From Metallosphaera tengchongensis (GTDB taxonomy: Archaea > Thermoproteota > Thermoprotei_A > Sulfolobales > Sulfolobaceae), in NCBI RefSeq assembly GCF_013343295.1, contig NZ_CP049074.1, positions 1,345,501 to 1,409,500 on the forward strand: a stretch of 64,000 bases of DNA, written 5' to 3'. Positions within the stretch are counted from its first letter, which is position 1. Each line of letters begins with the position of its first letter. Below are positions 1 through 64,000 of this stretch, in pieces. A program made the position numbers and the translations under genes. The notes below the pieces were generated by a model, which was given only the letters and a program-made list of their open reading frames with translations, was not told the DNA's origin and made no database searches.

Positions 1-594
1 GAAGACGTGCTTAAATCTAGGGTTATATCCTGGCCCATAAAGCTCCTGGACTCGTCCCCCATAAGCGACGGTTCCTCCGCGGTCATATTTGCGTCGGAGG
101 AGAAGATAAGGGAGCTCAAAATAGATACCCCAGTTTGGATTGAGGCCATAGGTTATGGGAGCGATACCTCCTCCATTGCCAGAAGGGGGGAGTGGACCAG
201 CCTCAGAGCCTCGAGGGATGCGGCGGCCATGGCTTACTCTAGAAGCGGAAGGTCTCCCACTGAGATAGAGTACGCAACTGTTCATGACTGTTTTACCATT
301 GCTGAAATAATGGCTTACGAAGACCTAGGTTTCGCGGAGAGGGGCAAGGGCGCCTCTCTCTTAAGGGAAGGACAGACGGAGAAGGACGGTAGGGTAGCTG
401 TAAATCTCTTTGGTGGGTTGAAAGCAAAGGGTCATCCCTTAGGAGCCACTGGATTGGCGATGCTATATGAGGTAACTAAACAGTTAAGGGAGGAAGCGGG
501 CCCTGTTCAACACCAGTTCAAGAATTACGTAGCCCTTACCCACAACGTAGGGGGGACTGGACATTACGCGTACGTAACAGTCCTTTCAAGGTGA
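1..594 (+). CDS. SCPx-type thiolase (acetyl-CoA acetyltransferase family), C-terminal part
   Basis: The reading frame is open from base 1, so the N-terminal half with the nucleophilic cysteine lies outside the window. What remains matches residues of the complete thiolase at 12862-14052 almost segment by segment: the WP-KLLDSSP-(S/T)DG stretch, VHDCFTIAE (active-site region), KAKGHP-GATG and the terminal HNVGGTGHYAYVT. Members of this family condense or cleave acyl-CoAs and in archaea work with a DUF35 zinc-ribbon protein. One follows only 6 bases downstream (601-987), and a PaaK-like ligase and a hydroxyacyl-CoA dehydrogenase continue the operon. The physiological substrate cannot be told from sequence. 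Confidence 0.9.
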   Translation, partial: EDVLKSRVISWPIKLLDSSPISDGSSAVIFASEEKIRELKIDTPVWIEAIGYGSDTSSIARRGEWTSLRASRDAAAMAYSRSGRSPTEIEYATVHDCFTIAEIMAYEDLGFAERGKGASLLREGQTEKDGRVAVNLFGGLKAKGHPLGATGLAMLYEVTKQLREEAGPVQHQFKNYVALTHNVGGTGHYAYVTVLSR

Positions 595-600
595 TGTGAA

Positions 601-987
601 ATGGACGGAATACCCCTGGAGCTAAGGTATTCTCTCCCAGAGAAAGGATATGAGAGGTTCTGGGAGGGGTTAAAAAGGGGAGAAATATGGGCGACGAAGT
701 GCGATAAATGTGGAGTAGTGTACTACCCGCCCCAAGTTGACTGCACCAACTGCATGACAAAAACGGAATGGGTTAAACTGGGGAATAAAGGCAAGATCAT
801 GACCTACACTGTCGTGAAGGCGAAACCTCAAGGTTACGACAAATTGGAGGACTACGTCATAGGAATTGTGAAAACGGAGGAGGGAGTGGACTTGATGTGT
901 TGGATTAAAGGGAGACCGAAGGTAAATGATACCGTTACCTTAACCACAGATGGAATGAGAGTCATAGGTGAGACCAATGCTCTATGA
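601..987 (+). CDS. DUF35 zinc-ribbon/OB-fold protein, thiolase partner
   Basis: This 128-residue protein has a zinc ribbon with cysteines at about 34, 37, 48 and 51 (CDKC and CTNC), followed by an OB-fold segment with the typical YTVVKAKPQGY and YVIGIVKTEEG strands. Proteins of this family (DUF35/ChsH2-like) bind thiolases and, in the archaeal HMG-CoA complex, pass the acyl-CoA intermediate between enzymes. Its position directly after the thiolase supports the same scaffold or substrate-channelling role. The stop overlaps the start of the next gene. Compared with the homologue at 14049-14582 it lacks about 40 N-terminal residues, so it is the short form. Confidence 0.88.
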   Translation: MDGIPLELRYSLPEKGYERFWEGLKRGEIWATKCDKCGVVYYPPQVDCTNCMTKTEWVKLGNKGKIMTYTVVKAKPQGYDKLEDYVIGIVKTEEGVDLMCWIKGRPKVNDTVTLTTDGMRVIGETNAL

Positions 988-2263
988 CGAGACAGATCCC
1001 AGGGCTTTAACAAGAGAGGAGATAGAACAGGTTCAGTTATTTAGACTAAGGAGAGCCGTAAAGAGGGCTTACGAGTTTAGTCCGTTTTACAGGAAGCTCT
1101 TCAAGGAGAAGAACTTGACACCAGATGACGTTAAGACCAGGGAGGACTTGAGGAAGCTACCGTTTACCACTAAGGGAGATTTAAGGGAGAGGGGGTACCC
1201 CTACGGTGGAGAGTTCCTAACTGTCAACCTAGATGAAATAGTGGGCTGGCACATGACGAGTGGGACAACTGGCGTTCCCACAGTCGGAGCTTACACAGCA
1301 AATGACGTTGAGCTATGGGCTAATCTAGTAGCCAGGAGCCTGAGGACAGCTGGCGTATCCAGGAAGGACATAATCGCAAACATTTACGGATACGGTCTGT
1401 TCACTGGAGGTCTGGGATTGCACATAGGCGCCCAGAAGATAGGTGCTAAGGTGATACCCTGGAGCACAGGGAGGACTGAAGCCCTCGTGAAGACGCTAAA
1501 GGACTTCAAGGCAACGGTAATTACTGGAACTCCCTCATACGAGTTAGTAGTAGCTGAAAAGATTAGGGAAGCTGGACTTGACCCGGAAAGGGACCTGAAC
1601 TTGACCATAGCGGTTCCAGGGGCCGAGTCAATGACGCCGGAGATGTTGAGAAGGATCGAGAAGGAACTCTCCCTACTGAGTAGAGGGGGTGGAGCCAGGG
1701 AAATTTACGGGCTTACAGAGGCAATTGGCCCTGGGATGGCTCAGGAGTGTCCCCACGATTCCCATGAGTTCATGCACGTATGGACTGACCACTTTCTGGT
1801 AGAGATAATTGACCCTGAGACAGGAGAAAATGTTGACGAGGGAGAGGAAGGGGAAATGGTTTTCACCCACCTCACAAGAGAGGGAATGCCTCTCATCAGA
1901 TACAGGACCAGAGATCTAACCAAACTCGTGGAGAGCGACGACGATATACCCTACCCTAAGGTGGAGATAATGAAGGGCAGATCAGATGACGTCATATTTT
2001 ATAAAGGTGTCAAGTTGTACCCCACTGCAGTTAATGAAGTTTTAATGGGTTACCCTGAGGTGCTGGAGTACCAGATGGTCATAACTAAAGAACCGCAAAA
2101 ATTCCTCCTACTGGTAGAGACCAACAATCCGTCAGAGGATTTGAGGAGGAAGATAGTCACTGACATTAAGAACACGACGTTCGTTAACCCAGATGTCGAG
2201 TTCGTCAACCCCGGTACCTTGCCTAGATATGAGGGTAAGTCCAAAAGGGTGGTCCTAAAGTGA
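977..2263 (+). CDS. PaaK-like phenylacetate/aryl-CoA ligase family enzyme
   Basis: This adenylate-forming enzyme (about 428 residues) makes an acyl- or aryl-CoA with ATP. The P-loop motif TSGTTGVPT, the central YGLTEA motif and the RYRTRDLT segment place it in the PaaK branch, whose length (about 430) fits. I chose ATG 977 because a GGTGAG motif lies about six bases upstream; an in-frame GTG at 968 is possible. The gene overlaps the DUF35 gene before it by 11 bases and its TGA overlaps the GTG of the dehydrogenase after it, so translation is probably coupled. The substrate is unknown; neighbouring thiolase and dehydrogenase suggest an acid degraded by beta-oxidation-like steps. Confidence 0.85.
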   Translation: MLYDETDPRALTREEIEQVQLFRLRRAVKRAYEFSPFYRKLFKEKNLTPDDVKTREDLRKLPFTTKGDLRERGYPYGGEFLTVNLDEIVGWHMTSGTTGVPTVGAYTANDVELWANLVARSLRTAGVSRKDIIANIYGYGLFTGGLGLHIGAQKIGAKVIPWSTGRTEALVKTLKDFKATVITGTPSYELVVAEKIREAGLDPERDLNLTIAVPGAESMTPEMLRRIEKELSLLSRGGGAREIYGLTEAIGPGMAQECPHDSHEFMHVWTDHFLVEIIDPETGENVDEGEEGEMVFTHLTREGMPLIRYRTRDLTKLVESDDDIPYPKVEIMKGRSDDVIFYKGVKLYPTAVNEVLMGYPEVLEYQMVITKEPQKFLLLVETNNPSEDLRRKIVTDIKNTTFVNPDVEFVNPGTLPRYEGKSKRVVLK

Positions 2264-3267
2264 AGATCTTCATCCTAGGCTCAGGAGTAATGGGGAGCGG
2301 TATTGGACAAGTCTTTGCCATGGCTGGGCATGAGGTGACCTTGTACGATGTAAGGGAAGATGCACTTAAGAAAGGGATGGAGTCCATAGGATGGTCCTTA
2401 GGCAAGTTGGCGAGTAAGGGAGTGAACCCAGATGAGGTCATGAAGAGGATCAGTACCACGACGAACCTTCAGGAGGCTAAAGGGTCCTCTACCATAATAG
2501 AGGCAGTTTACGAAGACCTAAAGGTTAAGGGAGATGCCCTCAGGGCGGTATCGGCCCTCGAGAAGGACGCCGTAATAGGTAGCAACACCAGCTCTCTACC
2601 AATTACAGAGCTATCCCGTTATGTGGTGATCCCAGAGAGGTTTCTAGGAACTCACTTCTTCAATCCACCGGTCCTCATGAAGCTAGTTGAGGTCATTAAG
2701 GGGGATCTCACCTCAGAGGAAACCTTTAACCATACCGTATCATTGATGAACTCGTTGGGTAAGTACCCGCTCCCGGTCAGGAAGGACGTCTTCGGCTTCG
2801 TAGTTAACAGAATACTTTTCAGGCTCTTCACATCAGCGTGCAGCCTACTTGAGAGGTATTCACCCCAAGAGGTCGATTATGTAGCTATGAGGGAATTGGG
2901 CATGCCCATGGGCCTCTTCATGTTATTGGATTACACCGGATTAGACGTCAACTATTACATAACTAAGGAGGCGGAGAGGAGAGGCTTCCCGTTCAGGTGT
3001 TCAGTCCTGGAAGCCATGGTGAAAGCAGGTAAGTTGGGGAGGAAATCTAACCTAGGGTTCTACGACTGGAGTAAGGGGAGACCAGAGATTACAGCTAACG
3101 CAGGGCCAGACCCTAGGGAGCTATTACGTGACGCTCTAGCTGAGGTGAAATGGCTAGAGGACAATGGAGTGGCATCTAGAGATGAAATCGAGACTGGGGT
3201 GAAGCTAGGATTAGGGATTAGGGAGGGACTGGTCTACCTAGGAAGGAAGTTTAATATTGAGGTATAA
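2260..3267 (+). CDS. 3-hydroxyacyl-CoA dehydrogenase
   Basis: This 335-residue NAD-dependent dehydrogenase oxidises a (3S)-hydroxyacyl-CoA to the 3-oxoacyl-CoA. The N-terminus carries the Rossmann motif GSGVMGSGIGQ, followed by SNTSSLPI and the catalytic histidine segment THFFNPPVLMKLVEV. The C-terminal helical domain includes VNRILFRL. It is a single-domain version of the dehydrogenase half of the fusion at 20020-21972. The GTG start overlaps the TGA of the ligase gene, and it closes the operon with the partial thiolase, DUF35 and PaaK-like ligase. An A/T-rich region of 89 bases separates it from the next gene. Confidence 0.92.
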   Translation: MKIFILGSGVMGSGIGQVFAMAGHEVTLYDVREDALKKGMESIGWSLGKLASKGVNPDEVMKRISTTTNLQEAKGSSTIIEAVYEDLKVKGDALRAVSALEKDAVIGSNTSSLPITELSRYVVIPERFLGTHFFNPPVLMKLVEVIKGDLTSEETFNHTVSLMNSLGKYPLPVRKDVFGFVVNRILFRLFTSACSLLERYSPQEVDYVAMRELGMPMGLFMLLDYTGLDVNYYITKEAERRGFPFRCSVLEAMVKAGKLGRKSNLGFYDWSKGRPEITANAGPDPRELLRDALAEVKWLEDNGVASRDEIETGVKLGLGIREGLVYLGRKFNIEV

Positions 3268-3356
3268 ACTATCATTTTATTTATTTAAAAAAATTTAGAA
3301 ATCTAAATGTATGTTTAAAAAATAAAAATTTAAGTCTTAGACTAGATGTAGTATCC

Positions 3357-3920
3357 ATGAGGTTGGTAATATCCTGTATGGACAGGAGGTTAAACCACTT
3401 CCTTGAAAAAGAGTACAACGATGGTAAAACCACTTTCGTAAGGAATGCTGGAGCAAATATCGGTTCGTTAAAGGAGACCCTCAGGTTGCTAAAGGAGGCA
3501 GAGGAGATCGTGATACTTCCCCACACCGACTGCGGGGCCATGGGGGTAGTGGAAAAGGCATTGAGAGGGGAGACCTTACCTAATTTGTTGAAACCACTGA
3601 TTACACCCTTTCAGAACCTGAGGGTATCCAACAGGGCCGAGTTAGAGACCTTAAACACTAGGGTTCAAGAGGAGTTGGCCAGGAAGGTCACTAAGGCAAG
3701 GGTGAGCTCAAGGCTGATAAGGACTGAGGAACTGAATGCCCCCGCTAGCTCAGATAATTTAGCTATAGTCACAGCACCGTCTACCAGGAGATACTCAGAG
3801 TTCATCCCCCAAGATTTTATCTATAGAACCTTCGTAATACAAAACCTAGGAGATGATGGTGAGATAGACCAGTTCATTGCTAAGGAGTTCCTAAAGGTAA
3901 AAGAAGTGAGGAAGGTTTAA
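3357..3920 (+). CDS. Beta-carbonic-anhydrase-like zinc protein
   Basis: The 187-residue protein begins directly with the beta-carbonic anhydrase motif: C7-x-D9-x-R11 (SCMDRR), then VRNAGANI, then H56-x-x-C59 (PHTDCGAM). These would supply the Cys/His/Cys zinc ligands and the Asp-Arg pair. The reaction is probably CO2 hydration, but some Sulfolobales use the same fold as CS2 hydrolase, so activity is not certain. The C-terminal part (after residue 100) is less typical. An A/T-rich box (around 3320-3335) lies about 25-30 bases upstream of ATG 3357, indicating a nearly leaderless transcript of its own. A carbonic anhydrase would fit an autotroph fixing bicarbonate. Confidence 0.75.
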   Translation: MRLVISCMDRRLNHFLEKEYNDGKTTFVRNAGANIGSLKETLRLLKEAEEIVILPHTDCGAMGVVEKALRGETLPNLLKPLITPFQNLRVSNRAELETLNTRVQEELARKVTKARVSSRLIRTEELNAPASSDNLAIVTAPSTRRYSEFIPQDFIYRTFVIQNLGDDGEIDQFIAKEFLKVKEVRKV

Positions 3921-4284
3921 GACGGAAACTAGATGCTATTTTTGTATTTTGTTGTAAAGTGATGATTTTTCCACTTTCCCTCAAACGAATTACACGATCA
4001 AAGTATATACCATTTAATATCAAACTTTTAGATATCTAAGCTTATTAGATCTGAAAACCAAGTAGAAAGTTATGAGGGCTCTTTTATAAAACCCAACAAC
4101 ACTTCAAGGAGCGTTTGAGATCCTTTGGCTTTCTACCAACTCCTCTAGGGATTCCTGAGCGGAGTCATAATAAAATTGAATTTTATGGGAGTGGATAGAA
4201 CTGTTGTTCGCGCACTATAACATTAAGGGATATTTTATAATTATAAATAGTAGTTAAGCTTAAATTTAGATTCTCTTCCCTTTC
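3921..4284. other. Intergenic region with the permease promoter
   Basis: No gene was found in these 364 bases. An A/T-rich box (about 4255-4268, AAGCTTAAATTTAG) sits some 20-25 bases upstream of the permease ATG and is the probable promoter. An 8-base inverted repeat, GTAGAAAG at 4062-4069 and CTTTCTAC at 4129-4136, has no assigned role. Confidence 0.5.
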
Positions 4285-5880
4285 ATGGAAATGGAAGAGA
4301 AGAAGACCCTTTTCATAAGGGAGTCCTCCGGTTTAGTTAGAGAAGTAAGTCCTTGGTCTTCCATGTTCGCAACCTTCGGGCTTGTCACCGGAGGAGTTCC
4401 TATACTTATACTAACTTGGCTTTTTACAGCTCCTGGGGCAAATTGGCCCTTAGCGTTTCTCTTTACCTTACCACCTACGTTAGGCATGGCGTATCTATTT
4501 TACCTAGCGGGGATCGCGATGCCGAGAGCAGGTGGTGATTACGTGTTCAACAGCAGGGCAGTTAACCCGATCGTGGGTTTCGTGAACTACTTCGGACTTT
4601 TCGTGGGGTTCGGTCTATCCTTAGGTTACTACAGCTACCTAGGTGCTCAGTGGTTTGGGTACTTGTTCTCTGGACTTGGCTTAGCGTATGGAAACCAGGC
4701 GTTAATGAACCTGGGTAGCTGGTTCTCTGGAACTCAGGGGAGCATAATAGTGGGGGTTATAATTGTCGCCATATCCTCAGTCCTGGCTTCAGTTCCAAGA
4801 GCCCAGTGGAAGTTTGTGACAACAGCTGGCATAATTACTTTCCTGTCCACCTTGGTTATGTTCGTTGCTTTATACCAAATTCATCCCTCCCAGTTCGCAA
4901 CCGCCCTCTCAAGTTCTACAGGTATAAACGGAGCGTACCAAGAGGTAATAAATAACGCCGAGAGCAACGGACTGAAGTTTGGAGACCCAATATATGCCAC
5001 CTTTCTAGCTGCGCCAGTTATATGGTACTACTACACCTGGTATAACCTCCCACTATCCTGGAGTGGTGAGATGAAGAACGTGAGGAAGAACGTGCTCTAT
5101 GCCACCATAGTGTCAATCCTGATTATAGGCGCCTACTACACCCTGTTCACCTTCCTAAATGTCCACGCTTTCGGAGGGGAGTTCTTGACATCTTGGAGCT
5201 ACATCAGCAACCAGGGCCTCAATGATACGGTTTACTCTAACCTACAAAGCATCGGCGACTTCACACCTTACTTCGCGTTCCTGGTTACCCACAGCCTTCC
5301 CCTCTTCCTTATAATGTTCTTGGCACTTTGGCTCCCGAACTTCTACAGTAATCCTCCTCTCGTGACAGGTTTGGTAAGATATCTGTTTTCATGGTCGTTC
5401 GACAGGATAGCCCCGGAATGGTTAGCGGACGTCAACGAGAGGGTCAGAGCCCCAGTTAAAGCTACGCTACTAGTTTCTGTTCTGGGGGTTGTAGGACTAC
5501 TCCTTTATGCCTTCAACACGCCAGTATCCCTCGTAGATGTAACAGTGGTGTTTGAAATAGGTTACGGAGTGTTCGCGATTTCAGCTGCCCTTATGCCGTT
5601 TTTAAGAAGAAACGTTTATGAGACCTCTTTCCCTAGTAGGAGAAAGATCTTAGGGATTCCCGTCGTTACCTTAGTTGGATCCCTTGTCTTCGCCTTCGTG
5701 ATAGCCCTTTTGGTCTACACTTGGAATAACCCCGTGTTGTTGCCCATAAACGCTGAGACCATAGCTTCCCTAATAATTATATACGGTCTCGGTTTAGGGA
5801 TTTACTTAATCTCAAACTGGAGGGCAAAGAAAAAGGGATTGGACATTAACGTGTTATTCCAAGAGATACCACCAGAGTAG
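4285..5880 (+). CDS. APC-family amino acid permease
   Basis: A 531-residue integral membrane protein with about twelve hydrophobic segments. The first segment region ([18 protein letters not shown]) and the [20 protein letters not shown] stretch are typical of the APC superfamily (amino acid/polyamine/organocation carriers), where the small-residue break in helix 1 contacts the substrate amine. It ends with a charged cytoplasmic tail. The gene is flanked by intergenic regions on both sides and appears to be its own transcription unit; ATG 4285 is used, with a second in-frame ATG at 4291. Substrate not predictable; amino acid uptake is the family norm. Confidence 0.85.
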
Positions 5881-5940
5881 GAGGTCTAATAGGGTATTCG
5901 TGAAGCTAACCTTTATTTTTCAGCCTTTATATTCTCTAAT

Positions 5941-7557
5941 ATGAACTCTCCTAAATACGAGGGAGTGGACCAGTCAGGAGCTTGGTACTCTGTACTTACT
6001 CCGTTGATTTTTTTGGATAGGACCAAATATTTCAAGGATAAGACAGCGGTAGTATATAGGGACAGAAGATACAGCTACGAAAAGTTCTACGAGAACGTGA
6101 TGTTACAGGCCAACGCTTTCCTTAAGAGAGGTTTAAAGAGGGAGGACAAGGTATCTTTCGTTTCCCGGAACAGACCCGAGTTCCTGGAAGCTTTCTTTGG
6201 GGTTCCTTTCGCTGCAGGAGTCCTAGTACCTATAAACTTCAGGCTCTCCCCCAAGGAGATGGAGTACATCATTAACCACTCGGAGTCCAGATACGTCGTG
6301 GTTGACGAACCTTTCCTTAGTTCCCTCAATGAGGTAAGGGAGAGGATTAAGGCTGAGATCATCCTCTTGGAGGACGAGGAGAACCCCACTCTAAAGGAAA
6401 GTGATAGAAAGGACGTTATTACATATAAGGAACTTGTGAGGGATGGGTCTCCGAACAAACTCCCAATACCTGTTGAGGACGAATACTCCATGATAACCCT
6501 TTACTATACTTCAGGGACTACAGGTCTTCCCAAGGGTGTCATGCACCACCACAGGGGCGCATTCCTCAACGCTATGGCAGAGGCCCTTGAGCATCAGATG
6601 AGTATAAATTCCGCCTATCTCTGGACATTGCCAATGTTCCACGCTGCGGGTTGGGGTTTCCCTTGGGCTACGGTAGCTGTGGGGGCGACCAACGTCTGCC
6701 TGGATAAGGTCGATTATCCCCTCATTTACCAACTGATTGATAGAGAGAAGGTCACACACATGTGTGCTGCACCTACCGTATACGTGAACTTGGTTGATCA
6801 TATGAAGAGGAACGCGTTAAAGTTCAAGCGGAAAGTCCACATGGTTGTGGCTGGCGCCGCACCAGCTCCGGCTGTATTGAGGTCAGTGGAGGAAGTAGGA
6901 GGAGAGATGAGTCACGTATATGGTCTGACCGAGACTTACGGTCCACACTCAATCTGTGAGTGGAGGGACGAATGGAATGAACTACCTCTGGAGGAGAGGG
7001 CCAGACTAAAGGCCAGACAAGGCATCCCTTACGTGGGGTTTGAAATGGACGTATTTGACCCTGAGGGTAAACCGGTACCCTGGGACGGAAAAACAATAGG
7101 GGAGGTAGTCATGAGGGGACATAACGTCGCTTTGGGTTACTACAAGAACACGGAGAAAACCTTGGAGTCCTTTAGGGATGGGTGGTTCCACTCCGGAGAC
7201 GCAGCAGTTGTTCACCCTGACGGTTACATAGAGATAGTGGATAGGTTTAAGGATCTCATTAACACTGGAGGAGAGAAGGTATCCAGCCAGTTGGTCGAAA
7301 AGACTCTAATGGAGCTGGATGGGGTTAAGGCAGTGGCGGTCTATGGGACTCCAGATCCCAAATGGGGAGAAGTGGTCACTGCAAGGATAGAGCTCAAGGA
7401 CGGAGCAAGGTTGTCGGCAGAAGAGGTAATAGAGTTCTGCAAAAAGAGACTTGCCCACTTCGAGTGCCCCAAGATAGTGGAGTTTGGTACTATACCCATG
7501 ACAGCGACAGGAAAAATGCAGAAATACGTTCTAAGGAGAGAGGCCTCTAAGAAGTAG
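5941..7557 (+). CDS. Acyl-CoA synthetase (AMP-forming), candidate 4-hydroxybutyrate-CoA ligase
   Basis: This 538-residue adenylate-forming enzyme activates a carboxylic acid to its CoA thioester. It has the P-loop YYTSGTTGLPKGV, the adenine motif YGLTETYG, the hinge segment SGDAAVVHPDGYIEIVDRFKD and the catalytic lysine region TGKMQKYVLR near the C-terminus. Length and motifs fit medium-chain/short-chain acyl-CoA synthetases. From memory, M. sedula has two 4-hydroxybutyrate-CoA ligases (Msed_0394 and Msed_0406) on either side of the dehydrogenase/hydratase fusion gene. This gene and the one at 28159 stand in the same arrangement here, which makes them candidates; substrate assignment is inference. 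The 3' end overlaps the convergent peptidase gene by 11 bases. Confidence 0.85.
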   Translation: MNSPKYEGVDQSGAWYSVLTPLIFLDRTKYFKDKTAVVYRDRRYSYEKFYENVMLQANAFLKRGLKREDKVSFVSRNRPEFLEAFFGVPFAAGVLVPINFRLSPKEMEYIINHSESRYVVVDEPFLSSLNEVRERIKAEIILLEDEENPTLKESDRKDVITYKELVRDGSPNKLPIPVEDEYSMITLYYTSGTTGLPKGVMHHHRGAFLNAMAEALEHQMSINSAYLWTLPMFHAAGWGFPWATVAVGATNVCLDKVDYPLIYQLIDREKVTHMCAAPTVYVNLVDHMKRNALKFKRKVHMVVAGAAPAPAVLRSVEEVGGEMSHVYGLTETYGPHSICEWRDEWNELPLEERARLKARQGIPYVGFEMDVFDPEGKPVPWDGKTIGEVVMRGHNVALGYYKNTEKTLESFRDGWFHSGDAAVVHPDGYIEIVDRFKDLINTGGEKVSSQLVEKTLMELDGVKAVAVYGTPDPKWGEVVTARIELKDGARLSAEEVIEFCKKRLAHFECPKIVEFGTIPMTATGKMQKYVLRREASKK

Positions 7558-9316
7558 AGCTATCCCCCTTTTTTAGGTGCTCTTCAAACCACTCAAGTTT
7601 CTTACTCAGCCTATGAACCATGTTTTCTGGCTTCCCCTTCCTAGCGTGTTCGTGGCCCTCCCCAGGGTACCTGACCAATACGCTTTCAACGTTATTGGAC
7701 CTCAATGCAACATGAAACTGCTCAGCCTGCTCTACTGGACACCTGAAGTCGTCCTCCCCGTGAATGAGCATGATGGGAGTTTTGACCCTTTTCACGTAAT
7801 AGATGGGTGACATCTTAGTGAGCTTCTCAATGCTCTCTTCAGTCCATGGGTCCTCTATACCTGACTCTACGGCATTGAACCAAAAGCCTATGTCGCTGGT
7901 TCCGCACATGCTAACTAGGTTAGATATGCTCCTCTCACTTACGGCTGCAGAGAAGACGTCGGTCTGCGTTACGATCCAGTTGGTCATGAAGCCTCCGTAA
8001 GACCCTCCAGTGACACCGAACTTTCCGCTTAGATTAAACTGCTTCTTTGCGTCATTGAGGAACTGGAGGAGCTGCCTCATGTCCTCTCCACCCCAGTTCC
8101 CTACACATCTCCTCGCGAACTCTTCACCATACCCTTGACTACCTGCAGGGTTAGCGTAAAGGACGTTAAACCCTTGGGAGGCGAAGAACTGAAACTCCGT
8201 GAAGTAGGAGTAACCGTAGGCCATGTGTGGACCGCCGTGAATGAAGAGGATAGTTGGGTTGCCCTCTCCTGTGATTATACCCCATCCCTGTATTTCAGAT
8301 TTAACTTCCACTGGAGAAAACCCCTTTAGTTCTGGGTTAGGGTCATACACTCCCTCCTCGTGATAGAGGAGGGAAGGCTTCTCTGGAGTAGTCACGCTAT
8401 AAGCCAAGGAAACTCCGTCATAGTCGAAAAACCTCACAACATGATTTCCACTGGTCATCCTTTCCACCTTTCCGTCAACAATCCTAAAGAGGTTGGTAGA
8501 TCCACCTTCCTGGCCCATGGATATAACCTCATCGTTTACGTATACCACTCTGTCCTTAGATCCATCAAACACGTCCGTTAGCACGTATGAGCCACAAGTC
8601 TTTCCGCACATGTAGCTCTTTCCCTCCTCTGGAAATATGACCTCCTTAACTGCCCAAGGGGTCTTTCCCCTATTATGTCCTATATACACCACATCTCCCC
8701 TTAAGTTCATAGCTAGGGAGGAGACTAAGCCTTCCCCCGCCAGCCTTTTGGTGTCACCGTTGTTTACATCTAGCTCAAAGACTGACTGGATGTTCATTTC
8801 ATCGTCGGGTTCAGAGGTAGCTACCACCACTCTCTTTCCGTTTGTGGCGAAATCAGTTACGTCGAAGTCCCCACCTAAAACTTTCCTAAACTTATCCCTT
8901 TCCAACAGGTAAAGTGACGTTCTGGACCTTAGTAGACCTCTACCATCAAACCTGTACTTCCTCTTTCTCGTAACAAATGGGGCGTCCTTCTCCTTCACAA
9001 CCTCCTCGCCCAGAACGAGAATCCCCTTCTCATGCTTGTCGAACTTCATTATCTTTCCCATCTCAAGGACTTCCCTAGGTTCCCCATATATGCCCTGAGC
9101 TATTAGTTTCGCGGAGCTTTCGGTTTTAATGTAGTAAAGCTCGTCATTGATTATCTTTGGAGCGCTCTCCTTACCTTTGGTTATGGGCTTTTTCTCCAAG
9201 AAGATTGAGCTGAAGTAGGAGTTCCCTTGGATCCAGGTCTCCACATGAAATAGACCAAGCCTTTCTAACCTTATATCTGAAATTACTCTATATGAGTAGG
9301 CTTTTGAAGGTTCCAT
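7547..9316 (-). CDS. S9-family serine peptidase (acylaminoacyl-peptidase/prolyl oligopeptidase type)
   Basis: This 589-residue protein has an N-terminal half compatible with a beta-propeller and a C-terminal alpha/beta-hydrolase domain. The catalytic triad is visible: Ser about 439 in GGSYGGFM, Asp about 523 in HGEDDFRCP, His about 555 in GEGHEH. Family members cleave short or N-acylated peptides in the cytoplasm; the propeller excludes folded proteins. No signal peptide is seen. The last bases overlap the convergent acyl-CoA synthetase gene. There is no obvious operon partner. Confidence 0.88.
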   Translation of the reverse strand: MEPSKAYSYRVISDIRLERLGLFHVETWIQGNSYFSSIFLEKKPITKGKESAPKIINDELYYIKTESSAKLIAQGIYGEPREVLEMGKIMKFDKHEKGILVLGEEVVKEKDAPFVTRKRKYRFDGRGLLRSRTSLYLLERDKFRKVLGGDFDVTDFATNGKRVVVATSEPDDEMNIQSVFELDVNNGDTKRLAGEGLVSSLAMNLRGDVVYIGHNRGKTPWAVKEVIFPEEGKSYMCGKTCGSYVLTDVFDGSKDRVVYVNDEVISMGQEGGSTNLFRIVDGKVERMTSGNHVVRFFDYDGVSLAYSVTTPEKPSLLYHEEGVYDPNPELKGFSPVEVKSEIQGWGIITGEGNPTILFIHGGPHMAYGYSYFTEFQFFASQGFNVLYANPAGSQGYGEEFARRCVGNWGGEDMRQLLQFLNDAKKQFNLSGKFGVTGGSYGGFMTNWIVTQTDVFSAAVSERSISNLVSMCGTSDIGFWFNAVESGIEDPWTEESIEKLTKMSPIYYVKRVKTPIMLIHGEDDFRCPVEQAEQFHVALRSNNVESVLVRYPGEGHEHARKGKPENMVHRLSKKLEWFEEHLKKGDSSTS

Positions 9317-9631
9317 ATGGGGAAGGGTTATCCAGGATTTTAAAACTAAGCTAAGGTTGGGAAGAACTAGCTTGTTCTGAAGGACTGGAAGATGGAGATA
9401 CCATTACAGTAGACTTAGGTGGTCTGGTACCCAAGGCAGGCTAGGGATTTACATTGGTAATAAGTTCTACTTTCACATCCTCTATTGCTTGTTTAGAAAA
9501 ATAATTTTAGTTGTCTAAATGGTTTCACCCGAATTGAGTTGAAAGATGAAATCCCTGCTTTTCAGGTTGACTTTCAATGGTTAACATCATGAATTGGAAA
9601 AAGGTCCTCCTAGCGGGAAATGGATATCTAA
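9317..9631. other. Intergenic region, nothing recognised
   Basis: This stretch lies upstream of the peptidase gene (transcribed leftward) and downstream of the HExxH gene. It should hold the peptidase promoter next to 9317, but no strong TATA-like box stands out. A TTTAG/CTAAA inverted repeat around 9492-9520 is A/T-rich. No ORF of convincing composition was found. Confidence 0.3.
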
Positions 9632-11362
9632 TTAACTCTGCATCCCCTGCTCTGAGTATAGGAACCTAGAAGCTGGGCCCAACTCCTCTATCAAGGAAAG
9701 CCAATAGTCCATGAAGTCCTGAAAGCCGTTCCCCTCTGTAATCAGGGAAGAGTAAAGGGACTTCCACTCAGAGAAGGATCCGTCTAGAATTTTCTTCACT
9801 AGCCTCAGGTAGGACTTGTATCCACTTGGGTCAAAAAACCTTATGGGAAAACCCAGGTTCACCAACTGTTTCAAGATGATCTCGTCGTCCACTTTTCCAA
9901 CAAAGGATGAGTAGTAAAGTATGAGGAGAGAAGGGACTAAAGTGTAACCGACATCACCTACCATATCCATGAGCCTGTAAATAGGTTTACCAACTTGTGT
10001 TGAGAAGAAACCTCCCTTGGTGTAACTATCCTTTGACATAATGTGTGGGGAGGAAATGTCGTACACTAGAATTACTGGATCTCCATCTGGAGATCTAGAG
10101 TAAACCAGAAACGAAGGTCTATCTAATGCTAGCTTTGCGAACCTCGATGTCATCATGGAAAGACCGTAAATGGCTGGCTCAAGGTTCTCCATCACAATGT
10201 CTAAACTGAAAGGGTTGTGAGCCGTCTTTTTGGTAGCGTAGACTATGGACTTCCTAAAGGACTTGTTCCTCCTTGTCTCAACTTCCACTCTACCCTCCAG
10301 GGATTTGAGGAATCTATCCCTGAGTAACCCGTGAGCCCTTTCTAACTGCGAGGTAGCCTCTGACGGGTTGACCTCGCCAATTAACCTCTCGGACTCAGCC
10401 TCCTTAAGTGGAAAGTCCAAAGCCCTCCTACAGGCCTCCACGAGGGATGTCCTGGTGCCATCTTTAAGGTACTCTACGCTTCTATCCAATATTTCTTCAG
10501 CTATGTGCCTGGACTTCGCAGATAGGTAAGAAAAGTAATAGTCGAGGTACTTCTCCTTTTCCTTAACTAAGTCGTCTTCCACCAGAGCCCACGCCACCGG
10601 TTCCATTAAAACGGATATCATGGCAGGGTAATACAACGATAGGAAATATCCATGCGTAGCAAGATCATAAAGGATGGACTCCGCACCTTGAGCCTCGCTC
10701 ATATTCTTTACTATTTCATCTTTATTTTCCGAGATGTAATTTATTGTGTCCTCATTCAGTCTCCTGCCTATGCCACCTACCCTATGCGAGGCCTCGGCGA
10801 AAACCGACTGATCTAATTCCACCCTCCAAGACACTGCGTCAATAATGGTCGCCATGGAGGTCTCCTTCAAGGATCTCCAATGAATATACTCGTGAACAAG
10901 AGTCCTTAAGGTCCTCGCTTCCAAATTGGTACCCAATTTCCTGCTTAACTCCAGAGCCCTTGGATTACCGTCTTCCACAGCCTCCATGAGATCTATCCCT
11001 CCATTTGTGAACCAATTACGAAATCCTCTCCTCATAGATCCGAGACTATCCGTGGGTATCCCCAATTCCCCAAGGTTGACGCCCTTCGTCATTATAACCG
11101 ACTCTCCTGTGAAAACCCCAGCTTCTGACTTCAAGTTTGCGTCGTTAATATTACGAATCTCTCCGGTACTGGTTATCGTGTGGGTTAAGTCTAGGGAGTT
11201 TTCGTCAGTCCATAGGCCACCCAACATTCTCTCCACGAGATACCTCTTGGTCCTCGCTGGCATAGCGTTTATTATCCTATAGTTCAGCTTAAAGACTACG
11301 TTACCCAAGCCAACGTAAAAGAACGAGTAAGCTTTCATATTAAAATTCTTGAAAGTTTTCAT
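9632..11362 (-). CDS. Unrecognised HExxH-containing protein, possible zinc metallopeptidase
   Basis: I do not recognise this 576-residue protein as a named family. The clear motif is H157-E-Y-I-H161 within a helix-like segment (TLVHEYIHWRS), the zinc-binding signature of gluzincin/metzincin peptidases. Candidate third ligands downstream are E182 or E190 (in VELDQSVFAEASHR). The rest is mainly helical and charged; only a weak hydrophobic segment near residues 11-25 might be a membrane or signal segment. The gene is monocistronic on the minus strand. An A/T-rich box upstream of ATG 11362 fits a leaderless transcript; M9 (11338) is an alternative start. Function is unknown; a peptidase role is inference from one motif. 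Confidence 0.65.
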   Translation of the reverse strand: MKTFKNFNMKAYSFFYVGLGNVVFKLNYRIINAMPARTKRYLVERMLGGLWTDENSLDLTHTITSTGEIRNINDANLKSEAGVFTGESVIMTKGVNLGELGIPTDSLGSMRRGFRNWFTNGGIDLMEAVEDGNPRALELSRKLGTNLEARTLRTLVHEYIHWRSLKETSMATIIDAVSWRVELDQSVFAEASHRVGGIGRRLNEDTINYISENKDEIVKNMSEAQGAESILYDLATHGYFLSLYYPAMISVLMEPVAWALVEDDLVKEKEKYLDYYFSYLSAKSRHIAEEILDRSVEYLKDGTRTSLVEACRRALDFPLKEAESERLIGEVNPSEATSQLERAHGLLRDRFLKSLEGRVEVETRRNKSFRKSIVYATKKTAHNPFSLDIVMENLEPAIYGLSMMTSRFAKLALDRPSFLVYSRSPDGDPVILVYDISSPHIMSKDSYTKGGFFSTQVGKPIYRLMDMVGDVGYTLVPSLLILYYSSFVGKVDDEIILKQLVNLGFPIRFFDPSGYKSYLRLVKKILDGSFSEWKSLYSSLITEGNGFQDFMDYWLSLIEELGPASRFLYSEQGMQS

Positions 11363-11505
11363 ATTAGTTCTCCGGATAAAACCACAAATAAATATGGTTA
11401 GATCCCATTAAAAATTTTTGTATATATAAATATTCTTATTTACCCTATTAAAACTATCAAGTAATTATATAGGAATCCTGAGGGTAACGGACTTTGAAAT
11501 TTAAT

Positions 11506-11850
11506 TTACTTACTAATCTCTTTCTCGAGCTTCTCCAAAGTGTCTATCTCACTCTCGTCCAGCTCTTCCACATGCCTTGCAATTTTTGCTGCCAGATACT
11601 TCATCTTCATTTTCCTGTCGCTCCTTACTTTATCCACAATCTTTTTCCCTTCATCAGTCACATAATAGATATCAAACTCATCCTTAGTCACGAGGGATGC
11701 CTCTGTTAGACGCTGAAGGGATTGCCATACTGTCTTTGGGTTAAGATTAGTTGCCTTTGATATGTTGGACGCCCTATCCCTTCCCCTCCGCTCGAGGTAC
11801 TCTAGAATCTCTACATCGGTTGACTTAGGGTCTAGGTCGTAACTTTTCAT
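11506..11850 (-). CDS. Winged-helix transcriptional regulator
   Basis: This 114-residue protein has a winged helix-turn-helix in the first 70 residues (ILEYLERRGRDRASNISKATN, then NPKTVWQSLQRLTEASLV and a YYVTDEGKKIV wing). A charged C-terminal helix (about 80-114) probably dimerises. The order resembles the ArsR/MarR/PadR group used as small DNA-binding regulators in Sulfolobales. It lies divergent from nothing close; 143 bases separate it from the HExxH gene, which is also on the minus strand, so the two could be co-transcribed. Target unknown. Confidence 0.8.
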   Translation of the reverse strand: MKSYDLDPKSTDVEILEYLERRGRDRASNISKATNLNPKTVWQSLQRLTEASLVTKDEFDIYYVTDEGKKIVDKVRSDRKMKMKYLAAKIARHVEELDESEIDTLEKLEKEISK

Positions 11851-12079
11851 CTATTTCCCTATCTATAGTTAGAATCTATGCTATTTAAGCTTTTATATAT
11901 AGATCTTGAGAAACTGGACAATAATTAAATCTCTTTATAGAATAGTGTTGCGATTTTCGCCTCTACAGGGCTCCTCTCAAGGGAGTTGTGACCCCTCTTG
12001 TAGTCTCCCCTCGGAATCCTATCGCGATTGATCGTTGCTATTTCCTTTTCATCACGAGTGATAGCAATATTGATGATAC

Positions 12080-12625
12080 TTATAAAACCAAGTTTGCCAT
12101 TATGAAAATAATAACTATCTGAAATACAACCTGACTTCCTGATACGTAGATGTTCCTCATCCCCAATTTCACAACTTTATTTAAATCCGGTTCCTCCTTC
12201 CTGAGCTCCAGGACTATCCTCACTTCATTGGGCACTATTACTCCGAAACCTTGTATGATCAGGATTAACACTATTACCCCAGAAAGGAGGATTAGAATGT
12301 TCTTGAAACTAAATATGCCTAACCATGAGGCGAGAAAGAAACCTGCAGTAGTTGCCACTGCTGCCAACGAAGGCATGAAGAAAAGCATCATTGGGACCAA
12401 TCTCTTTATTATCTCAGCCCTGCTTTTTGGGTCCAGTGATCTTAATACCCTACTCATGACGAGTCCCATGAAGAGATCCACTCCAGTCCACGTTCCTCCA
12501 GTTAAAACGTGAATATAATTCAACCACACCAGATTTCTCAGGGTCAGGACAATTACTAACGCGAATATTGGAACAAGGAGAGTTATGAAAGAGTAAGGCG
12601 ATATGAATTTGGTCTCGTAAGCCAC
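12080..12625 (-). CDS. Four- to five-helix membrane protein, CopD/DUF2269-like
   Basis: The 181-residue protein is almost entirely hydrophobic, with about five membrane segments (near residues 12-30, 35-60, 78-102, 108-130 and 155-180). The segment NYIHVLTGGTWTGVDLFMG, with a histidine at the membrane face, resembles the first helices of CopD/DUF2269-type membrane proteins. No enzymatic function can be inferred. It starts with GTG at 12625. It stands alone on the minus strand between the regulator and the divergent thiolase. Confidence 0.6.
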   Translation of the reverse strand: MAYETKFISPYSFITLLVPIFALVIVLTLRNLVWLNYIHVLTGGTWTGVDLFMGLVMSRVLRSLDPKSRAEIIKRLVPMMLFFMPSLAAVATTAGFFLASWLGIFSFKNILILLSGVIVLILIIQGFGVIVPNEVRIVLELRKEEPDLNKVVKLGMRNIYVSGSQVVFQIVIIFIMANLVL

Positions 12626-12861
12626 GGTTTATTATTTTAACTTTCTCAACTAATATATTTTTCCTGTCTAATGTTTTTTATGTTGCCTTTTCTTTATGGG
12701 GTTCAGCAGGCATAGTTGGGGTCGTTGAGAATGACTATGCTACCTTCCTCAGCGACCTCACCACTTAGGAGCTAGTCTCTTCATTTTAACAAATTCCATA
12801 TGATAGCCCCCTCTTTAGATCCATATCTTAGTTTTAAAACCCTTAACGTGAATATTGTAAT

Positions 12862-14052
12862 ATGACAAGTGTCGCCATAATTGGAACCGGACATTCCAAG
12901 TTCGGCTCTAGAACAGATGTGAACCTCCAGGAGCTTGCGTGGGAGGCCGTTAAACAAGCTTTGGAGGAGGCCAACGTAGAACAAAGAGATATTAAATACT
13001 TCTCTGTTGGTAATGTGGGAACGTGGAGCGCCGAACCCTTACCTGCAGTGGTAGTAGGAGAGTATTGTGATCTAACACCTGGCGGAACCATGAGGGTTGA
13101 GGCAGCATGTGCATCAGGTAGCGCAGCGTTGAGGGACGCGTTCCTTGCTGTGAAGTCTGGTGAGGTTGACCTAGCCATGGCGGTGGGGGTGGAACAAATG
13201 CATCAATCTCCCAATCCTAACGTAGTTGAAATGATAGGAAGAGCAGGGAACTACTTTTGGGAATTTGAGAACTTTGGACTTACTTTTCCAGGGTATTATG
13301 CTCTCTACGCTACTGCGTATATGAACAAGTACGGAATGAAGGAGGAAGATCTAGGTAAGGTTGCCATAAAGGCCCACCATTACGGAGCCATGAACCCTTA
13401 CGCCCATTTCCAGAAGGAGATAACCATGCAAGAGTACCTAAGCTCCAGACCAGTTGCGTGGCCTCTAAAGCTCCTGGACTCATCCCCAATCACGGACGGT
13501 GCTGCCGCTGTGGTATTGGCCTCTGAGGAACTAGCAAGGAAGCTGACCGATTCCCCAGTTTGGATTGAGGCCCAAGGTACTGCCTCCGGAACAGCTAACC
13601 TGTCTAGAAGGACGGACTTTACCACCATCGAGGCCGCTAGGCTTGCAGCCGAACAGGTTTATAGAAGGGCAAAGATAGATACCGACTCGCCCTGGAGGGC
13701 TATTGACGTGGCTGATGTCCACGACTGCTTCACCATCGCTGAGATTGTGGCATATGAGGACCTAAAGTTCGCGAAGAGAGGTGAAGGTATGCTTTTGGCG
13801 AGGGAGGATCAGACTTACGTGGGTGGAAGAATTCCTGTAAACGTTGATGGCGGGCTCAAGGCCAAGGGTCACCCCATAGGTGCCACTGGGGTAAGCATGG
13901 CTGTATCCATGACCAGACAACTCCTCTATAGAGCTCCTAACAAAGCAATGCAGGCTGAAATCAAGAACGGAAGGGCTCTAGCACATAATGTGGGTGGAAC
14001 TGGGCATTACGCCTACGTCACCCTATTTTCCACAAGGAGGCCGTCAGCATGA
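12862..14052 (+). CDS. SCPx-type thiolase (acetyl-CoA acetyltransferase family)
   Basis: This complete 396-residue thiolase-like enzyme has its probable nucleophile at C83 in EAACASGSAAL, the HDC motif in VHDCFTIAE near residue 287, and the C-terminal HNVGGTGH. The short form without an extended loop domain is typical of archaeal thiolases that act with a DUF35 protein, and the next gene is exactly that (ATGA overlap). Function is condensation or thiolytic cleavage of acyl-CoAs. Whether it cleaves acetoacetyl-CoA in the 3HP/4HB cycle is uncertain, because a classical thiolase elsewhere in the genome may do this. TTTTAAAAC at about 12832-12840 upstream of ATG 12862 suggests a leaderless mRNA. 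Confidence 0.92.
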   Translation: MTSVAIIGTGHSKFGSRTDVNLQELAWEAVKQALEEANVEQRDIKYFSVGNVGTWSAEPLPAVVVGEYCDLTPGGTMRVEAACASGSAALRDAFLAVKSGEVDLAMAVGVEQMHQSPNPNVVEMIGRAGNYFWEFENFGLTFPGYYALYATAYMNKYGMKEEDLGKVAIKAHHYGAMNPYAHFQKEITMQEYLSSRPVAWPLKLLDSSPITDGAAAVVLASEELARKLTDSPVWIEAQGTASGTANLSRRTDFTTIEAARLAAEQVYRRAKIDTDSPWRAIDVADVHDCFTIAEIVAYEDLKFAKRGEGMLLAREDQTYVGGRIPVNVDGGLKAKGHPIGATGVSMAVSMTRQLLYRAPNKAMQAEIKNGRALAHNVGGTGHYAYVTLFSTRRPSA

Positions 14053-14582
14053 TTGAGGATGTGAGAGAGGCTAAGCAGAGGGACATTAGAGAAGCCCTAA
14101 GGCAGTTGGACGCTATAACTAAAATGACGGGCTTACCCATCTATCCCGAGCCCAAGACTGGTAACCTACTTTGGGCTGATGTGAGGGAGTTAGACCTGAG
14201 ATACCAAATTCCAGTCAAAAAGATCTCTAAGTTCTTCGAAGGGTTAAGGAACGGTAAGATTCTAGCTACCAAGTGCGGTAAATGCGGTTCAGTCTACTTC
14301 CCTCCACAGAACGACTGTCCCAAGTGCAAGGTTACTGATCTGGAGTGGATGGAAATAGTAGGGGAAGGGGAAATAGTCACTTACACCGTAATATCAGTAA
14401 AACCACCTTCGTTCGCCCACTACCCTGACTACGTGGTAGGGATAGCTAAATTTAAGGAAACTAATGTCACTGCTTGGATAGATGGGCCAAGGGAGAAGAT
14501 TAAGGTCGGCGGAAAGGTCAGGTTGGAGATAGTCAAGAGAGAACCTGAAGGTTACTTAACCTATAAGCTAGTTCCAGTCTAA
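14049..14582 (+). CDS. DUF35 zinc-ribbon/OB-fold protein, thiolase partner (long form)
   Basis: This 177-residue partner of the preceding thiolase overlaps it by ATGA, so the two are translationally coupled. The first 55 residues are a helical extension not found in the short paralogue at 601-987. A zinc ribbon follows (C76, C79, C90, C93) and then the OB fold (EIVTYTVISVKPPSF, YVVGIAKF). As in other thiolase/DUF35 pairs it probably holds the pantetheine arm or docks another enzyme. The duplicated pairs in this window are about 12 kb apart and differ enough that they probably handle different acyl-CoAs. Confidence 0.88.
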   Translation: MIEDVREAKQRDIREALRQLDAITKMTGLPIYPEPKTGNLLWADVRELDLRYQIPVKKISKFFEGLRNGKILATKCGKCGSVYFPPQNDCPKCKVTDLEWMEIVGEGEIVTYTVISVKPPSFAHYPDYVVGIAKFKETNVTAWIDGPREKIKVGGKVRLEIVKREPEGYLTYKLVPV

Positions 14583-14679
14583 TTTTTGGATCTTAGCTAT
14601 TTTTACGATTTCTATACCACATAAACAGCTTTAGTGATGAATCCGTTAAACTGCTCCCCCCAATTGGTCATTCCATCTA

Positions 14680-15282
14680 TCAGGGGTTTGGGTTTCCTAA
14701 TCTATTGAGAGGATCTTTATTTTTGTAGAAAATGTTTATGTCTATCTTTCTATATTCCCTTGCTAATAAAACAAACGCGACTAATATTATCTGACTCTCT
14801 ATAAGCTCAGCTGATAATATGAATGGAAGATATAAGTTATTTAACTGAGGGAAAACTACAGCTAAAACAATTAAGAAACCGGCACTTGACAGGAGAGCAA
14901 TGGACACACCATTAAGGATTCTGTAATAGAGGCGAATTTTATCGGATGTTTTCTCGATTTCGCTGATCTCTCTTGCTTTCTTAGCCAATGCACTCAGTTG
15001 TCTCTCTATAGGTTTTATCCTCTTGGCAGTGGCTTCATAAATCTCCTCCCAATCCTTACCTCTCATGTTTGTAATATATGTCATGACTTCCTCAACTAGA
15101 CTTGCTGTTTCACTGTCCCCCATTAATTGGGTGAGCTCTATAAGAAAGTCTAAAGTTTTCTTCATATTCGCCTCTTTCTTTCTATCCTCAATCCTCCTCA
15201 TGAAGTTCTGTGTGGAAGGTCGTATAGAAATTACCAAAAACAGGCTCAAAATAAAGGATAATAAAACCAGTAAACTAACCAA
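14680..15282 (-). CDS. Membrane protein with central coiled coil, unknown function
   Basis: The 200-residue protein has one N-terminal hydrophobic segment (residues 1-20), a long charged helical middle (about 25-115) and two membrane segments (about 120-145 and 150-172). No family is recognised. TTG at 15282 is the only start at the front of the frame. It follows the Sso10a-like regulator gene on the same strand with a 64-base gap, and the pair is divergent from the secreted-filament-like operon starting at 15838. This location suggests a role with that operon, but this is inference from position only. Confidence 0.65.
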   Translation of the reverse strand: MVSLLVLLSFILSLFLVISIRPSTQNFMRRIEDRKKEANMKKTLDFLIELTQLMGDSETASLVEEVMTYITNMRGKDWEEIYEATAKRIKPIERQLSALAKKAREISEIEKTSDKIRLYYRILNGVSIALLSSAGFLIVLAVVFPQLNNLYLPFILSAELIESQIILVAFVLLAREYRKIDINIFYKNKDPLNRLGNPNP

Positions 15283-15346
15283 AAATGAAAACCTCTGGGT
15301 AAATCCATAACTCAGTTAAAAGACCATGAACTCATTTAGGATATCA

Positions 15347-15619
15347 TTAAGATACCTCTTCCCTTAGTTTTTTCAGTTTCTCTTTCAACTCTAAATACTC
15401 CTTAGCACTTCGAAGATACTGTTGCCCCTTCTTAGTTATTCTATATTCTTTTTCTTCATACGTAATAAAGCCTGAGTCTATAAGGAAATCAACGTATTTG
15501 CAGAACGTCCTGTAACTCAGATTTGATAAATACATTAATCTGGTTCTCTTTATCCCTTCTTTACATGACTCTAGCAACTTTACCTTAATCTCTATATCAT
15601 TTCTTTTTTGTTGCCCCAT
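15347..15619 (-). CDS. Sso10a-like winged-helix DNA-binding protein
   Basis: The protein (90 residues from ATG 15619) resembles the Sulfolobus Sso10a family: a winged helix (NDIEIKVKLLESCKEGI, RTRLMYLSNLSYRTFCKYVDFLIDSGFI, YRITKKGQQYLR) followed by a C-terminal coiled coil (about residues 62-90) that makes the antiparallel dimer. Family members bind and bridge DNA or regulate locally. A TTG at 15652 would add 11 residues, but a TATA-like box (15651-15660) overlaps that start, so ATG 15619 is preferred. It is divergent from the filament-like operon and a candidate regulator of it. Confidence 0.85.
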   Translation of the reverse strand: MGQQKRNDIEIKVKLLESCKEGIKRTRLMYLSNLSYRTFCKYVDFLIDSGFITYEEKEYRITKKGQQYLRSAKEYLELKEKLKKLREEVS

Positions 15620-15800
15620 TGTAGAATCTATTACATCAACTATATCTGACAATTTAAACTTTCTTTCTATAGATTTTAGCTTTCAGTAGAAGATCCTACC
15701 TTAACGTTCTATGTACATCTCTGTCCATAGCAACTTTCGTCATAGAAAGACATAGATGCTAAAATTAATTAACGCATATGTTTTTTTAAGTTTTTTTCCT

Positions 15801-15810
15801 TATATACTTA
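15801..15810 (+). promoter_or_regulatory. TATA box of the secreted-protein operon
   Basis: TATATACTTA is preceded by long T tracts and followed 10-20 bases later by AGGAGAAG (15821-15828). The transcription start would fall near 15827-15835, just before GTG 15838. This is one of the strongest promoter-like stretches in the window and suggests high expression of the first gene. Confidence 0.65.
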
Positions 15811-15837
15811 AATAAAGGTTAGGAGAAGAGTCTTTCA

Positions 15838-16548
15838 GTGAATGAAAAAATGAACCTAAATTTAAAACTGGTAGTGGCAATGTCAATAGCTCTAGTGCTG
15901 TCGACATTGCTTGTCTACCAAGCCTTCGTGGCGGGATTTGTAGTGAGCAACCTAGCTCAAGGAAGCGTAGTATCGATAGACAGTGAAAACGCTTTGCTGC
16001 AAATAGATCCAATAGAGTTCTCTGCAGTTCAGAACAATGGTGGTTTAACTATATCTCTTCCAGCTATTGCACCTGGCTCTGTTAACTATGGCGCATTTAT
16101 CCATACTACTTCTGGTAATACGTATGATTTCTCCGCAGCTTATTTGTTTGCGTTAGTCGAAGCCGAATTCAATTATCCCAACAATTCTTACATACGTGCT
16201 AACCTGTCAGCATCATTGGAACACGTCATGGGTTTGGATCCAAATGCGACAATATTGATCCTGGGTTCCTCTCCTAGTTCCTTCTCAGCTATAACTAATT
16301 TCCCAAACAACTCAATAACTGTTTCAGAGTGTGGATACGGTCAAGTGAACGTTAATGGCATGACGTTCGCAGTCCTTGGAGGATATGGTCCAGGAGCATC
16401 TCAGTTAGGTCAGGGAAGCGTGACGATAGGAAGTGGAGCAGCAGCTGGAGAATTGATCTACATGTTAGTTCTCTTGCCAGCAAACGCCACTACAGGTACC
16501 TTCAGTGCAGCTCTGAACCTATACGGCTATCAGGTATCTTCTCCATAA
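15838..16548 (+). CDS. Secreted TasA/thread-like filament subunit candidate
   Basis: This 236-residue protein has a Sec-type signal (basic start, hydrophobic residues about 11-31), then a mature region of about 205 residues rich in Ser, Thr, Asn, Gly and beta-branched residues, with a few N-glycosylation sequons (NNS, NLS). A short GFVVSN motif follows the hydrophobic core and recurs in the protein at 17661. The region after it (GSVVSIDSE, then ISLPAIAPGSV) is reminiscent of the first strands of TasA/camelysin-like subunits. GTG 15838 or ATG 15850 may be used. A SipW-type signal peptidase gene is next. Together this suggests a donor-strand-exchanged surface filament like archaeal bundling pili or Sulfolobus threads; no structural proof is available. 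Confidence 0.65.
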   Translation: MNEKMNLNLKLVVAMSIALVLSTLLVYQAFVAGFVVSNLAQGSVVSIDSENALLQIDPIEFSAVQNNGGLTISLPAIAPGSVNYGAFIHTTSGNTYDFSAAYLFALVEAEFNYPNNSYIRANLSASLEHVMGLDPNATILILGSSPSSFSAITNFPNNSITVSECGYGQVNVNGMTFAVLGGYGPGASQLGQGSVTIGSGAAAGELIYMLVLLPANATTGTFSAALNLYGYQVSSP

Positions 16549-16592
16549 ATCTCCTGAAGGCTAAAGGGTGAAAAGATAAAAGAGGATTTTTT

Positions 16593-17657
16593 ATGACGTA
16601 TCTAATTGCATTTTCGTGGTACTTCACAAAAGCTGTCAAGATATTTACAAAGGTCGTCGTTCTACTCATCTTTTTATTTTCAGTCTTTATAGCGACTGCT
16701 AACCTACTGGGTAGACCTACCTTCCTCGCGGTAAGTTACGGTTACAGCATGTTCCCGGTTTTAAAACCTGGAGAATTGGTATTAACTATTCCTGAACCTT
16801 TAGTTGGAAAAGTAAGCAATGGGAGCATTATAGTGTTCAGAGATCCCGATTACGGGAAGATCCCTGGCTATCCGCCATACATAAGCCATCAAGTAGTAGA
16901 TATACTTCCAAACGGAACCTACATCACCAAGGGTATCAATGACAACTTTGTAGACCAAATATATATGCCTCCATTGAATAATTCACAAATATATGCAGAA
17001 GTGGTAACAATCAATGGTAATCCGGTGGTATTACCATATTTAGGCCAAGTCCTGGAAACTGTAAGGTCAAACCTCCTAATCTCATTTTCAGGATTAACCC
17101 TAATAGCTATCGTAATCGGTTCTATGAACAAGAAGAATAACAGGATCGTGACTTCAAAAGGGGTCATTGTATTCTTCATAGGCCTTTTCATCTTTTCGGC
17201 ATTCGTCATTATGTCCAGCACTTCAACGTCCTCCTTCACTACTGTTTACTCTGTTTCCTCGTCTCCAGGTTACCTGTTTGGCGGAACGCTCACGTCTCCC
17301 TCGGTAAACTTACAAGTCTTACTCTACAACCAGACCAAGAGCTATACTTTCAACGTTACAGACAAGTTAATATTCCCCGAGGTGGTCGAAATAGACGTAC
17401 TAGGGGGAAATGGCTTCAATATTACTCCAACGACCTTCATCTTGTATCCTCATCAAACAAAGATGGTCAACTTGACTGTGGTAGGACAAGGTAGCCAAGG
17501 ACTGCACACACTAATTATAAAGAGTTACAGTATGTATACACTTCTCCCAATTATCCTAAACATCTCAAGTTCACTGTACTCAATGTTTATCTACTCAGCA
17601 TTGAGCGATCTTTTACTCCTCGCCTTCATCGCTATACCCATTTTAAGAGGTGACTAG
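16593..17657 (+). CDS. SipW-type signal peptidase I with C-terminal extracellular domain
   Basis: The first 140 residues form a type I signal peptidase of the archaeal/ER/SipW kind: membrane segment 20-42, catalytic S52 in YGYSMFPVL, H99 in ISHQVV replacing the bacterial lysine, and D121 in the TKGINDNFVD box. Two more membrane segments (about 157-175 and 185-205) lead to an Ig-like beta-rich extracellular region (about 210-325) and a last membrane segment. Total length (354) is far above the usual 160-200. A dedicated SipW peptidase next to TasA-like genes processes them in Bacillus; the setting here is the same, with subunit candidates on both sides. The extension may hold or assemble the subunits (inference). 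Confidence 0.82.
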   Translation: MTYLIAFSWYFTKAVKIFTKVVVLLIFLFSVFIATANLLGRPTFLAVSYGYSMFPVLKPGELVLTIPEPLVGKVSNGSIIVFRDPDYGKIPGYPPYISHQVVDILPNGTYITKGINDNFVDQIYMPPLNNSQIYAEVVTINGNPVVLPYLGQVLETVRSNLLISFSGLTLIAIVIGSMNKKNNRIVTSKGVIVFFIGLFIFSAFVIMSSTSTSSFTTVYSVSSSPGYLFGGTLTSPSVNLQVLLYNQTKSYTFNVTDKLIFPEVVEIDVLGGNGFNITPTTFILYPHQTKMVNLTVVGQGSQGLHTLIIKSYSMYTLLPIILNISSSLYSMFIYSALSDLLLLAFIAIPILRGD

Positions 17658-17660
17658 AAA

Positions 17661-18074
17661 GTGAAAATGCTCCTTATCATAGGCCTTGGAACGCTAATAC
17701 TTTCCCTGGCCTTTGTAAGTTCCTTCTCTCCTGGGTTCTACGTATCCAATAATTTTGGGAGGAACGTTATAACAAACAACATGATAAGTTATTCCACATA
17801 CTATGTAAACGGAACTGAAGTGGTGGAAATGTTCATTAATCCATATTACTCCTCCATCATTAGCCACATTTCGATTACCATTTACTGTCAAACCAACAAC
17901 GTGTCCACTCCAGGGAGTTATATCAATTTCGGTAATGAGTTACAGGTTTTCACGTCAGGTTACTATCCATTTTTAGTAAAATTTTATTGTAACTCTACAC
18001 AGAATATTAAAGCTCAGATTACTTTATACTATATAGGTAAAGGTGTTGGATCATTAAGTTTAACTATAAATTAA
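17661..18074 (+). CDS. Small secreted protein, possible minor filament subunit
   Basis: A 137-residue protein with a signal-peptide-like start (residues 2-22) followed by GFYVSN, the same local motif seen after the hydrophobic core of the protein at 15838. The mature part is about 110 residues, beta-rich, with several N-glycosylation sequons and two cysteines. It starts with GTG three bases after the signal peptidase stop, with GAGGTGA seven bases upstream. By analogy to TapA-like accessory subunits it could be a cap, base or minor subunit of the same structure. This is inference; the protein itself is not recognised. Confidence 0.62.
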   Translation: MKMLLIIGLGTLILSLAFVSSFSPGFYVSNNFGRNVITNNMISYSTYYVNGTEVVEMFINPYYSSIISHISITIYCQTNNVSTPGSYINFGNELQVFTSGYYPFLVKFYCNSTQNIKAQITLYYIGKGVGSLSLTIN

Positions 18075-18109
18075 AGAAAATTAGGTTCGGCCTGCTTCTG
18101 GCCTTTCTC

Positions 18110-18979
18110 GTGATCGGCTCTATACTAATTTATTTTGGTGTGAGGTCCAACTCTTTGGTTTACGTACCGCATAAGGTGGTAACTGGATCTTACTTCGAAG
18201 AAACTAAGTATGCGACAACGTTTTACATAAATAACTCGATCCTTTTCAACAATAAAACTGTGATCAACTCCAGTTCAATGTTCACAGCATTGGTGGAGAA
18301 GTTGAATGTGAACGGAACGTTTATTACAAACGCTCTGTCTTACACGGGGAACTACACTGTAAACGAGACCGTGATGACCCCAGTGTGGACCAAGTCCCTT
18401 GGGATAATTGAGAGGGGAAACTTGACCGAAAAGTTCTTTTCATACACACCTAACTTCACTTCCATAGGTAAACTTGTGAGCGAGATAAATAAGGAACTGA
18501 AAATAAGAGATTTCGGTTACGAGCTGGAGGTAAACATAACCGTTGAGGGTAACGCTAAGTATCAAAACGGAACCGTACCATTTTACCTCACCGATGGGTT
18601 CCTTATAAGGAACAGCTCCTATAACGTTTCCGTTATTATTGGACAGGATTCCAGGGAAAGCGGGAACTTCTACACTTTTATCACGGTTCCTACAAAAACT
18701 GGTTACAACTACTCCTACTTCTATGCAGCAGCTGTACTGATATTTGCAGGACCGATAGAGTACTTCTTCATAAGGAAGCCTGACATAAAGAGGGTCATAG
18801 CGAGGAACTCAATTCAAGGGTCAGCCCCCCCAGCTAACCTCACAAGTATAGAACTGAAGAGACCGCAGGACATGCTTAGGTTGATGAAGCAGTACAACAC
18901 GAAACCCATTTCCTACGAAGACGGTTTCTACATTGTCCATGAAAACTTAGCGTACATTTATCACGTAAGGGAGACTTAA
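18110..18979 (+). CDS. Membrane-anchored extracellular protein, DUF5305-like
   Basis: The 289-residue frame has an N-terminal membrane segment, an extracellular domain of about 190 residues with at least ten N-glycosylation sequons, a second membrane segment (near 205-222) and a cytoplasmic tail of about 65 residues. This arrangement matches the DUF5305 proteins found beside signal peptidases in archaea. The frame is open upstream of GTG 18110 and encodes KKIRFGLLLAFL in line with a full N-terminal anchor, but offers only TTA (18071) or ATT (18080) as start codons, so the true start may be non-standard. It ends the four-gene operon. Confidence 0.68.
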   Translation: MIGSILIYFGVRSNSLVYVPHKVVTGSYFEETKYATTFYINNSILFNNKTVINSSSMFTALVEKLNVNGTFITNALSYTGNYTVNETVMTPVWTKSLGIIERGNLTEKFFSYTPNFTSIGKLVSEINKELKIRDFGYELEVNITVEGNAKYQNGTVPFYLTDGFLIRNSSYNVSVIIGQDSRESGNFYTFITVPTKTGYNYSYFYAAAVLIFAGPIEYFFIRKPDIKRVIARNSIQGSAPPANLTSIELKRPQDMLRLMKQYNTKPISYEDGFYIVHENLAYIYHVRET

Positions 18980-19073
18980 GTTAAACTTTTTAGAAAGGGC
19001 CTTGAAATTTCTCTTTTTCGAGACAGTGATCACTGTCATGTTGTGGGATTCAAAGGAAGTCACTGCCACTTTT

Positions 19074-20018
19074 TTATAATGATAAAACTGCTCTTCCCAC
19101 AACCTTACCAGATTTAAGGAGTTCCAGGGCCTGATTAACTTCCTCTAGCCTAAACTTAGTGTACACTGGTTCTATACGTCCCTTGTGTATCATATCAACG
19201 GCTTGTCTGATCTCATCCCTGGTATAGGATGCTGACCCTATGACCTTCAACTCCCTCATTATATTCATGGCTGGTCTGATCAGGGAGATGGGTTTCCCGG
19301 AAAGGTTTCCAACTAGCACCAGAGTACCTTCAGGCTCTAGAGTCCTAAGGCTCTCGTTTATCGTTTCAGCCCCCACTAGCTCCAGGACGTATTCCACTTT
19401 ACCTACTTCCCGGGAAAAGTTCTCAAGTGTTACTACCCTATCTGAAAATTTGGAGACTATCTCTCTCTTAGGTGGGGAGGTTACGGAGATGACCTCAGCC
19501 CCTATTTCTTTCAAGTATTGGATGGTATGAATGCCCACTCCTCCTCCTGCACCCGTGACCAGAACCCGGCTTCCTTTTCTGATGTGGGCAACCTTACTCG
19601 CGTGGATAGCGGTGGCCAGTGGACAAACTGCTGCAGCATATTTTTCGTAACTCCCGTCAGGTAACGGGAAAATGCTCCTTTCATCCACAGCCACGATCTC
19701 AGAGTAACCTCCAGGTCTTCCCTCACCAAAAAACCTGGCACGCTCACAGAGGTTCTCTTTACCAGACTTACAATATTTGCAATCTCCGCAGGTCTCCATG
19801 CCGTACACGCCTACAGGTTTTCCATAGAGCTCCCCGTAAATTTCATGACCTAGTATTAAAGGTGGATTCAGGTTTCTGAAACCGCCCTTCCATATTACCA
19901 GATCTCTCCCACACATCCCAGAAGCCTTGACCCTCACTGGACTTCCCTCGCCCACGTCCACTTCGGTGACCTCCAAAGGCTCACCGAAGGCCCTCAAGAC
20001 AGCCGCTTTAGCCTTCAA
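19074..20018 (-). CDS. Zinc-type MDR alcohol dehydrogenase, possible acryloyl-CoA reductase-like
   Basis: From TTG 20018 the protein has 314 residues and starts with the usual KAKAAVLRAFG strand. A GGGGAG motif lies about seven bases upstream and the start is one base after the stop of the preceding fusion gene, so the longer frame back to 20120 is unlikely. Visible are the catalytic GMCGRD, GHEIYGEL, the structural-zinc cysteines CGDCKYCKSGKENLC and the NADPH-binding VTGAGGGVGIHTIQY. The C-terminal half (NESLRTLEPEGTLVLVGN, KVIGSASYTRDE) resembles the Sulfolobus acryloyl-CoA reductase. It is third in a minus-strand operon with the acyl-CoA dehydrogenase and the fusion enzyme. Substrate unknown. 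Confidence 0.85.
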   Translation of the reverse strand: MKAKAAVLRAFGEPLEVTEVDVGEGSPVRVKASGMCGRDLVIWKGGFRNLNPPLILGHEIYGELYGKPVGVYGMETCGDCKYCKSGKENLCERARFFGEGRPGGYSEIVAVDERSIFPLPDGSYEKYAAAVCPLATAIHASKVAHIRKGSRVLVTGAGGGVGIHTIQYLKEIGAEVISVTSPPKREIVSKFSDRVVTLENFSREVGKVEYVLELVGAETINESLRTLEPEGTLVLVGNLSGKPISLIRPAMNIMRELKVIGSASYTRDEIRQAVDMIHKGRIEPVYTKFRLEEVNQALELLKSGKVVGRAVLSL

Positions 20019-20019
20019 C

Positions 20020-21972
20020 TTACTCTCCCCTAAACTCTGGTCTCCTTCTCTCCATAAAGGCCTTAAGTCCTTCTCTGAAATCCTTAGTCGAGAACATAAG
20101 ACCGAATAGACTAGCCTCATATGCAGCCCCAGTCCAGATCGAGGACTCCATCCCCATGTTATAGGCCAATTTGGCCAAAGCGACAGCTATTGGGGACTTC
20201 TCGGCTATGGCTAGAGCTAACTTCCTCACCTCCTCCTCCATCTTCTCAGGATCTACTACCTCGTCTACTATTCCAATCTCCTTAGCTTCCTCGCTTTTCA
20301 CCCTTCTCCCTGTAAGGACTATTTCCAACCCCCTCTTTCCAGCGAGCCTGGGGAGCCTTTGGGTACCACCACCCCCTGGAATCAGACCTAAATTTATCTC
20401 CGGTTGACCTATTTCAACTCCCCTCGAGGCTACTCTCAGATCGGCTGACAAGGCTAACTCCAATCCTCCTCCCAAGGCCATGCCGTTAATTGCGGCAATG
20501 ACTGGCTTAGTGAGGAACTGCACCTTGAGGAAGACCTCGTGGAACTTCCTGGAGGCTATCATGGCCTTTATGGGCGTAAGACCCTGAAACTCGGTAACAT
20601 CTGCCCCAGCGCTGAAGAACTTTCCTTGACCAGTGAATACTATTACCCTCACCCTGTCATCTGTCTCCAGCTCATCCAAGGCGGAGTTTATCTCCCTCAT
20701 CATAGCCTCGTTAATCGCGTTATACCTAGTTGGCCTGTTCAAGACAATCCAGCCTATGGGTGGATCTACCCTTACAATGATAGTTGAAAAGCTCCTCTCC
20801 TCCCTCTTATACTTGTAGAAGCCTTCTCCAGTCTTCACGCCGAGCTTCCCTTCTCTAACCATATCTGTCAGAACGTGACTGGGCCTGAAATGGGACATTC
20901 CAGTCTCCTTAGCTATTTCCTCAAGAGTGTTTACGACCTGATCTATTCCGATCTCGTCAGCGTAAGATAGAATCCCCTTGGGTAGGCCCAGGCCAAGAAT
21001 GCAACCCCTCTCTGCGTCCTCTTTACTCACAACTCCTCCTTCAATTAGGGAAGTTACCTCGTTTACAGCTGGAGATAAGAGGTACCTTCCTAGCTTCTTC
21101 GTGGACTGAGGCAAAGCTGGCCTAGAGAATTTTCCAGGGGAGGGATACTTGTAGTATCCACTTCCGCTCTTAACTCCCAGGTTACCTGCAAGGACCAACT
21201 TTTCCGTAGACTTGCAGGGAAACGCCTCAAAACCTCTTGAGGTAACTGCTTTCCATACGCTATACCCAATGTCAAGACCTGTGTAGTCCGCGAGAAGGAA
21301 CACGCCCATAGGGAAACCTAACTCCTCCATTGCGGACGAGTCTACTTCCTCCACCGTAGCCCTTCCGCTCTCGACCAGGAAACATCCAGCTTCCATAATC
21401 CTTAGTAGAACTCTGTTCACGAAGAAGCCTGGAACGTCCCTAACGACTATGGTCTCCTTTCCCATGGATCTTGCCATTTCCACGGTTCTGTTCACGGTCT
21501 GGTCTGATGTGTCCTTACTCCTCACGACCTCCACTAACGGCATGATGACTGGAGGGTTGAAGAAGTGCATACCAATGGCTCTTTCCTTGGAGTTTAAGGG
21601 CGAGGCTATCTCCTCTATGGGCAAGGAGCTTGTGTTAGTAGCTAACACCGCGTTGGGAGCTAATACCTCAGCTTTCTTGAAGATGCCTCTCTTAAGTTCA
21701 AGATCCTCCTTAACGGCCTCAATTACGAAATCCGATCCCCTCAGGGCTTCGTCCTGGTTCACCTCCGCAGTTATCCTGGACATTATCTTTTCCACGTCCT
21801 CCTTAACTCCCCCAGACTCCTTAAGCTTGGAAAGGCTCCACCTTACTCTTGAGAGTGCTTGCTCAAGGATTTCCTTTGATACGTCGTTTATCCAAACCTC
21901 GTTCCCTGCTATGGCAGCGAGCTCGGCAATTCCGTGTCCCATTACCCCCGATCCTATCACGGTTACTTTCAA
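20020..21972 (-). CDS. Crotonyl-CoA hydratase/3-hydroxybutyryl-CoA dehydrogenase fusion
   Basis: This 650-residue fusion has a 3-hydroxyacyl-CoA dehydrogenase in residues 1 to about 390 (GSGVMGHGIAE, TNTSSLPI, MHFFNPPV) and an enoyl-CoA hydratase in about 400-650. The hydratase keeps both catalytic glutamates in GGGLELALSAD and GQPEINLGLIPGGGG. The enzyme converts crotonyl-CoA through 3-hydroxybutyryl-CoA to acetoacetyl-CoA, which is the step assigned to the homologous fusion in the 3HP/4HB cycle of M. sedula (Msed_0399, from memory). It begins with TTG 21972, 15 bases after the acyl-CoA dehydrogenase stop. The domain order (dehydrogenase first) is the reverse of bacterial FadB. Confidence 0.93.
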   Translation of the reverse strand: MKVTVIGSGVMGHGIAELAAIAGNEVWINDVSKEILEQALSRVRWSLSKLKESGGVKEDVEKIMSRITAEVNQDEALRGSDFVIEAVKEDLELKRGIFKKAEVLAPNAVLATNTSSLPIEEIASPLNSKERAIGMHFFNPPVIMPLVEVVRSKDTSDQTVNRTVEMARSMGKETIVVRDVPGFFVNRVLLRIMEAGCFLVESGRATVEEVDSSAMEELGFPMGVFLLADYTGLDIGYSVWKAVTSRGFEAFPCKSTEKLVLAGNLGVKSGSGYYKYPSPGKFSRPALPQSTKKLGRYLLSPAVNEVTSLIEGGVVSKEDAERGCILGLGLPKGILSYADEIGIDQVVNTLEEIAKETGMSHFRPSHVLTDMVREGKLGVKTGEGFYKYKREERSFSTIIVRVDPPIGWIVLNRPTRYNAINEAMMREINSALDELETDDRVRVIVFTGQGKFFSAGADVTEFQGLTPIKAMIASRKFHEVFLKVQFLTKPVIAAINGMALGGGLELALSADLRVASRGVEIGQPEINLGLIPGGGGTQRLPRLAGKRGLEIVLTGRRVKSEEAKEIGIVDEVVDPEKMEEEVRKLALAIAEKSPIAVALAKLAYNMGMESSIWTGAAYEASLFGLMFSTKDFREGLKAFMERRRPEFRGE

Positions 21973-21987
21973 GGCCTGAACACCTAG

Positions 21988-23196
21988 TTATGCGAGCTCC
22001 AGGTTCTTCCCTACAACTTTCCTGACTAGATCCCGTATCACCATGAGTCTCTGTATGTCATTAGCTCCCTCATAAATGGTCGTGATCATTGCATCTCTTA
22101 GATACCTCTCAACTCCAGTTTGAACCTCCACTCCCGCCCCGCCGTGGATCTTTATTGCGGTTGACGAAACTTCCTCTGCAACCTCAGTAGCGATCATTTT
22201 GGCGAGGGACGCCGCCATCACAGCGTAATTGCTATTCTTTTCCGCCATGGTCGCTGCCCAATAAGTTAGTAACCTAGCCGACTGCAGGCGAGCCAACATG
22301 TCCGCCAACTTGAAGGCTATTCCCTCGAACGAGATAAGAGGTCTCTCAAAGGCTTGTCTTTGCAGAGAGTAGTTGAACGCCCTTTCAAAGGCTCCCTGAG
22401 CTATACCCACAGCCTGGGCTGCCACTCCTACCCTTCCCCTGTCGTAGGTCGTTACTGCTACCTTGAAACCTTCGTCGACTTTCCCCAAGACGTTTTCCTC
22501 AGGAACCGCTACGTTGTCCAATATAACCTCGTTGGGTTGCTCGCCCCTTAACCCCATTACGTTTATCTTAGAGCCTACTTTGACTCCTGGCCAGTCCCTC
22601 TCCACAATGAAGAAAGTTATTCCCTTCCACCTCTCAGCTTTACTAGGTGGAGGGCTTGTCCTTGCAGAAACCACTAGGAAGGATGCCCTGTCCGAGCCCG
22701 TGATAAAGTACTTTCTTCCGTTTATTACCCACTTTCCATTCTCCTTACGTGCAGTGGTCCTTATCCCGGCAACGTCGCTCCCTGCACCAGGCTCCGTGTT
22801 AGCGTGAGCTGCGAAAACATCTCCCTTTGCCACGGGAGGAACGTACTTCCTCTTCTGCTCCTCCGTGCCAAAAATGAGAACTGGAATTGTGAAAAGCTGG
22901 TTTGCGCCTATCCTTACCATAAACGCTGGAGAGACTCTGGAGAGCTCTTCGTTGGCTATTGTGGTCATCATCATATCACCTCCTTGTCCTCCATATATCT
23001 CTGGTATGCCTATACCCATGAGACCCATCTCCTTTGCTTTTTGGTATATCTCCTCAGGGATTTCGTTCGACCTCTCGATCTTCATAACGTTGGGGAGTAA
23101 CTCCTTCTCAGCAAACTCTTTCACTGTTCTCCTGAAAAGTTCATGGTCTTCAGATATTTTTATTTCAAAATCTTGTAAATTTTCGAATGGAAACAA
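21988..23196 (-). CDS. Acyl-CoA dehydrogenase
   Basis: This 402-residue FAD enzyme oxidises an acyl-CoA to the 2-enoyl-CoA. It shows the family signatures NTEPGAGSDVAGIRTTA, the KYFITGS strand, DRGRVGVAAQAVGIAQGA, and the C-terminal IHGGAGVEV and TIYEGANDIQ, in which the glutamate of IYEG is the usual catalytic base. Electrons would go to an electron-transfer flavoprotein such as the one encoded at 57953-61007. It starts with TTG 23196; a TATA-like box (about 23203-23220, ATATATC) is some 20 bases upstream, so this gene probably leads the operon with the fusion enzyme and the MDR reductase. Confidence 0.93.
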   Translation of the reverse strand: MFPFENLQDFEIKISEDHELFRRTVKEFAEKELLPNVMKIERSNEIPEEIYQKAKEMGLMGIGIPEIYGGQGGDMMMTTIANEELSRVSPAFMVRIGANQLFTIPVLIFGTEEQKRKYVPPVAKGDVFAAHANTEPGAGSDVAGIRTTARKENGKWVINGRKYFITGSDRASFLVVSARTSPPPSKAERWKGITFFIVERDWPGVKVGSKINVMGLRGEQPNEVILDNVAVPEENVLGKVDEGFKVAVTTYDRGRVGVAAQAVGIAQGAFERAFNYSLQRQAFERPLISFEGIAFKLADMLARLQSARLLTYWAATMAEKNSNYAVMAASLAKMIATEVAEEVSSTAIKIHGGAGVEVQTGVERYLRDAMITTIYEGANDIQRLMVIRDLVRKVVGKNLELA

Positions 23197-23546
23197 ATTA
23201 GATCACGTATAGATATATCTAACAGGATTTAAAATTTAGCCGGGACGTTGTAATGCTGGTACAGTTTTGTTGGACTCTAAAACACTCACGTGACCAGAGG
23301 GGGTTGGCAATGGTGGGTCAGCTAGAGCTCACTCATGCCCTAGCTAGTTGATCCGATCATAGAACTAATCTAGGAGCTGACCTCTTCCCTGTCCTAAAGG
23401 GGCGAGGCTTCCCTATTTTGTAAAAGGAGGTGACTCTTTATACTACAGAGGCTAGACGCAGCTGGTCCAACGGGTTGCTCATCGCCCTTACTATATGTAG
23501 AAAAGTTCATAACTAAACTTAAATTATAAAGGAACCATCATAACAT
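23197..23546. other. Intergenic region between divergent genes
   Basis: The two ends hold promoters: a TATA-like ATATATC box for the acyl-CoA dehydrogenase near 23203-23220 and CTTAAATTATAAAG at about 23517-23530 for the synthetase at 23547. Between them is the IS200/IS605-right-end-like hairpin listed at 23380-23413. No coding sequence is seen. Confidence 0.5.
23380..23413 (-). repeat. IS200/IS605 right-end-like hairpin, copy 1
   Basis: The stretch GACCTCTTCCCTGTCC-TAAA-GGGGCGAGG-CTTCCC is one of about ten intergenic copies with the pattern TTCCTC-GCCC-TAAA-GGGC-GAGG-CTTTCC. As I recall it, this hairpin is the conserved 3' end of many IS200/IS605-family tnpB elements, where it belongs to the right end and the omega-RNA. 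No tnpB lies next to this copy. Stem pairing is imperfect. Confidence 0.5.
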
Positions 23547-25151
23547 ATGGGATTCTATAACTACAATTTAACCATAGATAAGATCTTGGACTACGGCTCC
23601 ACGGTATACGGGAACAAGGAGATAGTGTATAGGGACTTGAGGAAGTACACCTTTTCCTCGTTTAGAAAGAACGTAGAGTCCTTAGCGTCATCGCTTCAGA
23701 AAATCGGCGTAAAACCTGGAGATAAGGTAGCAGTCGTGGACTGGGACACTGACGTTTACATGACAGCCTATTATGCGGTTCCCATGATTGGTGCAGTACT
23801 TCACACAGTAAACATAAGATATCCTCCTGAAGTGATGCTAAAGACCGTGATTCACGCTGAGGACAGATGGGCAATAGTTAGGGACGAGTTTGTGCCCCTT
23901 CTGGAAAAGGGGAAGAGTTTCCTCACAAACATCAAGGGAGTGATAACCTACAGCGACAATAAAGAGAAGGTGAAGACTTCGTTCTCTACCTTCGACTTCT
24001 GGGAACTCCAAAACTCTGGGGAAGAGGTAAAGCCAGTCGACGTCAGGGAGGACGCTCAGGCGACTATATTTTACACGTCTGGTACTACAGGCGACCCCAA
24101 GGGAGTCTGGTTCACCCATAGAGACCTGGTCCTCCACTCCATGAGCGTCGCGCTCACCACGAGCAAACCACCTCTCAAGACTTCCCAGGACGACGTCTTC
24201 ATGATTTTGGTACCAATGTTCCACGTACACCAGTGGGGCTTCCCTTACGTAACTATGCTGGTCGGTTCAAATTACGTATTGCCAGGTCGTTACGACCCTG
24301 CGATGGAAATTAACTTAATGAAAAGGGAGAAGGTCACGTTTTCCGCCATGGTCCCAACAATCCTTTACATGATACTTTCCCACCCAGAAGCTGCAAGGAA
24401 CCAGGACGTGTTCAAGGGGTGGAAGGTCATGATAGGGGGCTCAGCGCTGCCTAGCGGGTTGGCTTACATGGCCAGGAAGTCTGGAATAAATATCGCTGTG
24501 GGCTACGGCATGTCGGAAACAGCCCCAGTTCTCACAGTAGCCTATTACACCCCAGAGGTGGAGAAGCTGGGCGAAGAGGAAAGATTCCTTCAACAGATAA
24601 AGACAGGGGTTCCCATACCTTTGGCTCAAGTGAAAGTAATAGACGAAAACGGTAAGGAAGTACCCAGGGACGAGAAAACTGTGGGTGAGATAGTTGCCAG
24701 AGCCCCTTGGCTAACTAGGTCGTACTACAAGGACCCTGAGAGGACTGAGAAGCTGTGGAAAGGAGACTGGTTGCACACAGGGGATCTAGCCATAGTGGAC
24801 AAGCTAGGGTACATAAGGATAGTGGACAGGGATAAGGACTCCATAAAGAGCGGTGGTGAGTTCATTCCCTCCCTGATCTTAGAGGACATTATATCAAACC
24901 ATCCTAAAGTGGGCGAAGTTGCAGTTGTAGGGGTCAAGGACGAGAAATGGGGAGAGAGACCAGTCGCTTTCGTAGTCCCCAAGGGAGATGTGAAGGAGGA
25001 GGAGTTAAGGGAGTACCTAATTAAGCATGTGAACGAGGGGAAGCTCCAAAAGTGGTGGATCCCAGACAAGTTCATCTTCGTGAAGGAGTTCCCTAAGACC
25101 TCAACAAACAAGATAGATAAAAAAGCGTTGAGACAGACTTTGTCCAGTTGA
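23547..25151 (+). CDS. Acyl-CoA synthetase (AMP-forming), medium-chain type
   Basis: This 534-residue adenylate-forming enzyme has the P-loop FYTSGTTGDPKGV, the substrate-side MFHVHQWGFPY, the YGMSETAPV motif, HTGDLAIVDKLGYIRIVDRDKD and the catalytic lysine in TSTNKIDKKALR. It resembles archaeal long/medium-chain fatty acyl-CoA synthetases more than acetyl-CoA synthetase. The gene is divergent from the acyl-CoA dehydrogenase operon, and supply of an acyl-CoA to that dehydrogenase is plausible. TATA-like sequence 17-30 bases upstream of ATG 23547 suggests a leaderless mRNA. Its stop is two bases from the convergent TldE gene stop. Confidence 0.88.
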   Translation: MGFYNYNLTIDKILDYGSTVYGNKEIVYRDLRKYTFSSFRKNVESLASSLQKIGVKPGDKVAVVDWDTDVYMTAYYAVPMIGAVLHTVNIRYPPEVMLKTVIHAEDRWAIVRDEFVPLLEKGKSFLTNIKGVITYSDNKEKVKTSFSTFDFWELQNSGEEVKPVDVREDAQATIFYTSGTTGDPKGVWFTHRDLVLHSMSVALTTSKPPLKTSQDDVFMILVPMFHVHQWGFPYVTMLVGSNYVLPGRYDPAMEINLMKREKVTFSAMVPTILYMILSHPEAARNQDVFKGWKVMIGGSALPSGLAYMARKSGINIAVGYGMSETAPVLTVAYYTPEVEKLGEEERFLQQIKTGVPIPLAQVKVIDENGKEVPRDEKTVGEIVARAPWLTRSYYKDPERTEKLWKGDWLHTGDLAIVDKLGYIRIVDRDKDSIKSGGEFIPSLILEDIISNHPKVGEVAVVGVKDEKWGERPVAFVVPKGDVKEEELREYLIKHVNEGKLQKWWIPDKFIFVKEFPKTSTNKIDKKALRQTLSS

Positions 25152-25152
25152 T

Positions 25153-26391
25153 TTATGCCTTAGAAAGATGGACGTTTTTTATCAACGCGTACGGGTACAC
25201 TCCAGGGAGGGGTGCATCCCACCAAGCTACAGAGTACCTCTCCTTGGAAAGTTCGTAGATGTTGGAGAGCAAGTTACCGAGCTTGTCAGCAATTCTAACC
25301 CTACCTGCTACGCCCACTGGCTTTCCGTTCCTTATGACTAGAGTCGCATCTCTACCTACAGTGGAGAACTGACCTTCCGTCCTGTTCTGAAACCTTGTGT
25401 ACCAATTGTTATTGAACAGGATTACGTTTCCGTCCATAAGCGAGCCTTCCCCCACCTCGCCAGGAGAGACCTCTAAAGTCCAAGGTCTCGGGTAAACCCA
25501 ACCTGCGTTACCTGTGCTCTTCATATCCATTACCTCAGCAACTTCCAGGTTTAGGAGTGGGGAAACGTACTTCCCCCTCTCTACGATTGATTTGTTCATA
25601 GTTGGGACAGCCTCGTCGTCGAACTCCCAGGAGTTGAGCTCCTCCCCCTTGGGTATGTCCCTCAAGGTGAACTTCTCGCTCGCCACTTGTTCTCCAATTC
25701 TTTTGTTGGATAGAAAACTATTACCCGTTATGATGGAGTAGCCTGAAGCCAGGTACGCAGTGGACATCATGAGGTTCCCCATGGTAAGTGGGGAGAGAAT
25801 CACGTCATAGACCCCGTCAGATACGTCTATTTTGCCAGTGTAGCTTGCAAATTCCTCCGCCCTCTCCAGGGAAGCCTTAATTTTCCTTTCGTCGTAGTCG
25901 GTTGAGGCAAACGCCCACTGTCCGCTGTAGTCCCCATTCTTTGCCCTAAAGTAACCTTGGAACCAAGTCCTGGTCTCCTCTCCTTCAAACCCACTGGAGG
26001 TTACAAGCCTCTTGGTAATTACAGTGGATGTTAAAGTCCCGTAAATGGGGAACCTGGAGTTTAACAGCGGAGCAACCCTAGAGGCGTCACCCATGAAGTT
26101 CATTATCCCCTGATCAGTCTTACTGAACGAGAACTTACCTGACCTCTCCAGAACAGAGGGGACGACCTTAGAGTCGGGTAGATTGTCCAAGATCGCCAGG
26201 TTTCCCTCTAGGTTATCCATGGAGGTTACTTTGGTTACAAGGAACTTCCTCCCTTTCCTTAGAAGGACGTTGAAGTACCTGTCCTTTAACCTCTGGACCG
26301 CTTCGACCTTACTTTCAACTACCTTTACTACTAGACTTGTTGAGGAGATCTCTAGGATAGCGTATTGGTCCACGTTCTTCAGAGCGTCCAT
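25153..26391 (-). CDS. TldE/PmbA-family protein (TldD partner)
   Basis: A 412-residue member of the TldD/PmbA superfamily, lacking the HExxxH zinc motif found in its neighbour. The typical C-terminal parts are present: VILSPLTMGNLMM, SGYSIITGNSFLSNKRIGEQVAS and PRPWTLEVSPG. In bacteria TldD and TldE form a heterodimeric protease that trims peptides such as microcin B17 precursor; TldE provides part of the cavity. ATG 26391 follows directly on the TldD stop codon with no spacer, so the pair is co-translated. The cellular substrate in archaea is unknown. Confidence 0.85.
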   Translation of the reverse strand: MDALKNVDQYAILEISSTSLVVKVVESKVEAVQRLKDRYFNVLLRKGRKFLVTKVTSMDNLEGNLAILDNLPDSKVVPSVLERSGKFSFSKTDQGIMNFMGDASRVAPLLNSRFPIYGTLTSTVITKRLVTSSGFEGEETRTWFQGYFRAKNGDYSGQWAFASTDYDERKIKASLERAEEFASYTGKIDVSDGVYDVILSPLTMGNLMMSTAYLASGYSIITGNSFLSNKRIGEQVASEKFTLRDIPKGEELNSWEFDDEAVPTMNKSIVERGKYVSPLLNLEVAEVMDMKSTGNAGWVYPRPWTLEVSPGEVGEGSLMDGNVILFNNNWYTRFQNRTEGQFSTVGRDATLVIRNGKPVGVAGRVRIADKLGNLLSNIYELSKERYSVAWWDAPLPGVYPYALIKNVHLSKA

Positions 26392-27762
26392 TTAGATCAC
26401 CTTGATATGGACATTCCTCAGTCTCATGTTTGGTCCCCCCATGGATACCGGTATCCCCTGATCCGGATCCCCCTTTCCACATGTCCCAGGGAACAACTCT
26501 AAGGAGTCGTCAACTCCGTCAATAGCCCTCAGGAAATCTGTTGTCTTCCCCTCCAGAACTGGGAAAAGAAGAGGACCCCCGAGTTCCCCGTCCCTTATCT
26601 CATAGGCCTCAAGGGCGATATACCTTTGCCCAAGCCTCATATCGTCTATGTTCCACTCCATGTAGGTCTTAAAGTAGATCCCGTCCTTTACGTCCTCCAT
26701 AAGTTCCCTAAGGTTCATCTCCCCCGGCACGAAGAAAGTGTTTGACATCCTCACTAACGGTTCCCTGTCGTAGCCTGAAGCTCTGGCGGAGCCGTTACTC
26801 GTGGTGTTAAACTTTCTAGCAGAGAACCTGTCCTGAAGGAGTTCGTTTACCTCGCCCTCCTTTATGAGTAGCTTCCTCCTTGCCCTCACTCCCTCATCGT
26901 CTATTAAGTAAAATCCTAGGCTTCCAGTTATAGTCGGATCGTCGGCGACGTTGACTACTGAGCTCCCTACGTCTCTAATCTCCTGAACTGCAAGGTAGCT
27001 GGTTCCCGCCTGTGCGAACTCCCTTCCCAAAACTCTGTCAGCCTCAAAAGGATGCCCAACTGATTCGTGAGCCATTATTCCAGATAGGACAGGACTAAGG
27101 ACTACGTCTTTCTTCCCTGGAGTTACGCCCTTTCCCCTCTGTAGGACCTCATCCAGGGACTTCACTCGCTCAAGTAAATGGTCCTGAACCTTGAGATCTT
27201 TCAATTTCTCCAACCCTCCACTCTCTCCCAACTCTGACCAAGCGTTAACAGTCCTCCCGTTACCGCTCATCACTATGTTGTAAGAGATGAGAACCCTTGG
27301 GACTCTCCCGGTTATTTCGGCCTCGTTCACTACCAGTTCCTTGCTTTCCACGCTCTCAGAGTAGGTCAATACGAAGTTGTTGATTTTGGACCTTATATCC
27401 GAGGAAAGGACCTCCTTGGACATTTCCTTTAGCAGTTGTATTTTTTCCTTTAAGCCCATGGAGTTCAGAGCTGCCTTCTCCTCAACTTCGTAATGACCAG
27501 CTGATGGTTCAGAATCAATTAGTTCCTTACTCCAACCCTCGAGTACCTCACCTGAAGGTTTCAGGTCCTCGGGATCCTGAGAAGAAGTGAAGAACAAAGA
27601 ACCGTTAAAGTACCTGACGGAGTAACCCTTCTCCTCCTCTCCGTAGACTCCTAATAACTCTCCGTTCATGAGGGATATTACCCTAGAGTTAACGACGTGT
27701 TTCCTTACCTCAACGTACCTGAATGGAAATTTTTCACGAATTTTTTGAAGTTCGTCTAGCAT
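26392..27762 (-). CDS. TldD-family metallopeptidase
   Basis: A 456-residue TldD homologue with the zinc-binding H232-E-S-V-G-H237 in GIMAHESVGHPFEAD, the signature of the catalytic subunit. Other family blocks are DDPTITGSLGFYLIDDEGV, ARASGYDREPLVRMSN and the terminal GMGGPNMRLRNV-like end (SMGGPNMRLRN). It forms an operon with the TldE homologue at 25153-26391. The predicted activity is hydrolysis of unfolded peptides in the cytoplasm. No leader or membrane segment is seen. Start ATG 27762 lacks a clear promoter box. Confidence 0.9.
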   Translation of the reverse strand: MLDELQKIREKFPFRYVEVRKHVVNSRVISLMNGELLGVYGEEEKGYSVRYFNGSLFFTSSQDPEDLKPSGEVLEGWSKELIDSEPSAGHYEVEEKAALNSMGLKEKIQLLKEMSKEVLSSDIRSKINNFVLTYSESVESKELVVNEAEITGRVPRVLISYNIVMSGNGRTVNAWSELGESGGLEKLKDLKVQDHLLERVKSLDEVLQRGKGVTPGKKDVVLSPVLSGIMAHESVGHPFEADRVLGREFAQAGTSYLAVQEIRDVGSSVVNVADDPTITGSLGFYLIDDEGVRARRKLLIKEGEVNELLQDRFSARKFNTTSNGSARASGYDREPLVRMSNTFFVPGEMNLRELMEDVKDGIYFKTYMEWNIDDMRLGQRYIALEAYEIRDGELGGPLLFPVLEGKTTDFLRAIDGVDDSLELFPGTCGKGDPDQGIPVSMGGPNMRLRNVHIKVI

Positions 27763-28158
27763 ATACTAATACAGTACCAGTGACTAATGAATGCTTCTAG
27801 AAAATATTTGGAGAGTCAAGGCCCGGAGTAACGAGAGTTCTTGACCTGAAGCTAGTAAATAGGGAGCTCCTGCTTTATGACTGTGAAATACCTGAAGTGG
27901 AGCATATGACAATCTCATTAGTGTGCGAGCTTTACGGTATATCTGCAGAGTAATATGCGAGCTTATTCCCTATCTTCCCTGTTACTCCCACGATAAAAGA
28001 GGGGATGTGAGAACGGCCTTAATTGGAGTATTCTAGGTTAAATACCAACGAAGGAAACTGAGGGAGTTTGCTGGGCGCCTTTATGTAAGAGGTTAAAAAT
28101 AAATGGAATTGAGGTCGTTGAGAGATGTTTAATAGGCAATAATGGTAAATTACTATAC
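27763..28158. other. Intergenic region with a possible coding remnant
   Basis: Bases of about 27800-27950 on the plus strand read without stops for 48 codons and end with a segment like LLYDCEIPEVEHMTISLVCELYG, protein-like but without a start codon, so it may be the tail of a lost gene. A GATAAAAGAGGGGATGTGAG segment at about 27991-28010 resembles the end of the IS200/IS605 right-end hairpins in this window. GTTTAATAGG near 28126 may be the TATA box for the synthetase at 28159. Confidence 0.35.
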
Positions 28159-29853
28159 ATGGTGAAAGAACTCTTCAAGTCCTTCATTTCTTTCCAGGGA
28201 GAGGGTTTAGATGACGAGAAGTTAAGAGCTCTGACCACAATGGTTGAATCCGGAGATTTTAGGTATTTTAACTGGGTTAGGGACGTTTTTGAAGAAATTC
28301 ACGTCAAGGAGAGGGGTCACAAGAACGTGCTAATCTGGAAGGACATGAACACTGATGAGGAGCTCTCCGTCACCTACCTAGAAATGGATGTGATGGCAAA
28401 TAAGGTTTTAAACGTTCTTAGAAAGCATGGTCTAAAGAAGGGAGATCCGGTATACCTTATGACCAAGGTTCACCCTCTACACTGGGCGTCGTTCCTAGCC
28501 TTAGTCAAGGGTGGAATGATAATTGTGCCAACAGCCACAAACCTCACCTCTGCGGAGCTCAAGTACAGGTTCTCGGATCTTAGACCCTCAGCTATAATAG
28601 CAGATCTGGAGAGATCAGGGGTAGTAGATGACTCTCTAGGCTCCCTCAAGGTACCTAAGTTCCTCATAAACGGTAAGAGGGAAGGTTGGAACGATCTTGA
28701 GGAGGAGTCAACCAACGCTGAGCCTGAGAACACTGAAAAGGACGATGTAATAATAAACTACTTTACCTCAGGAACTACAGGGATGCCCAAGAGAGTCATC
28801 CATACAGCGGTTTCCTACCCAGTGGGATCCATAACCACAGCCTCAATTATAGGAGTAAAGGAGTCGGATTACCACCTCAATTTAAGCGCTACTGGTTGGG
28901 CTAAATTCGCTTGGAGTTCCTTCTTCTCGCCACTCCTAGTAGGGGCCACCGTAGTGGCAATAAATTATGAAGGTAAGCTAGACGCCAAGAAATACTTAGC
29001 TGAAGTTGAGAGCCTTGGCGTTACTAGCTTCTGTGCTCCCCCCACAGCTTGGAGGCAGTTCGTGACGTTGGATCTCAGTCAGTTCAAGTTAGAGAAGCTA
29101 AGGTCCGTGGTTAGCGCCGGCGAACCGCTCAACCCAGAGGTCATAAAGACTTGGAGAGATAAGTTTGGGACTACTATAAGGGACTTCTACGGACAAACTG
29201 AAACCACAGCAATTATAGGGAACTTTCCCTTCATGAAAGTCAAACCGGGCTCAATGGGGAAACCTCACCCTCTCTATAATGTTGTTCTAGTAGACGATGA
29301 GGGAAAGGAGATCTCTAAACCTTACGAGACTGGACATATAGCGATAAGGATCAACCCTAGACCCATAGGCCTATTCATGGGATACTCTGACGAGAGGAAG
29401 AACGCCGAATCCTTTAGGAATGGCCTGTATTACACAGGAGATAAGGCGTACGTAGATGATGAGGGCTACTTCTACTTCGTTGGGAGGGGAGACGATGTGA
29501 TAAAGACCTCTGACTACAGGGTAGGTCCCTTCGAGGTAGAGAGCGCACTTCTGGAGCACGAGGCGGTAGCCGAGGCTGCTGTGATTGGAGTTTCAGATCC
29601 AGTTCGGTGGCAATTGGTGAAGGCTTTCGTTGTTCTAAAAAAGGGTTATTCGCCGAGCGAGGAGCTCGCCTTGGCCATAAGAGATAAGGTCAAGACCATA
29701 TTGTCTCCCTATAAGATCCCTAGAGTAATAGAGTTCGTCGATGAGCTACCCAAAACGATAAGCGGGAAAATCAGAAGGGTGGAGTTAAGGAAAACGGAAG
29801 AAGATAGAAAGAGGAGAGGTGAAAGGGGTAAATACGAGTATTTCCTCCCTTAG
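28159..29853 (+). CDS. Acyl-CoA synthetase, acetyl-CoA-synthetase-like; candidate 4-hydroxybutyrate-CoA ligase
   Basis: This 564-residue enzyme belongs to the acetyl-CoA/medium-chain synthetase branch: P-loop NYFTSGTTGMPKRVIHT, the SATGWAKFAW segment, YGQTETTAI, TGDKAYVDDEGYFYFVGRGDD and the catalytic SGKIRRVELR end. The TSDYRVGPFEVES segment is usual for this branch. From memory, M. sedula 4-hydroxybutyrate-CoA ligase 1 (Msed_0394) is also 564 residues and lies five genes from the fusion enzyme, with TldD, TldE, a synthetase and an acyl-CoA dehydrogenase between. That is the order here (28159, 26392, 25153, 23547, 21988, 20020). Orthology is therefore likely but not verified. Confidence 0.88.
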   Translation: MVKELFKSFISFQGEGLDDEKLRALTTMVESGDFRYFNWVRDVFEEIHVKERGHKNVLIWKDMNTDEELSVTYLEMDVMANKVLNVLRKHGLKKGDPVYLMTKVHPLHWASFLALVKGGMIIVPTATNLTSAELKYRFSDLRPSAIIADLERSGVVDDSLGSLKVPKFLINGKREGWNDLEEESTNAEPENTEKDDVIINYFTSGTTGMPKRVIHTAVSYPVGSITTASIIGVKESDYHLNLSATGWAKFAWSSFFSPLLVGATVVAINYEGKLDAKKYLAEVESLGVTSFCAPPTAWRQFVTLDLSQFKLEKLRSVVSAGEPLNPEVIKTWRDKFGTTIRDFYGQTETTAIIGNFPFMKVKPGSMGKPHPLYNVVLVDDEGKEISKPYETGHIAIRINPRPIGLFMGYSDERKNAESFRNGLYYTGDKAYVDDEGYFYFVGRGDDVIKTSDYRVGPFEVESALLEHEAVAEAAVIGVSDPVRWQLVKAFVVLKKGYSPSEELALAIRDKVKTILSPYKIPRVIEFVDELPKTISGKIRRVELRKTEEDRKRRGERGKYEYFLP

Positions 29854-29930
29854 GATTCCAAAGTATATCAGTTTTTGTGTTTCTCCAAATAATCTTCGAT
29901 CCCTATTGTGTTAATAGGTAATTAGTCCTC

Positions 29931-30677
29931 CTAGATTAATTTCTTTACCAGTTCCGTTAAACGGTGCTCTTCTCTAGGTATATTTTTAATTTCTCCAGAA
30001 AATTGGAAGAGCTCCTCTATAAACGGAAAAACTGTAACTAATTCATACTCTTCTTCAAGTCTATTGAAATCTATTTTGATATTTTCAACCTGTGAAAACA
30101 TATTAATAACTAGATATTTACTCAATACCTGAAGTTTTTCTCTCCACTTTTCCCAAAGTCTCTTGCTGTAATCCATTGTAACATCTAAATCCGGTTTAAT
30201 AGCAGAACTCACGAAGATCCACTGCGATGGATCCATGGGATTGAGTGAACGATATGTCTCTATCTCTAGTTTCATGTCAAGGTCGGATGGAAAGACCATC
30301 CCTCTATTATCGTAGATTACGTACTCGAAACCCTGACCTAAGATCTCACGGTACCTCCTTGATATCTCACTCCTAACTTCGTGGGCCTCCAGTTTTTTTA
30401 CATCCTCGAAGAGTCTGACCCCATCCCCGTAGAACTTCAAGACTGAAAAGGAGAAATCGTCGAGAGTTACGTCAACTAGATATTCGCTTTCGACGTTGTC
30501 GATAACGCTGGAGAGGAGGCCGTATCCCCTTATACCAGCTAGATAGGAAATATAGCCATTTATATCCCTATCTACAACTAGAACCTTCTTGCCTTCCTTG
30601 GCTAGTGAAATCGATACTAAGAGTGATATGACAGATTTCCCAACCCCTCCCTTAGCTCCTAAAATTAGCACTCTCAT
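29931..30677 (-). CDS. ParA/MinD-family P-loop ATPase
   Basis: A 248-residue protein starting with the deviant Walker A motif AKGGVGKSVIS, followed by VLVVDRDINGYIS (Walker A' aspartate region) and VIYDNRG as Walker B. Members use ATP-dependent dimerisation on DNA or membranes to position cargo. No parB-like or other partner gene is adjacent, and the sequence between residues 60 and 130 is unusual for chromosome-partitioning ParA, so the cargo cannot be guessed. Convergent with the synthetase gene at its left. A TATA-like ATATATATG stretch overlaps the start region at 30677-30686. Confidence 0.82.
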   Translation of the reverse strand: MRVLILGAKGGVGKSVISLLVSISLAKEGKKVLVVDRDINGYISYLAGIRGYGLLSSVIDNVESEYLVDVTLDDFSFSVLKFYGDGVRLFEDVKKLEAHEVRSEISRRYREILGQGFEYVIYDNRGMVFPSDLDMKLEIETYRSLNPMDPSQWIFVSSAIKPDLDVTMDYSKRLWEKWREKLQVLSKYLVINMFSQVENIKIDFNRLEEEYELVTVFPFIEELFQFSGEIKNIPREEHRLTELVKKLI

Positions 30678-30780
30678 AATATATATGTAACTTTAGTGGT
30701 TTAAAATTTTCATTGATTTTTGATCATAGTCTGCGTGATTCTCAGTTCATCGTTATCATACGGAATTTTACAAAGTTAAT

Positions 30781-30812
30781 GAAAGCCTCGCCCTTTAGCG
30801 CGTAGAGGATCG
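30781..30812 (+). repeat. IS200/IS605 right-end-like hairpin, copy 2
   Basis: GAAAGCCTCGCCC-TTTA-GCGCG-TAGAGGAT fits the hairpin family described at 23380 in plus orientation, with GCC-CTTTAGCGCG in place of the perfect stem. It lies 30 bases before the structured-RNA candidate at 30845-31030, which is on the other strand. Confidence 0.5.
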
Positions 30813-30844
30813 GTAATAGACCAGGATTTAGGGTTCGCGATCCT

Positions 30845-31030
30845 AGGTGTTGATCCTCAACCCTTGGGTTTCACTGGAGTCGTGCGGGGGGCTCGCCCTC
30901 ACCTCCCCCCAAGGGGTAACCAAAACCCACCTAGACGGTGGGAGAACTTTCACACCTTGGACTGTTTATATGTCTTACAAGCCTTTGGGGGGCAGTCCAC
31001 ACCTATGGCAAGACCCATCTGCAGTATAGA
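30845..31030 (-). ncRNA. Orphan structured RNA candidate, copy A (omega-RNA-like or IS end)
   Basis: On the minus strand this region aligns with 36425-36640: shared blocks are AGTCCAAG, GTTCTCC, CTAG-TGG, GGGGGAGG and CAGTGAA-CCCAAGGG. It can form three helices: GTCTT/AAGAC, CCCACC/GGTGGG and GGGGGG/CCCCCC. The first and last are matched in the other copy by stems of different sequence. A TATA-like ATTATATAAT box (31049-31058) is at the right distance to start a transcript near 31025. Scattered stops exclude an intact protein. The 3' end, CCCAAGGGTTGAGGATCAAC, looks like an IS200/IS605-type right end, so an orphan omega-RNA is the favoured reading; a decayed gene tail is possible. Confidence 0.45.
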
Positions 31031-31093
31031 AAGTCCTCAACAGTCCAGATTATATAATCACGATGGTCTCACTGAAACTGTTGACTAAGGCTT

Positions 31094-31687
31094 TCAAATA
31101 GCCTTCACTTGGAAAGTCTTTTTGCCTTCTACCCTGATCAGGTCACCCTTAGCCACACTTACCGGTCCTATGAAGGCACCGCAAGCCACATATCCCGTCT
31201 GATCTGGTCTTACGACTTTAGACGGGTTATAGTTAGGTGACCCCTCGCCCACAAGCTCTCCATTAATGAACAGCTTGAAGTGACCGTAGGGCGGTTCTAT
31301 CTCCTTCCCCACATAAAGCCTACCAGCGAAAGCATTATCAGCTATCATGTAGTATTTAGGAACGTCCCAAGTCTTGAACCTTGTGGCAGGTACCTCAAGC
31401 CCTATGAAAGTTTTCTCGACCTCTCCGTTCTTCACGAGGGCTATGATCTCAACTTCAAGTTTGTGGGTCTTAAACCAAAGCTCCAGTTCATGCTTGGTTA
31501 TCATCTTGTTGGTAAGAACCCCCCACAAGCCTGACTTGGTAATCTTGTAACCCCCTAAACCCTCCTTTTCGATTAGAAGTTGAGCGAATTTTTCACCCAC
31601 GGCTTTAGCCTCATCCTCAGTTAAGTCAAATGGGTCAATCTCTCTCCTTGAGAGGTAAGCCTCCAATAGAAGTTCAGCCTTATCCAT
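31094..31687 (-). CDS. MhpD-family (2-keto-4-pentenoate hydratase/fumarylacetoacetase-like) protein
   Basis: The protein has 197 residues from ATG 31687. It begins [19 protein letters not shown] and has GGYKITKSG, followed by a beta-rich C-terminal region ([38 protein letters not shown]) in the order found in MhpD-type hydratases/decarboxylases of aromatic meta-cleavage pathways. It is shorter than the usual 250-265 residues. The metal-binding acidic residues are not obvious, so it may be a divergent or non-catalytic member. The frame is open to GTG 31723, but a TATA-like box lies inside that extension. Divergent from the molybdopterin oxidoreductase. Confidence 0.65.
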
Positions 31688-31708
31688 AGTCTCTTCATTC
31701 AAAAAGAG

Positions 31709-31720
31709 GTTTAAAAATCT
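31709..31720 (-). promoter_or_regulatory. TATA box of the MhpD-family gene
   Basis: AGATTTTTAAAC on the minus strand lies about 27 bases before ATG 31687 and thus excludes the upstream GTG 31723 as start. The region 31688-31738 is shared by two divergent genes, so both are probably transcribed with almost no leader. Confidence 0.55.
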
Positions 31721-31738
31721 CACCAGCCACTATAGTAC

Positions 31739-33499
31739 ATGGTAATAGCGTGCACCAGAGACTGTTATGACACCTGTATTTTTGATGATAATTACGTGCC
31801 ATTAAAGGCCGAGCCAACCTCAGGTTTCACTTGCTCTAGGGGGCTCAAGGATTTAGCCAGAAACGAGAGAAATAGGGTAGGTTCAGCCTACGTCGAAGGG
31901 AAGGAGGTCTCCGTTGAAGAGGCGATCCTGTACGTAGCTGAGAAGATGAAGGGTCTGAAGGGGAGTGACATGTTGCATGTGGAATATGACGGCAATCAGG
32001 GCCTATTGACGTGGTACTTTCCTGCAAGACTGTGGAACGTTTTAGGTTCTGTGAGCACTGACTACTCGATCTGTAGCTTAGAGGGACATGAGGGAATAAA
32101 GGCGTTTCACGGATCAAGTATGGGTGCGCTACCGGAGGAGATGGAGAAGTACAGCGCGGTAGCCTTTTGGGGGAGCGAGGCTGTCTACAGCTTTATACAC
32201 GGATGGCGACTTTTTAAGGACAAATACAAGATCGCCATAGACGTTAGGAAGAGTGAGACCGCAAAGAGGAGCGAGAAGTCTTACATAATCAGACCTGGAA
32301 GTGATGCGTTCCTTGCCATAGCGATCATGAAGATCTTGGTGGAGCAAGGTTACGCGAAGCCAGATCTGGTTAATTTAGAAGTGCTTAAGGATAAGTTGAA
32401 GAAATTTGACATGGATTACCTCATTTCTGCAACCGGGTTGAGCGAGGATGAGGTCAGAGAACTAGCGGACCTCTACGCTTACTACAGACCCCTCTCCATC
32501 ATAGGGTTCGCCCTAGGTAGAGCTCTCAACGGTGGATATTCAACCGGTCTAATATCCCTCATACCAGCCTTGTTAGGGCTGAGGAGAGGTTTCTATTACT
32601 CCAACTCCGGGGGTTGGGGGATAGACTTCTCATATCTAAGGGGCACCCATGCTGTGCATCCAAAGACGATAGGTATGGGAGAAGTAGGTTCTAGGATTGA
32701 TGAGTTTAAGCTACTGTTTGTATGGAACTCCAACCCAGTGGTCACATTGCCTGGAGGAGACAGGATAGTTGAGGCTGTAGATGAGGGAAGACTCTTCCTC
32801 ATAGTCCACGATCCCTTCTGGTCGGAGACGGCGAAAGTAGCTAACGTCGTGATACCAGCACCGACGTTCCTAGAGAAGGAGGACGTAGTTTACAGTTACT
32901 GGCATCCCTATCTAGTTTACAACAAACCTATTAGACCAAAGAGGGGTCTGAGTGAAGTCGAGCTCATGATTAAATTAGGGAAGGCACTGGGAGTGAGTCA
33001 CTCTCTCCTGGAGGAGGATCCTTGGCGTGCAGTTGACGTGGCGTTGAGGAGAACCAACGTAACAGTGGATGAGCTGAGGACTAAAGGGATAGTAAAGTTG
33101 AGACCTAAAGTAGAGGCTGAAGAGGTAAATTTGGATAGTTTTCCTACCCCCCAAGACCTAAAGGTCCAAGAGGGGGACGTCCTGGTCTTCTCGGCGCACC
33201 CAAACTACACGAACTCCCAGTTCTCGGAGGTTTACGGTAAGCGCGAGGGAGTAGTCTACTCGTCCAAATATGAAGGGATAGGTTACCTGGTGGGAGATGG
33301 AGGAAGGATGAAGGTAGTCTTTAAGAGAGCTGACCTTCCAGAGGGAGTTCTCTTCATGTATAAGAGCGGACTAGTCAGCCTCGGAAAGAGCGTAAACTCG
33401 GTAATTAGACCTGTGAGGAACAGATTTGGAGGACCTAGGCTAAATGACAAAGTCTACGTGGTAGTAAATGGTGAGAAAGGAGAATTATCTGAATATTAA
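31739..33499 (+). CDS. Molybdopterin (bis-MGD) oxidoreductase
   Basis: A 586-residue member of the DMSO reductase superfamily. An N-terminal 4Fe-4S site is indicated by C5, C9, C13 and C32 ([13 protein letters not shown]). Further segments are the molybdopterin-binding WGSEAVYS region, [40 protein letters not shown] and a C-terminal [12 protein letters not shown] domain. Its length is short for the family (usually 650-900) and there is no Tat signal, so it is probably a cytoplasmic enzyme such as a formate dehydrogenase-like or unspecified dehydrogenase. No subunit genes are adjacent. Substrate unknown. Confidence 0.85.
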
Positions 33500-33649
33500 A
33501 TTTTTAATATCCAGATTTCATATGCTCCTGTGAACGCACACACAGGTTTTATGCAGAGTATAAACTTTTTTGAGACTAAGCCTTCACTGGCGTTAGCTTT
33601 GGCGTCTAGGGGAAGGCTGCACTTGTTGAGGTAACTAGAGGTCTCTATT

Positions 33650-34891
33650 ATGCTGAGCAGATCTTTTCGGTGGATGTGGTCAGCGTTACTGTTCGGAGTC
33701 GCCAACGGTCCCCTCTCCACCCTAATCACCCTTAACATCATTGACATGGGTGGAGGACCAGTCATGGTCGCTTACGCAATTACCCTGTCTAACGTCATAC
33801 TCATCCCAGCCTCCATCTTTTGGGGGTTTATGGCTGACAGGATAGATAGAAAGAAGTTGGTTATGGCTGGATTCGGTTTCTCTACCCTATTTCTCCTCCT
33901 GGCGTCGATGAGCCACAGCATACCTCAACTTGACTTGAATTATGCGGGGTTTACGTTCTTCTCAACGGCTTACAGCACACCAATGAACTTAATTATCATG
34001 GAGAACGTGGATAAGAAGAGGTGGTCTTCGGCCTTCTCTACCTTATCCATGTTGTCTTCCGTCGGCTACCTCGTGGGGCTTCTGATTTCCACTTTCCTCG
34101 TCCTGTTCATCAGGATAACTGAGATATACTTGGTTCTCTCTCTGTTCGCAGCAGCAGCATTTGTCCTTTCGTCGATTTTCACTCCAAGGTCCATAATTGT
34201 GGAAAGGATATCAATGCTGCATAGTATAGAGTCCTTCGCTGTAAGGCTGAAGATGTTACCCTTAATATTTCTCCATTTTCCAAGGAAAACCTCCTTTAAA
34301 ATGTTCAGCTTAAACCGACTTACCAAGAAGCCCATTAATTACATTCCGTTGCTTTACATCGCAATTTCCATCTTTTACGTCTCCAGTGGTCTCTTTAACA
34401 CCCTGTACCCAGCCAGCCTCTACAGCATTGGTTTAGACAAGAGCGTTGTTTTGGGGATAGTTACAGTCGGAATGCTTTTCCAAATAATTACCTTCCATTT
34501 CGTTGGTCATTACCTTGAGGATAGGGACGAGAAAGAGGTGTCATTTAGGGCCTTACTGTTGAGGGGCAGCGGTTACATAGGAATGGGGATATCGTTAATT
34601 ACACCGTTGATAGCTGAGGCAACAGGGTTGATCCTCTATCCCCTATCTGCAGGCGTAGCCTACTCTTCCTTTTACGCAGCGTCCAACACGCTGATATTCA
34701 AGATAGTAGGAGGTAGAAGGCAGGGGACTACCCTGGGAGTGTACAGTACGTTGGTAGGTATAGCCCTCTTCGCTGGCTCCCTAGTGTCTGGGTTCCTCTC
34801 GAAGGTCATTGGGTTTACTGGAACTTTCATCACAGCTGGTATCATGCTGTACGTGTCCGCATGGGTATTTAAGTACTTGGAGGAGGGCTGA
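33650..34891 (+). CDS. MFS transporter
   Basis: This 413-residue membrane protein has about twelve hydrophobic segments, with the MFS loop motif [16 protein letters not shown] between helices 2 and 3 and a central cytoplasmic loop near residues 185-220. The motif G-x-x-x-D-R-x-x-R/K is diagnostic of the superfamily. Nothing in the sequence indicates a substrate. It follows the molybdopterin oxidoreductase gene by 150 bases with its own possible promoter. Confidence 0.85.
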
Positions 34892-35014
34892 TCTTCAAGT
34901 ACTTAGTTTCCAGCTATCTCAAGAAGGTAAGGGTCATTCACGTAATACCTCGGCAAGGGTATGGAGAAGTTATCTAGACCATTGGAAAAAAGTTTTAACT
35001 CATCCTTGTTAAAG

Positions 35015-35494
35015 ATGCTGATGAGAGTTTTACTAATTACGGGCCTAGTCCTGCTCGTTTTGGGTTTAGTCCTGGTATTTGGGGTTTATCCGTTTATTTC
35101 CTCGCAAGTAGGAGCTCAAATAGATAGAAATATCCAGGGTAACCTGACCAGCAAGATCTTACCCCCGAATGGTTCAATCACGGTACCCTATACCTCAAAC
35201 GGGAAAAGTATTTTCATACTGTATTACAACTCTACTCCCTTCCCACTTTCAATAGCCGGTGTTCCCCCCAACACGTCCTCCCTGACCAGTTCTGGAGCAT
35301 TTTTAGTCATCTCCAACGGATCTGGTGTTTTATCCATTCTCAACAACTGGAGTAGACCAGCTCAACTAAACGTTTCATCCATCTACTATACCCCTAATGT
35401 GAACCCAATCATAGGTTATCTTATCTTAGCAGGTATTCCTCTGATAGTAGTTGGAATAATAGTAGCCATACTGGGATTCGTGAGGAAAAGGTAA
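35015..35494 (+). CDS. Two-helix membrane protein with extracellular domain
   Basis: From ATG 35015 the protein has 159 residues: membrane segment 3-27 (ITGLVLLVLGLVLVFGV), an extracellular region of about 95 residues with several N-glycosylation sequons (NLT, NGS, NTS, NWS, NVS), then a second segment (about 130-153) and a basic end. The overall plan resembles small archaeal surface proteins of unknown role. A TATA-like AGTTTTAACT (34991-35000) lies 15-24 bases upstream, so ATG 35015 or 35021 is preferred to the earlier ATG 34961. Not a recognised family. Confidence 0.65.
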   Translation: MLMRVLLITGLVLLVLGLVLVFGVYPFISSQVGAQIDRNIQGNLTSKILPPNGSITVPYTSNGKSIFILYYNSTPFPLSIAGVPPNTSSLTSSGAFLVISNGSGVLSILNNWSRPAQLNVSSIYYTPNVNPIIGYLILAGIPLIVVGIIVAILGFVRKR

Positions 35495-35510
35495 ACTAAA
35501 AAGGATAAAC

Positions 35511-36182
35511 TTAGGCTTGTAGTACTCTAGGCAATACTTCCCCGGCCTTTTCCATATGCTTCTTTATTGACTTCCTAGCTTGACCAGAGAAAGGTCCTTT
35601 ATACCACTCGGTTATGTCTATAACTAGCTCGTTCCCCGTTCTATTTGATACAAACCTCCACCCGAAGCTTATACGTGTTAAGGGCAACTTCTGATATGCA
35701 GTGTAATAAACTATATCCCCTCTAGGGAGTGGATTAAATGTCACGAAAAGGGGAGTCTCCCAATTAATGAACCATTTCATGTGAAGTATGTAGCTACCTG
35801 GCGCTACTGAATCCACAGCCTTCACCTGAGGGACGAAGGACATGAGCAGAGCAGGATTTGCCAGCTTTTCCCTGATGTCAATTGGTCTAAGGTATATCCT
35901 TTCGGTCTCAGAGACCCCCTCTAGCTCTTCAACTTTGACTGAACCCTTCTCCTTATATATAACGAACTTAACGTACTCCCCGTCTTTCACTACCTCGTAC
36001 TTTAAGCCCAAACTTTTGCATAGGGAAGGTAAAGTAACATCTATGGCCGGTTCATGGTCAGTGAATACTATTAGTTTCCCTGAATCTATCTTCTGCAACT
36101 CCTTTGCAGCTTTCATTTCAGGAATGGGGCACTCCTCTCCCCTTACGTCCAATATATATTCCTTATTGGCTGTGGATGCCAT
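35511..36182 (-). CDS. TusA-like sulfur carrier fused to a C-terminal domain
   Basis: Residues 1-80 form a TusA/SirA domain with the persulfide cysteine C18 in the [12 protein letters not shown] motif (usual CPxP). TusA carries sulfane sulfur in Sulfolobales dissimilatory sulfur oxidation, together with heterodisulfide-reductase-like proteins. Residues of about 85-223 form a separate domain (YIRPIDIRE-like start, [41 protein letters not shown]) that looks like a helix-grip SRPBCC fold. Free-standing TusA is about 80 residues, so this is a fusion. No hdr-like or dsrE genes are adjacent. The role of the second domain is unknown. Confidence 0.72.
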
Positions 36183-36424
36183 AGAACATTTACCTCTACT
36201 GTTCTATAATCCTAATGTTTTGGAGATTATTAAACTTATGTATTCTAAAAAACATAAACCTTTTAATGATAATACCTTATTTAGCTGACTTTTAGTCTAT
36301 AAATCAATCAACGTATGTTAAATAAAACTATTTATTTTGAAAATAACTGGATAGGTAGTTTTAGCCGTTGTCAGAGTCTCGCTTATTCCTAGATATGTAA
36401 TTTAGTACCAAGACTAAAAATACG

Positions 36425-36640
36425 CTGAGACTAAGGGAGGTGTGGCAAGGGTTGGGAACAAGCTGTAGGTTCTCACCACAGGTACGGGTCTGTACCCCGA
36501 AGGGTTGTCGAGACCTATGGATAGTCCAAGCCAGGGTGTGCGGGTTCTCCTGCTGCTAGATGGACCTGGTTCTCTAGGGGGAGGAGCGAAAGTGGAAAAT
36601 GCTCCCAACTTCAGTGAAGCCCAAGGGTGAGAGCTGATGT
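36425..36640 (+). ncRNA. Orphan structured RNA candidate, copy B (omega-RNA-like or IS end)
   Basis: This plus-strand sequence aligns with the minus strand of 30845-31030. It keeps the helices as GGTCT/AGACC and GGGAG/CTCCC, with bases that differ from the first copy while pairing is retained, and it keeps the terminal CAGTGAAGCCCAAGGG block. The flanking 36183-36424 is A/T-rich and carries no tnpB. A weak TATA-like TATGTAATTT lies at 36394-36403. Frames across the region are interrupted. As with the first copy, an orphan omega-RNA or a nonautonomous IS200/IS605 end is the best explanation I can offer. Confidence 0.42.
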
Positions 36641-36672
36641 CAAACGTCATGAAATCCCATAAACCTTTACCC

Positions 36673-37806
36673 TTACCTTCTTATCTGTTCGAGAGGTATC
36701 CCAGTCGTCTTAACCCCCCACCTTAGAATTAGCACACCGGCTAAGGACGCTACGACCCCTATGGCGAGCATGGCTAAATACTGGTCTCCAGAGTAGATGT
36801 AGGAGAAGATGATCGGACCTACAGCTCCTCCTAAGTGTCCTATACCGTCGGCAATACCGTAGCCTAAGGTTCTGATCCTGGTCCGAAATACCTCCGAGGT
36901 GTACGAGTACATTACCGGAAACTTGAATCCCTGCAGGAACATCTCGGCGAAACCTAAGGCGAGAAATGGGATACCTGAGAATAGGGGCCATATAACTAAA
37001 ATTAAACCTGCAAAAATGTTAACAGCTGCAGAACTGTACTTCCTTTCAATTTTATCGTTCAGGAAGGACGCAACTAGAACTCCCAAGGGGTCCCCGTACA
37101 ACACGTAAGTGAAGTAGAGGGAAGAGTTCTGAAAGCCGTGGAATGTTATGAATTGAAACATGGGGTCCGAGAATAGGGCATAGCCTGTAAAGTAGCTTAA
37201 GAACCAGACAGCAGTCATCAGGGCTATCCACCAGTCCCACTTCAAACCTTCTTTCTTCTGACTCCACAACTTGGACTCCGGGAGCCTGACTCTAGAGACT
37301 AATGCGACTAAGGACACCAACAGGCCTGCTAAGAAGAGGAGTCTCCAGTCTCCTCCGAGTAGAACCGCCACTGGACCAACTATTAGGGTAGTCAGGAACC
37401 CTGAGGCAGTCACCATCCCCACTGACTTACCGCGATTTTCAGGGGAGACCGTCTCAGAGATGTAGGCTGGGACAACGCTTAACTCACCCTCTATCCCGAG
37501 CCCTATTATGAACTCTGCCGGGATTAACCAGAAGAATGAGGGTGATAGAAGACCTAGGAGGGAGCCTGCAGAGACTAGGCCCATGGACAGCATTAGGCCT
37601 GGTTTCCTCCCCTTAATGGAAGACAAAAGCCCGTTCACTGCACCTCCCACAGCGTACCCCACCATTTCGGCGGAGAGAGGTAAGCTGGAGACCAGGATGT
37701 TGACGTGAAACTGTGAGCTCGCGTAATTAATAATGTAAGGTACATTAAATATGTCCCAAAAAGTTAACGCCATGCCCAAGGACAAAATTATTAGTTTCCA
37801 GTTCAT
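36673..37806 (-). CDS. MFS transporter, metabolite:proton symporter-like
   Basis: This 377-residue carrier has about eleven to twelve hydrophobic segments. The SIKGRKPGLMLSMG loop, the FIIGLGIEGELSVVPAYISETVSPENRGK signature after helix 4 and the SYTSEVFRTRIRTLGYGI signature in the C-terminal half are typical of the sugar/organic acid porter branch. It is preceded by the Old Yellow Enzyme gene (same strand, 82 bases upstream), so substrate uptake and reduction may be linked. Substrate not predictable. Confidence 0.85.
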   Translation of the reverse strand: MNWKLIILSLGMALTFWDIFNVPYIINYASSQFHVNILVSSLPLSAEMVGYAVGGAVNGLLSSIKGRKPGLMLSMGLVSAGSLLGLLSPSFFWLIPAEFIIGLGIEGELSVVPAYISETVSPENRGKSVGMVTASGFLTTLIVGPVAVLLGGDWRLLFLAGLLVSLVALVSRVRLPESKLWSQKKEGLKWDWWIALMTAVWFLSYFTGYALFSDPMFQFITFHGFQNSSLYFTYVLYGDPLGVLVASFLNDKIERKYSSAAVNIFAGLILVIWPLFSGIPFLALGFAEMFLQGFKFPVMYSYTSEVFRTRIRTLGYGIADGIGHLGGAVGPIIFSYIYSGDQYLAMLAIGVVASLAGVLILRWGVKTTGIPLEQIRR

Positions 37807-37888
37807 GAGAGAAAAGTTTACTTATACTATTTAAACCTTCCTACTCAGATTGGTACCTGGTTCGATAAGTTACCGTGAATTTAGGGAG

Positions 37889-39520
37889 TTAGGGTGAATA
37901 GTCAAGGGCCATGAAGTACCCCCTTGCCACTGCCATCCCTATGGTCGGCTGTGTCCTACGAAAGTCCCTGATCTCAACCTGTCCGCGACCGTCCTCCACC
38001 ACCTGTATACCCCTCTCCTTGTACGCCTCTTGTAACAGGTGTTTTCTAGTCCTGTCAAGACCCCTTAGACTCCTCTCAGTTATTGCTACTTTATTGCTCT
38101 CGGACCAAGCGAAGGCGTAGTCGTGATAGGCGAAAAGGTTGGAGTCGATCAGGATCTCCTTTCCGCTCATAGATTGGAACCTGGGCTGGGTCGAGTCAGG
38201 GACGGCCCATATTCCCTCATTCCTGCTACCCTTCTCGCCTAAGCGTATTTCTACCTTCAGTCTGGACAGCTCTCTCTCATAGTACTCCAATAGGGATAGA
38301 AACTCCTTTTTCCACGGGTCCTTTATCCAGTTAAGTTGACCCCCTAACTTGTCCTCTTGCTCAAGTAAGGTCACCCTAAAGCCCCTTATTGCAAGTACTC
38401 TAGACGCCTCAAGTCCCATTAGGCCACCTCCTACGACTGTTACCCTGCCCGACCCTGGTCTCAGCGGCAAGACCTCCCAGCCCAACTCTGGGTTTATATC
38501 ACATCTAACCTCCCTAGAAGCGAACCCCCTGCACGACTGGTTGCACCTTATACAGAACCTAACTGGTTCTCCCCTAACGCTCCTTGGTAGCCAATCCGGA
38601 TCTGCTAGCAATTGCCTCCCCAAGACCACAGCGTCTGCAACCTCGAGAGCCTCTTCAGCCTCCTTTAGTGTGATTATGGAACCGGCTAACATCACCGGAA
38701 TGGAAGGTCTCTTGAACTGCTTAGCGTATTCCAAAAACGCTGGTCTCCTCCAATACATTGGCATGGATGCTCCCAAAGGACCATCTCTACCAGCAGATAG
38801 ATGGACGTAGTCTAACTTGTTCTGGACTCTTCCCACTATCTTTGACACCAACTCAGGGTTAAGTCCTTCGTCATCAAACTCCGTGACGCTTATCCTCAGA
38901 CCCACTGGGATGGAGACGTTCCTTCTAACTTCAGTCAGCAGTTCCTCCAGGAAAGCCACTCCGTCTGAGTACTTGTCCTTCCTCTTATTGGTAGCTGGAG
39001 AGAGGAACTGAGCTACTAGGTATCCGTGAGCGCCGTGAATTTCTATACCGTCGAATCCTGCCCTTTCCGCCCTCTCAGAGGCTCTAGCGAAATCGTTAAT
39101 GACCCTGTTTATGTCGTCCTGAGTCATTTCCTTCACAGGATCTAGTATGGGTATAGGTGACGGAGCTATGGGTGAATTCCCCCAGATTAGGTTTGACCTA
39201 GTTTTCCTACCGACGTGGACCAACTGGACGAATATCTTTGAACCCCTACCGTGGATTGCATCCGTGAGCCTTGAAAACTTGGGAAGCAGCTCGTCATCGT
39301 AAAGGCCCATCTCGTTAGGGGAACCCCTCGCGTCACGCTTATTTACGTAGGTGTACTCCGTGATTATGAGGCCAGCTGAAGATGTCCTTCTAGAGAGGTA
39401 GGCAATGTGCTCGTCTGTAGGATACCCCTGTGGAGTAGCAAGGTTCGATATCATGGGGGACATGACGACCCTGTTCCTTATCTCGACATCTTTTATTTGG
39501 AAAGGCTCCAGAAGTTTCAT
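37889..39520 (-). CDS. Old Yellow Enzyme/2,4-dienoyl-CoA reductase-like flavoprotein
   Basis: Residues 1-330 form an FMN barrel ([44 protein letters not shown]), followed by an iron-sulfur cluster site with cysteines in CIRCNQSC and a later REVRC. An FAD/NAD domain with [18 protein letters not shown] follows. Total length is 543, about 100-130 residues shorter than bacterial FadH. The C-terminal part after residue 420 is degenerate or divergent and the second dinucleotide motif is not visible. It would reduce an enoate or dienoyl-CoA with NAD(P)H. Possible operon with the MFS gene downstream. Confidence 0.85.
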
Positions 39521-39642
39521 AAGGTAAATAGTTTAGGCTGAAAAATTAAGATTAACACCTTAAGTTTAATATTACTAAATATTTTCGTGATATTGTTGAA
39601 AATGTTAATAACATTTAAATTTTTATATCTCTATATACTCTC

Positions 39643-39966
39643 ATGAGAGTCAAATCTGTTAGCGTGGAAAAAAGCGGGATAGAGTTCTGCTTCAACAACG
39701 TTTCGGTGATTGTTAGGAGGGTGCAGAACGAGATACGCATAGCTGAGGAGATAACCTACGAGGTCACAACAAACTCCGTTCTGTCAAATTTACAAGTGGT
39801 ATTAAGAGACGGAAAGGCGTTCTTGGTCTCCCCCTTTGGGGAGAACTTAATAGATGACCCAAGAAACATTGTGAAGGGATTGTTGGAAATCTTGGAAAAA
39901 GTGAGGGACAAAAAGGAAGTATATGACAAATTTATGGACATACTCAAGGATTTTAAGGTGGAGTGA
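39643..39966 (+). CDS. Hypothetical protein of 107 residues
   Basis: Not recognised. It is a soluble alpha/beta protein with a beta-rich first part (RVKSVSVEKSGIEFCFNNVSVIVRR) and a charged helical end (IVKGLLEILEKVRDKKEVYDKF). The codon composition is like that of neighbouring genes. A TATA-like TTTTTATATC lies 20-25 bases upstream of ATG 39643, so the start is well supported and the mRNA leaderless. It stands alone. Confidence 0.6.
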   Translation: MRVKSVSVEKSGIEFCFNNVSVIVRRVQNEIRIAEEITYEVTTNSVLSNLQVVLRDGKAFLVSPFGENLIDDPRNIVKGLLEILEKVRDKKEVYDKFMDILKDFKVE

Positions 39967-40351
39967 GGATATAGAGATCTAGGATATATTGTATTAACTA
40001 CCCGCAAACGCGAGCTTACGGGCGGACTAAGGGAAATCGAAGTACTTTTCCTGAAGCCCGTAGGTTCATTCCACGGTCCGAGCTTTAACCTTCTGAGCAA
40101 TGTTTACCCTGAATCTGGCCTGCTTCACGCCCTTAAGGGCAAGGTCCTCCTTTCTCTAGTTCGACAACGCGTAGGGCTTATGTCCAGCGTGACCTTTACC
40201 CTTAAGAGATTGTCTTAGCCATGAAGAGTTGCTGCAGCTCCTAAAGTTGAACGGGGATGAAACCATAAAGAGGTTGATCAGAGGGCGTCCTGCCCCCAAA
40301 ATTTATTCCCTTAACTTAAGTTATATTAGGCTATGGTTCGACTCTACTAAC
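39967..40351. other. Gene-free region with possible degenerate remnant
   Basis: The minus strand of 40030-40190 has broken frames with protein-like composition (KQARFRVNIAQKVKART) and a CCCTTAAGGG palindrome near 40129-40138 that recalls the IS200/IS605 right-end hairpins. I could not identify a parent gene. The right end holds the ABC transporter promoter (CTTAAGTTATATT, 40315-40327), 25-30 bases before ATG 40352. Confidence 0.35.
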
Positions 40352-41173
40352 ATGATAGAGGTTGAAGATCTGACCAAGATCTACAGGGACGGAACTGTCG
40401 CGTTGAACGGTGTGACCTTTTCTTCCTACTCAAAGGTCCTTTCAGTTCTGGGTAGGAACGGAGCAGGTAAAACTACTTTAATGAGAATTCTTTCCACCCA
40501 GTTATTACCAACCAAAGGGGTGGCAAGGATCCTAGGCCTGGACGTTGTCAAGGAAGATAGGAGATTGCGGGACCTGATAGTTTCAATTCCTCAGGAGGCC
40601 AAGCCTGTGGGCTTCGCTAGTCCCTTGGAGCATTTGACCATGTTCCTTACCGCTAGGGGGAGTTCAATCAGCAACGCCTTGGAGGACTCGAGGAGAGCCC
40701 TTAAAGAGATAGGCCTCTGGGAAGTTAAGGACAAGCCGTGCGATGACCTGTCTGGTGGAATGAAAAGGAAGGTGTTCGTGGCAATGGCTTTGGCGTCAAA
40801 CGCGGAGCTTATCTTCCTTGATGAACCCACCACAGGTCTAGATCCCATCTCTAGGTTGGAGGTTTGGTCGGTCATAAGGACTATCAGATCCAAGGTCGTC
40901 CTAACCACTCACTACATGGAGGAGGCAGAGGAGCTGTCCCAAGAGATAGTAATGCTAGGGAAGGGTAAGGTCATAGCGAAGGGGACTAAAGAGGAGCTAT
41001 TAGCTCCATTGAAGGGAAAGGTCAGGGTAGAGGGAATTGGAGATAGGGTCATTGGAAGGACTCAAATAACCTACATGGATAAGGAGAGTGCCAGGGAAAT
41101 AGTTGGTAAAGCTGTAATAAAGCCGGTCTCTCTTGAGGACCTCTTCATAATCAACGGGGAGGAAATGAATTGA
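40352..41173 (+). CDS. ABC transporter ATP-binding protein
   Basis: The protein has 273 residues from ATG 40352. Walker A GRNGAGKT is at residues 34-41, the signature DLSGGMKRK follows and Walker B is [13 protein letters not shown], then a switch histidine in [12 protein letters not shown]. The type (drug/lipid exporter, CcmA/NodI-like) pairs with a single-domain permease, and that gene overlaps the stop codon. The frame is open to 40229, but the TATA box at 40315-40327 points to the ATG 40352 start. Substrate unknown. Confidence 0.9.
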
Positions 41174-41892
41174 ACTGGAAGTTCATATTTACCTTTGCGT
41201 GGTTTTACGGTTATTCCTTCCTTAGGAGGGGTTACTCATACGTCTTTAGTTACCTAATAACTCCCTTGTCTATCCTCTTCCTGGTGTACGTCCTCTCCAG
41301 GGGCTCCCTTCTCCAGTACGCGATTGTGGGCGGGCTTATTGCAGTTGTGAGCACTAACTCGGTCGTAAGTTTAGCAGACGTTGTGATGTTGAGGAAGGAG
41401 ATGAGGATCCAGGACATGTTAATTGCGACTAAGGTCGGACCCGCTGAGTACATGCTAGGCCTATCAACAGCAAACCTGATCTTCTCTTCCGTTGGGATGC
41501 TAGCCTACGTAGCGCTTGGGTTACTCTTAGGAGTGTTTACTCCACTCTCGGCTCTGTTGGACTTTCTGATAGCTGTGTATCTAAACTATTCCTTGACTGG
41601 TTTAGCGTTCATCATAGGTACCCTGATCCCCTACACTAGGCATTCCTGGGCGGTCTCAGGCGTTATGGGAACCGTCCTCACAATAATACCTCCTGTGTAC
41701 TACCCATTTTCCGTACTGAAGGGCATAGTGGAGTACCTCTCCCTAGCAATCCCTTCATCTCCAGCATCAGTTCTATCGCAGAGCGTAGCTGGATTGACGC
41801 AGGCTAACCCGTTGGCTACCCTCCTATTTTTCATAGAAGGACCGTTTTTTATCGCCCTCGCCGTCAAACTTGCTAGGTGGAGGGAGAAGTAA
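41170..41892 (+). CDS. ABC-2-type transporter permease
   Basis: A 240-residue protein with six hydrophobic segments, as in ABC-2 exporters. Its TTG start overlaps the TGA of the ATPase gene, so the two are translated together. Segments include [21 protein letters not shown] and [30 protein letters not shown], the latter matching the conserved last third of NodJ-like permeases. Together with the ATPase it would form a 2+2 exporter at the cytoplasmic membrane. Confidence 0.85.
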
Positions 41893-41989
41893 TGAAAGAG
41901 GACAGGAGAAGGGTCTTAAGGTCAAGGACGAGATTACCCTTTTCTAAGTTCCACTTCAAGGTCCTTACCTGATCTTCCTCTCAACCAGG

Positions 41990-42541
41990 TTACTCGAAGT
42001 GGGTCTTAACGTGTACGTTGACCTTGTACATCCTACCTTCTTTCTTCACGTTATACTCTATCTCGTATCCGTTGCACTTCCTAGTAACAGTCACGTTATT
42101 CTCGTCAAGGATGTTGTAGGAAGGCTCACCACACCCAGCAGTCAATGAACTCAACCTCTGCTCAATTTCTGAGTTATCTTTTACATAGAATTCCATATCT
42201 GCTCCTTCAGGAGTAATAACTGAAAACGTAGTCCTATTGGAAACCAAATAGGAAATAGTTACGCTCAATGAGATGCCTATCAACGAGAATATAACAGTGA
42301 AAACTGGGAGGAGGTTCCCCAGTAGCGGAACGTCGAGAACCTTGTAGGCTAGGAATACGTACACAGCCGTAGCTAGCACTGACGAAACTGACGCAGATAT
42401 CAGAGCCACGTCCCTGCGCCTTTCAGAGAAACCTGTCACAAGCCCAACAATGACGCCGTTAAGAATTGGCAACCACCACACCGCCAAGGCTATTGGGATA
42501 GAGTATTTGAGGGATCTCATAGAGCTATTATCAGAGTCCAT
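41990..42541 (-). CDS. Membrane protein, 183 residues, unknown
   Basis: About four membrane segments lie in residues 13-110 (SIPIALAVWWLPILNGVIVGL, ISASVSSVLATAVYVFLAYKVL, LLPVFTVIFSLIGISLSVTISYLV). A soluble C-terminal part of about 70 residues (EFYVKDNSEIEQRLSSL, VTRKCNGYEIEYNVKKEG, VNVHVKTHFE) faces one side. I do not recognise the family. It is 56 bases downstream of the gene at 42598-42993 on the same strand, so the two are probably an operon. Confidence 0.6.
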   Translation of the reverse strand: MDSDNSSMRSLKYSIPIALAVWWLPILNGVIVGLVTGFSERRRDVALISASVSSVLATAVYVFLAYKVLDVPLLGNLLPVFTVIFSLIGISLSVTISYLVSNRTTFSVITPEGADMEFYVKDNSEIEQRLSSLTAGCGEPSYNILDENNVTVTRKCNGYEIEYNVKKEGRMYKVNVHVKTHFE

Positions 42542-42597
42542 GATTTTAACCTTATTGGAAAAGTCTGAAAAAAGCCTTGTTAGAAAAGAAAAAGAGA

Positions 42598-42993
42598 TTA
42601 AGTCGATATACCCACAATGTTGTCCAGTTCCTTAAGTAATTTGTCCTCTATGTGGGAGTTCCAGAGCATCTCAGGTACGTCTACGACTAAGAACAACTCC
42701 GATAATAATATGGTCTCTATCGCAGTGACAGCTAAGTTCTGTTTCCACTTCCCTACGCCCACAGTAACCTTTATACCCTCCGTAGTTTTTTCCATAACGA
42801 ACGTGAGAGCCCTGTCAGCAGCTATTATATCCCTCAAGATTCCTCCCTTTTGTGCCTGTAGTATGACCTTATCACCCTCTACCCTGGATTGGACCTTCCA
42901 CCCATCCATCTGCAGATATTGAGAGAAACGGTTGGCAATCTGCTGAAGATCTCCATTTACTTTATAGATTTTTTCTTTTTTAAAAGGATTCAT
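42598..42993 (-). CDS. Hypothetical soluble protein, 131 residues
   Basis: This protein is predicted to be alpha/beta, with an N-terminal amphipathic helix (LQQIANRFSQYLQMDGW) and then a run of strands (KVQSRVEGDKVILQAQKGG, LTFVMEKTTEGIKVTVGVG) and terminal helices. The arrangement resembles archaeal proteins with a helix-grip (SRPBCC-like) or lipid-binding layout, but I cannot assign a family. It starts at ATG 42993 with an A/T-rich region upstream and precedes the membrane protein gene at 41990-42541. Confidence 0.55.
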   Translation of the reverse strand: MNPFKKEKIYKVNGDLQQIANRFSQYLQMDGWKVQSRVEGDKVILQAQKGGILRDIIAADRALTFVMEKTTEGIKVTVGVGKWKQNLAVTAIETILLSELFLVVDVPEMLWNSHIEDKLLKELDNIVGIST

Positions 42994-43129
42994 GTCTTTA
43001 ATAAAACTTGGAAGTTAAAAAATCTTTTCCAAATACATTTCAGATTTTTAATTCGATCATATATTTTCAATTTAAATTAATAGACTGTTTTAGTTATGAG
43101 GACTTCCAAGGAGGTGACGAATGGGGGTA

Positions 43130-43410
43130 TTACCAGTCCATCTGACCTCCTTCCAGCCAAGGGAGGGTTCCTCTCATGGGTTCGGGTCCACATCTCTCGT
43201 TTCGGGGTAGCCTAGGAGGAAGAGGACTCCCATACAGATCCATGATTGCGATAACGTCACGGTGGTTTTCATAACCAGAGGGACAGCGGAAGTACCTATT
43301 GCGACTCTTCCTTTTTCCCCACACTTAGCGCAACGAGCTAATGGATAGTGTGGATCAACGACCACTTTAAGACCGTCATGCTTGATAACCTTAAAGGGAG
43401 GAGTACCCAA
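43130..43410 (-). pseudogene. Degenerate tnpB (IS200/IS605 OrfB) C-terminal fragment
   Basis: On the minus strand one frame reads KVVVDPHYPLARCAKCG and, after a frameshift near 43320, a second frame continues RNRYFRCPSGYENHRDVIAIMDLYG. The joined product is the zinc ribbon and final catalytic aspartate region (C-x2-C ... C-x-x-x-GY-x-x-x-RD-x-IA-x-M-x-L) of TnpB nucleases. The second half of the zinc ribbon has lost a cysteine (CPSGY for CxxCGY). Only the last 95 or so residues are left and no RuvC-I/II regions are present. It is clearly inactive as a nuclease but marks an old IS200/IS605 insertion. Confidence 0.75.
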
Positions 43411-43502
43411 GACTTCGGCAAACCCATTCCTTTAAGACTAAGAGGGGACAGTTAGTCTAACTCAACAAAAACCATTTTAGAACTTTAAGAATAACCGTAG
43501 TT

Positions 43503-44240
43503 ATGCCACAGGATCAGAAAGTCCTTTACGAGGAGAATGAAGTCTCGGTCATCACTTTTAACAGACCTGAGAAACTCAACGCTTTGGACGAGGAGAGTTG
43601 GAGGCTATTGGGGGACTTCATTAGGAAGGCAAACTCGTCTCACTCTAAGGCAATTGTTATTACAGGTAAGGGAAGGGCGTTCTCCTCAGGGGACGACATA
43701 AGGGCTATGCTCCAGTTGAAAGGTCAGGAGGACGCGGTGGGTTTTTTCGACTCCCTGCTCTACGCTGTAGAGGGTATGATCCAAACGGAGAAGCCAATTA
43801 TTGCTGCAGTTAACGGGTTAGCCTACGGAGGAGGTTGTGAAATCCTTCTATTCATGGATGTGGTCATAGCAGTTAAAAGCGCAACTTTCTCCATACCTGA
43901 GGGTAAACTCGGACTCATACCGCCCATGGCCATTACCGCTGGTGTAAGGGGGTTGGGAAGGGCTGTATCCTGGCTGGCTCTCACTGGAGACGTTGTGGAT
44001 AGTCTGAGGGCTAGGGAACTGGGACTTGTGGACATCGTGGTGGAGGAAGACCAGTTACAGAGCGAGGTCCAGAGAACCTTGGAGAAGTTGTCAAGGATAG
44101 ACCCCAACTCCATCAAGGTAATGAAGAAGTGGATTAGGAGGAACAGCCAGGACGTTAGGGACGCAATTAGGGAGCTGACGCTCCTCTCGCTCTCGTCCGA
44201 GGCAAAGAGGAGAATGGAGAAATTCTTCTCTACTTCCTGA
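43503..44240 (+). CDS. Enoyl-CoA hydratase/isomerase family protein
   Basis: A 245-residue crotonase-fold enzyme. Family blocks are VITFNRPEKLNALDEESW, GKGRAFSSGDDIRAM (oxyanion hole), AAVNGLAYGGGCEILL, in which the glutamate is the first catalytic acid, and SIPEGKLGLIPPMAI with the second glutamate. It would hydrate 2-enoyl-CoAs or isomerise them; activity with crotonyl-CoA overlaps that of the fusion at 20020. It is single-domain, monocistronic, and its last 11 bases overlap the convergent DMT transporter gene. Confidence 0.9.
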   Translation: MPQDQKVLYEENEVSVITFNRPEKLNALDEESWRLLGDFIRKANSSHSKAIVITGKGRAFSSGDDIRAMLQLKGQEDAVGFFDSLLYAVEGMIQTEKPIIAAVNGLAYGGGCEILLFMDVVIAVKSATFSIPEGKLGLIPPMAITAGVRGLGRAVSWLALTGDVVDSLRARELGLVDIVVEEDQLQSEVQRTLEKLSRIDPNSIKVMKKWIRRNSQDVRDAIRELTLLSLSSEAKRRMEKFFSTS

Positions 44241-45066
44241 CCCCGATGCCTGGCAAAAAGGTCAGAAAGACTCCAGTCAACGTAACTGCGGACCCAATTA
44301 TCTCTATGACTGACGGGATCTCACCCAGGAGAAGGTAAGAGAACAGGTAGGAGGACACTGGGACCAATAACACTGCGCTACTCGCCTTAACTGGTCCGAT
44401 CGATCTCACTGTCGAGAACCACAGGATGAAACCTAAAGCTTGGGCAGTTATTGAGACCAGCAGGGCTAAACCAATCCCCTCAGCGTTCCACTCAATCTTG
44501 AAATTCAGAAGAGAGACCGGAAATATGATGAGCGAGGAGAACAGGGACATATACGAGTTTAGAGCTAATACGTCCCTATCCCTCAAGTTTACCCTGTAAT
44601 ATATTGTCCCTAAAGCCCATGTCAGTCCTCCGCCCAAGGAGATCAAACTGCCTAGATCGAAACCTCCTCCCCCCACTGAGGCGAAAATCCCTAGAAAAGC
44701 AGTGAGTATTCCCATAGCCTGGAGAAGGTTGATCTTCTCCTTGAGGATCACCCTTGACAGGATGAGAACGAATATGGGCTGCGTGTAGATCAAGGTGGAA
44801 GCTAAACCTGGGTTTGGGGAGAACTCGATACCTAAGTTTAAAAGGATCAGAAAGAGTCCGATGTTAAGTATTGCGGAGATTGATTCCTTTACTCCGTAAA
44901 TAAATCTCCTGGACACCAGGAGGAGCACTGTCCCCCCCACGAGAACCCTTATTAAGGCTATGAGGAATGGTGACATGAAATCCAATATTATCTTTATCAG
45001 TGGGAACGCTGAGCCCCAGAACGATATGAGTAGGGCTAAACTCACAAACTGCTTCCAGTTAGACAC
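44230..45066 (-). CDS. DMT superfamily (EamA) transporter
   Basis: This 278-residue protein has ten hydrophobic segments arranged as two five-helix EamA repeats. The FWGSAFPLIK start of the first and GPVKASSAVLLVPVSSYLFSYLLLGE in the second repeat are characteristic. EamA carriers export amino acids or other small metabolites; substrate unknown. The gene starts 38 bases after a possible 34-codon gene at 45105-45209 on the same strand. Confidence 0.85.
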   Translation of the reverse strand: MSNWKQFVSLALLISFWGSAFPLIKIILDFMSPFLIALIRVLVGGTVLLLVSRRFIYGVKESISAILNIGLFLILLNLGIEFSPNPGLASTLIYTQPIFVLILSRVILKEKINLLQAMGILTAFLGIFASVGGGGFDLGSLISLGGGLTWALGTIYYRVNLRDRDVLALNSYMSLFSSLIIFPVSLLNFKIEWNAEGIGLALLVSITAQALGFILWFSTVRSIGPVKASSAVLLVPVSSYLFSYLLLGEIPSVIEIIGSAVTLTGVFLTFLPGIGVRK

Positions 45067-45104
45067 TTTCCATACTCTTTCAGCTTTATTTAAAAGATTA
45101 ACTT

Positions 45105-45209
45105 TCAGACATTGAAGAATTTCTTCCCGTACTCAGTAGTGAGTGGACGTCCGTTATCAGCAGTTCTGGATACTCTGGGCAAAATCCCCCAAATAAAATT
45201 TTTCATCAT
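45105..45209 (-). CDS. Possible small protein, 34 residues
   Basis: On the minus strand, ATG 45209 (or the adjacent in-frame ATG 45206) opens a 34-residue frame starting MMKNFIWGILPRVSR and ending TTEYGKKFFNV. A TATA-like TGAATTTATATTG lies about 15-28 bases upstream (45224-45236). Its composition is not that of random A/T-rich DNA. It lies 38 bases ahead of the EamA transporter gene and may be co-transcribed with it or act as a leader peptide. Not recognised; only comparative data can confirm it. Confidence 0.4.
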   Translation of the reverse strand: MMKNFIWGILPRVSRTADNGRPLTTEYGKKFFNV

Positions 45210-45363
45210 TAATTTATTATAATCAATATAAATTCACGAAGATTAAATCGTATAGCATGCATTTATATCTTTTTAAAATCAATAGAATTAACACGGTTTA
45301 AGTTCTATTCCTGTGATATTGGAAACAAATACTTAAAATTGCGTAAATGCCAACGTGATTTAA

Positions 45364-46113
45364 ATGACCAAAGTTACTTCAACGGAGATAGAAAAGAAGA
45401 GAAGCGCTGATGTTCTAACTTGGGCTAAATCCGTTGATAACGTCATATCTGTCATCCCAAACGTTGTAAGTGTTAATGGTAATACCGTTAAGCTGAAGTT
45501 CACTAGGATGATGTTCTTCTCCTATGAGTCCTCCTTTACGATAAACCCTTCATACGTTGGTAGTGGGCTTATAGAGTACAAGCTAGTTAACGGGAATAAC
45601 GATAATTTTAAGATAATTTTCGTTGCCGAGGATAGGGATAAGGTAAAGATCTCCCTGTCCTATCAGGGGGAGAAGGAGTGGATTGTGAGTAAAAGCCTCC
45701 CCGCAATCCTTGGGGAGATAATTCGTGGAGTTAATAAGGAGCTTTCCAGGGCAAGGGTAGAGGAAAGGAGGATAGACTATTCCGCGAATCTTTCTAAGAT
45801 TTCTTTTCTATCAAAGTTGATACTTAAATCCAAATTAGTTAGTAGTCAAGAGGTCACCTTAAATCAAGGTGAGGTTATAGATTATTTGCAACAGTTAATT
45901 TCAGAGTTTTCGGAGTATCCAATTATCTACATTTCAGGGAGTGGGTCTTCGTCCTTCAGGCTACTCATAGTTAACGGAAACATTTCAGGTGTGTACTTGA
46001 TGAAGGACGGTAAGGAATATTTTGACGAGGAAATCCTTAACGCGTTAAGTGGTACCTTCAAAGTACACGTCTACACAGCTCTATCCCCCAAAGCTCTAGA
46101 GGTGATCTCATGA
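45364..46113 (+). CDS. Hypothetical two-domain protein, SRPBCC-like N-terminus
   Basis: The 249-residue protein is not a named family. Residues 15-135 show the rhythm of a helix-grip (SRPBCC) fold: alternating strands (VKLKFTRMMFFSYESSFTI, GSGLIEYKLV, FKIIFVAEDRDKVKISLSY) and a final long helix (LPAILGEIIRGVNKELSR). The C-terminal part (about 160-249) has a helix and several strands (YPIIYISGSGSSSFRLLIVNG, GVYLMKDGKEYFDEEIL). The stop overlaps the ATG of the next gene by 4 bases, so it is coupled to the metallo-beta-lactamase protein. Confidence 0.6.
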   Translation: MTKVTSTEIEKKRSADVLTWAKSVDNVISVIPNVVSVNGNTVKLKFTRMMFFSYESSFTINPSYVGSGLIEYKLVNGNNDNFKIIFVAEDRDKVKISLSYQGEKEWIVSKSLPAILGEIIRGVNKELSRARVEERRIDYSANLSKISFLSKLILKSKLVSSQEVTLNQGEVIDYLQQLISEFSEYPIIYISGSGSSSFRLLIVNGNISGVYLMKDGKEYFDEEILNALSGTFKVHVYTALSPKALEVIS

Positions 46114-46865
46114 AGTTACACAGACCTTATGTCCTATTTGAAGAAAAGGATCACAGATTCGTCTGGTTAGGTCTGGACGAATCCGAGCACGAGAAGGGAG
46201 TCCTAACCAACCAGTATCTTATAGTGGACGGAGATAAGGGCGCTATCCTAGATCCAGGCGGATACTTTGTTTTTGAAAGGGTCTACGAAAACGTTAAGGA
46301 ATTCGTAAGACCAGAGAACGTGGTTGCTTTACTTTACTCCCATCAGGATCCAGACGTAATAGGTGGACTTAACCTATGGTTAGATGTAACCCCTAACGCT
46401 AAGGTATATGCGTCTGAATTGTGGGAGAGATTTCTGCCTCATCTAGGATTTGAGGCCTCAGGCAGGATTGTGGACATACCGGATCAGGGTATGGATATAC
46501 CAATCGATAGTAATGTTATTAAGGCTGTACCTGCCCATTTCATGCATTCTCCTGGAAATTTCCACTTCTATGATACTAAATCTAAAATTTACTTCTCCGG
46601 CGATCTGGGTGCTGCAGTCTTTCCTGAAGGTAAATGGTACCTCACAGTTGAAAACTTTGAGGAGCACGTGAAGTATATGGAGGGATTTCATAGGAGATAT
46701 ATAGCAACGAAAAAGGCCATCGAAATCTGGCTCAAAAAGATATCTAAACTTGACATTGAGACCATAGCCCCTCAGCACGGTTCGATATTTGAGGGGGAGA
46801 ATGCCAAGAAGTTCTTGAACTGGCTTGCAAGTCTGGATAAGGTGGGCTTAGATCTAATGGAGTAA
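46110..46865 (+). CDS. ODP-type metallo-beta-lactamase-fold protein
   Basis: This 251-residue protein resembles the oxygen-binding di-iron (ODP/FprA-core) branch of the beta-lactamase fold: H78-x-D80-x-D82 in SHQDPDVIGG, H143/H146 in PAHFMHSPGNF, D165 in SGDLGAA and a late histidine in APQHGSIF. In ODP proteins these hold a di-iron site that senses or reduces O2; a hydrolase role is less likely because the first motif is HxDPD, not HxHxDH. There is no flavodoxin domain. Together with the preceding SRPBCC-like gene it could form an oxygen- or redox-responsive pair (inference). Confidence 0.72.
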   Translation: MKLHRPYVLFEEKDHRFVWLGLDESEHEKGVLTNQYLIVDGDKGAILDPGGYFVFERVYENVKEFVRPENVVALLYSHQDPDVIGGLNLWLDVTPNAKVYASELWERFLPHLGFEASGRIVDIPDQGMDIPIDSNVIKAVPAHFMHSPGNFHFYDTKSKIYFSGDLGAAVFPEGKWYLTVENFEEHVKYMEGFHRRYIATKKAIEIWLKKISKLDIETIAPQHGSIFEGENAKKFLNWLASLDKVGLDLME

Positions 46866-47015
46866 CTGCTTAAAATCTATCAACTTTGGCCACCGAGCCC
46901 TAGTTCAAACCGAGTTGTAATGTCAGTTGTATCTAGTCATCAAGAAGAGCGTGTAGCCCAGTAACTGTAGAGGTTCAATGTACGAACCGGAGAAAAGTTT
47001 CCGTGATAAAGAGAC

Positions 47016-47046
47016 GGAAAATCTCGCCCTTTATAGGGAAGGTCAG
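47016..47046 (+). repeat. IS200/IS605 right-end-like hairpin, copy 3, with possible tnpB tail upstream
   Basis: CGGAAAATCTCGCCC-TTTA-TAGGGAAGG matches the hairpin family in plus orientation. The sequence directly upstream (46915-47015) reads as a coding remnant with PVTVEVQCTNRRKVS in one frame, which may be the tail of a tnpB. The link is suggestive only. Confidence 0.42.
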
Positions 47047-47079
47047 AGCGGTTTGGCGATTGACCCCGTTTAGACACCA

Positions 47080-48114
47080 TCACTTTCCGCTTACCTTAGA
47101 GTTATCTCTGAGTTCTATGAAAACTATCGAAGAGAGCACAGTTAACATCAATAATGTCAACAAGGCGGAATTTATCCTTACGTTTCCTAGGCCAACAAGC
47201 ACTGGTATGAGAAAACCTGATATTGACGCCAAGTTCATTGAAGGTCCTATTTTCCTAGGTTCCACCCCCATTGATCTGACCATGATGGGCAACACTGCGT
47301 TTATACCTAACCCTAGAACTGTGAAAGCGGCGAGCAACCAGGGGTAGGACGAGATGAAGGCCACGAAGCCTAAGCCTCCAACCAAGGGTAAAACGAATAA
47401 GGCAACGTACCTTATCCTCCTCACGAAAGACATTCCAATATACGCTAGAAAAGAGACGGAGTAAGACGCAATTGTCTCCATAACTGACTCGGAACCTAGA
47501 ATAGAGGGGATTACCTGGAGGATGTAGGCTGGTTCTAAGCCTAAAAGAAAGACCAGTAATGCCTTTGCTGAAAGGGCTATCCTACTCCCCTTCACTGCTA
47601 CCCTATTTTCCGCTCTCCCAACGAATAAAAATGAAGCCAAGAGAGCAGAGCTTGGTAGTAACATGTATTTCCCAAGGAGAGAGTCGCTCACAGCTGACAA
47701 GACCCATCCAAGGGCCCATCCTCCCATCGTTAGTCCCACTACAACGTTGCTCCCACTTTCGCTTGCTAACCTCATGGACTCTGATGTAGTTAAACCAAAT
47801 AAGATCCCAGAGATAACCCTAAGCGCGAGCAGAACGTCGAAGTTTCCTGTAAAGCTCTCCACTAGGTTAACTGAGCCCAACAGTCCCAGCGTACCAAACA
47901 TCAACCTGTTGGTTCCAAACCTGTACAGCAAGTTATACGTTATGGGGGTGAAGATCCTTCCTATGAACGGGGCTCCGATCAGGATATAGCTCAAGGGGTT
48001 GTTGTAATTTAAATAGTTTAAGTAGAATATAAAATTCATCACGGTGTAGGAGGAGAGGGAAAACCCGATTATCGGAAGTAACACGTTACTTGTCATGGAG
48101 GTCTGCTTAGACAT
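47080..48114 (-). CDS. MFS-like transporter
   Basis: A 344-residue membrane protein with ten to eleven hydrophobic segments, MFS-like arrangement (YNLLYRFGTNRLMFGTLGLLG loop; ISGILFGLTTSESMRLA) but with weak loop motifs. It is shorter than typical MFS carriers (about 400) and may have lost a helix pair. Substrate unknown. Monocistronic with an A/T-rich upstream region (48120-48170). Confidence 0.72.
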   Translation of the reverse strand: MSKQTSMTSNVLLPIIGFSLSSYTVMNFIFYLNYLNYNNPLSYILIGAPFIGRIFTPITYNLLYRFGTNRLMFGTLGLLGSVNLVESFTGNFDVLLALRVISGILFGLTTSESMRLASESGSNVVVGLTMGGWALGWVLSAVSDSLLGKYMLLPSSALLASFLFVGRAENRVAVKGSRIALSAKALLVFLLGLEPAYILQVIPSILGSESVMETIASYSVSFLAYIGMSFVRRIRYVALFVLPLVGGLGFVAFISSYPWLLAAFTVLGLGINAVLPIMVRSMGVEPRKIGPSMNLASISGFLIPVLVGLGNVRINSALLTLLMLTVLSSIVFIELRDNSKVSGK

Positions 48115-48247
48115 TTCAACCTAAATTTAAGCTTTAAAGTTAGAATTTAAGCAAAACATTGATTTTGTGCATATTATTTTAAGCTTTGGAGATCTGTTAT
48201 TATCTTTTTGTACAGTCTTAGGATAATGGAATAAACCTCTACTCTCG

Positions 48248-48291
48248 AGACCCCTCCTTTCAGGATAAGGGAGGGGATGATGTCTCCCTTA
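48248..48291 (+). repeat. IS200/IS605 right-end-like hairpin, copy 4
   Basis: CGAGACCCCTCC-TTTCAGGATAA-GGGAGGGG-ATGATGTC retains a CCCTCC/GGGAGG stem and the ATGATGTC end found after such hairpins in IS200/IS605 right ends. It lies 50 bases upstream of the ACT-domain gene and is not accompanied by a transposase gene. Confidence 0.42.
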
Positions 48292-48342
48292 GCTCCGCAT
48301 CCAGACATCAACTTAAAAACACAAGAACTAAATCCAAAATAG

Positions 48343-48615
48343 ATGGAGACAGCAATAGTTGTAGTCATAGGGGCCGACAAGCCTGGAATTGTGGCTGGGA
48401 TCTCTTCTAAGCTAGCGGAGAGGAACGTGAACATCATAGACATTACTCAGACCGTCCTTCGCGGAATTTTCACCATGATAATGGTAGTCGATCTAGATAC
48501 AGGTAATGTTGGGATAGGAAAGTTAAGGGAGGAGCTTCAGGCAAAAGGCAAGGAGTTGGGGGTGGAGGTGCTGGTATACCACGGGGAAGTTTTCAAATTC
48601 ATGGAGAGGGTCTAA
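48343..48615 (+). CDS. ACT-domain protein (UPF0237 family)
   Basis: This 90-residue protein is a single ACT domain: AIVVVIGADKPGIVAGISSKLAERNVNIIDITQTV, then FTMIMVVDL, in the beta-alpha-beta-beta-alpha-beta order, ending with VYHGEVFKFMERV. ACT domains sense amino acids or other small ligands. The protein is always found in a pair with the UPF0210 protein encoded one base position downstream, so the two are probably a regulatory and an enzymatic or binding subunit. ACTTAAAAAC near 48310 may be its TATA box. Confidence 0.88.
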   Translation: METAIVVVIGADKPGIVAGISSKLAERNVNIIDITQTVLRGIFTMIMVVDLDTGNVGIGKLREELQAKGKELGVEVLVYHGEVFKFMERV

Positions 48616-49956
48616 TTGAAGTACACCGCAGATGAGATGGGAGAAGTAATAAACATGCTCAGCTGGGAGGATCTCGATATCAGGTCAGTGACTCTCAGCG
48701 TTAACACGCTTTACGCTGTCTCCGACTCCCCAGAGAGGTCTTTGGAGAAACTCTCGTACCTTCAAGGTCCACTAACTAGGTTCTCTGAGGCTGTGGACCA
48801 CGTACAGGAGAAACTAGGAGTAAAGATTGTGACTAAACGAGTTGCGGTGTCTCCGGTCCAGTACTTCCTAGAGCCTATACCAGACACCGAATACGCGTTA
48901 AGACTAGGAAGGAAATTAGATGAGATCGCATTTAAGTCTAGGATAGACTACATAGGCGGGTTCTCAGCCTACGCTGACAGGGGTCTGGGGAGGGGATCTT
49001 ACGTACTTCTTCTATCCCTCCACGAGGTCATGAACTCTACCCAGAGACTCTCTGGAATGCTTAACTCAGCCTCCACTCAAGAAGGACTTAACGTTGACGC
49101 TGTGAAGATGTTCGTGGACGAAATCATGAAAATGTCCCCCTACGCCTCCTCTAGGGTTGCGATAATGGCAAACTCTCCTCAAGACTCGCCCTTTGTCCCG
49201 TCCGCCCATCACGGGAGGGGCATGCCCAACGCCTCCATAAACATTGCTGTCAGTGGTCCTGGTGCGATAGTCGGAGCGATTAGGAGGAGCCGACCCTCAA
49301 CCTTCCAGGAGCTCTACGAAGTGGTCAAGAAAGCGTCGTTCAAAGTAACTAGACTAGGGGAACTGGTAGGAAGGACCGTCTCCGAGGAACTTGGAGTTCA
49401 AATGGGGTCGGTGGATCTCTCCTTGGCTCCCTCACCTGCAGTGAGGGATAGCGTCGCGGAGATTGTGGAGAGCATGGGTATCTCCAAGATAGGAGGTCAC
49501 GGCTCGGTCACAGCGTTGGCCCTTCTCATGGACGCTGTGAAGAAGGGAGGCTCCATGGCGACAAATCTGGTGGGTGGACTAAGCAGCGCATTCATTCCTG
49601 TAAGTGAGGACTCCATCATGGCCAATAGAATGAAAGAAGGTTACCTAGAGGTTAATGACCTGCTGGCCATGTCAGCGGTATGCAACAGTGGCATCGACAT
49701 GGTTGGAGTGAGTAGAGATGAGGGACACGACAAGGTGACTGCTCTGATCCTAGACGTGCTCTCCATGGGTTTGATACTAAATAAGATACTTGGCGTAAGG
49801 GTAATACCACTCGACGGGAAGCCCGGGGATGAGGTTGACCTTGGAGGGCTCCTGGGAAAGGTGGTGATTGCTAGGCTTAAGCCAGTGGACGTGAGGGATT
49901 TTACTTCAAAGACCGGTTTCATGCCAACTCCAGTGAAGAGGTTAGAGACGGGCTAA
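48616..49956 (+). CDS. UPF0210 (DUF711) family protein
   Basis: A 446-residue protein starting at TTG directly after the ACT gene stop. It carries the family segments [10 protein letters not shown]-like start ([11 protein letters not shown]), [51 protein letters not shown] and [15 protein letters not shown]. The fold is related to glycyl-radical-enzyme-like barrels of unknown activity, with a possible role in formate or amino acid metabolism. Functional assignment is lacking in all organisms. Pairing with an ACT protein suggests ligand control. Confidence 0.9.
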
Positions 49957-50088
49957 TAGGTGAATTAGGGACCTTGATTAAGTTGTCTAAGGCTGGATTA
50001 ATTCCTGTCAGTTCTAAACCAAATATTAAGTTTCTCTTTTATTGAAGAATCTGAAAAACCAGGGGTATAACCCTGTTGGTTATATTCA

Positions 50089-51537
50089 CTAACTAGTGTA
50101 CTTCCTCTCCAAGTAGTCCACTAACCTCTCAGGATTATAGACCTCCCCGAAGGACTTAGCCAACAGCTCCCTAGGTGAGTACACTGCACCGTACTTACAA
50201 ATCTTCTGGGAGAGGAAGCTTTTGATCCCGTCAATGTCCTTATTCTCAACCCTAGAGGGTAAGTCCCCCATACCGTGGTAAAGCGTTGCTGAGAGAACGT
50301 TGCCGAGGGTATACGTGGGGAAGTACCCGAAGCTCCCCTGAGACCAATGGATGTCCTGCAATACCCCTTCGCCGTCACTCCTTGGTCTAACTCCGAGGTA
50401 CTTATCCATAAAGTCGTTCCACAGAGAAGGAAGGTCGTTGACCTCGAGCTTTCCAGAGATTAGACCCTTCTCTATTTCATATCTGAGGGCTATGTGAAGG
50501 TTGTACGTCACCTCGTCCGCGTCCACCCTGATCAAACTGGGCCTAACTAAGTTAAAGTACTTAAACAGGGACTCCTCGTCAACCTCAAGGTTAAGGTACC
50601 TCTTGACCAATGGGTATATCACCTTCACGAACTCTCTACTCCTGCCTACCACGTTCTCCCAAAAACGGGACTGCGATTCGTGAATGCCCGTGGACGCTCC
50701 CCCAGCAACCGGAGTCATCTCGTATGAAGGGTCGACCATTAATTCGTACATGGCGTGACCGGACTCGTGGATTACAGAGAATAAGGTGTTCCTGAAGTCA
50801 ACCCCCTCGTACCTCGTGGTGATCCTGACGTCCTTGGAGGAAATCCTTATGGTAAAGGGATGAGCTGAGACGTCCATCCTAAAGGAGTCAGTGGGCATCT
50901 TTAGGATCTTGAGGACCTCCTCGTTGACCCTCTGCATCAATGAGCTATCGTATTTATAGTCTTGGAGCGGATGAGAGCTTGGGAAATAACCTTCGTCCTC
51001 CACCTTATCTAACACCTTTTTAATGTTTGGGACGAGGTAGGAGAAGACCCTGTCCAGGTCCTGTGTGGTAATCCCTTCCTCGTAAAGGTCCACTAGGGCG
51101 TCGTATGGCTCCCTACTGTAGCCGAGCTTCTCAGCTACTTGGCGCTGAAGTTCCACTATCTTCTCCAAGTAGGGTCTAAAGGACGGGAAGTCCGAGTCCC
51201 TTTTGGACTTCCTCCAGACTACTACTGCCTTGGAGGTCAGTCTATCGAGCTCCTCAGTGATCTCCTTGGGAACTGCAGTATAAAATTTCAAGCTCCTCCT
51301 GAGGACCCTTATCACCCCCTTGCCAAAATCGTCTAGGCTGGACTCGTCCACCCTGTTGACGTCGTCCTTTAAGGAAAGCACTAGCTCACGGACCATGGTG
51401 GAGATGTTCGCAATTGCCTCTCCCCTCAGGCTAGATCCCTGCTCAGGCATGTAGGTCTCCAAGTCCCAGCTCATGAGCGAAAGGGAATGATTTAGGGACC
51501 AGACTTTCCTATACTTCTCAAGAATTTGCTGAAGCAT
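50089..51537 (-). CDS. Carboxypeptidase Taq (M32 metallopeptidase)
   Basis: This 482-residue enzyme has the M32 zinc motif H257-E-S-G-H261 (IHESGHAMYEL) and, about 30 residues on, the IHESQSRFWEN motif containing the third ligand. The LSWDLETYMPEQG-like start, the HPFTIRISSKDVRITTRY block and the LHIALRYEIEKGLISG and DIHWSQGSFGYFPTY blocks complete the family. It removes C-terminal residues from peptides in the cytoplasm and is usually thermostable. Length is normal (about 490-500). Monocistronic. Confidence 0.92.
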   Translation of the reverse strand: MLQQILEKYRKVWSLNHSLSLMSWDLETYMPEQGSSLRGEAIANISTMVRELVLSLKDDVNRVDESSLDDFGKGVIRVLRRSLKFYTAVPKEITEELDRLTSKAVVVWRKSKRDSDFPSFRPYLEKIVELQRQVAEKLGYSREPYDALVDLYEEGITTQDLDRVFSYLVPNIKKVLDKVEDEGYFPSSHPLQDYKYDSSLMQRVNEEVLKILKMPTDSFRMDVSAHPFTIRISSKDVRITTRYEGVDFRNTLFSVIHESGHAMYELMVDPSYEMTPVAGGASTGIHESQSRFWENVVGRSREFVKVIYPLVKRYLNLEVDEESLFKYFNLVRPSLIRVDADEVTYNLHIALRYEIEKGLISGKLEVNDLPSLWNDFMDKYLGVRPRSDGEGVLQDIHWSQGSFGYFPTYTLGNVLSATLYHGMGDLPSRVENKDIDGIKSFLSQKICKYGAVYSPRELLAKSFGEVYNPERLVDYLERKYTS

Positions 51538-51647
51538 AACATTGTTACACTTGGTGATATTTTAACGTTGGCATCCCCTCGGTGAGTACTTAGTCCACAT
51601 ACAGATCTTGGAAAACGCTTAAAGCGGAGCGGAACTAGACTAGACTG

Positions 51648-52652
51648 TTGAAAAGGAGAGCCCAGTTCCTCGCCATTGCGTTGAACGCTAGTGCACCCCT
51701 CTCTTTAGCCACTCTACACGAGAGCCTTACAGGTTCTATTCTTACAGCTCTGGTCTTGCTCCCTTTAGGGGTCTCGCTCTACATCTTCTTGAAGGGTGGG
51801 TGGCCTGAACTAGGTCTTTACGATGTTGTAAAGGACTCTAGGCTGGGTAACCTACAGCTTATCTCCTGGTTCGCCAGTTACTTCCTTTACTTGTCTTACA
51901 CCATAGACTACGCTGTGTTTTACGACTTCCCAGGGGGGGCTCTTGTGCGATACGCGACCTTAGTCCTCCTACTGGTCATGACCTCTACCCTCCTTCTCCA
52001 GAGGTTTCAAGGCATCCTAATTCCCCTTGCTGCCCTTCAGGTCATCCTAGTGTTTTTTGGTTGGCATGCGTCCTTTCCTGGGGTCTCGCTCCCAAATTTC
52101 ACCGATCTCCTTAACTCTTCCCTCCTCTTAGTATGCGTCACGTTGATACCCTACTTAAAAGTGGAGAGGGGTTCAGCGTCCATCATTCCTCTTTCCTTGG
52201 TAACTGGGCTCCTATTCCTTACCATAGGCTCCTTTCTGGAGACCAATAACTCCGACCTTTACCAAGGTGTCTCCATGTTGGGCTTGGTGGCTCTAGAGGC
52301 CATTGCAGTTGGAAGGGTCTCTAAAGCCATGAGGATAAGGGGAGAATGGGCAGTGGGGGCTTTCCTGGGGACATCTTTAATCAGTTTAATTTCCCCCTTG
52401 ACCTACTACAACCTCACCATAGCGCCTTCCGTCTTCTTGCTTTACCTTTCCCTTCTAATAGCCTTTGTCTCCATGAAGTTAAGGGGATACTTCAGATTGT
52501 TCTCCCTAGTCACAGCCGTGGTGATGGGGTACGGGCTCTACCAATCGGTTGTCGTGGGGGATCCAACGCAAGTACTGGAGATCGCAGTGGGATTCCTCCT
52601 GGTGGTTGTGTTCTCCCTTCTTCTCGGGACTAGGTGGGTTAGGGGGTCTTGA
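51648..52652 (+). CDS. Polytopic membrane protein, 334 residues, unknown
   Basis: The protein has about ten hydrophobic segments spread evenly, few charges and no loop motif of a known carrier family. It starts at TTG 51648 (KRRAQFLAIALNASAPLSLA) with an A/T-poor but plausible CTTAAAGC box about 25 bases upstream. Such proteins occur in Sulfolobales as uncharacterised membrane proteins. No functional partner is adjacent, as the next kilobase is decayed sequence. Confidence 0.6.
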   Translation: MKRRAQFLAIALNASAPLSLATLHESLTGSILTALVLLPLGVSLYIFLKGGWPELGLYDVVKDSRLGNLQLISWFASYFLYLSYTIDYAVFYDFPGGALVRYATLVLLLVMTSTLLLQRFQGILIPLAALQVILVFFGWHASFPGVSLPNFTDLLNSSLLLVCVTLIPYLKVERGSASIIPLSLVTGLLFLTIGSFLETNNSDLYQGVSMLGLVALEAIAVGRVSKAMRIRGEWAVGAFLGTSLISLISPLTYYNLTIAPSVFLLYLSLLIAFVSMKLRGYFRLFSLVTAVVMGYGLYQSVVVGDPTQVLEIAVGFLLVVVFSLLLGTRWVRGS

Positions 52653-53005
52653 AATTGGCCTGTCACAAGTCCTTAAAATTGATGCTGGCACGGACTTCCT
52701 ATCCTTGCTGAAGTGAACCTTTTTCAGCAGTTTTCCTTTTGGTTGCTCCCTACCTACCTTAAAAGGCGTGGCTTTCTTTTCCTCCGTTTATAATATAGTT
52801 TGAAATAAAAATAGAATATACTGCAATATAAACAGAAAATGTAGAAGACTAAATTCTGGCACTCCTTAAGGTCGCTAGGCAGGAAAAGGCTGGAGTAGTC
52901 GCGATAAAACTCCGAAGACCTTTTTCCTCCTTGAGAAATAGTTACGAGTAGACCTGGGCTTACCCGGCCAAAAACTCTGACATATCATGATCGATCAAAT
53001 CTATT
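52653..53005. other. Gene-free stretch at the start of the decayed region
   Basis: No intact gene. It holds a right-end-like hairpin (52745-52778) and A/T-rich sequence. Scattered short frames (around 52860-52960) are not convincing. The frame of the pseudogene at 53006 becomes visible only at the right edge. Confidence 0.4.
52745..52778 (-). repeat. IS200/IS605 right-end-like hairpin, copy 5
   Basis: GCTCCCTACCTACC-TTAAAA-GGCGTGG-CTTTCT fits the consensus in minus orientation (as in copy 1). First of five copies in the 52.7-56.4 kb stretch. Confidence 0.45.
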
Positions 53006-53510
53006 GTGGAATTCACGGATAAGATTCAAGAGAAGGATCTGGCTAAGACTTTCGAGTATATCTCAAAATATCTAGATAATGATGCGATTAATATAAGGTA
53101 TGAAAAATATAATGATGTAAGGAGCAAGGCACTCAGCACGGCTGGAGGATTCGTCAATTTAATTGTCCCTATTATAGACCCCTTACCAAGATCTATCCCA
53201 CAAATTGGGTTAAAGAAAAACACGTAGACCGATTTATCCCTTTCGTTAGATACCTGATTATAAAGTTTTTAGACCTCCTAATCACAGCCCACTATTTATC
53301 GCATGCAGTAAACGAAGGCTTTTACATAGCTGGAATGGACCAGCAAATGGAAGAGTATATGGAGGTATAAGGAAACACCAAGAGGAAATAATGAACATAC
53401 TCAACAACATTGGTGAAGAATTTAACAAGTTCATCGAGGACAGGAGGCTCTCAGAGTTTTTCGAAACTCTAGAAGAATATTTCCGCAATCAGTTAAACGA
53501 AAAAGACTAA
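53006..53510 (+). pseudogene. Frameshifted gene, about 165 residues, paralogue at 55750
   Basis: Three consecutive frames join into one protein: EFTDKIQEKDLAKTFEYISKY from GTG 53006, then (after a shift near 53205) VDRFIPFVRYLIIKFLDLL and GFYIAGMDQQMEEYME, then (after a one-base deletion near 53367) HQEEIMNILNNIGEEFNKF ending at 53510. The last two parts match the reverse-strand copy at 55750-55974 closely at base level (my estimate by eye is above 80% over about 140 bases), which shows the missing base. The protein family is not recognised; it is mostly helical. Its end overlaps the convergent endonuclease gene by a few bases. Confidence 0.7.
53314..53456 (+). repeat. Arm of an imperfect inverted repeat (other arm 55752-55900)
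   Basis: About 143 bases here match the reverse complement of 55752-55900. Blocks such as GGACCAGCAAATG, GAGTATATGGAGG, GAGGAAATAATGAACA and GAAGAATTTAACAAGTTCAT are identical in both. The arms bracket 2.3 kb holding an endonuclease gene, a C/D box sRNA, a small ORF and an ArcS-like gene. They are coding remnants, not simple terminal repeats. Confidence 0.7.
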
Positions 53511-54124
53511 CTCTCTTCAACCTCTCTTTCCACTTCCTCCCTCAACCTCTTCTTCGTTTCCTCCAGGACTTCACTGAAGTTTATGACCTCATACCTGACC
53601 CTCTTCATGTTTATGGCATCCCTCACTTTCCTCTCGTTTGTGTTCAGGTTCTGGTTCCCAGTCTTCACCTCGAAGAAGATTATCTCTACCTCCTTGTCGT
53701 CAGACAGTCCCTTGAAAGCTATGAAGTCCACAGGGGATCCAAGGTGCCTGAAGTCTTTCGGATTTACGTTATAACGGCCAGCGACGAGGAAGGGTGCAAA
53801 CTCCTCGCCAATCCTCCCTAAGACCGTGTTAGCCGACTTCGATAGGGCGTCCTTCCGTATTTGTCTCTCAGCCTCGTTCTTCCACTTCTCGAGTTCAGCC
53901 TGAAACTTATCCCGGGCAACCTGTTCTATCTGCGTCCTGAGCTGATCGGTATGCTGTCTGACCCACTGCTCGAACTGGGCCTGGGCCTGCTGCTGGGCCT
54001 GTATGCGGGCCTGTTGCTGGGCCTCTTGTTGGATCTGCCTCGTCTTCCTGGAATAGTATATAACGGTCGCCACTAACACGAGAAAGAGGACGAGGGCTAA
54101 GACGCTACCAATATCGACTGCCAT
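53507..54124 (-). CDS. Membrane-anchored Holliday-junction-resolvase-like endonuclease (PF10107 type)
   Basis: The 205-residue protein has an N-terminal membrane segment (residues 6-25), a Gln/Ala-rich coiled coil (about 30-100) and a C-terminal nuclease-like domain. The domain shows GRIGEEFAPFL, the acidic D in LGSPVDFIAF and the E-x-K pair in IIFFEVKTGNQNLN, as in PD-(D/E)xK nucleases related to archaeal Hjc. The membrane anchor with coiled coil is typical of the predicted endonuclease family PF10107. Biological role is unknown. It is convergent with the pseudogene at 53006-53510. Confidence 0.75.
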   Translation of the reverse strand: MAVDIGSVLALVLFLVLVATVIYYSRKTRQIQQEAQQQARIQAQQQAQAQFEQWVRQHTDQLRTQIEQVARDKFQAELEKWKNEAERQIRKDALSKSANTVLGRIGEEFAPFLVAGRYNVNPKDFRHLGSPVDFIAFKGLSDDKEVEIIFFEVKTGNQNLNTNERKVRDAINMKRVRYEVINFSEVLEETKKRLREEVEREVEES

Positions 54125-54157
54125 GATTTCTTTACGTAATACCGCCTAAAAAAGATG

Positions 54158-54186
54158 AAGGCCTTCCCCTTTAGGGCGAGATTTAC
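54158..54186 (+). repeat. IS200/IS605 right-end-like hairpin, copy 6
   Basis: AAGGCCTTCCCC-TTTA-GGGCGAG-ATTTA fits the consensus in plus orientation with a mismatched stem. It lies just upstream of the endonuclease start and 60 bases before the sRNA promoter. Confidence 0.4.
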
Positions 54187-54243
54187 TGTTTTGTCATAAT
54201 ATTCCAATTGCGATACTAACGATTATAACGTACAAAACGATAA

Positions 54244-54256
54244 GTATTTAAATAAG
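54244..54256 (+). promoter_or_regulatory. TATA box of the C/D box sRNA
   Basis: GTATTTAAATAAG is centred about 25 bases upstream of the first base of the sRNA terminal stem (54275). This spacing is the one expected for archaeal TBP/TFB promoters, which argues that the sRNA is transcribed as an independent gene. Confidence 0.6.
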
Positions 54257-54274
54257 TTATTGCAGAAGTAGAAT

Positions 54275-54348
54275 TAGGGAGTGGGGGATGATGAACGCTT
54301 GACACACAGAGAGGTGAAGAACCCTTGTGGGACTGACCCCACTCCCTA
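54275..54348 (+). ncRNA. C/D box sRNA (2'-O-methylation guide)
   Basis: The order of elements is textbook: C box ATGATGA (54288-54294), 12-base guide (54295-54306), D' box CAGA (54307-54310), 3-base spacer, C' box GTGAAGA (54314-54320), 12-base guide (54321-54332), D box CTGA (54333-54336). A perfect 12-bp terminal stem (TAGGGAGTGGGG with CCCCACTCCCTA) encloses them, unusually long for archaeal sRNAs. A TATA box lies 25 bases upstream. The two guides would pair with 5'-TGTGTCAAGCGT and 5'-TCCCACAAGGGT; by the box+5 rule the targeted bases are T5 and A5 of these. Targets were not identified. Confidence 0.8.
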
Positions 54349-54455
54349 GTTTTCCTATCTTACCCCGTAGGTAAAAAAGGCTTTTCCTAGTGTATTTCAT
54401 TAAGGAAAATATTAACTTTTGAGGAAACAGAGGAGGTTTAGAGAATTAGCAGCTT

Positions 54456-54620
54456 CTACCTAACGCTCTGTAAGGTTAACTTAAGACTATTGATGCTCCG
54501 CTCTAAGGTATTAAGCAAACCCTCAACGTTATTTGGTAAATCTTCAGCCCTTTCGGATAAGGTTTGGTGTTTCTGCTTTATCCAGTTCTCATTAATCAGT
54601 GGAACATAGTATTGTTTCAC
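54456..54620 (-). CDS. Possible small protein, 54 residues
   Basis: A minus-strand frame from GTG 54620 (KQYYVPLINENWIKQKHQT) to the TAG at 54456 has protein-like composition and a helical, coiled-coil-like C-terminus (VEGLLNTLERSINSLKLTL). No TATA box is certain. It may be a true small gene or the tail of a lost one; the adjacent sequence includes many decayed genes. Not recognised. Confidence 0.38.
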   Translation of the reverse strand: MKQYYVPLINENWIKQKHQTLSERAEDLPNNVEGLLNTLERSINSLKLTLQSVR

Positions 54621-54708
54621 GTGACTCTAATTTGAAACATAAGAGGGAAAAATAAACAAACAAAAAATAATGTAAACTATATGGATAGACTACGACCCTC
54701 ACTCTGAC

Positions 54709-54741
54709 TGACTTCCTCACCCTAAAGGGGGTGGTTTTCAT
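54709..54741 (-). repeat. IS200/IS605 right-end-like hairpin, copy 7
   Basis: GACTTCCTCACCC-TAAA-GGGGGTGG-TTTTCA keeps the stem as CACCC/GGGTG, i.e. with bases changed on both sides compared to the GCCC/GGGC of other copies. It is the best preserved copy in this stretch. Confidence 0.5.
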
Positions 54742-54794
54742 TTTCATTTATGATATATTTCTACAATCTTTGCAAACGTAACATATCGGCATTT

Positions 54795-55349
54795 CTATAA
54801 ACTTTTAATAACCTCGCTTATAGTCCTGAACATTAAGCGCCCGCGTGGGTGTAATTCAATTTTAATCCCAGCCAGCTCGCTAGCCCTCTTAACTATATTA
54901 TAATGATGCTTAGGCAAAACCCCCACTATTTTTTCATGAAGTTTGGATATCTTCATTAAAGGATTAATTAGTAGTCTCATAAACTCTTCTTTTTCCTCCT
55001 CACTCATTAAGGAGGGAGGGTAGTCATAAGAGTTAAAGGGGTAGCACTCCTCTATCTCCCTGGGGACTAGCAACATGGGCTCAGATACTGAATAAACTTG
55101 AATTACGTCATCTAGCTTATATTTTCTCGATAGCGAGTATGCTAATCTGTGGGTAGCTGACCTAGAGTAAGGCTTTACTGAAGTACATGGCAATAGTAGA
55201 GCGATCTTTTTGTCTGAACTCCAAAATTCCATAAAATACTGATGCCATTTCTTAACCACAGGGTGATTAAATAGGTCAATATCTCTTTCCTTCTTTATTT
55301 CAATAAATTCCTTAACATTTAAGAAATTATATAACTCATTACAATTCAT
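54795..55349 (-). CDS. Free-standing ArcS-like catalytic-domain protein (DUF5591-like)
   Basis: From ATG 55349 the protein has 184 residues. The diagnostic block PCTSVKPYSRSATHR (C55, K59-P60-Y61, H67) matches the PC-x3-KPY-x2-S-x2-H motif of archaeosine synthase ArcS, which transfers lysine to preQ0 in tRNA. The following VYSVSEPMLLVPREIEECYPFNSYDYPP is also typical for that domain. The N-terminal and PUA parts of full ArcS are missing. Sulfolobales were reported to make archaeosine by another amidotransferase (GAT-QueC), so this free-standing domain may have a different role. It overlaps the stop of the upstream small gene by 11 bases. Confidence 0.75.
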   Translation of the reverse strand: MNCNELYNFLNVKEFIEIKKERDIDLFNHPVVKKWHQYFMEFWSSDKKIALLLPCTSVKPYSRSATHRLAYSLSRKYKLDDVIQVYSVSEPMLLVPREIEECYPFNSYDYPPSLMSEEEKEEFMRLLINPLMKISKLHEKIVGVLPKHHYNIVKRASELAGIKIELHPRGRLMFRTISEVIKSL

Positions 55350-55515
55350 TTCGCCTCGCCCCACACAATTTATTTACTTCCTCTGTTAGATCTTCTATTA
55401 TACTTTTAGCGTACCTCATTAATGGATGATCCTTTTCGTATTCTGAGTGTAAGAGTACCCGCGCGTTTATCAATGCTCTACTTACCCAATAGTTTAATCT
55501 TAATATGTTTCTCAT
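55339..55515 (-). CDS. Small helical protein, 58 residues
   Basis: From ATG 55515 the protein has 58 residues (RNILRLNYWVSRALINAR, later YAKSIIEDLTEEVNKL), all helical by composition, not recognised. TATA-like TTTTAAAAATGTTTAAATG (about 55540-55560) favours ATG 55515 over the longer ATG 55551. Its stop overlaps the ArcS-like start, so the two genes are translated together and may act together. Confidence 0.6.
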   Translation of the reverse strand: MRNILRLNYWVSRALINARVLLHSEYEKDHPLMRYAKSIIEDLTEEVNKLCGARRNEL

Positions 55516-55593
55516 TCTGACTTTAATTTTGAAGTTTGAGCATTTAAACATTTTTAAAACCGTTAAATCGTGTAGCCAATACTGTTGTTAAAT

Positions 55594-55626
55594 GGCTTCC
55601 TCCCGCCTTGAAAGGGGCGGGTTTTC
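55594..55626 (-). repeat. IS200/IS605 right-end-like hairpin, copy 8
   Basis: GCTTCCTCCCGCC-TTGAAAGG-GGCGGG-TTTTC has a six-base CCCGCC/GGCGGG stem, again with bases changed on both sides relative to other copies. It lies 40-80 bases upstream of the small helical gene. Confidence 0.5.
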
Positions 55627-55749
55627 TTTTGTTTTAATAAACTCCCTGGTTAAACAATAGTGAGCGGGTTTAGTCTTCAAAAAATTGAGTAAAGACTCAC
55701 TTCTATTTCAAGAAGGAAGTCAAGATATCGCCATTTTCAGCAGATTCCC

Positions 55750-55974
55750 TTAGAGCTCTAGGAACTCCCTGTCCTCGATGAACTTGTTAAATTCTTCACA
55801 TTTGATGTTGAGTGTGTTCATTATTTCCTCCTGGTGTTTCTTTACATCCTCCATATACTCCTTCATTTGCTGGTCCCTTCCAGCTGTGTAAAAGCCATCG
55901 TATGCTGCACACGATAAGTTCTTTAGATAACCTAGTATCGGTAACTCACCAACTCCAGCTATCCTCAGGCTCAT
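55750..55974 (-). pseudogene. Truncated paralogue of the 53006 pseudogene
   Basis: The minus-strand frame of 74 codons contains YDGFYTAGRDQQMKEYMED and KKHQEEIMNTLN, matching the protein of 53006-53510 from its middle on. The N-terminal half is absent and the C-terminus is cut shorter (ends at REFLEL). Base-level similarity extends from 55752 to 55900. It is probably non-functional, but the frame itself is intact. Confidence 0.6.
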
Positions 55975-56541
55975 CTTGGTAATAAATAGAGTAGGATTGT
56001 ACTGGTGTTAGCCAGACATACACGTTGTCTACAGTAGGGTACCTACCGCATAGGCTGTTCGACCGGGACTCGGACTTTGCGATGGGGTACATACAGCAGT
56101 TCACAGCTAACTTGGAGAGCCAAACTTTTGCCTTAGTGTTTCGTGAGTTACCCTCGTGCGTTTCAGCAACTTCTTGGTATGTCCTCTCGCAACCATGGGA
56201 GGACGAAACGTAGATCTTTTTCATACCTTTCAACCAGGGATGGGGGCGTTGGGAAATCTTTGTAGAGATAGTGCCCCTGATCTGGTTCCCGCTCTTTTTG
56301 GCCCTCCTGCCCATAAGTAGAACGTGAAAAGGGGATTAAACGCCTTTAAAACCCACCTTAAAGGCGAGGTTTTCCCTACTTTGCAAGCTGTCTGAGGAAA
56401 GCCTGGATTTATATCACTAGATTTTCCTTGGAGCGAACTCAAACGCAGACTTTGTGACCTATATACTGATTAATTAAAAGCATAGCACTGACCAAAAAAT
56501 GAAAGTTAATAATTTATCCATGTAATGTCGATTGATACATC
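55975..56541. other. Decayed region without intact gene
   Basis: The minus strand of 55946-56314 has a 122-codon frame (LKGMKKIYVSSSHGCERTY, SKLAVNCCMYPIAK) with a strange, Ser- and Cys-rich composition that I cannot match; it may be a frameshifted remnant. A right-end-like hairpin follows at 56348-56378. The right end (56508-56520, TTAATAATTTATC) is the probable promoter of the gene at 56542. Confidence 0.35.
56348..56378 (-). repeat. IS200/IS605 right-end-like hairpin, copy 9
   Basis: AAACCCACC-TTAA-AGGCGAGG-TTTTCCC fits the consensus in minus orientation with one mismatch in the stem. Confidence 0.45.
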
Positions 56542-57015
56542 GTGGAGACCAAGTTAGCGGTTCCAGTAAAGATGGAAAAGGACGTATTTTTAAAACTCTT
56601 CTCTGATCAAAGGTTCTTCTTCTCCAATTTCACGCCGTTCACCATAGTCAAGGAAGAGGACGACAGCGTATTCTACCTATACGGGGACTTTTACACAATG
56701 TTTTCGTCCTTTGATGTGGAGGCTAGAGTGAGAAAATACGTGTCCAAGGACTCGGTGATTTACGTTTTAGTTGTGGAACCTGGCTTGATACAAGAGTCCT
56801 CATCCAAGTCAATTGATAGTTCCTTCAAGGGGGTTCCCCCCAAGGGAAACGGTAAAATTACCATTAGTCACTTGTTAGAGGAAATAGGCATTGCTATAGA
56901 CTATTCAGGGGACAGGGAGAAGCCTATCGTTAATTTCATTTCAAATAGAATGAAAAAACAAATAAAGAATTTCGATAATATTGTAAACATGGAGAGGATA
57001 AGGAGACGCCTTTAA
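56542..57015 (+). CDS. Hypothetical protein, 157 residues, SRPBCC-like
   Basis: Not a named family. From GTG 56542 it reads ETKLAVPVKMEKDVFLKLF, then a series of strands (FTIVKEEDDSVFYLYGDFYTMF, FDVEARVRKYVSKDSVIYVLVVEPG) and a C-terminal helix (NFISNRMKKQIKNFDNIVNME), the layout of a helix-grip (SRPBCC/CoxG) protein. An A/T-rich TATA-like stretch 22-34 bases upstream supports the GTG start and a leaderless mRNA. The ligand is unknown. Confidence 0.58.
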   Translation: METKLAVPVKMEKDVFLKLFSDQRFFFSNFTPFTIVKEEDDSVFYLYGDFYTMFSSFDVEARVRKYVSKDSVIYVLVVEPGLIQESSSKSIDSSFKGVPPKGNGKITISHLLEEIGIAIDYSGDREKPIVNFISNRMKKQIKNFDNIVNMERIRRRL

Positions 57016-57190
57016 GGTGGATTTTACGTCTTGTCTTCACTTCTGACCTCCTTCCTGTCTCAGCTAGGACTTCCTCAATGGTAAAGGACTTAAAGCTCAA
57101 AAGGAAGGGGATACTTCAACGCAGATGATGAGATGAATCAACCCGTCCATCAAGGAGTGAGTTTTTTACCTCAATTTGAGACGCATCCCC

Positions 57191-57769
57191 ATGCTATCAT
57201 TAGTCTTACACGGAAGGGGCTCTTCTCCAGACAAAGTAGATTGGCTGGCTCAGCCCTTAAAGAGATTCGGGGACGTCAAGGTTCCCCAGTTTGAGTATGA
57301 CGTAGAGGATGGACTGAGGGTTGCACTCTCAATGAATTTCGATATCATAGCAGGTCACTCCAGGGGTGGGACGATAGCTCTCCTTGCAGCTGCTAAAAAG
57401 GGCGTTCCAGTCATAGCAGTGTCAGCCCCAAGTGACAGACTCCTCCAGTTATCACACTTGTCCAAGTTCCCAGAAGGGAGTGAACAGAGGAGGCTTTACT
57501 CGTTTCTGTCTTCAGTCCCCCAGGAAAAGCTCGTGGAGACCTCACCCGTTACGTACTCAAGCTGCCTGAGGGATGTTTTACTAATTCACGGTGAGCACGA
57601 CGAAGTAGTCCCTAAGGAGCACTCAGAGTTGTTATGTAAGGAGGTGAGATCAAAGGGGAACAAATGCGAATTGGTGATCCTTGAAATGAGGCACTCTCCG
57701 CCTAAGCACATGTATGGGGAGATTTCCAAGGTAATACAAGCTTGGGTAGAGAAAACCTTGATGAGATAG
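57191..57769 (+). CDS. Alpha/beta-hydrolase
   Basis: From ATG 57191 the protein has 192 residues. It has LVLHGRGSSPDK as oxyanion-hole strand, the nucleophile Ser in AGHSRGGTIALL, Asp in IHGEHDEVVPKEH and His in EMRHSPPKHMYG. This small cap-less hydrolase (esterase or peptidase-like) is cytoplasmic. TTG 57176 is a possible earlier start. Substrate unknown. Confidence 0.8.
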   Translation: MLSLVLHGRGSSPDKVDWLAQPLKRFGDVKVPQFEYDVEDGLRVALSMNFDIIAGHSRGGTIALLAAAKKGVPVIAVSAPSDRLLQLSHLSKFPEGSEQRRLYSFLSSVPQEKLVETSPVTYSSCLRDVLLIHGEHDEVVPKEHSELLCKEVRSKGNKCELVILEMRHSPPKHMYGEISKVIQAWVEKTLMR

Positions 57770-57906
57770 CGGGAAGGTGTAAGTGGACCCACGTTTAGAT
57801 CTTCAGGTTAGGACAAGGAATAAGTAGGAGTCGCTTCCTCTCAACGCGGGTCACTTGGAATCTAGCTCTCTAGACCTAAGCAGGATATCTCTAAAACTTT
57901 ACCTTA

Positions 57907-57935
57907 CCTTCCCATCTCCTAAAAGGTGAGGTCAG
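57907..57935 (-). repeat. IS200/IS605 right-end-like hairpin, copy 10
   Basis: CTTCCCATCTCC-TAAA-AGGTGAGG-TCAGCC fits the consensus weakly in minus orientation, downstream of fixX (about 20 bases beyond its stop). It could also serve as a terminator stem. Confidence 0.35.
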
Positions 57936-57952
57936 CCGTTCTTTTACCAACG

Positions 57953-58216
57953 CTAGCCATACCTGAAACTTACCCCTCCTTCGGGAAACCTGAAGGAAAT
58001 CGCGCCAAAAGGACATGCCACAAGCGCTGCTCCACACTCTAGACATCTCTCATAGTGCACTTCTATAACGTCTCCAGACCTCTCGTATGTCCCTGCAGGG
58101 CACACCTTGATGCACGGTTTCTCAACGCATGTTCTGCATATATCCAGGTTAACCTGGATGTGGGAGCTCTTGTCTATCCTGTACTTGTTCAGTCCCAGTC
58201 TTTTCAGTAGGTCCAT
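57953..58216 (-). CDS. fixX: Ferredoxin-like protein FixX (EtfX)
   Basis: This 87-residue protein has cysteines in CRTCVEKPCIKVCPAG and CLECGAALVACPFGAI, enough for one or two iron-sulfur clusters as in FixX. It is the last gene in the etfB-etfA-fixC-fixX operon and starts at 58216, immediately adjacent to the fixC stop. It passes electrons from FixC (ETF:quinone oxidoreductase-like) toward quinone or ferredoxin. The order and spacing leave little doubt. Confidence 0.9.
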   Translation of the reverse strand: MDLLKRLGLNKYRIDKSSHIQVNLDICRTCVEKPCIKVCPAGTYERSGDVIEVHYERCLECGAALVACPFGAISFRFPEGGVSFRYG

Positions 58217-59422
58217 TCACATCACCTTGATGAGATCCCTCAACACCTGGGAGAGGGTCAAGTTATATCCAGCCAGTTCCTCTCTAACTACGTCCATTAG
58301 TCTCCTTCTCTCACCTTCCACTGTGAACATCCTGGACATGACCCTGCAGAGTAGGTCTGGGTAGGTCTTAAATAACCTCTCAGAGTTCATGAGCTGAAAA
58401 GCCCTCCTCGCCGTCATCATGTCCTTCATGACAAAGGACTCCTTCAACATCTCCTCGTACACTTGGGTTTTAGTCGCATCTCCACTCTCCAGCACCTTCT
58501 TTGCTGCCTGACCGGCTACCATACCTGACCCTATAGCCAGATCCATACCCCTTATTACGAAACCGTCGTTAATTAGGAGACCTGCAGCGTCCCCCGTGAC
58601 CAGGAGGTTAGGGGCATAAAGTGGAGGGAGGTTATCGAACCCGTAGTAGGGGATTAGATGGGCAGAGTACTCCAGTACCTCTCCCTTAATTCCCATCTTC
58701 TCCCTTAAGTCTTCAGTTATTTCCCTGGCTAGGACTTTTTCCTTTTGGAGAGAGCTCACTTTCACCGTAGCACCTATGGATAGGGTGTCCTTATTAACGT
58801 ACACGAAACCTCCACCCAGGAGTCCGTTCAAGAACCCGACGAGAACCTTAGCCTCTCCCTCCTCTGGTAACACCTCTGGCCTGACCACTTCCTTAACCCC
58901 TAGCATTAGGAAGTCCGGGTCCAATCTTCTCACTCCGAGGTATCTCGAGACCCCTGCTGTAACACCGTCAGCCTCTATGACTAGTTTAGCCCTTAAATCG
59001 CCCCTATTAGTCCTTAGTGTGACCCCTCCCCCTTCCCTCACAGCGTCGTACACCAAGGTCTCGTAGGAGATTAGGACCCCCTCTTCCTCAGCCTTCTTTG
59101 CCAACCAAGGGTCAAACTTAGCCCTTAGGACTGAGTAGCTGTTCCTGGAGTCTGGGTCATAGAACGAAAACGTCACCTCCTTTGACCCACACCTGAAAAG
59201 GTAGGTCTCCCTGACAATAGGTCTCTCGAGGGGAGCGTCCTGTATGTCCACTAACTTCTTGAGGGCATGTACGTACATCCTCCCTCCGCTGACGTTCTTT
59301 GAGCCTGAGTACTCGCCTCTCTCCAGGACTAGGGTTGAGAGGCCCTCCCTGTTGCTCACTATCCCAGCGGAAAGCCCTGCGAGTCCCCCTCCTACCACAA
59401 TCACATCAGCGTCAAAGCTCAT
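58217..59422 (-). CDS. fixC: FixC flavoprotein (ETF-quinone oxidoreductase-like, EtfC)
   Basis: A 401-residue FAD protein with the N-terminal dinucleotide motif VIVVGGGLAGLSAG, LVIEADGVTAGVSRYLG in the middle and the LLVTGDAAGLLINDGFVIRGMDLAIGSG block of FixC proteins. It accepts electrons from EtfAB and passes them with FixX to quinone. In EtfABCX complexes of archaea and Thermotoga this allows electron bifurcation from NADH to quinone and ferredoxin. The start overlaps the stop of etfA (fixB) by 4 bases. Confidence 0.92.
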   Translation of the reverse strand: MSFDADVIVVGGGLAGLSAGIVSNREGLSTLVLERGEYSGSKNVSGGRMYVHALKKLVDIQDAPLERPIVRETYLFRCGSKEVTFSFYDPDSRNSYSVLRAKFDPWLAKKAEEEGVLISYETLVYDAVREGGGVTLRTNRGDLRAKLVIEADGVTAGVSRYLGVRRLDPDFLMLGVKEVVRPEVLPEEGEAKVLVGFLNGLLGGGFVYVNKDTLSIGATVKVSSLQKEKVLAREITEDLREKMGIKGEVLEYSAHLIPYYGFDNLPPLYAPNLLVTGDAAGLLINDGFVIRGMDLAIGSGMVAGQAAKKVLESGDATKTQVYEEMLKESFVMKDMMTARRAFQLMNSERLFKTYPDLLCRVMSRMFTVEGERRRLMDVVREELAGYNLTLSQVLRDLIKVM

Positions 59423-60282
59423 TTGCTTAGCCTCCTCACCATAACCTTACAAAACTCGATAGCGTCTCCCACCACGGTGTAATCTGCGTTTTCAGTTATG
59501 GGAGCGTTCTTGTCCTTGTTTACAGCTACTATTACCCTGGAATCCCTAATCCCAGCTATGTGCTGAGGCTGACCTGAAATTCCTAAGGCAATGTAGAGCT
59601 GTGGTCTTACCTTATTACCGGAGAGGCCTATCTGCCTGTCCTCAGGGAGCCAGCCCATCTCAGCTGTGACGGGTCTGCTACCACCTACCGCTCCGTTCAA
59701 GACTTTGGCCAAGTCCTCTGCGTACTTGACGTTCTCTTTTGAGCCCATGCCCCTACCTACGGACACAATTATCTTGGCTTTATCCAGGCTGACCGACTGC
59801 TGAGCCGGTGTCCTGCTCAGGACCTTTACGTTGGACTCTGGTAGTTGGACCTTCTTCACTTCTCCCTTCCTTATATCAGGCTCCATGACGTTCTTCTGAA
59901 CGGTCACCACTGCGGGGAGCTTGAGCTTTAGCGTTGCTATTCCCATCCCGCTGTACACTACCCTTTTAGCGAGCAGGAATGAATCACCCAGAGAGAGTTC
60001 AGTTACGTCCGACGCCACAGATGACCTAAGCTTCCCTGCAAGCGAGAAGGCAAAGGTCTTGTCCCTTCTAGTCCCACCTGTTACGACCACGTCTGGGGTC
60101 AACGTGGAGGCGAAATCGGCCAGTGGTACTTCCCAGCCATCGTGGAGGTCCGGTACGTACAATACATCAACGTATTTGCTTTCAGACGGGTGAATGCCCA
60201 GGAGTTCTCCTCCAAGCTTCTGTGCCATTGCCGACGCGGACCTAAAGAACTCCGGGTCTTCAGACATGACTAGGACTCTCAC
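59419..60282 (-). CDS. fixB: Electron transfer flavoprotein alpha subunit (FixB/EtfA)
   Basis: This 287-residue subunit has an N-terminal domain (VLVMSEDPEFFRSASAMAQKLGG) and the C-terminal FAD-binding block IALGISGQPQHIAGIRDSRVIVAVNKDKNAPI, characteristic of EtfA. The IIVSVGRGMGSKENVKYAEDLAK segment is also standard. It partners with EtfB, whose stop overlaps its start by 4 bases. Electron donors could be the acyl-CoA dehydrogenase at 21988 and others. Confidence 0.93.
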   Translation of the reverse strand: MRVLVMSEDPEFFRSASAMAQKLGGELLGIHPSESKYVDVLYVPDLHDGWEVPLADFASTLTPDVVVTGGTRRDKTFAFSLAGKLRSSVASDVTELSLGDSFLLAKRVVYSGMGIATLKLKLPAVVTVQKNVMEPDIRKGEVKKVQLPESNVKVLSRTPAQQSVSLDKAKIIVSVGRGMGSKENVKYAEDLAKVLNGAVGGSRPVTAEMGWLPEDRQIGLSGNKVRPQLYIALGISGQPQHIAGIRDSRVIVAVNKDKNAPITENADYTVVGDAIEFCKVMVRRLSK

Positions 60283-61007
60283 AGTATACCCTCCCCCTTG
60301 AGGTAGCTTAGGAGTTGCTCCACTGCCTCCTCCATTGGTTTTTCAATTATGACCCTCTTCCTGTTTACCACGAAAGGCTTAACCTCCACTAGCTCGGTCA
60401 AGGGTACTTGGGAGAACTCAACCTGCTTGACTGGTTTCTTGGAGGACTCCATGATCTGTCTCACAGAGGGCGTCCTGGGAGTGTTTATCTCCCCTGTGAC
60501 GGATATTACTGCGGGGAGAGGAGCCTCAATAACCTCAATGTCTCCGACGCTCCTCTCAACCTTCACCTTATCTCCCTGAACGGCGATGGACCTCGCGAAG
60601 GAAACAAGGGTGTACCCCAGGACCTGAGACAAGTAGGGAGGGAAAGCTGAAGTGCTACTGTCCGTAGTCGTCTCGGCGGTGAGCACTATCTTAGGGGAGA
60701 GCCCCTTGATGGCTTCAGCCACAGCCATGGCCGTTCCAGGTACGTCCAGGTAAGGCGAGCTCACTGAAATGACCTCATCGAGACCCATTGAAAGGGCCTC
60801 CCTTACGCTCTTTCTATCTGTGTTCCCCACTGTGATACCGATCGCCTTCCACCCTGTTTTTTCCTTGATCCTCACAGCTTCCTCAATGGCGTTCTTGTCG
60901 TAGGTGCTTATCTTGACCTGTACGTTTGTCTCAAGTTTCCCCCCTACGGGTCTGATTAAAGTGTCATCAGGGACTATCTTAAAACAGGAAACTACAGACA
61001 TGTCCAT
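60279..61007 (-). CDS. fixA: Electron transfer flavoprotein beta subunit (FixA/EtfB)
   Basis: The subunit has about 242 residues from ATG 61007; ATG 61025 and ATG 61001 are also in frame, and the third gives SVVSCFKIVPDDTLIRP, the usual N-terminus. Family segments are ISTYDKNAIEEAVRIKEK, GMDEVI-like MGLDEVISV and FPPYLSQVLGYTLVSF. TAATTTATG-like promoter sequence lies just upstream. It begins the four-gene etfB-etfA-fixC-fixX operon. An AMP or bifurcating FAD is expected in this subunit; the specific residues were not checked. Confidence 0.9.
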   Translation of the reverse strand: MDMSVVSCFKIVPDDTLIRPVGGKLETNVQVKISTYDKNAIEEAVRIKEKTGWKAIGITVGNTDRKSVREALSMGLDEVISVSSPYLDVPGTAMAVAEAIKGLSPKIVLTAETTTDSSTSAFPPYLSQVLGYTLVSFARSIAVQGDKVKVERSVGDIEVIEAPLPAVISVTGEINTPRTPSVRQIMESSKKPVKQVEFSQVPLTELVEVKPFVVNRKRVIIEKPMEEAVEQLLSYLKGEGIL

Positions 61008-61281
61008 AACTTTGTGTGGGAACATAAATTACTATCTTCATCTAAATTACTACATGGATTCTATAATTAATCGTTGTATTGTAATATATGCCTCGACAAC
61101 ATTTATTACTTCGACGGGATCATCTCTCTATGTGGTAAAGAGACGCCATGGGAAGTAGTTGCACCTTGATAGTTGACAGACCTTCTGGACTTTCTAGCCA
61201 GTGCAAAACCCCTATGGGAAAAGCTATATTATCAGTAAATGATAACCATAATTCAAGAACTCAAGGTGGGTTACGAGTACC

Positions 61282-63831
61282 ATGGTCATAAGTAACAAGG
61301 CGATCTCTGTAGTTTACATCATCCTGTCAATCTACTTTATGCTCTACCTGATAACCCAAGTGATGGTTACCCAGGAGGACTTAAGTAATCTTTACCTCTT
61401 CGTAGCAATCTTTCTATCAGCGATTTCGCTCTCGTATTATAAACCAAACTTCTTCGTAGTCCCAGCGTTCTCCATACCTGGGGTAGCTTTAAGTCTCCTG
61501 TCAAGCTCTTCTCAGTTTTCCTTAAACCCCTCTCCGTTATCCCTTATCCTTGGCTCAGTCATGATGGCGTCGTCTTTAGGGGTTTCCATTACTGGGAGGA
61601 ACGTCAGTGAACCCATGTTAGTCCCGTTCATAGCGTCGGTAACTGCATTCCTAGTCTCCTACAGCTTCTCCTATTTCCTACCAGGGAACTCACTAACTTT
61701 GCTTGCAGGGGTACCTCTATTTCTAATTCCACCCCTTAAAGCCACTAGGAGGGCCTGGGGGCTTGCTGTCTCCGTTATTCTCTCTCTATTGTCCACTCTG
61801 ATCTCTTATGATTTAGTCTTTTCATCCGCCGCATTCCCGTTAAATGGTCTTATCTTGACCATCAGTTCACCTGAGACCTGGATAACGTACATAACCGTGA
61901 TCTCCTTGATTTTAATACTGCTAGGAAGAGAGAAGATACCTAGCTTAGTCTTCCTTGCTTTCTCAGCCCTGATCTTTCTTCTTCCATCATCCGTACCACC
62001 TGCCTCAACCCTGAACTTTGTTTTTGCGCCCCTCTTAGTCGGATCAAGTTCACTCCCCTGGAGAAACCTGGAGATGGAACTAAAGGTTCTAGGAGAATCG
62101 TTGGAGGTAAAGTTTAAGTCGACTGGAAAGGAGTCCCTGTTCCTTGACTCCAAACCCCTAAAATTTTCGTGCAGCAGTGAAACGTGCGTATCCACTTCAA
62201 AGGTGAGCCCTGGTGAGCACGTTGTCAAACTGTGTATAGGGAACGAGTGCACGTCCAGAAAGGTGATGGTAAACCAGCCAAAGACTGTACCGTTGTCCGT
62301 GGGCAATAAGGCCTCCCCTTTGACCATAAGCACTGAAGTGCAGGGGAAGAAAATGATAATTAAGCTCAACTTCTCCAAGAAAACAGGTTCCTTTGAGCTG
62401 AAGGTAAACAACGAAGTGATCCAAACTAGGAGAGTGAACAGTACACTATACGAAGCCGAGTACCCCCTCAAATCACCAGGGAAATACTTAGTGGAGGTCA
62501 ATAGGCTTTCCAAGGGGTCCTCAGAGTCCTACACTAAGGAGGTGGAGGTCAAATCCCTAGAAATGACGATAGAGATGAAGGTGGAACAGCGTTGGCCAGA
62601 TCTTTTAATTACTGTTGAAACTTACGTGGACGGTGTAAGGTCTTCAGTGGACAAGATAGACATAAAGGTGAACGGCGAGCTGGTGCCCTTTAGCAACCCC
62701 GACCCTGGCATCTACACGGCCATGGTACCTACTAACAAGGAGGGAAAGTATGAGATTGTGGTGGAAGCGGTAAAGGATAAGCTTTCCAAGACTGAGAGAA
62801 AAGAGGTCGCGGTCTCTATTCCCTCATTGAGGTCGTGGGATCCTAAGTCCTGGGTAGGCAGGTCAATCTACGGCTATGAGGTAGAGGGTATATTGGGGAT
62901 TGGGGGTACGTCCTTCGTGCTTCTCGGTAGCAGGGAGAAGAAGAGGTACGCCATCAAGGTAGTAAATATCTTCCCGTCCTCATCAGGATCGCAGACAAGG
63001 ATCGGGCTCTCAACCTTTTCCGACCTGAGCAGGGAGTCCTCCAAGCTCCAGGAGATCTCAGAAAGGTCGGAGGAGATAGTAAAGCTTTACGGCATTTACG
63101 CTGACGTCAACACCATAGCCGAAATCCTTAGCGGAAAGACCCTCCTATACCTCACCAACCCCCCTGCCATCGTGATGGAGCTCATGACTGGTGGAACCGC
63201 TGAGGATTTGACCTCCAAGCAGGCTGTGTTTCTGTCGTCCAACTGGCCGGAGATAGTCAAGACGGTCTTCATAAATATCGCGAAGGCCCTTTACGTGGTA
63301 CACAGTGAGGACTACGTACACCTAGACGTAAAGCCCAGGAACGTCTTTTTCAGCGAAGATCCGGGTTCGGTGGGGAGTGAGGTGTTAGATAGGTTGAGGT
63401 CTGGGAAGACTAAGGTGAAGCTTGGAGACCTTGGCTCAGCCAGGAGAACTGGGGAGAGGATAAGCGAGTACACAGGTGAATATTGCCCTGTGGATCAAGT
63501 TGAGGCTATGCTACGAGGGGAGGGCGCTAGGCCTGATATGGACGTTTACGCTTTGGGTGCAACCATATATAAGCTTGTGAACGGGTCCCCACTTAACCCC
63601 GTTGAGATGGTCAGAGAGATGGACACTGCAGTAGACCTCTTCCTAAGACGCGGAGATTATAGGTCCAGCCTACAGAAGGCAAGGGAAGCCTACAAGGTCG
63701 CACACGCTTCAATCCAACTATCGAGGTTTAAGGAAATTGAGCCTCTTGTGAAATCCATGACCCACTGGGATCACACCAGGAGACCGTCCATTAAGGAGGT
63801 CTTGGACCAGTTACACGGCTTGAGTAAATAA
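61282..63831 (+). CDS. Membrane Ser/Thr protein kinase with Ig-like domains
   Basis: This 849-residue protein has three parts. Residues 1-255 hold about nine membrane segments, residues of about 260-520 are beta-rich repeats resembling Ig/CARDB-like domains, and about 530-849 form an eukaryotic-type kinase. Kinase motifs are the glycine loop GIGGTSFV (about 535-545), the lysine in YAIKVVN, the catalytic loop HLDVKPRNVFF (about 680) and DLG in place of DFG (about 717). The order membrane-Ig-kinase without a recognised sensor is unusual. Whether the Ig-like domains lie outside depends on helix number. The gene is monocistronic. Confidence 0.88.
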   Translation: MVISNKAISVVYIILSIYFMLYLITQVMVTQEDLSNLYLFVAIFLSAISLSYYKPNFFVVPAFSIPGVALSLLSSSSQFSLNPSPLSLILGSVMMASSLGVSITGRNVSEPMLVPFIASVTAFLVSYSFSYFLPGNSLTLLAGVPLFLIPPLKATRRAWGLAVSVILSLLSTLISYDLVFSSAAFPLNGLILTISSPETWITYITVISLILILLGREKIPSLVFLAFSALIFLLPSSVPPASTLNFVFAPLLVGSSSLPWRNLEMELKVLGESLEVKFKSTGKESLFLDSKPLKFSCSSETCVSTSKVSPGEHVVKLCIGNECTSRKVMVNQPKTVPLSVGNKASPLTISTEVQGKKMIIKLNFSKKTGSFELKVNNEVIQTRRVNSTLYEAEYPLKSPGKYLVEVNRLSKGSSESYTKEVEVKSLEMTIEMKVEQRWPDLLITVETYVDGVRSSVDKIDIKVNGELVPFSNPDPGIYTAMVPTNKEGKYEIVVEAVKDKLSKTERKEVAVSIPSLRSWDPKSWVGRSIYGYEVEGILGIGGTSFVLLGSREKKRYAIKVVNIFPSSSGSQTRIGLSTFSDLSRESSKLQEISERSEEIVKLYGIYADVNTIAEILSGKTLLYLTNPPAIVMELMTGGTAEDLTSKQAVFLSSNWPEIVKTVFINIAKALYVVHSEDYVHLDVKPRNVFFSEDPGSVGSEVLDRLRSGKTKVKLGDLGSARRTGERISEYTGEYCPVDQVEAMLRGEGARPDMDVYALGATIYKLVNGSPLNPVEMVREMDTAVDLFLRRGDYRSSLQKAREAYKVAHASIQLSRFKEIEPLVKSMTHWDHTRRPSIKEVLDQLHGLSK

Positions 63832-63867
63832 TACCTAACCCGTGGTGGATCTTAACTCCACTAAGTC

Positions 63868-64000
63868 TCATCTCCTGAGCCTATAGGCCACTAGGATAGC
63901 GATGACCAGAACTATTACGAAAGATACTACCCTTGAATAGTAACTTGAGAAAATACCTTTTGGTGTTGTACCAGAGGAGGTAACGTTAGATGTACCTGTA
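63868..64000 (-). CDS. C-terminal end of a membrane-anchored secreted protein (partial)
   Basis: On the minus strand, the frame TGTSNVTSSGTTPKG, then a membrane segment (VVSFVIVLVIAILVAYRL) and the stop after RLRR at 63868, is the tail of a gene whose start lies beyond base 64000. A Ser/Thr-rich linker followed by one hydrophobic helix and a few basic residues is the usual anchor of archaeal S-layer-associated or secreted enzymes (for example proteases). The identity of the main domain is unknown. Confidence 0.65.
   Translation of the reverse strand, partial: TGTSNVTSSGTTPKGIFSSYYSRVVSFVIVLVIAILVAYRLRR

Follow-up and report, generated by a model that had tools for sequence, protein, structure and literature searches.

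We propose that six neighbouring genes of a Metallosphaera genome of 2.18 Mb encode a surface fibre of the donor-strand type, together with a signal peptidase dedicated to it; this is the best reading of the locus, and filament formation is its prediction. The genes lie in the window, by which we mean the whole stretch of 64,000 nucleotides analysed, and they form one unit made of four forward-strand genes (hereafter A to D) and two upstream members. In its broader form, namely that a horizontally mobile module makes a single protein fibre outside the cell, or a surface layer resembling one, it is a proposal towards which we lean slightly. It is drawn from the joint conservation of the six genes, from the presence of homologous B and D partners in AbpX-type pilus loci, from the AbpA-like subunit of a sister module and from a motif specific to the module type.

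The six-gene unit, its peptidase and its membrane partner

The initial annotation had described four genes in tandem, and all four open reading frames are present on the forward strand of the window where it had placed them. They are indeed conserved together, yet the real unit comprises six genes, two on the reverse strand having been missed. The features are as follows.

14583–19073, no strand assigned: inserted segment with the six-gene module, delimited by a gap relative to congeners and a drop in GC
14680–15282, reverse strand: coiled-coil membrane protein of 200 aa, conserved at every type I locus as a neighbour of the other module genes, and also found in sister modules
15347–15652, reverse strand: winged-helix regulator (HTH_45 / Sso10a family), from Pfam, NCBIfam and conservation
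15797–15812, forward strand: putative archaeal TATA-box-like sequence 5' of A (cttatatacttaaata), read from the sequence
15850–16548, forward strand: A, secreted beta-rich protein, presumed major subunit; start from orthologue comparison
16593–17657, forward strand: B, predicted signal peptidase of the ER type (Ser52/His99), with membrane helices and, on the C-terminal side, a beta-type domain outside the membrane
17661–18074, forward strand: C, small secreted protein that presumably serves as minor subunit, initiator or cap
18074–18979, forward strand: D, membrane-anchored and DUF5305-like, with the first canonical start at 18110

The start of A common to its orthologues is the ATG at 15850, a longer GTG start at 15838 (open reading frame 15838–16548) being possible. 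The frame and membrane helix of D reach back to about 18074 in a stretch (18071–18110) devoid of ATG, GTG and TTG starts; translation probably begins at a rare codon or is coupled to the end of C. The winged-helix protein matches Pfam HTH_45 (E 1.6e-20) and exceeds the cut-off of NCBIfam Sso10a. Pfam and NCBIfam searches of A and C gave no meaningful match, and a promoter scan returned matches at shuffle level with bacterial models, which are not applicable to archaea. N-glycosylation sequons are carried by all four proteins (5 in A, 8 in B, 3 in C and 14 in D). When the open reading frames between 10 and 26 kb of the window were compared by BLAST with the orthologous loci, essentially the six module genes alone were matched. 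These genes are conserved together across the type I loci and also form a unit in sister modules that carry another subunit; the M. sedula group has all six gene types in another arrangement, with B, C and D on one strand and A on the other.

Against TIGR02228, the model for archaeal signal peptidase I, the peptidase B gives an E-value of 3.7e-10, a match below the cut-off of that model. Ser52 (SM box), His99 and Asp121 are invariant among the orthologues, and the first Asp usually found in the KGD box is replaced by Ile (TKGIND), as it is in the sister module. The protein also carries about 200 extra residues, conserved among orthologues that share 42–55% identity overall. The Ser-His pair, the conserved boxes and the profile match thus place B, as judged from its sequence, among the ER-type signal peptidases I (SipW-like, S26B), bearing out the initial description of a SipW-type enzyme with a large extra domain. 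It is distinct from the housekeeping enzyme, a short peptidase of 142 aa encoded elsewhere in the genome (G000:C1:376854-377168); genomes without the module exist. We infer that B serves its neighbouring substrates A and C and not housekeeping. In profile comparisons, most of the length of B aligned with the sister peptidases (99.6%), and B also matched the C-terminal catalytic domain of long peptidases from other Thermoproteota (97.6%). The D profile matched DUF5305-type partners at 97–98% (97.8% for DUF5305 proteins), and the D orthologue of M. sedula is above the Pfam cut-off for DUF5305 (PF17231), which the D of the window alone did not reach; its designation as DUF5305-like can therefore be kept. 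On these comparisons, B and D belong to the same lineage of peptidase/DUF5305 modules as AbpX-like loci.

In Thermoproteota, a long-type peptidase is found directly beside the AbpX gene (PDB 9sj2, 9rhp; E 6e-101, 7e-95), and also at loci that combine AbpX-like subunits with DUF5305 and winged-helix genes. The AbpX-like subunits elsewhere in this phylum match solved AbpX by sequence, and TasA stands among the next matches of their profile at insignificant values (E 0.23, 0.28). By module, the unit described here is, at the level of homology searches, kin to archaeal bundling pili, the link running through the B and D partners and the sister subunit. In line with the TasA/AbpA/AbpX fibre subunits, A has a SipW-type peptidase as its neighbour. 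AbpA, AbpX and TasA each build their fibres by donor-strand complementation (PMC11952670), and for this reason we favour the same mode of assembly for the module.

Fold of the subunits and the shared motif

The AlphaFold2 model of A, built from 9 sequences, is of low confidence (pLDDT 59). Residues 1–63, themselves of low confidence, form a signal helix followed by coil, and residues 63–227 a beta-rich domain, so that the model as a whole is a low-confidence beta-sandwich with a loose N-terminus. Foldseek comparison of the model with the PDB gave weak matches, mostly to jelly-roll or beta-sandwich proteins and none below E 1e-3. The sequence of A had no match in the PDB, its profile revealed no similarity to the sister subunit and AbpX-type families, and neither A nor C matched TasA, camelysin or TapA; sequence homology of A to the TasA/AbpA subunit superfamily was not observed. 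The model of the sister subunit (pLDDT 73.5), in which the shared N-terminal segment (25–37) is unstructured, aligns with AbpA 7ueg over 163 columns with a probability of 1.00 and TM-scores of 0.44/0.42; 7ueg ranks fourth among its matches and has the top TM-scores among those listed. The connection to TasA and AbpA suggested in the initial annotation thus stands for the module, through the peptidase, DUF5305 and a sister subunit like AbpA, but not for A itself, which is without sequence kinship. As a separate observation, the sister subunit of one genome (G023, L123:4105-4611) matches the NCBIfam 'fimbrial adapter' TafE with an E-value of 6.6e-9, far below the cut-off, which is perhaps an echo of donor-strand pilin folds.

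The isolated position of A is also what would be expected if B matured A and C into surface-coat or S-layer-associated glycoproteins, single proteins that decorate the S-layer or membrane without polymerising, with D as their membrane partner. The sequons in all four proteins and the fact that no additional filament of S. acidocaldarius has been reported (PMC10127717) are consistent with such a coat. We nevertheless consider it unlikely: the TasA operon likewise pairs a dedicated peptidase with a major and a minor substrate that have a post-signal strand in common, and the sister modules and AbpX loci, which have homologous partners, carry fibre-type subunits.

The motif GF-V-SN, claimed at the outset to follow the hydrophobic core of both secreted proteins, was confirmed as GFVVSN in A and GFYVSN in C, directly after the core in each. 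The degenerate DNA pattern for GFxVSN occurs at 4 sites genome-wide and codes exactly for the motif in just 2 of them, those of A and C. When the 30-residue segment of C is shuffled, 0.75% of the trials score at least as high against A as the real sequence does. The Phe is invariant across all orthologues of A and all those of C; the most conserved residues are GF, then GSVV-x-I, in A, and P-x-F-x-x-S in C. A different motif, F-x-Y-T, tends to be common to subunit and small protein in the sister modules, and the matching of motif to module type exceeds label permutation (p=0.0038), a test in which kinship is ignored although related loci are not independent, and in which some loci are individually non-significant. 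The candidate cuts in A and C are VA↓GF (Phe at P2') and VAG↓F (Phe at P1'), of which the latter is the better fit to the full set of orthologues in both families. The cut site of TasA is TWA↓AFND (PMC10269814), and the solved AbpX chain begins at TYA↓QWSE, with an aromatic among its first residues, comparable to A.

It can be asked whether GFxVSN is a recognition site for the peptidase and nothing more, the fibre assembling by another mode and C being an unrelated effector. The motif does sit exactly in the expected cleavage region beside a dedicated peptidase, and type-specific matching would be expected from peptidase specificity alone. However, the conservation of A runs well beyond the motif, to GSVV-x-I, and the monomer models leave the segment without structure, as expected of a donor strand; the recognition-site explanation is in our judgement improbable.

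Distribution, probable acquisition and the thread locus

Among 229 class-level genomes, A was found in 9, all within one family (Sulfolobaceae). A tenth match, in G149 (E 7e-4), concerned a solute-binding-protein-like open reading frame of which the N-terminal part alone aligned, and was discarded as spurious. The initial annotation would have been refuted by orthologues lacking the peptidase gene in most genomes; this is not what is seen, B lying near A in eight of the nine genomes. In the ninth, G029 (L014:6204-7967), transposase genes stand in place of B and C, D is broken and A is intact, which is a natural decay state of the module. The sister module, with its different subunit, is found in 9 other genomes of the family, and none of 31 genomes has both types (hypergeometric chance about 0.025, relatedness being ignored).

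We take G003 to be M. sedula DSM 5348, G004 to be M. javensis AS-7 and G020 to be S. acidocaldarius DSM 639. The assignment of G020 is supported by the published coordinates of VapC3/VapB3 (Saci_1790/1791), 1557436-1558100, which match open reading frames in L011 (PMC10127717). The module is absent from the site between the DUF35 and alcohol dehydrogenase genes in all five other Metallosphaera genomes checked: the gap measures ~95–185 bp in G003, G004 and G005, as against 4.49 kb in the window, and the site holds an ATPase gene in G002 and another gene in G001. Such varied occupancy, from nothing to an ATPase or other gene, suggests that this interval may be an insertion hotspot. The inserted segment has a GC content of 32–44%, compared with ~50% in the flanks, a sign of transfer to be read with the knowledge that surface genes are commonly low in GC anyway. 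Third-position GC is 0.34–0.46 in five of the six module genes and 0.55 in D, the mean of the window being 0.54. The flanking thiolase and dehydrogenase are 90% and 69% identical, respectively, to those of M. sedula. A is 56% identical to its counterpart in S. acidocaldarius and 32% to that in M. sedula; for B the values are 54% with S. acidocaldarius and 42–43% with the M. sedula group, and for D 50% and 28–29%. In the peptidase tree, the window copy groups with Sulfolobus and genus g6 with moderate support (85/83), and the M. sedula group falls outside. Because the module is absent from this site in congeners, AT-rich and closer to Sulfolobus and g6 than to the copy that its congeners carry, it was probably acquired horizontally by the window genome, and its transfer as a single unit is likely.

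The insertion relative to congeners, the low GC and the phylogenetic incongruence, together with the distant phage-family matches of the regulator, might also point to proviral or plasmid-borne cargo unrelated to host surface structures. We reject a viral or proviral origin, which appears very improbable: viral relatives of A or B were not found, five of the six proteins have no virus-family match, no integrase or replication gene lies within the insertion, and the module shows long-term conservation in several genera.

The initial annotation had also invoked the threads of Sulfolobus, and this kinship did not hold. The thread locus of S. acidocaldarius (Saci_0404-0409) belongs to the same organism family and has the same general composition, a secreted beta-rich major subunit with a small secreted neighbour; the notion that the module is the thread locus of its genus, an orthologue of saci_0404-0409, is nonetheless virtually excluded, as S. 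acidocaldarius carries the Saci_0406 locus and the module separately, at 347.7 kb and 1560.5 kb, with the A orthologue spanning 1560498-1561211, no homologue of Saci_0406 was found in the window genome, and A compared with the thread profile gave a probability of 1%, that is, no similarity. Unlike the module, the thread locus had no signal peptidase among the open reading frames examined, and the distribution of threads among genomes follows another pattern. Within Metallosphaera (G000-G005), thread and module are mutually exclusive, threads being present in G001 and G005 and the module in G000 and G002-G004. At a locus of G048 (L122:5554-8723), a peptidase of Sulfolobales-type architecture is separated by two genes' distance from a secreted protein that resembles Saci_0406, by eye, in its N-terminus (YYPV...PPIYFSL); this protein may be a thread-type subunit served by a peptidase of its own.

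The sole paper found to name the module locus of S. acidocaldarius is the study of BarR, in which D is Saci_1796 and the downstream winged-helix gene Saci_1797 (PMC4977709). This Lrp-type regulator binds in and just after the D gene, beside the winged-helix gene (L011:7799-9206), as seen by ChIP-seq and EMSA, with no measured change in expression (PMC4977709). Papers on threads and a study of biofilms describe threads as the only non-type-IV filament of this species (PMC9715654, PMC11607397, PMC10127717), and this is what speaks most strongly against a fifth filament being abundant in the conditions studied; our search of the microscopy literature found no report of one.

The proposed fibre and its relation to known systems

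Returning to the donor-strand fibre, we propose that A would be exported by Sec as the major beta-sandwich subunit, and that B would cut A and C at the same unusual site, with an aromatic residue right past the cut. Cleavage would free a new N-terminal strand starting at or beside the Phe of GFxVSN, and the strand of A could then fill the open edge of the next subunit by donor-strand complementation. C, presenting the same strand on a different small body, may act as initiator or cap; D could anchor the base of the fibre at the membrane, and the winged-helix and coiled-coil membrane proteins may control expression or assembly. This fibre reading is weakened by the lack of profile kinship and the poor model of A, by the silence of the literature on a fifth filament, by the retention of A without B and C in G029 and by the restriction of A to nine genomes. 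The most specific version, an undescribed fifth filament of the Sulfolobales whose subunit A is a new fold family or an extreme TasA/AbpA outlier matured by its own peptidase, in which a small protein processed alongside A imitates the donor strand and so starts or caps the fibre, and whose six genes spread between genera as a unit, is tentative and more probably wrong than right.

Four filaments have been described for S. acidocaldarius, the model organism for archaeal cell surfaces. To these the present analysis adds a surface-fibre operon as candidate for a fifth, in the genome of a strain for which working genetics exist. It further suggests that peptidases beside fibre subunits, from Bacillus TasA to Pyrodictium AbpX and the Sulfolobales, follow a single widespread scheme, within which the peptidase and the anchor may persist as subunit families are exchanged. 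The locus-specific motif common to the major and minor proteins leads to a direct, testable prediction of the way in which such fibres could be started or stopped in the absence of a chaperone.

One close relative is the sister peptidase/DUF5305 module of Saccharolobus and relatives (L060-L066, L123), which has the same gene types, a homologous D, a peptidase homologous to B with the same architecture, and a subunit and small protein that share an N-terminal motif as A and C do; it differs in its subunit family, with an AbpA-like fold and a weak DUF1102 match, and in the motif shared. The comparison extends to AbpA of Pyrobaculum calidifontis and AbpX of Pyrodictium abyssi: the AbpX gene adjoins a long signal peptidase, AbpX-related loci add DUF5305 and winged-helix genes as here, and the solved AbpX chain begins just past an A↓x-aromatic site in likeness to A. 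A has no detectable sequence homology to either protein, and the catalytic domain of B is N-terminal, whereas AbpX-type peptidases carry theirs at the C-terminus. The Bacillus operons tapA-sipW-tasA and sipW-calY likewise combine a dedicated ER-type peptidase with major and minor secreted substrates and an aromatic residue beside the cleavage site (PMC9674648, PMC10151520, PMC10269814), to which the archaeal module adds the DUF5305, winged-helix and coiled-coil genes.
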